Shown here piece after piece: positions 1 to 11,407 of a stretch of DNA of 11,407 nucleotides (within the stretch, counting starts at the first letter, position 1; every line of letters begins with the position of its first letter). This stretch comes from a bacterium (GTDB lineage: Bacteria; SZUA-79; Acidulodesulfobacterales; Acidulodesulfobacteraceae). The position numbers were made by a program, and so were the translations under genes. Under the pieces are notes generated by a model that was not told where the DNA came from, made no database searches, and saw only the letters and a program-made list of their open reading frames with translations. Where the stretch lies: contig JAKACI010000027.1 in the NCBI GenBank assembly GCA_021821565.1, positions 1-11,407 of the forward strand. The letters run 5' to 3'.

Positions 1-698
1 GGGTTTAATAAATCGGCTACTACAGAAATACCTCCGACTATTATAGTTTGAGAATGAGGGTCTTTTGAACCTAAAATAGCAATTATCTGGGCAGGAATTC
101 TTAAAACATCTAAATTATCTAAATAATGCGACGCTATTAACAGATTTCCTTCAGGAGGCAATTTATAAGAAGGATTTCCCCAGTATCCGTTAGCAAAAGG
201 TCCAAGCTGACCTGATGAAACAAATGATTTTAATCTTTTTTTAACCTCTTCAAATCTCGCCAAGCTTGCATTGTAAGGAGTATTGGTATAAGCATAGGCA
301 ATATCCATTGTTTTTTTAGGTTCGGCGTCTAAAGCGGAAACAATATCAACCCAATCAAAGCCCGCTAATTGATAAAAATGTATAAGATGATCCTGAACAA
401 ATTGTGCTCCTTTTAAAATATTTCTAGCTAATCTTGCATTTTTTGGGGGATGAATACCGAGAGCATTTTCTATCGCCCATGTTGCAGTTTCATAATGAGT
501 ATATGTGCAAACGCCGCATATGCGCTGGGCAAATAAACCTGCATCTTCGGGAGCTCTTCCTTGAAGTATCAGTTCTATTCCTCTGAATAAAGTTGCAGAA
601 GAATACGCATCGCTAATTATATCTCCGTTCATTTCTACTTCAATTCTTAAATGTCCTTCAATTCTTGTAATAGGATCTACTATTATTCTCTTAGACAT
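1..698 (-). CDS. [NiFe] hydrogenase large subunit, N-terminal part (runs off left edge)
   Basis: Catalytic subunit of an uptake-type [NiFe] hydrogenase, which carries the Ni-Fe(CN)2CO site and converts H2 to protons and electrons. The visible 232 residues begin MSKRIIVDPITRIEGHLRIE, the family's conserved opening with the RIEG glutamate at residue 14. The first nickel-ligand motif RICGVCTYTH follows, with C61, C64 and H68. Later segments (a FVQDHLIHFYQLAGFDW-type helix and a GPFANGYWG-type loop) also fit group 1 enzymes. The C-terminal DPCxxCxxH motif is outside the window. The start is ATG at 698-696, preceded by AAGAGGAA at 712-705. It lies 104 bp downstream of the small-subunit stop on the same strand, so the two are probably one operon. 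The family is certain; the subgroup is not determined because the gene is cut. Confidence 0.95.
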   Translation of the reverse strand, partial: MSKRIIVDPITRIEGHLRIEVEMNGDIISDAYSSATLFRGIELILQGRAPEDAGLFAQRICGVCTYTHYETATWAIENALGIHPPKNARLARNILKGAQFVQDHLIHFYQLAGFDWVDIVSALDAEPKKTMDIAYAYTNTPYNASLARFEEVKKRLKSFVSSGQLGPFANGYWGNPSYKLPPEGNLLIASHYLDNLDVLRIPAQIIAILGSKDPHSQTIIVGGISVVADLLN

Positions 699-802
699 AT
701 ATTGTTCCTCTTAATTAATTATTATTAATTATCTTTATCTTTGGTTTTTATCTTTTATCTCTGTATTTATTATTATTAGTGCTTTTATTGTTGTCTTTAT
801 TA
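699..802 (-). repeat. Degenerate ATCTTT-like spacer between hydrogenase subunit genes
   Basis: The spacer between the small-subunit stop and the large-subunit start contains scattered ATCTTT, TTTATC and GTCTTT words (for example at 729-757 and 793-798). These look like decayed relatives of the hexamer array inside the end of the small-subunit gene. No ORF or terminator is seen. It may show that the array once extended further, or it may be the general AT-rich composition. The large-subunit ribosome binding site lies at its left end. Confidence 0.35.
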
Positions 803-2305
803 TTATTTATTGTCGCTGTTATTTAATTTATCGTCTTTATCTTTGTCTTTGTCTTTATCTTTGTCTTTATCTTTGTCTTTGTCTTTGTCTTTGTCTTTGT
901 CTTTGTCTTTATCTTTATCTTTATCTTTATTTTTATCTTTGTCTTTATCTTTATTTTTGTCTTTGTTATTTTTCCTTTTTTTAACTCCTGTATATATTGC
1001 ATGGGCAGCTATTCCTACACCTGCCGCTCCAAATAGAGCAACGCCAAATTCATCGGCGGTAGCTTCAACTGCTGGTAAGAAAATTTTAGCGTCGGCATTT
1101 GGCTTTTCAAAAGGCGTCATCCTATCCCAGAAAGCAGGTTCAGAACATCCGATGCAGCCGTGCCCTGCTCTCATCGGAAAACTCATATCTTGATTATATT
1201 CTACAACGGTGCAATTATTCCAGGTAAAAGGACCCTTGCATCCCATCATATATAAGCAATATTGTTTTTTTGCTCCGTCATCCCCCCAGTGTCTTATATA
1301 TTCCCCTGCTTCAAAATGACCTCTCCTATAACAATTGTCGTGCAATCTTCCTGAATATGCCCAGAGCGGTCTTCCTAAACTATCAAGCATCGGAGCCTTA
1401 CCTATTAATATATACTCAACTAATGTTCCGACCAAATTGACGGGATTAGCGGGACATGCGGGTATATTTATTACTTGTCTGTCGGTAACCGAACTTAATC
1501 CGACAGAGCCTGTAGGATTAGGATATGCAGCAGGAATACCTCCATAAGAAGCGCAATTTCCTACGGCAATAATAACCCCCGCATCTTTTGTGGTTGATTT
1601 TGTAATTTCTAATCCTGTTTTACCCTTAGCGCCTATTGTAAGAAATTTTCCGTTCATAGCAGTGGGAATAGCGCCTTCAACAACTAAAATATATTTTCCT
1701 TTATTTTTTTTGACTGTTTCATCCCTTCTTGCTTCAGCCTGATAACCTGCAGGCACCATTATTGATTCCATATAGTCAACGCTGACATAATTTAATATAA
1801 TTTCGGCAGGAGTGGGATGAGCAGTTCTTAAAAAAGCTTCGGTGTTTCCCATGCAATCACCCATGTCAAGCCATATAAAAGGAGTCTTTGTCAAAATATT
1901 TGCAGCTCTAGCTACTCTAGGAGAAAATATTGTCGGGAGCATTAATGCAGAAGTCAGAAGAGCCGTCCATTGAATAAATTCTCTTCTTGAAACTCCGTTG
2001 GAAGTAAAAACATTTTTAAAATTTTCATTAATATCTTTTTTTTCTTGAAAATATTCTTTTTCAAGATTGTCAAGGCGAGAATCTATGATTTTTAAAACCT
2101 CATTAGAATCTTCGGATATATTTCTAAGCGGATCCCATTTAAAATCTTCCGATGTTTTATTTATGCAATAATTGTCGTGTTTGCTTTCATCAAGTTCAGA
2201 TTTGCCTTCATTAACTCCATTTTCTTTAATTTTACTATCAACATTGTTTTTCTTTTTGAATTTTTTAACTTTGATGCGAACTTTGGCGTGATTATCAGCT
2301 CCCAT
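803..2305 (-). CDS. [NiFe] hydrogenase small subunit, Tat-exported, with N-terminal extension and Lys-Asp tail
   Basis: Iron-sulfur electron-transfer subunit, 500 residues against roughly 360 usual. Residues 1-105 are a charged extension (KVRIKVKKFKKKNN near the start) before the Tat motif SRREF at 106-110 and a hydrophobic stretch ending ARA near 134. The FeS domain has C151, C251 and C284 for the proximal cluster, H322, C325, C350 and C356 for the distal one, and C365, C384 and C387 (GHGCIGCSEP) for the medial one. The fourth proximal ligand position is Asn154 (motif DCMGNTEA) where a Cys is normal. The extra cysteines of six-Cys O2-tolerant enzymes are absent (Gly at both). A membrane helix lies at about 419-440, then a basic stretch and 44 residues of KD/KN repeats, ending DKLNNSDNK. 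The start ATG at 2305-2303 has AGGAG at 2318-2314, and no other Met precedes the Tat motif, so the extension is probably real. It is anchored in the membrane with the active part outside. Confidence 0.95.
   Translation of the reverse strand: MGADNHAKVRIKVKKFKKKNNVDSKIKENGVNEGKSELDESKHDNYCINKTSEDFKWDPLRNISEDSNEVLKIIDSRLDNLEKEYFQEKKDINENFKNVFTSNGVSRREFIQWTALLTSALMLPTIFSPRVARAANILTKTPFIWLDMGDCMGNTEAFLRTAHPTPAEIILNYVSVDYMESIMVPAGYQAEARRDETVKKNKGKYILVVEGAIPTAMNGKFLTIGAKGKTGLEITKSTTKDAGVIIAVGNCASYGGIPAAYPNPTGSVGLSSVTDRQVINIPACPANPVNLVGTLVEYILIGKAPMLDSLGRPLWAYSGRLHDNCYRRGHFEAGEYIRHWGDDGAKKQYCLYMMGCKGPFTWNNCTVVEYNQDMSFPMRAGHGCIGCSEPAFWDRMTPFEKPNADAKIFLPAVEATADEFGVALFGAAGVGIAAHAIYTGVKKRKNNKDKNKDKDKDKNKDKDKDKDKDKDKDKDKDKDKDKDKDKDKDKDDKLNNSDNK
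833..964 (-). repeat. 22-copy hexanucleotide array encoding (Lys-Asp/Asn)22
   Basis: Twenty-two uninterrupted 6-bp units in phase: on the plus strand GTCTTT or ATCTTT, with two ATTTTT variants at 929-934 and 953-958. On the coding (minus) strand each unit is AAAGAC, AAAGAT or AAAAAT, that is Lys-Asp or Lys-Asn. Copy-number change by slippage keeps the reading frame, so it would change the tail length of the hydrogenase small subunit without destroying it. Confidence 0.95.
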
Positions 2306-2641
2306 AATAAATTCTCCTAAAAAATTTAATATAAATTTAATATTATAAAATTTTCAAAATCAATATGTTTAATAAATATAAATATAAATATAAATATTTA
2401 TTTTGAGCTGATTCTAATTATTATTACATTATTACATTAAAAAGTTTTTGCCAATAATTAAATTATAATATAATAATAGTTCAAAATTATATTTGCTAAT
2501 TAATCATTTACTAATTAATAATAATATATTCGTTATGTTTATTCTTTATAAATATAATATTATATATATGAATATATATTGTATGTTTATTTTTTGAATT
2601 ATATAACTATATATAAAAAAGTCAAATCAAACAAAATTTTA

Positions 2642-2688
2642 AAAAATAAAGAAAAATACTATTATTTAATTAAAAATAAAGAAAAATA
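2642..2688. repeat. Direct repeat of AAAAATAAAGAAAAATA
   Basis: Two exact 17-bp copies (2642-2658 and 2672-2688) spaced 30 bp start to start. In such AT-rich DNA this may be chance or slippage. About three helical turns of spacing would also fit paired protein binding sites. Confidence 0.5.
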
Positions 2689-2877
2689 AATAAATAAATG
2701 ATATATTATCGTTATAAAATTAAATTAGTTTAATTATTTTAGCCTATTTATAGTATAAATAATCTTTTAAAATAAATTTTCATAAATTTTAATTTATTTT
2801 TATTTAATTTATTTTATTTTTTTTGGATATTAAGATGCGCGTGATATTTGCATTACCTTTTTAATTTATTTTTTTTG

Positions 2878-2926
2878 ATAACTTATAACTTATAACTTAT
2901 AACTTATAACTTATAACTTATAACTT
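2878..2926 (+). repeat. Seven tandem copies of ATAACTT upstream of hypA
   Basis: Seven perfect contiguous heptamers ending 24 bp before the hypA start codon. The array occupies the place where promoter elements or a leader would be expected, and hypA has no visible Shine-Dalgarno sequence. Change in copy number would move upstream elements by 7 bp per unit. Confidence 0.95.
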
Positions 2927-2950
2927 TAATTTATTGTTTATTTTTGTCAT

Positions 2951-3190
2951 ATGCATGAACTTTCAATAGCTTTAGGAATATTGGAAATGCTTGAAAAAAA
3001 TAACTATTTGAAAGATATAAAAATAGTTAAAACTATTAATTTGACGATTGGAAATTATTCAGGGATAGATAAAAATTATTTGGAATTTGCTTTTCAAAAT
3101 TTAGGAGACAATAGATTTAAAATCGTTATTCTTGATTGCAATTATAATGAAACCGATGATATTAAAGTTAATGAAATTATAGCAGATTAG
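2951..3190 (+). CDS. hypA: HypA-type nickel chaperone lacking the zinc-ribbon domain
   Basis: HypA delivers nickel to the [NiFe] hydrogenase large subunit together with HypB. The N-terminus MHELSIALGILEML carries the family's nickel-binding His2 and Glu3, and LTIGNYSGIDKNYLEFAFQNL matches the core fold. The protein is only 79 residues, where the family is usually about 110-120, and has no CxxC pairs; its only Cys is in ILDCNY. After the strand FKIVILDCN it passes through a short YNETDD linker to a final strand IKVNEII that resembles the usual last strand. The zinc ribbon thus looks cleanly excised, not lost by C-terminal truncation. The 93 bp after the stop contain no CxxC codons in other frames, so a frameshift does not explain it. 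The start has no clear Shine-Dalgarno sequence. hypB follows 93 bp downstream. Confidence 0.85.
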   Translation: MHELSIALGILEMLEKNNYLKDIKIVKTINLTIGNYSGIDKNYLEFAFQNLGDNRFKIVILDCNYNETDDIKVNEIIAD

Positions 3191-3271
3191 CATGAAAAGA
3201 TAGAATATCGGCTAATTATTAATTTATTATTAATTATTAAAATTTATTATATAAAATCATATAAAATTAGT

Positions 3272-3277
3272 AAGGAG
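3272..3277 (+). promoter_or_regulatory. Shine-Dalgarno AAGGAG fixing the GTG start of hypB
   Basis: AAGGAG lies six bases before GTG at 3284-3286. This supports GTG as the start of hypB over later ATG codons, and the sequence from there (YPEHKKISI) aligns with the usual pre-P-loop region. Confidence 0.85.
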
Positions 3278-3283
3278 TTTAAA

Positions 3284-3961
3284 GTGTACCCGGAACATAA
3301 AAAAATTTCTATTCAAAGAAATGCTTTAGAAGCGAATGAAATTATTGCAAAATCTAATAAATCAAAATTTGAATTAAATAAAATATTTGTTGTAAATATG
3401 CTAAGTTCTCCGGGTTCAGGCAAGACCTCTATACTGGAGCATATTATTCCCATTTTAAAAAATAAAAATATTAAAGCCTGCGTAATAGAGGGCGATGTTG
3501 AAACAGATTTAGATAAAAAAAGAATTGATGCATTAAATATTCCTTCCTACCAGATTATTACAAAAGGAACATGTCATCTTGATGCTAGAATGATTGATAA
3601 ATCACTCTTAAATATTGATTTAAATAACTTAGATATTTTATTTATAGAAAATGTAGGTAACTTAGTATGTCCGACTTCTTTTAATCTGGGGGAGGATTTT
3701 AAAGCCGTTGTTTTGTCAATTACGGAAGGAGACGATAAACCTTTAAAGTATCCGGCGGCTTTTTATAAATCTGAAATTATGATTATTAATAAAATTGATT
3801 TATTGAAAGTGCTTGATTCTAATATAGAAAAAATTAAAGAAAATGCTCTATCAATAAATAATAACCTAAAAATATTTAAGGTTTCATGTAAAACAAATGA
3901 AGGAGTAAATGGTTTGACAGATTATTTTATAAAACAGGTTTTTATTAAACAGCAAAGATAA
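3284..3961 (+). CDS. hypB: HypB, GTPase of [NiFe] hydrogenase nickel insertion
   Basis: GTPase (225 residues) that works with HypA to load nickel into the hydrogenase large subunit in the cytoplasm. The P-loop is SSPGSGKTS at 41-49. EGDVETDLDKKRI (69-81) is the switch region, NKID (169-172) the guanine-specificity motif and SCKTNEG (201-207) the last nucleotide-contact loop. The G-domain metal site is present: C97-H98 in TCHLDARM and C129 in VGNLVCP. The N-terminal CxxCGC high-affinity nickel motif of the E. coli protein and the His-rich stretch of others are absent, so any nickel store must lie elsewhere. hypC, D, E, F and the maturation protease are not in the window. Confidence 0.95.
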   Translation: MYPEHKKISIQRNALEANEIIAKSNKSKFELNKIFVVNMLSSPGSGKTSILEHIIPILKNKNIKACVIEGDVETDLDKKRIDALNIPSYQIITKGTCHLDARMIDKSLLNIDLNNLDILFIENVGNLVCPTSFNLGEDFKAVVLSITEGDDKPLKYPAAFYKSEIMIINKIDLLKVLDSNIEKIKENALSINNNLKIFKVSCKTNEGVNGLTDYFIKQVFIKQQR

Positions 3962-4157
3962 TAATAAATTATAAAAATAAATAATTACAATAAATAATTA
4001 CAATAAATAATAATAGAATAATAATAAATGATTATAAAAACAGCCACAAAAATAACAAATAATAAAAAGTATTATTAATAATAATAAATGGATTATAAAA
4101 ACATCACAACAAAATAGTAAATAGTTAAATAAATATTAAAAATATTAATAAATTAAT
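3962..4157. repeat. AT-rich spacer with imperfect 60-bp duplication
   Basis: Between hypB and nfo. ATAATAAATG begins at both 4021 and 4081 and is followed in both copies by near-identical text (ATTATAAAAACA, then CAC and A-rich sequence), with small indels, giving a period of about 60 bp. Short AATTACAATAAAT repeats sit at about 3980-4010. No gene is seen and no convincing terminator for hypB is present. Confidence 0.6.
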
Positions 4158-4994
4158 ATGTGTTTAGGCGCTCACGTTTCAATATCAGGCGGGTTGCAAA
4201 ATGCTTGCGATCATGCCGTTAAAACTAATTCTAATGCTATACAAATATTTACAAAAAATCAGATAAGGTGGGATTTTGAAGAACTGGAAGAAGAAAATAT
4301 AAGGATTTTTAAAGATTGTATAAGCAAATTAAAAATAACCCCTATATCTCATATATCATATTTAATAAACTTAGGCAGCGCAGATGAAAATATTGAGCAA
4401 AAATCTTTTAATCTTTTCATAGAAGAAATTAAAAGATGCCATGCACTCGGCATTAATCAGTTAATCTTTCATCCCGGCTCAAACAAAAATTTAACCGAAG
4501 ATAAAACAATCGGCAAAATTTCATCTAATTTAAAAAAAATAATTGATTTAACTTATGCTTATAATGATGTTTCCTTAGCAATAGAGACTACGGCAGGACA
4601 AGGCTCTTCAATCGGATATAAATTAGAGCATATAAGGGATATGATTAATATTATAAATAGCGATAGAATAAAAGTTTGCGTAGATACTTGTCATATATTT
4701 GCCGCAGGATATAATATAAGAAACGAAGAGGGCTATATTAGTTTTACGGAGATATTTGATAAATTAATAGAGTTAAATAAATTAGCTTCGTTTCATTTAA
4801 ACGATTCGATGAGAGAGTTAGGTTCAAGAGTTGATAGACATGCTCACATAGGAGAAGGTTTTATAGGTCTTGAAACTTTTAAATATATTATAAATGACGA
4901 TAGATTTAAAAATATTCCTAAGGTCGTTGAAACTCCCGGCGGCGATGAAGAGCATAAGAAAGATATTGAAACAATAAGAAAGTTGAAAATATAA
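4158..4994 (+). CDS. nfo: Endonuclease IV (AP endonuclease)
   Basis: Trinuclear-zinc AP endonuclease that cuts DNA 5' of abasic sites in base excision repair. At 278 residues it matches the family length. All metal-ligand motifs are present: H65 (SHISYLINLGS), H105 (FHPGS), E143 (ETTAGQGSSIGY), D176 and H179 (VCVDTCHIFAAGY), H213 (FHLNDS), D226 and H228 (SRVDRHAHIGEG), and E258 (ETPGG). The start ATG at 4158 leads straight into LGAHVSISGG, the normal N-terminus; there is no clear Shine-Dalgarno sequence. It is a single gene between the hyp genes and tRNA-Gly, composed like the chromosomal flank. The C-terminus is slightly ragged, but nothing essential is missing. Confidence 0.97.
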   Translation: MCLGAHVSISGGLQNACDHAVKTNSNAIQIFTKNQIRWDFEELEEENIRIFKDCISKLKITPISHISYLINLGSADENIEQKSFNLFIEEIKRCHALGINQLIFHPGSNKNLTEDKTIGKISSNLKKIIDLTYAYNDVSLAIETTAGQGSSIGYKLEHIRDMINIINSDRIKVCVDTCHIFAAGYNIRNEEGYISFTEIFDKLIELNKLASFHLNDSMRELGSRVDRHAHIGEGFIGLETFKYIINDDRFKNIPKVVETPGGDEEHKKDIETIRKLKI

Positions 4995-5005
4995 TAAATG
5001 CAATA

Positions 5006-5065
5006 TTGACATACTCCCCATTGCTAAAGCAAGGGGATTCTGGTATCAACGGCAGATGCCTGCGT
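5006..5065 (-). mobile_element. IS200/IS605-type right-end-like sequence (solo, no transposase)
   Basis: Read on the minus strand, GAATCCCCTTGC-TTTA-GCAATGGGG-AGTATGTCAA (5040-5006) resembles the hairpin at the right end of many IS605-family tnpB elements, as I remember them. The preceding GCAGGCATCTGCCGTTGATACC region (5063-5042) resembles the end of the tnpB/omegaRNA region. The stem is CCCC plus TTGC with one bulged A and a TAAA loop (5016-5036). No tnpA or tnpB ORF lies to the right before tRNA-Gly. This is therefore a remnant, a transposase-less derivative or a solitary RNA. The hairpin could also act as a weak transcript end for nfo, though it has no T-tract. Confidence 0.5.
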
Positions 5066-5164
5066 AATATTATGTAATAGAATAGTAAGATTATGTTTAA
5101 TTTTTGAAATTTTATTATTATTATAATGTTGTCAACTTTTAATTTGCCTATTGAAATTTTATAA

Positions 5165-5193
5165 TTGACATTATAAAGAAAATATATTTAAAT
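5165..5193 (+). promoter_or_regulatory. Candidate promoter of tRNA-Gly
   Basis: A perfect -35 hexamer TTGACA at 5165-5170 is followed 17-18 bp later by AT-rich -10 candidates (TTAAAT or TAAATA around 5188-5194). A perfect TATAAT also lies at 5243-5248, but it has no good -35 and would start transcription only a few bases before the tRNA. Either could drive the tRNA. In DNA this AT-rich, only the TTGACA carries weight. Confidence 0.4.
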
Positions 5194-5257
5194 ATTATAT
5201 ATTATAGATGTATTATTAGTATCGTTATTATTAATGGCATATTATAATTGTAAATTT

Positions 5258-5332
5258 GCGGGAATAGCTCAGTGGTAGAGCATCACCTTGCCAAGGTGAG
5301 GGTCGCGGGTTCAAGTCCCGTTTCCCGCTCCA
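5258..5332 (+). tRNA. tRNA-Gly (anticodon GCC), CCA encoded
   Basis: A complete cloverleaf. The acceptor strands are GCGGGAA (5258-5264) and TTCCCGC (5322-5328), with discriminator T and encoded CCA at 5330-5332. The D-arm is AGCTCAGTGGTAGAGC, and the anticodon stem TCACC/GGTGA closes the loop TTGCCAA, giving anticodon GCC (Gly). The T-arm is GCGGG-TTCAAGT-CCCGT. The gene is the apparent integration site of the element on its right: the recombinase gene's stop codon begins six bases after the CCA. Confidence 0.97.
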
Positions 5333-5338
5333 TATAAA
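5300..5338. other. Probable attachment site (tRNA-Gly 3' half)
   Basis: Inference from context: tyrosine recombinases that target tRNA genes usually use the T-arm/3' end and restore it on integration, and here a recombinase gene ends right beside an intact tRNA 3' end. The exact core cannot be set because I see no second copy of the T-arm/acceptor sequence in the window, so the far attachment site would lie beyond the right edge. Confidence 0.45.
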
Positions 5339-6435
5339 TCAAGGGTTTGACAGTTTCGATAATTTCTTATCTTCTTCAGAGGTAAGAAAAAGGTAAGACT
5401 TCTTGTTAAGAACACTCACGGCATTTTTAATATGAGCGTGTGATAAATGAGAATATCTTAGGGTCATTTTGATGTCTTTGTGTCCCAATAATTCCTTCAC
5501 GGTTACCAGGTCAATCCCTTTCATAATTAACTGGCTTGCGAATGTATGGCGCAAGTCGTGAAACCGAAAATCCAATATATGCGCGATCTACGGAGCGCCG
5601 TTGAAAAACTCCGCTTGAAGTTGTCATAGGGCTTTAATGTTTTAGGATTAAAGAACACGTAAGGCACATCCAACCGCCTGACAATAGAGCTTAAAGCCTC
5701 ATAGAGATTATCATTAATCGGAATTTCCCTGCGGTCGCCATTTTTTGTGCGGTCAAGCAGGATAATCCGATTAAGCAAATCAACACGATCCCAAGTTAAA
5801 TGGAGAATTTCCGATTTTCTCATACCGGTATTTAGAGCCGTAACGACAACGGGTTTCAGATAAGGCTCGCAGTTCGATATAAGTCTGTCCGCCTCTTCGT
5901 CTGATAAATAGCGCAGACGCTTAATCTCGCCTTTTAAAAGTTTAACCTTTCTTACCTTTTTAAGCGTATCTTCATTAATCATTTCCCAATCTAAAGCCTT
6001 AGTGAACATGTGCTTTAAAACGGCAATCATCTTATTTGCGTATGCGGGCTTAAAATCTTTTTGGATGCAGTATGTCTGCAAGTTTTCCAAGGTATTGTAA
6101 TTAAAATCGGTTATTCTCATTTTTTTAAACCGTTCAGGAATAACGTTAATAATAGATTTTTTTTGGCTATAAGATTTTTGCCTGCCTTTTACCCATGACA
6201 AATACCTTTCCGCAAGTTCGTTAAAATAAACGGCTGTTTCGGCGGCGGGTTTGATATCTATCTTTTTAACGACTCCGCCGTTATCTACCTGTTCCCTTAG
6301 AGCCGAAGACCATCGCTCGTAAGTAGCCTGAGCCTCCGTTTTGTAATTGGTTTCGGCTGATTTGAAATACTTAATGCCGTTAATGCATTTTGTCATCATA
6401 AAGTATTTAGAGCCTTTCTTCTTGTAAATGCCCAT
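5339..6435 (-). pseudogene. Tyrosine recombinase (phage-type integrase), frameshifted
   Basis: An Arg-His-Arg-His-Tyr site-specific recombinase split in two frames. The first part (6435 to about 5579) has an N-terminal arm-binding-like region, a core-binding region at about 68-165, catalytic R206 in TGMRKSEIL and K231 in DRTKNGDRREIP. The second part, in another frame down to 5339, holds HDLRHTFAS (HxxR), LLGHKDIKMT (His) and RYSH (Tyr). The frames meet at an ATATAT tract at 5575-5580. Removing one AT unit gives SRI-LDFRFHDLRHTF, an uninterrupted protein of about 364 residues, normal for the family. The start ATG overlaps the upstream gene's stop (TAATG), with AGGAGGTGC just before it. It lies next to tRNA-Gly, as an element-borne integrase should. 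It is probably inactive as written unless the frameshift is an assembly error or is bypassed. Confidence 0.88.
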
Positions 6436-6674
6436 TATTTATTGCACCTCCTCAGGTGGGCATTCACGCTTGTTTCAGGTATTATATCATGGGAATTTTT
6501 TTCAATCCATGAATTAATTTTATCCCTGTCGAAGCGTTTAGTCCTGCCAATCGAAACAAAGGGGATTTGACGGTGATAGCAAAGATAGTAGACCGTATTG
6601 ATGTTCAGCTTAAGCAGTCGTGCAACATCCTTTACGGTCATAAATTCTTTTTTGTCTATCCTTTCTTTATCCAT
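6435..6674 (-). CDS. Excisionase/AlpA-like helix-turn-helix protein
   Basis: A small (79-residue) DNA-binding protein of the MerR-like excisionase (HTH_17) type: MTVKDVARLLKLNINTVYYLCYHRQIPFVSIGRTKRFDRDKINSWIEKN at about residues 12-60 carries the helix-turn-helix and the IPFVSIGR-RF wing. Proteins of this type direct excision or regulate the integrase in integrated elements. It has a GGAAGG-like Shine-Dalgarno sequence before ATG 6674-6672. Its stop overlaps the recombinase start by one base, so the two are translationally coupled. It starts 42 bp after the end of the upstream recombinase, suggesting one transcript for all three genes. The exact role (excision or transcriptional control) is inferred. 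Confidence 0.85.
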   Translation of the reverse strand: MDKERIDKKEFMTVKDVARLLKLNINTVYYLCYHRQIPFVSIGRTKRFDRDKINSWIEKNSHDIIPETSVNAHLRRCNK

Positions 6675-6716
6675 AGCGGTATTTCCTTCCCCTTTGTTTA
6701 GATTTTTAATGCATAA

Positions 6717-7643
6717 TTATTTCCCGATATAAGTACGGGCAATGCTTTCCCTTGAGTGTCCAAGTTCTTCGGAAATAATCTTGCAGGCCTTATCATAGAG
6801 GGATTTTTCCAGTGGACTCATGCCAGTATATCTCAGACCGCCGGCAACAGGGGCTTGTAGTCCCGTTATAGAGAGATACCTTTCTTGCGCGTAGGAATGG
6901 CGCAAGGCGTGGGGATGCAATAATTTATTATTATCAATCCTTTTCAACTCCTTAAATGCCCTGTCTAACCTTCCTCTGAACTGTTCAAGCCTGCCCTTGA
7001 TTTCAAAGTCTTTGACAAGAACCGCCGCTTCTTTTAAGATATTTCCGCCGTCCCGCATTGCGAACTTTCGGGGTCTGCCGTTTTTGCACCACGAACCCTG
7101 AAGTTTTAAATTTCCGTTGACCGTGATATTACGACCCTTACTTAGCGCCCATACTGAATGCAAGGCTTCGTCCCGCCTTAGACCGTATGCGGCGATAAGC
7201 ATAACAGCTGCCAAAACTCCTTTGTCTTTGATAGATGACAAAGCCTTTTTCGATATCGCGGGACATCCTTTATTAACATTTGCGGAATTTAAAACGTCCC
7301 TGCCTATACTTATTCCAAGCTCGGCATTGCTGAGAACAGCCTCCGTGTTGTTCGCAACGGTAAGAATTCCCCTTAAGATCGTCGCTTTATTCTGCATAGT
7401 TCCGACCGAATACTCCTTTTCTTTCCAGTGTTCGGATAACTTAAGAGAATCTTCTTTTTTAATAGCCGTTGCGCTGGTAAATTTCGTGTTAACCTTATAA
7501 CCCAAATCCTTAAAATCCGCCGCTATTGCCTGAGATTCTTTTCTGATGTTAAACCTGCTTTTGTCTGATAACTGGTGCAATCCGTCCCGCAATCTTGTTT
7601 CCACGTGTTTTGCGTAATACATTAAATTATGTTTTAAACTCAT
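6717..7643 (-). CDS. Tyrosine recombinase, Integrase_1 family
   Basis: A second site-specific recombinase of 308 residues, intact. The N-terminal half (about 1-115) is the SAM-like core-binding domain. The catalytic domain has R156 in AAYGLRRDEAL, H245 and R248 in HALRHSYAQERY, H296 in ELGHSRE and Tyr305 near the C-terminus (ARTYIGK). The TG-QAPVAGG-then-MSPLEKSLYDKACKIISEELGH arrangement is typical of the proteobacterial integrative-element family (PF12834/PF12835), not of the lambda-like recombinase next to it. The start ATG 7643-7641 has a strong GGAGG at 7655-7651. The base composition is richer in G+C than in the chromosomal genes. Because the neighbouring recombinase is frameshifted, this may be the working enzyme, or it may act on a different site. 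Confidence 0.9.
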   Translation of the reverse strand: MSLKHNLMYYAKHVETRLRDGLHQLSDKSRFNIRKESQAIAADFKDLGYKVNTKFTSATAIKKEDSLKLSEHWKEKEYSVGTMQNKATILRGILTVANNTEAVLSNAELGISIGRDVLNSANVNKGCPAISKKALSSIKDKGVLAAVMLIAAYGLRRDEALHSVWALSKGRNITVNGNLKLQGSWCKNGRPRKFAMRDGGNILKEAAVLVKDFEIKGRLEQFRGRLDRAFKELKRIDNNKLLHPHALRHSYAQERYLSITGLQAPVAGGLRYTGMSPLEKSLYDKACKIISEELGHSRESIARTYIGK

Positions 7644-7855
7644 TTTCCTGCCTCCTTATAAATTTATATATTAATTTAGATAAAGTTCTCGCCCGGCAAT
7701 TTATTTCTCTCTTGCTATCGAGATATTTTGCATTTATAGCCTGCAAAATTGGCTTAAAACAGTTTAAATTCGTAAAATGTTTTTGATGGGAACATTTATA
7801 ACCCGAAAAGCTAAAGCATTAAAGGCGCTTTAAAGACCTTGCCCGAAGCGGTAAT

Positions 7856-7900
7856 AAAAAAATCGCGGAGCGACCGTTTGCGCTCAAAGATTGCGATTTT
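7856..7900 (-). terminator. Nested hairpin with T-tract, candidate terminator
   Basis: On the minus strand, GAGCG/CGCTC (7885-7881 and 7872-7868) closes an 8-base loop and is nested in AAAATCGC/GCGATTTT arms (7900-7893 and 7866-7859). After it comes a run of seven T (7862-7856). It would end the primase transcript before the recombinase genes. The outer arms could instead form a larger cruciform with a function in replication. Confidence 0.55.
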
Positions 7901-7937
7901 AAAAATATAGGGCTAATATGTTTTGGCTTTCAGTTTC

Positions 7938-7962
7938 ATTTTTTATCTGCCAGATAAAAAAT
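7938..7962. repeat. Perfect palindrome, 12-bp arms around one base
   Basis: ATTTTTTATCTG (7938-7949), a single C, then CAGATAAAAAAT (7951-7962). The arms match exactly. It is suited to a dimeric DNA-binding protein such as the helix-turn-helix product of this element, or to a bidirectional terminator with T-runs on both strands. Confidence 0.8.
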
Positions 7963-8032
7963 ATAGACGATATTAGTGCCGTCATTTTTTTTATTTCTTT
8001 AGGGGATATAGTAAAAATAAGGTTTTAAGGTT

Positions 8033-8089
8033 GCGTCAGTATGCTTTTTTATTCGCTTTTCGCTCATAAAATAATCATACTTAAGACGC
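8033..8089. repeat. Imperfect inverted repeat, GCGTC-AGTATG / CATACT-TAAGACGC
   Basis: The arms 8033-8043 and 8076-8089 pair with a 3-base bulge and enclose an AT-rich 32-base stretch that includes a CGCTTTTCGCT repeat. It is part of the structured block downstream of the primase gene. Confidence 0.6.
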
Positions 8090-8177
8090 ATATTTGAGGT
8101 TCGGTTTGGAATTGGAAAATAAAAGGTAGTATTTGTCCTTGCTTCATTTTTCGCCGAATGGCTCAAAATTACTGCAG

Positions 8178-8192
8178 ACAAATACGATTTGT
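8178..8192. repeat. Short inverted repeat ACAAAT-ACG-ATTTGT
   Basis: Perfect 6-bp arms around a 3-base centre, 22 bp from the long hairpin at 8214-8256. It could be an operator half-site pair. The evidence is only the symmetry. Confidence 0.5.
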
Positions 8193-8213
8193 TAGAATGG
8201 TGGTGGACTAGTG

Positions 8214-8256
8214 GGGGCGTGTGTATAAAGAAAAGATATTTGATTACACACGCCCC
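8214..8256. repeat. Strong hairpin with perfect 12-bp GC-rich stem
   Basis: GGGGCGTGTGTA (8214-8225) pairs perfectly with TACACACGCCCC (8245-8256) around a 19-base AT-rich loop. It begins eight bases beyond the primase stop codon. There is no T-tract on either side, so it is not a standard terminator. A stable stem of this kind next to a RepB-type primase would fit a single-strand initiation site or a transfer origin; RNA stabilisation of the primase mRNA is the plainer alternative. Confidence 0.75.
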
Positions 8257-8264
8257 GCTTTGTT

Positions 8265-9047
8265 TTAGGTTAAACGGGCTTTTGATATCGTACGAAATAG
8301 ATAATCTTCTAAGTTGCGTTTGCGGGTTTGAATATCTGGACTCTCGTTCATGAGTATCTGTCTGATATTCTCGTCTTGCAATCTGCAAAACATTAAAAGA
8401 TATTTTGCATAGCGGATATCGGTTAAACTTTTGTCGTTATTAATGACGAAGTCTTTCCAATGTTTTTGTTGTTTTTTTGGATTACTTCCGGCGGGTTTGA
8501 AATTAAATTTTTGTTTCAAGAGTTGTTCTTTATAGAAAACCCCCACTTTTTCAAGAACAAGATTAAAATCAAGAACCGGCTTGTAATCTACAATGCTGAC
8601 TATAGGCTTGTCCGGGTATTTCTGATTTGCAAATCCCGGCAGCCTTCTTGGCTGCAAGAATCCGGAAGCGCCTATGTCGCAATGGTAGAACTTAACCATT
8701 GCTTTTTGGAGCATCGTTAAATTGCCGTTATAATTTCTCGGTAGCGGTATGTGGCATTGATACGAACTGCCGCTTGTTTCGATAATTACTGTGTTAAAAG
8801 GCAATTGGTCAAAATTTTTGCAATCAAAGTCGTCAAGAAAGATTATTTTGGATGACGCAGGCGGTATAAAATATATTCCATTACCTTGCGCCTCAAGATA
8901 TGTAGCTCTTTTGAGATTAAACTCTTTAACTGAATTTACAGACTGAAGCTCGAACCTGCCTTTGCTACCAATAACTTGGACAGATAAAGGCGGATTATAG
9001 AATTCAAGCATAATCTTCAATCCCGTTAAGACGATAGCGGTCTCCAT
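8265..9047 (-). CDS. RepB-type primase (archaeo-eukaryotic primase fold)
   Basis: A 260-residue protein matching the RepB_primase family, which makes primers for mobile-element replication. Visible signatures are the acidic motif IIFLDDFD at 68-75, ETSGSSYQCHI at 90-100 and QPRRLPGFANQK at 132-143. A C-terminal helical region at about 205-258 has the family's alternating basic/acidic pattern (DIRYAKYLLMF, then RKRNLEDYLFRTISKA). The start ATG 9047-9045 has an exceptionally strong Shine-Dalgarno sequence, AAGGAGGTGAT (9064-9054), six bases away. The typical plasmid partners (a helicase RepA and initiator RepC) are not next to it, so it may rely on host or phage functions. The composition is richer in G+C than the chromosomal flank. 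It is divergent from the defence-like genes at 9820. Confidence 0.82.
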   Translation of the reverse strand: METAIVLTGLKIMLEFYNPPLSVQVIGSKGRFELQSVNSVKEFNLKRATYLEAQGNGIYFIPPASSKIIFLDDFDCKNFDQLPFNTVIIETSGSSYQCHIPLPRNYNGNLTMLQKAMVKFYHCDIGASGFLQPRRLPGFANQKYPDKPIVSIVDYKPVLDFNLVLEKVGVFYKEQLLKQKFNFKPAGSNPKKQQKHWKDFVINNDKSLTDIRYAKYLLMFCRLQDENIRQILMNESPDIQTRKRNLEDYLFRTISKARLT

Positions 9048-9053
9048 AAAAAT

Positions 9054-9064
9054 ATCACCTCCTT
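9054..9064 (-). promoter_or_regulatory. Full-length Shine-Dalgarno for the primase gene
   Basis: AAGGAGGTGAT is complementary to the 3' end of 16S rRNA over its whole length and six bases from the start codon. The predicted translation is strong, and the site fixes the primase start. Confidence 0.9.
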
Positions 9065-9097
9065 AATAATTTAATTGGATTAATAATTAAAAATGTT

Positions 9098-9196
9098 TAG
9101 GATTTTTTAATTGATAAATAGGATTTTTACGTAACGGATGAATCCGTCCTGTAATAAATAAAAATAAATAAATGACTGTAATTTTTTAGGATTTTT
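9098..9196. repeat. Three TAGGATTTTT direct repeats upstream of the primase
   Basis: Exact 10-mers at 9098-9107, 9119-9128 and 9187-9196, the first two 21 bp apart start to start, or two helical turns. A dyad ACGGAT-GA-ATCCGT (9134-9147) lies between the second and third. The position upstream of a replication gene resembles iterons, but three copies in AT-rich DNA is weak evidence. Confidence 0.45.
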
Positions 9197-9201
9197 GGAG
9201 T

Positions 9202-9244
9202 TAAATAAATAATTTATAGAGTCTTCTTTTAAATTATTTATTTA
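9202..9244. repeat. Inverted repeat with 15-bp AT arms
   Basis: TAAATAAATAATTTA (9202-9216) and its exact complement TAAATTATTTATTTA (9230-9244) flank a 13-base loop. It could extrude as a cruciform or serve as an easily melted element. It lies between the TAGGATTTTT repeats and the GC-rich hairpin at 9258. Confidence 0.75.
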
Positions 9245-9257
9245 TTTTTTATGATTT

Positions 9258-9284
9258 TAAGACAGAGCCGATGGCTCTGTCTTA
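9258..9284. repeat. GC-containing hairpin, 12-bp perfect stem, GAT loop
   Basis: TAAGACAGAGCC (9258-9269) pairs with GGCTCTGTCTTA (9273-9284). There is no clean T-run on either strand, so it is a weak terminator candidate. The stem is strong and isolated in the divergent region. A role as a boundary between the leftward and rightward transcription units is possible. Confidence 0.7.
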
Positions 9285-9819
9285 TTGAGGAGATTTTTAT
9301 ATTACTCTATCCCTTGAATGCTTATGATTAGCAGGATTAACTTGAATAGGAATAAACTTTTATAGGATGTAAGTTGAGATTAAAATTTAGGTAAAACTAT
9401 TATTATTATAATTACTATCGAAATTTAAAAGGCCATATCATTTTACGGCATCACTTTTTATTTAGATAATAATATTAAAGGCTTTTATGTTAAGTTCTGC
9501 CTTATTAAAGTTTCCAATTTGGCGAACAATTCCAAAATTGGGCTTATCTCGGTTGCAAGGTCTTAAGCTAAGTGCGCTTGCCTTGCTGCGTCTTAAAATA
9601 GAATCTTCGACGCCGGCGCACGACAAAAATGTTTAACCCATAATAGGCAGCATCAACATTCAAGCTATCGTTGAGTGACCAACGACAAGTCAATTTAATA
9701 TATTTATTATATCATAAAAAAAATAAACGTAAAATAATTTTTAAAATTTTATTAATTTAGTTATAATAACCATATGTTGTAATTTTATACAATTTTATAT
9801 AAAACGGATACAGAAAACC
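9285..9819. other. Non-coding divergent region with a GC-richer block at about 9520-9690
   Basis: No acceptable ORF is seen. Roughly 9520-9690 is richer in G+C than its surroundings. It contains pairing arms CCAATTT/AAATTGG (about 9513-9539), a GCCGGC palindrome near 9613 and TCGTTG-AGTGAC-CAACGA (9668-9685). It could be a small RNA gene, a dispersed repeat or a dead gene remnant. Closer to the downstream gene, TTGTA-ATTTTA-TACAA (9777-9792) is a possible operator overlapping AT-rich promoter-like sequence. Confidence 0.5.
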
Positions 9820-11091
9820 ATGCAATTATTTCTCTTGATAACATTGATAGCATACTTATTGCTTTTATTTTTTTTATCTTGCCCGCTTTTACTTTCTATT
9901 CCATTTGTTCCAAATATATTAAAAAGACAAATAAAAAAAATTAACGATTATTTTTTCGGTGGAATAAAATTTTTATTTAACCCCGTTAATTTATCCAAAC
10001 ATTTATATAATATAAAAAATTACAGATATGGTAAGGGATATCTGGTAATTGTATATATTATTTTTTGGATACTATATCTATTTTTATTTTTTTCTCCTTT
10101 AATATTAGTTTTATTTGGTGAATCAACTTTAGTTGCTATATCGGCATTACTGCTGTCAATATGTTTTTATTTATTTAATGTATCAGCAAATAAAACCAAA
10201 CTTACCGCTTTTGAGGATAATAAAAAAAATGTTAAATTAAATATACAAAATACTTCAAGCGAAAGTGAAGGATTATTTGATAATAATTCAAGAGTTGATA
10301 TGCAAAAAAAAATTGTTAAAAATTTATGGATTAATAAACTTACTAAAGAGCTTAACTATCCTCCGGATAAGATATTATCTGATGTAGTTATTTCTAAGTT
10401 TTCGGATAAAATAGGAAAAATAGATGTTGCCGTGTTTAAAGACAGTGAAAAAAAGTCGTATTTTATAATCATTGAAATTAATACCGAAATTAAAAAACAA
10501 TTCGATTTACATAAATTATTATTAAAATTAGACATAACCGGCGCTAATTATGGCATTTGGTCTGACGGTCTTATCGCAAAAACTATTTATAATGATTTTA
10601 AAGGCAAAAAAGAGGTTTTGGGAATTCCCCGATATAAAGAAATGGAGCAAAACACTAATATTATGGAGGAAATTAGGAATATTGAGGAATATTCGACTTT
10701 AGATACTATCTCTGATACTACTGAGCGTTTTGAAAATGCTGAGCAAAATATAAATATAAACTTAAGTTATGATAAAATTCAGGAAAGCGAAGAAGTAGAT
10801 AATCTTGGCAACGATAATCCGGTAAAAGACTTATTGGGTGTATTTGGAATTTGCGTCAAACTTTTAAATTATTTGGATGGAAAACAATACTTAAATAAAA
10901 AAAGCTTTGAAATGTTTATAAAATCTGAAATAAACGATAAACTTATGCCGAACGGGATATTAGAAAATATAAACGAGTACACGTCAAAAAAATTTGGCGA
11001 TACCTTGCTTGAAGAAGGAGACGATCCTGACTACATTTACATTAATGAATATATAAAGGAGGATGTATTAAATGATATCCGAAAACAGTAA
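9820..11091 (+). CDS. Membrane protein with HSDR_N-like and TerB_C-like domains (Shango-type candidate)
   Basis: 423 residues in three parts. Hydrophobic segments at about 3-29, 73-99 and 100-121 should place it in the inner membrane. Residues about 165-260 (LTKELNYPPDKILSD, KIDVAVF, YFIIIEINTE, GANYGIWSDG) follow the pattern of the N-terminal nuclease-fold domain of type I restriction R subunits (HSDR_N). D202 and E219 sit where acidic residues are expected, but the ExK lysine is Asn221. A charged linker follows. Residues about 335-415 (LMPNGILENINEY, FGDTLLEEGDDPDYIYIN) match the TerB_C pattern. The ATPase gene overlaps its 3' end by 20 bp and has its own Shine-Dalgarno sequence. TerB-domain protein next to this ATPase is characteristic of Shango (SngA-SngB), but this membrane/HSDR_N form is not the one I know. 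The domains are pattern matches by eye; the function in defence is inferred. Confidence 0.7.
   Translation: MQLFLLITLIAYLLLLFFLSCPLLLSIPFVPNILKRQIKKINDYFFGGIKFLFNPVNLSKHLYNIKNYRYGKGYLVIVYIIFWILYLFLFFSPLILVLFGESTLVAISALLLSICFYLFNVSANKTKLTAFEDNKKNVKLNIQNTSSESEGLFDNNSRVDMQKKIVKNLWINKLTKELNYPPDKILSDVVISKFSDKIGKIDVAVFKDSEKKSYFIIIEINTEIKKQFDLHKLLLKLDITGANYGIWSDGLIAKTIYNDFKGKKEVLGIPRYKEMEQNTNIMEEIRNIEEYSTLDTISDTTERFENAEQNININLSYDKIQESEEVDNLGNDNPVKDLLGVFGICVKLLNYLDGKQYLNKKSFEMFIKSEINDKLMPNGILENINEYTSKKFGDTLLEEGDDPDYIYINEYIKEDVLNDIRKQ
11056..11062 (+). promoter_or_regulatory. Shine-Dalgarno AAGGAGG for the ATPase, inside the upstream gene
   Basis: AAGGAGG lies nine bases before ATG 11072 and within the last codons of the upstream ORF. 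It supports this start and coupled production of the two proteins. Confidence 0.85.
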
Positions 11092-11407
11092 GATTAAGAA
11101 AAATGTTAAAAATTCATTAATTCAGTCTTTAAGGGCGGGGTTAGTTCCAAGCGTCGGACTCGAATATATACAGGTTGGCCGTCAAAAAGAAATTGAAGCC
11201 GTTTCAAACGACATAAAATCAATAGCCGAAGGCGGAAACGCTTTTAGATTAGTTATTGGAGATTACGGATCTGGGAAAACTTTTTTCCTGAACATTGTGC
11301 AATCTATCGCAAGACAAAATAATTTGGTTACAGTATATGCGGAATTAAATCCAAATCTGCAAATTTACAGCACCGATGGAAAGTCTAAAAAACTTTATAC
11401 CGAGTTT
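11072..11407 (+). CDS. BrxD/SngB-type P-loop ATPase (DUF2791), N-terminal part (runs off right edge)
   Basis: The first 112 residues of an ATPase. SLRAGLVPSVGLEYIQVGR (19-37) is the conserved opening of the family. FRLVIGDYGSGKTFFLN (58-74) contains the Walker A motif GDYGSGKT (63-70), and an acidic strand, VYAELNPNLQIYSTDGK, follows. This is the DUF2791-type protein called BrxD in type 2 BREX and SngB in Shango, which in both is usually next to a helicase gene. The gene overlaps the upstream TerB_C protein by 20 bp. Walker B and the rest lie outside the window. The family is confident; the system depends on what follows. Confidence 0.9.
   Translation, partial: MISENSKIKKNVKNSLIQSLRAGLVPSVGLEYIQVGRQKEIEAVSNDIKSIAEGGNAFRLVIGDYGSGKTFFLNIVQSIARQNNLVTVYAELNPNLQIYSTDGKSKKLYTEF

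Follow-up and report, generated by a model that had tools for sequence, protein, structure and literature searches.

Shango and type 2 BREX are among the known systems closest to the locus described here. In Shango, a TerB-type protein (SngA) is followed by an ATPase (SngB) and a helicase (SngC), an order kept in seven of the eight plasmid loci examined (L001-L005, L007 and L008), each with a TerB-type SngA of 771-1267 aa, SngB and a DEAD/DEAH helicase; in the eighth (L006), SngB adjoins Tn3 genes and no SngA is annotated. Type 2 BREX, which contains the pair BrxD/BrxHI, resembles Shango in its ATPase, both belonging to family PF10923, and in its helicase, as SngC and BrxHI fall in one potential helicase clade according to the available portion of PMC12278908. 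The mechanism of Shango is not described in the available portions of PMC10250203, PMC10952713, PMC11096173 and PMC12278908. Within the titles and abstract openings of the open-licence literature, no description of a SngA with an exchanged N-terminus was found, and no paper of that literature was found to pair any two of TerB, HSDR_N and DUF2791.

The window, that is, the whole analysed stretch of 11,407 nucleotides, ends with two plus-strand genes that closely resemble the first part of a Shango operon. The gene at 9820..11091 encodes a SngA-like protein of 423 aa composed of membrane helices, an HSDR_N domain and a TerB_C tail (ORF list, Pfam, PADLOC, hydropathy and profile-profile comparison), and the gene at 11072..11407 encodes the first 112 residues of a SngB-like ATPase that is open at the window end (ORF list, Pfam and PADLOC). 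An earlier note, made from the letters alone, had described two overlapping genes for a membrane/HSDR_N/TerB_C protein and a DUF2791 ATPase with the motif GDYGSGKT, and both genes and their domains are indeed present. The genes overlap by 20 nt, and a ribosome-binding site for the second, AGGAGG (11057..11062, plus strand), lies inside the first, 9 nt before the ATG; the arrangement suggests an operon with translational coupling. A sigma70-like promoter match before the operon (TTTAAA-16-TATAAT, 9740..9767, plus strand, 10 of 12 positions) is weak, as 21 such matches occur in the region, counting both strands, where shuffled sequence gives a mean of 15.4.

The second protein matches BrxC_BrxD (PF10923) with E 2.2e-35, and its Walker A motif GDYGSGKT (11258..11281, plus strand) conforms to the pattern G-x-Y-G-x-G-K-T common to all nine aligned sequences. 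On the 112-residue fragment, the PADLOC SngB model scores 131.9 bits (E 8e-39) and the BrxD model half as much, 65.8 bits (E 9.9e-19), while the NCBIfam BrxD equivalog reaches 63.5 bits against a cut-off of 350 on 112 of about 440 residues. By the PADLOC scores, the proposed Shango/BREX-type ATPase can be specified as SngB-like rather than BrxD-like, and, in further distinction from type 2 BREX, no BREX partners were recognised in the window. The likeness to Shango extends to gene order, with a SngB-type ATPase directly after and overlapping the A gene, and to the build of the A protein, whose membrane helices lie at the N-terminus and whose tail is TerB_C. However, the A protein of the window has HSDR_N in place of TerB_N and TerB, is 423 aa long as compared with 616-1380 aa in 78 long SngA proteins, and any SngC lies outside the view, since the window ends inside SngB.

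The membrane part of the SngA-like protein (residues 3-121; 9826..10182, plus strand) consists of three helices predicted by a simple hydropathy window at residues 3-21, 80-98 and 103-121, with helices also in the AlphaFold model. A loop rich in K/R (residues 35-72), together with the segment after residue 121, suggests that the remainder of the protein is cytoplasmic. The earlier note had held that the module is here newly placed at the membrane, a view left unsupported by the finding, with the same simple method, of a predicted membrane helix starting in the first 150 residues of 53 of the 78 SngA proteins with 600 or more residues; the anchor rather looks like a SngA feature retained in this variant. 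At the other end, the tail (residues 334-423; 10819..11088, plus strand) is homologous to the SngA C-terminus. Its match to TerB_C (PF15615; residues 357-413, E 1.9e-5) falls, at 25.4 bits, 0.9 bits under the cut-off of 26.3, the PADLOC SngA model aligns residues 348-416 with its positions 460-523 of 528 (E 6.1e-6), a TerB_C profile built in this analysis recovers the tail with E 7e-7, and hhalign against 19 SngA tails gives a probability of 95.6% (E 1.2e-8). In the AlphaFold model the tail has pLDDT block means of 80-95. Neither TerB_N nor TerB was found in the protein by Pfam or by our own profiles at E 1e-3, and NCBIfam gave no match for it. A search by sequence for solved structures returned none, whether started from the A protein, from one SngA or from the profile of SngB.

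Between anchor and tail lies the HSDR_N domain (residues 164-276; 10309..10647, plus strand; Pfam, alignments and profile comparison), which matches HSDR_N_2 (PF13588) over residues 165-257 with E 5.3e-8 and 33.4 bits (cut-off 25). Profile-profile comparison with 10 HSDR_N_2 domains gives a probability of 95.0% (E 3.7e-8), so that the profile check proposed for HSDR_N and TerB_C bears out both, and a PADLOC type I methyltransferase model covers residues 163-309 of the protein (E 5.2e-9). The domain has the PD-(D/E)XK core fold and an eroded active site: of the catalytic D...E-x-K residues, D202 and E219 are retained, and N221 stands in place of the invariant Lys, both here and in P0002, a 429-aa relative that is 79% identical over its full length and represents 12 member sequences on 2 contigs of a public metagenome set; the longest P0002-type contig measures 3854 bases. 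E-x-K occurs in 13 of 13 HSDR_N_2 matches, as against E-x-N in the window and P0002. Only two of the nine residues invariant in 10 comparators are kept; besides the Lys that has become Asn, the altered ones are both helix E residues, a further E replaced by D, and Q, Y and N. With the catalytic Lys replaced and so few invariant residues remaining, the domain is probably not a nuclease, as judged from sequence, and the identity of the D, E and N positions in P0002 argues that the loss of the active site has been maintained. By eye, the domain is most like the HSDR_N_2 fused to a type I DNA methyltransferase (L120), with which it has in common, in the same order, D-x-x-x-F, IIIE, TGAxxxxWS and PR. 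However, the domain of the window has Asn for the catalytic Lys and most other invariant positions altered, and its fusion partners are membrane helices and a TerB_C tail instead of a methylase. The proposal that the TerB subunit had been replaced by, or fused with, a restriction-type sensing domain therefore holds in one part, as TerB_N and TerB are gone and the SngA tail is kept, which marks a replaced body, and is refined in another: with most active-site residues lost, the label of sensing suits the domain better than that of restriction.

How unusual such a replacement is can be judged from 88 A proteins, in which TerB_C was found in 88, TerB in 83 and TerB_N in 79 by profiles built here from 6 of the same 88 rows. 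The set comprises 77 proteins from 80 genome loci (three of the loci are without a called A ORF), seven from plasmids, and those of the window, L111, L112 and L126, included on account of being variants; the 80 loci are those closest to the window's SngB, the best 80 of at least 569 relatives rather than a random sample. Nine A proteins fall short of the full set of three domains: two cut by contig starts (L013 and L069), two short ORFs (L021 and L081) and five variants (the window, L041, L111, L112 and L126). Replacement of the SngA body is uncommon, as these 80 genome loci closest to the window's SngB hold one clear variant, L041. TerB_C itself was matched in 12 of 398 (11 above the cut-off), 11 of 247 and 14 of 235 genomes of three sampled phyla, and the matches inspected were those in open frames below 600 aa plus L101 and L102, making 10 loci besides L009 and L081. 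One of these, L102 (3996-7688), carries SngA, SngB and then, by eye, an alcohol dehydrogenase-like gene, with no adjoining helicase.

SngA replacements other than that of the window exist, and they are new in this analysis. In L041 (9222-11290), the A protein has 257 aa, with weak solenoid-like repeats that stay below the Pfam cut-offs and a TerB_C tail, and SngB comes next; the ORFs of the next 6 kb include no helicase, and SngC is thus not to be taken for granted after such a pair. L111 (566-4291) and L112 (344-3451) encode A proteins of 312 and 386 aa, each followed by SngB and a SngC-type helicase cut by the contig end, the L111 helicase matching SngC with E 7.6e-207 and the L112 fragment being 89% identical to it. 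These three loci account for the L041-type SngB in 3 of 18 genomes of one proteobacterial genus; their SngB proteins are 80-88% identical, and no membrane helix is predicted in their A proteins. L126 (63-5010), from the phylum sample of G001, encodes an A protein with two predicted membrane helices, a repetitive ALTKRETELNHTKAMLTVREAEL-like stretch where TerB_N would be, TerB and TerB_C, followed by SngB (1.3e-144) and SngC (5.9e-229). It resembles the window in its membrane N-terminus, lack of TerB_N, TerB_C tail and adjacent SngB, but differs in keeping TerB, in being without HSDR_N and in having SngC. The expectation that the window's pair would recur in other genomes is therefore only partly borne out: only two proteins, that of the window and P0002, are known to have the exact architecture, but SngA replacements of other kinds do occur ahead of SngB and SngC. 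As a separate observation, a viral contig (L089, 8072-9988) has, by eye, a resolvase-like stretch fused in frame before a SngA body.

On a SngB tree of 90 N-termini (83 different; 112 columns, many forks without support), the five variants need three label changes, a single change suffices in 0% of 200 bootstrap trees, and the firmly supported branches force at least two. The window's SngB forms a long branch (2.53 changes per column), as does that of L126, and the exact places of these two are unsure for that reason. A search with the L041 tail recovered 14 proteins of 251-442 aa, whose tails are alike because the tail was the means of finding them; tail identity is at least 60% in all 136 pairs (17 rows, two near-duplicates). 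Among the ten of the fourteen covered by Pfam, the fronts carry YdcK-type solenoid repeats (above the cut-off in P0009 only), LRV repeats (P0008), sigma70 region 1.1 (P0007, E 1.4e-18; P0010, E 3.7e-16) or IF2_N (P0011, E 6.2e-7, identical to the L111 A protein), the others showing TerB_C alone. The L041 and L112 fronts have a solenoid in common (53% over 116 residues), and the L111 front matches them in weaker stretches only (33% over 104, 36% over 33 and 44% over 27 residues). With duplicates and linker removed, similarity at E 1e-3 links 41 of 105 pairs of fronts and in 28 of these spans the greater part of the shorter front. Common pieces connect 13 of the 15 rows, so the fronts of these short TerB_C-tailed A proteins are mosaics.

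The surroundings of the pair agree with the earlier suggestion that it rides on an integrated element, since it lies beside tyrosine recombinases at a tRNA gene. A tRNA-Gly (gcc) found by ARAGORN (5258..5332, plus strand), with an integrase ORF 7 nt away, is the likely attachment site; no second copy of at least 12 bases was found within the window, and the other end of the element is accordingly not seen. From 5339 on, the minus strand carries a frameshifted tyrosine recombinase in two overlapping frames, 5339-5575 and 5527-6435 (together 5339..6435; PF00589, E 2.8e-13 for the latter), a small HTH_17 or excisionase-like protein (6435..6674; PF12728, E 2.8e-12; TIGR01764, E 4e-9), a second tyrosine recombinase (Integrase_1, 6717..7643; PF12835, E 1.6e-6) and a RepB-type primase (8265..9047; PF16793, E 4e-7; PF22448, E 5.9e-6). 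The second recombinase is matched in 88 plasmid records at below 60% identity (29-32% in the ten matches listed), and a plasmid search with the primase gave no match. No further known defence genes beyond the Shango-like pair were recognised in the window by ORFs, Pfam, PADLOC or NCBIfam.

Taken as a whole, the domains, the gene overlap, the homology of the tail and the loss of the active site support a model, which we consider probable, in which the window holds a Shango-type defence module whose SngA body has been swapped for a membrane part and a nuclease-dead HSDR_N, the tail and SngB being kept. This model proposes that the A protein attaches to SngB through its TerB_C tail, and that HSDR_N, on the cytoplasmic side, binds DNA but does not cleave it and serves as the detector. 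SngB, as an AAA+ switch, would then engage a SngC-type helicase expected just past the contig end, which may act on the invading DNA. In our reading TerB_C is the invariable link to SngB and the front can be exchanged, such that the tail would be the constant plug and the N-terminal part would set the location of the complex and what is detected; a membrane anchor joined to a non-cutting restriction-type domain could let the complex read DNA as it enters at the membrane. More tentatively, SngA at large could be a modular receptor, its TerB_C plugging into a SngB/SngC engine and its fronts being swapped, among them host-protein bait or a dead DNA-binding restriction domain. Phage proteins have been linked to sigma70 region 1.1, and one may speculate that the sigma70 region 1.1 and IF2_N pieces are bait for phage proteins; these versions suggest concrete things that fronts might monitor. 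If the TerB_C tail alone couples varied fronts to SngB/SngC, natural swaps divide Shango into an engine that stays the same and a front that changes, and show where to look for detection and where for action. Annotation rules that require TerB_N or TerB would miss such systems, and, were the modular-receptor reading true, Shango would be the bacterial equivalent of immune receptors whose domains can be exchanged or act as decoys.

Several observations count against the Shango-type model, namely that SngC lies beyond the view, that TerB_C scores just below the Pfam cut-off, that the exact architecture has two known examples, that the window's SngB is a long branch in a tree of few columns, that L041 lacks a helicase behind SngB, that the window offers no further recognised defence gene and that the adjoining integrase is frameshifted. 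Other explanations were weighed against this model. The HSDR_N domain might instead be an active nuclease effector with moved catalytic residues, to which SngB, possibly with a helicase, would deliver DNA at the membrane; however, the E-x-N of the window and P0002 and the altered invariant columns are residues lost that make this unlikely. The same low standing is given to the idea that the pair is a non-functional leftover decaying on a degenerate element, for which the frameshifted integrase, the long SngB branch and the cut window could speak, but against which both frames are open, the 20-nt overlap is clean and accompanied by a ribosome site, and an open relative exists in P0002. Slightly less probable still is that the pair forms part of a BREX-like system or another of BrxD type; the common Pfam family of SngB and BrxD and the helicase clade noted above lend it some plausibility, yet the SngB model scores twice the bits of BrxD, the A protein bears a SngA tail and the window offers no recognised BREX gene.

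Least probable of these is a cellular module for DNA maintenance or stress that has nothing to do with phage. TerB-family proteins have been linked to stress responses, and L127 (4146-5642) and L128 (7954-9171) encode TerB_N- or TerB-TerB_C proteins with no adjoining SngB-like ORF, their genes sitting, by eye, between frr-like and pgsA-like genes in two genomes of one phylum sample. However, the distribution of TerB_C over the sampled phyla is patchy, the neighbours of the window's pair include integrases, and SngB relatives occur in 688 plasmid records, each match below 60% identity and 541 of the records predicted conjugative, in a biased sample of mostly Klebsiella and Salmonella.

Upstream of the tRNA, the window carries genes of another kind, namely a hydrogenase large-subunit-like gene (3-698, by eye), a hydrogenase small subunit (803-2305, NCBIfam), a HypA-like ORF (2951-3190) followed by a hypB-like gene and, also in the window, an endonuclease IV gene (NCBIfam). 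The HypA-like ORF has an early stop and covers only model positions 1-50 of 116, below the cut-off. An ORF on the opposite strand at 810-1193 mirrors the small-subunit gene and is not a likely gene in itself, and a lengthy stretch of KD repeats closes the small subunit.
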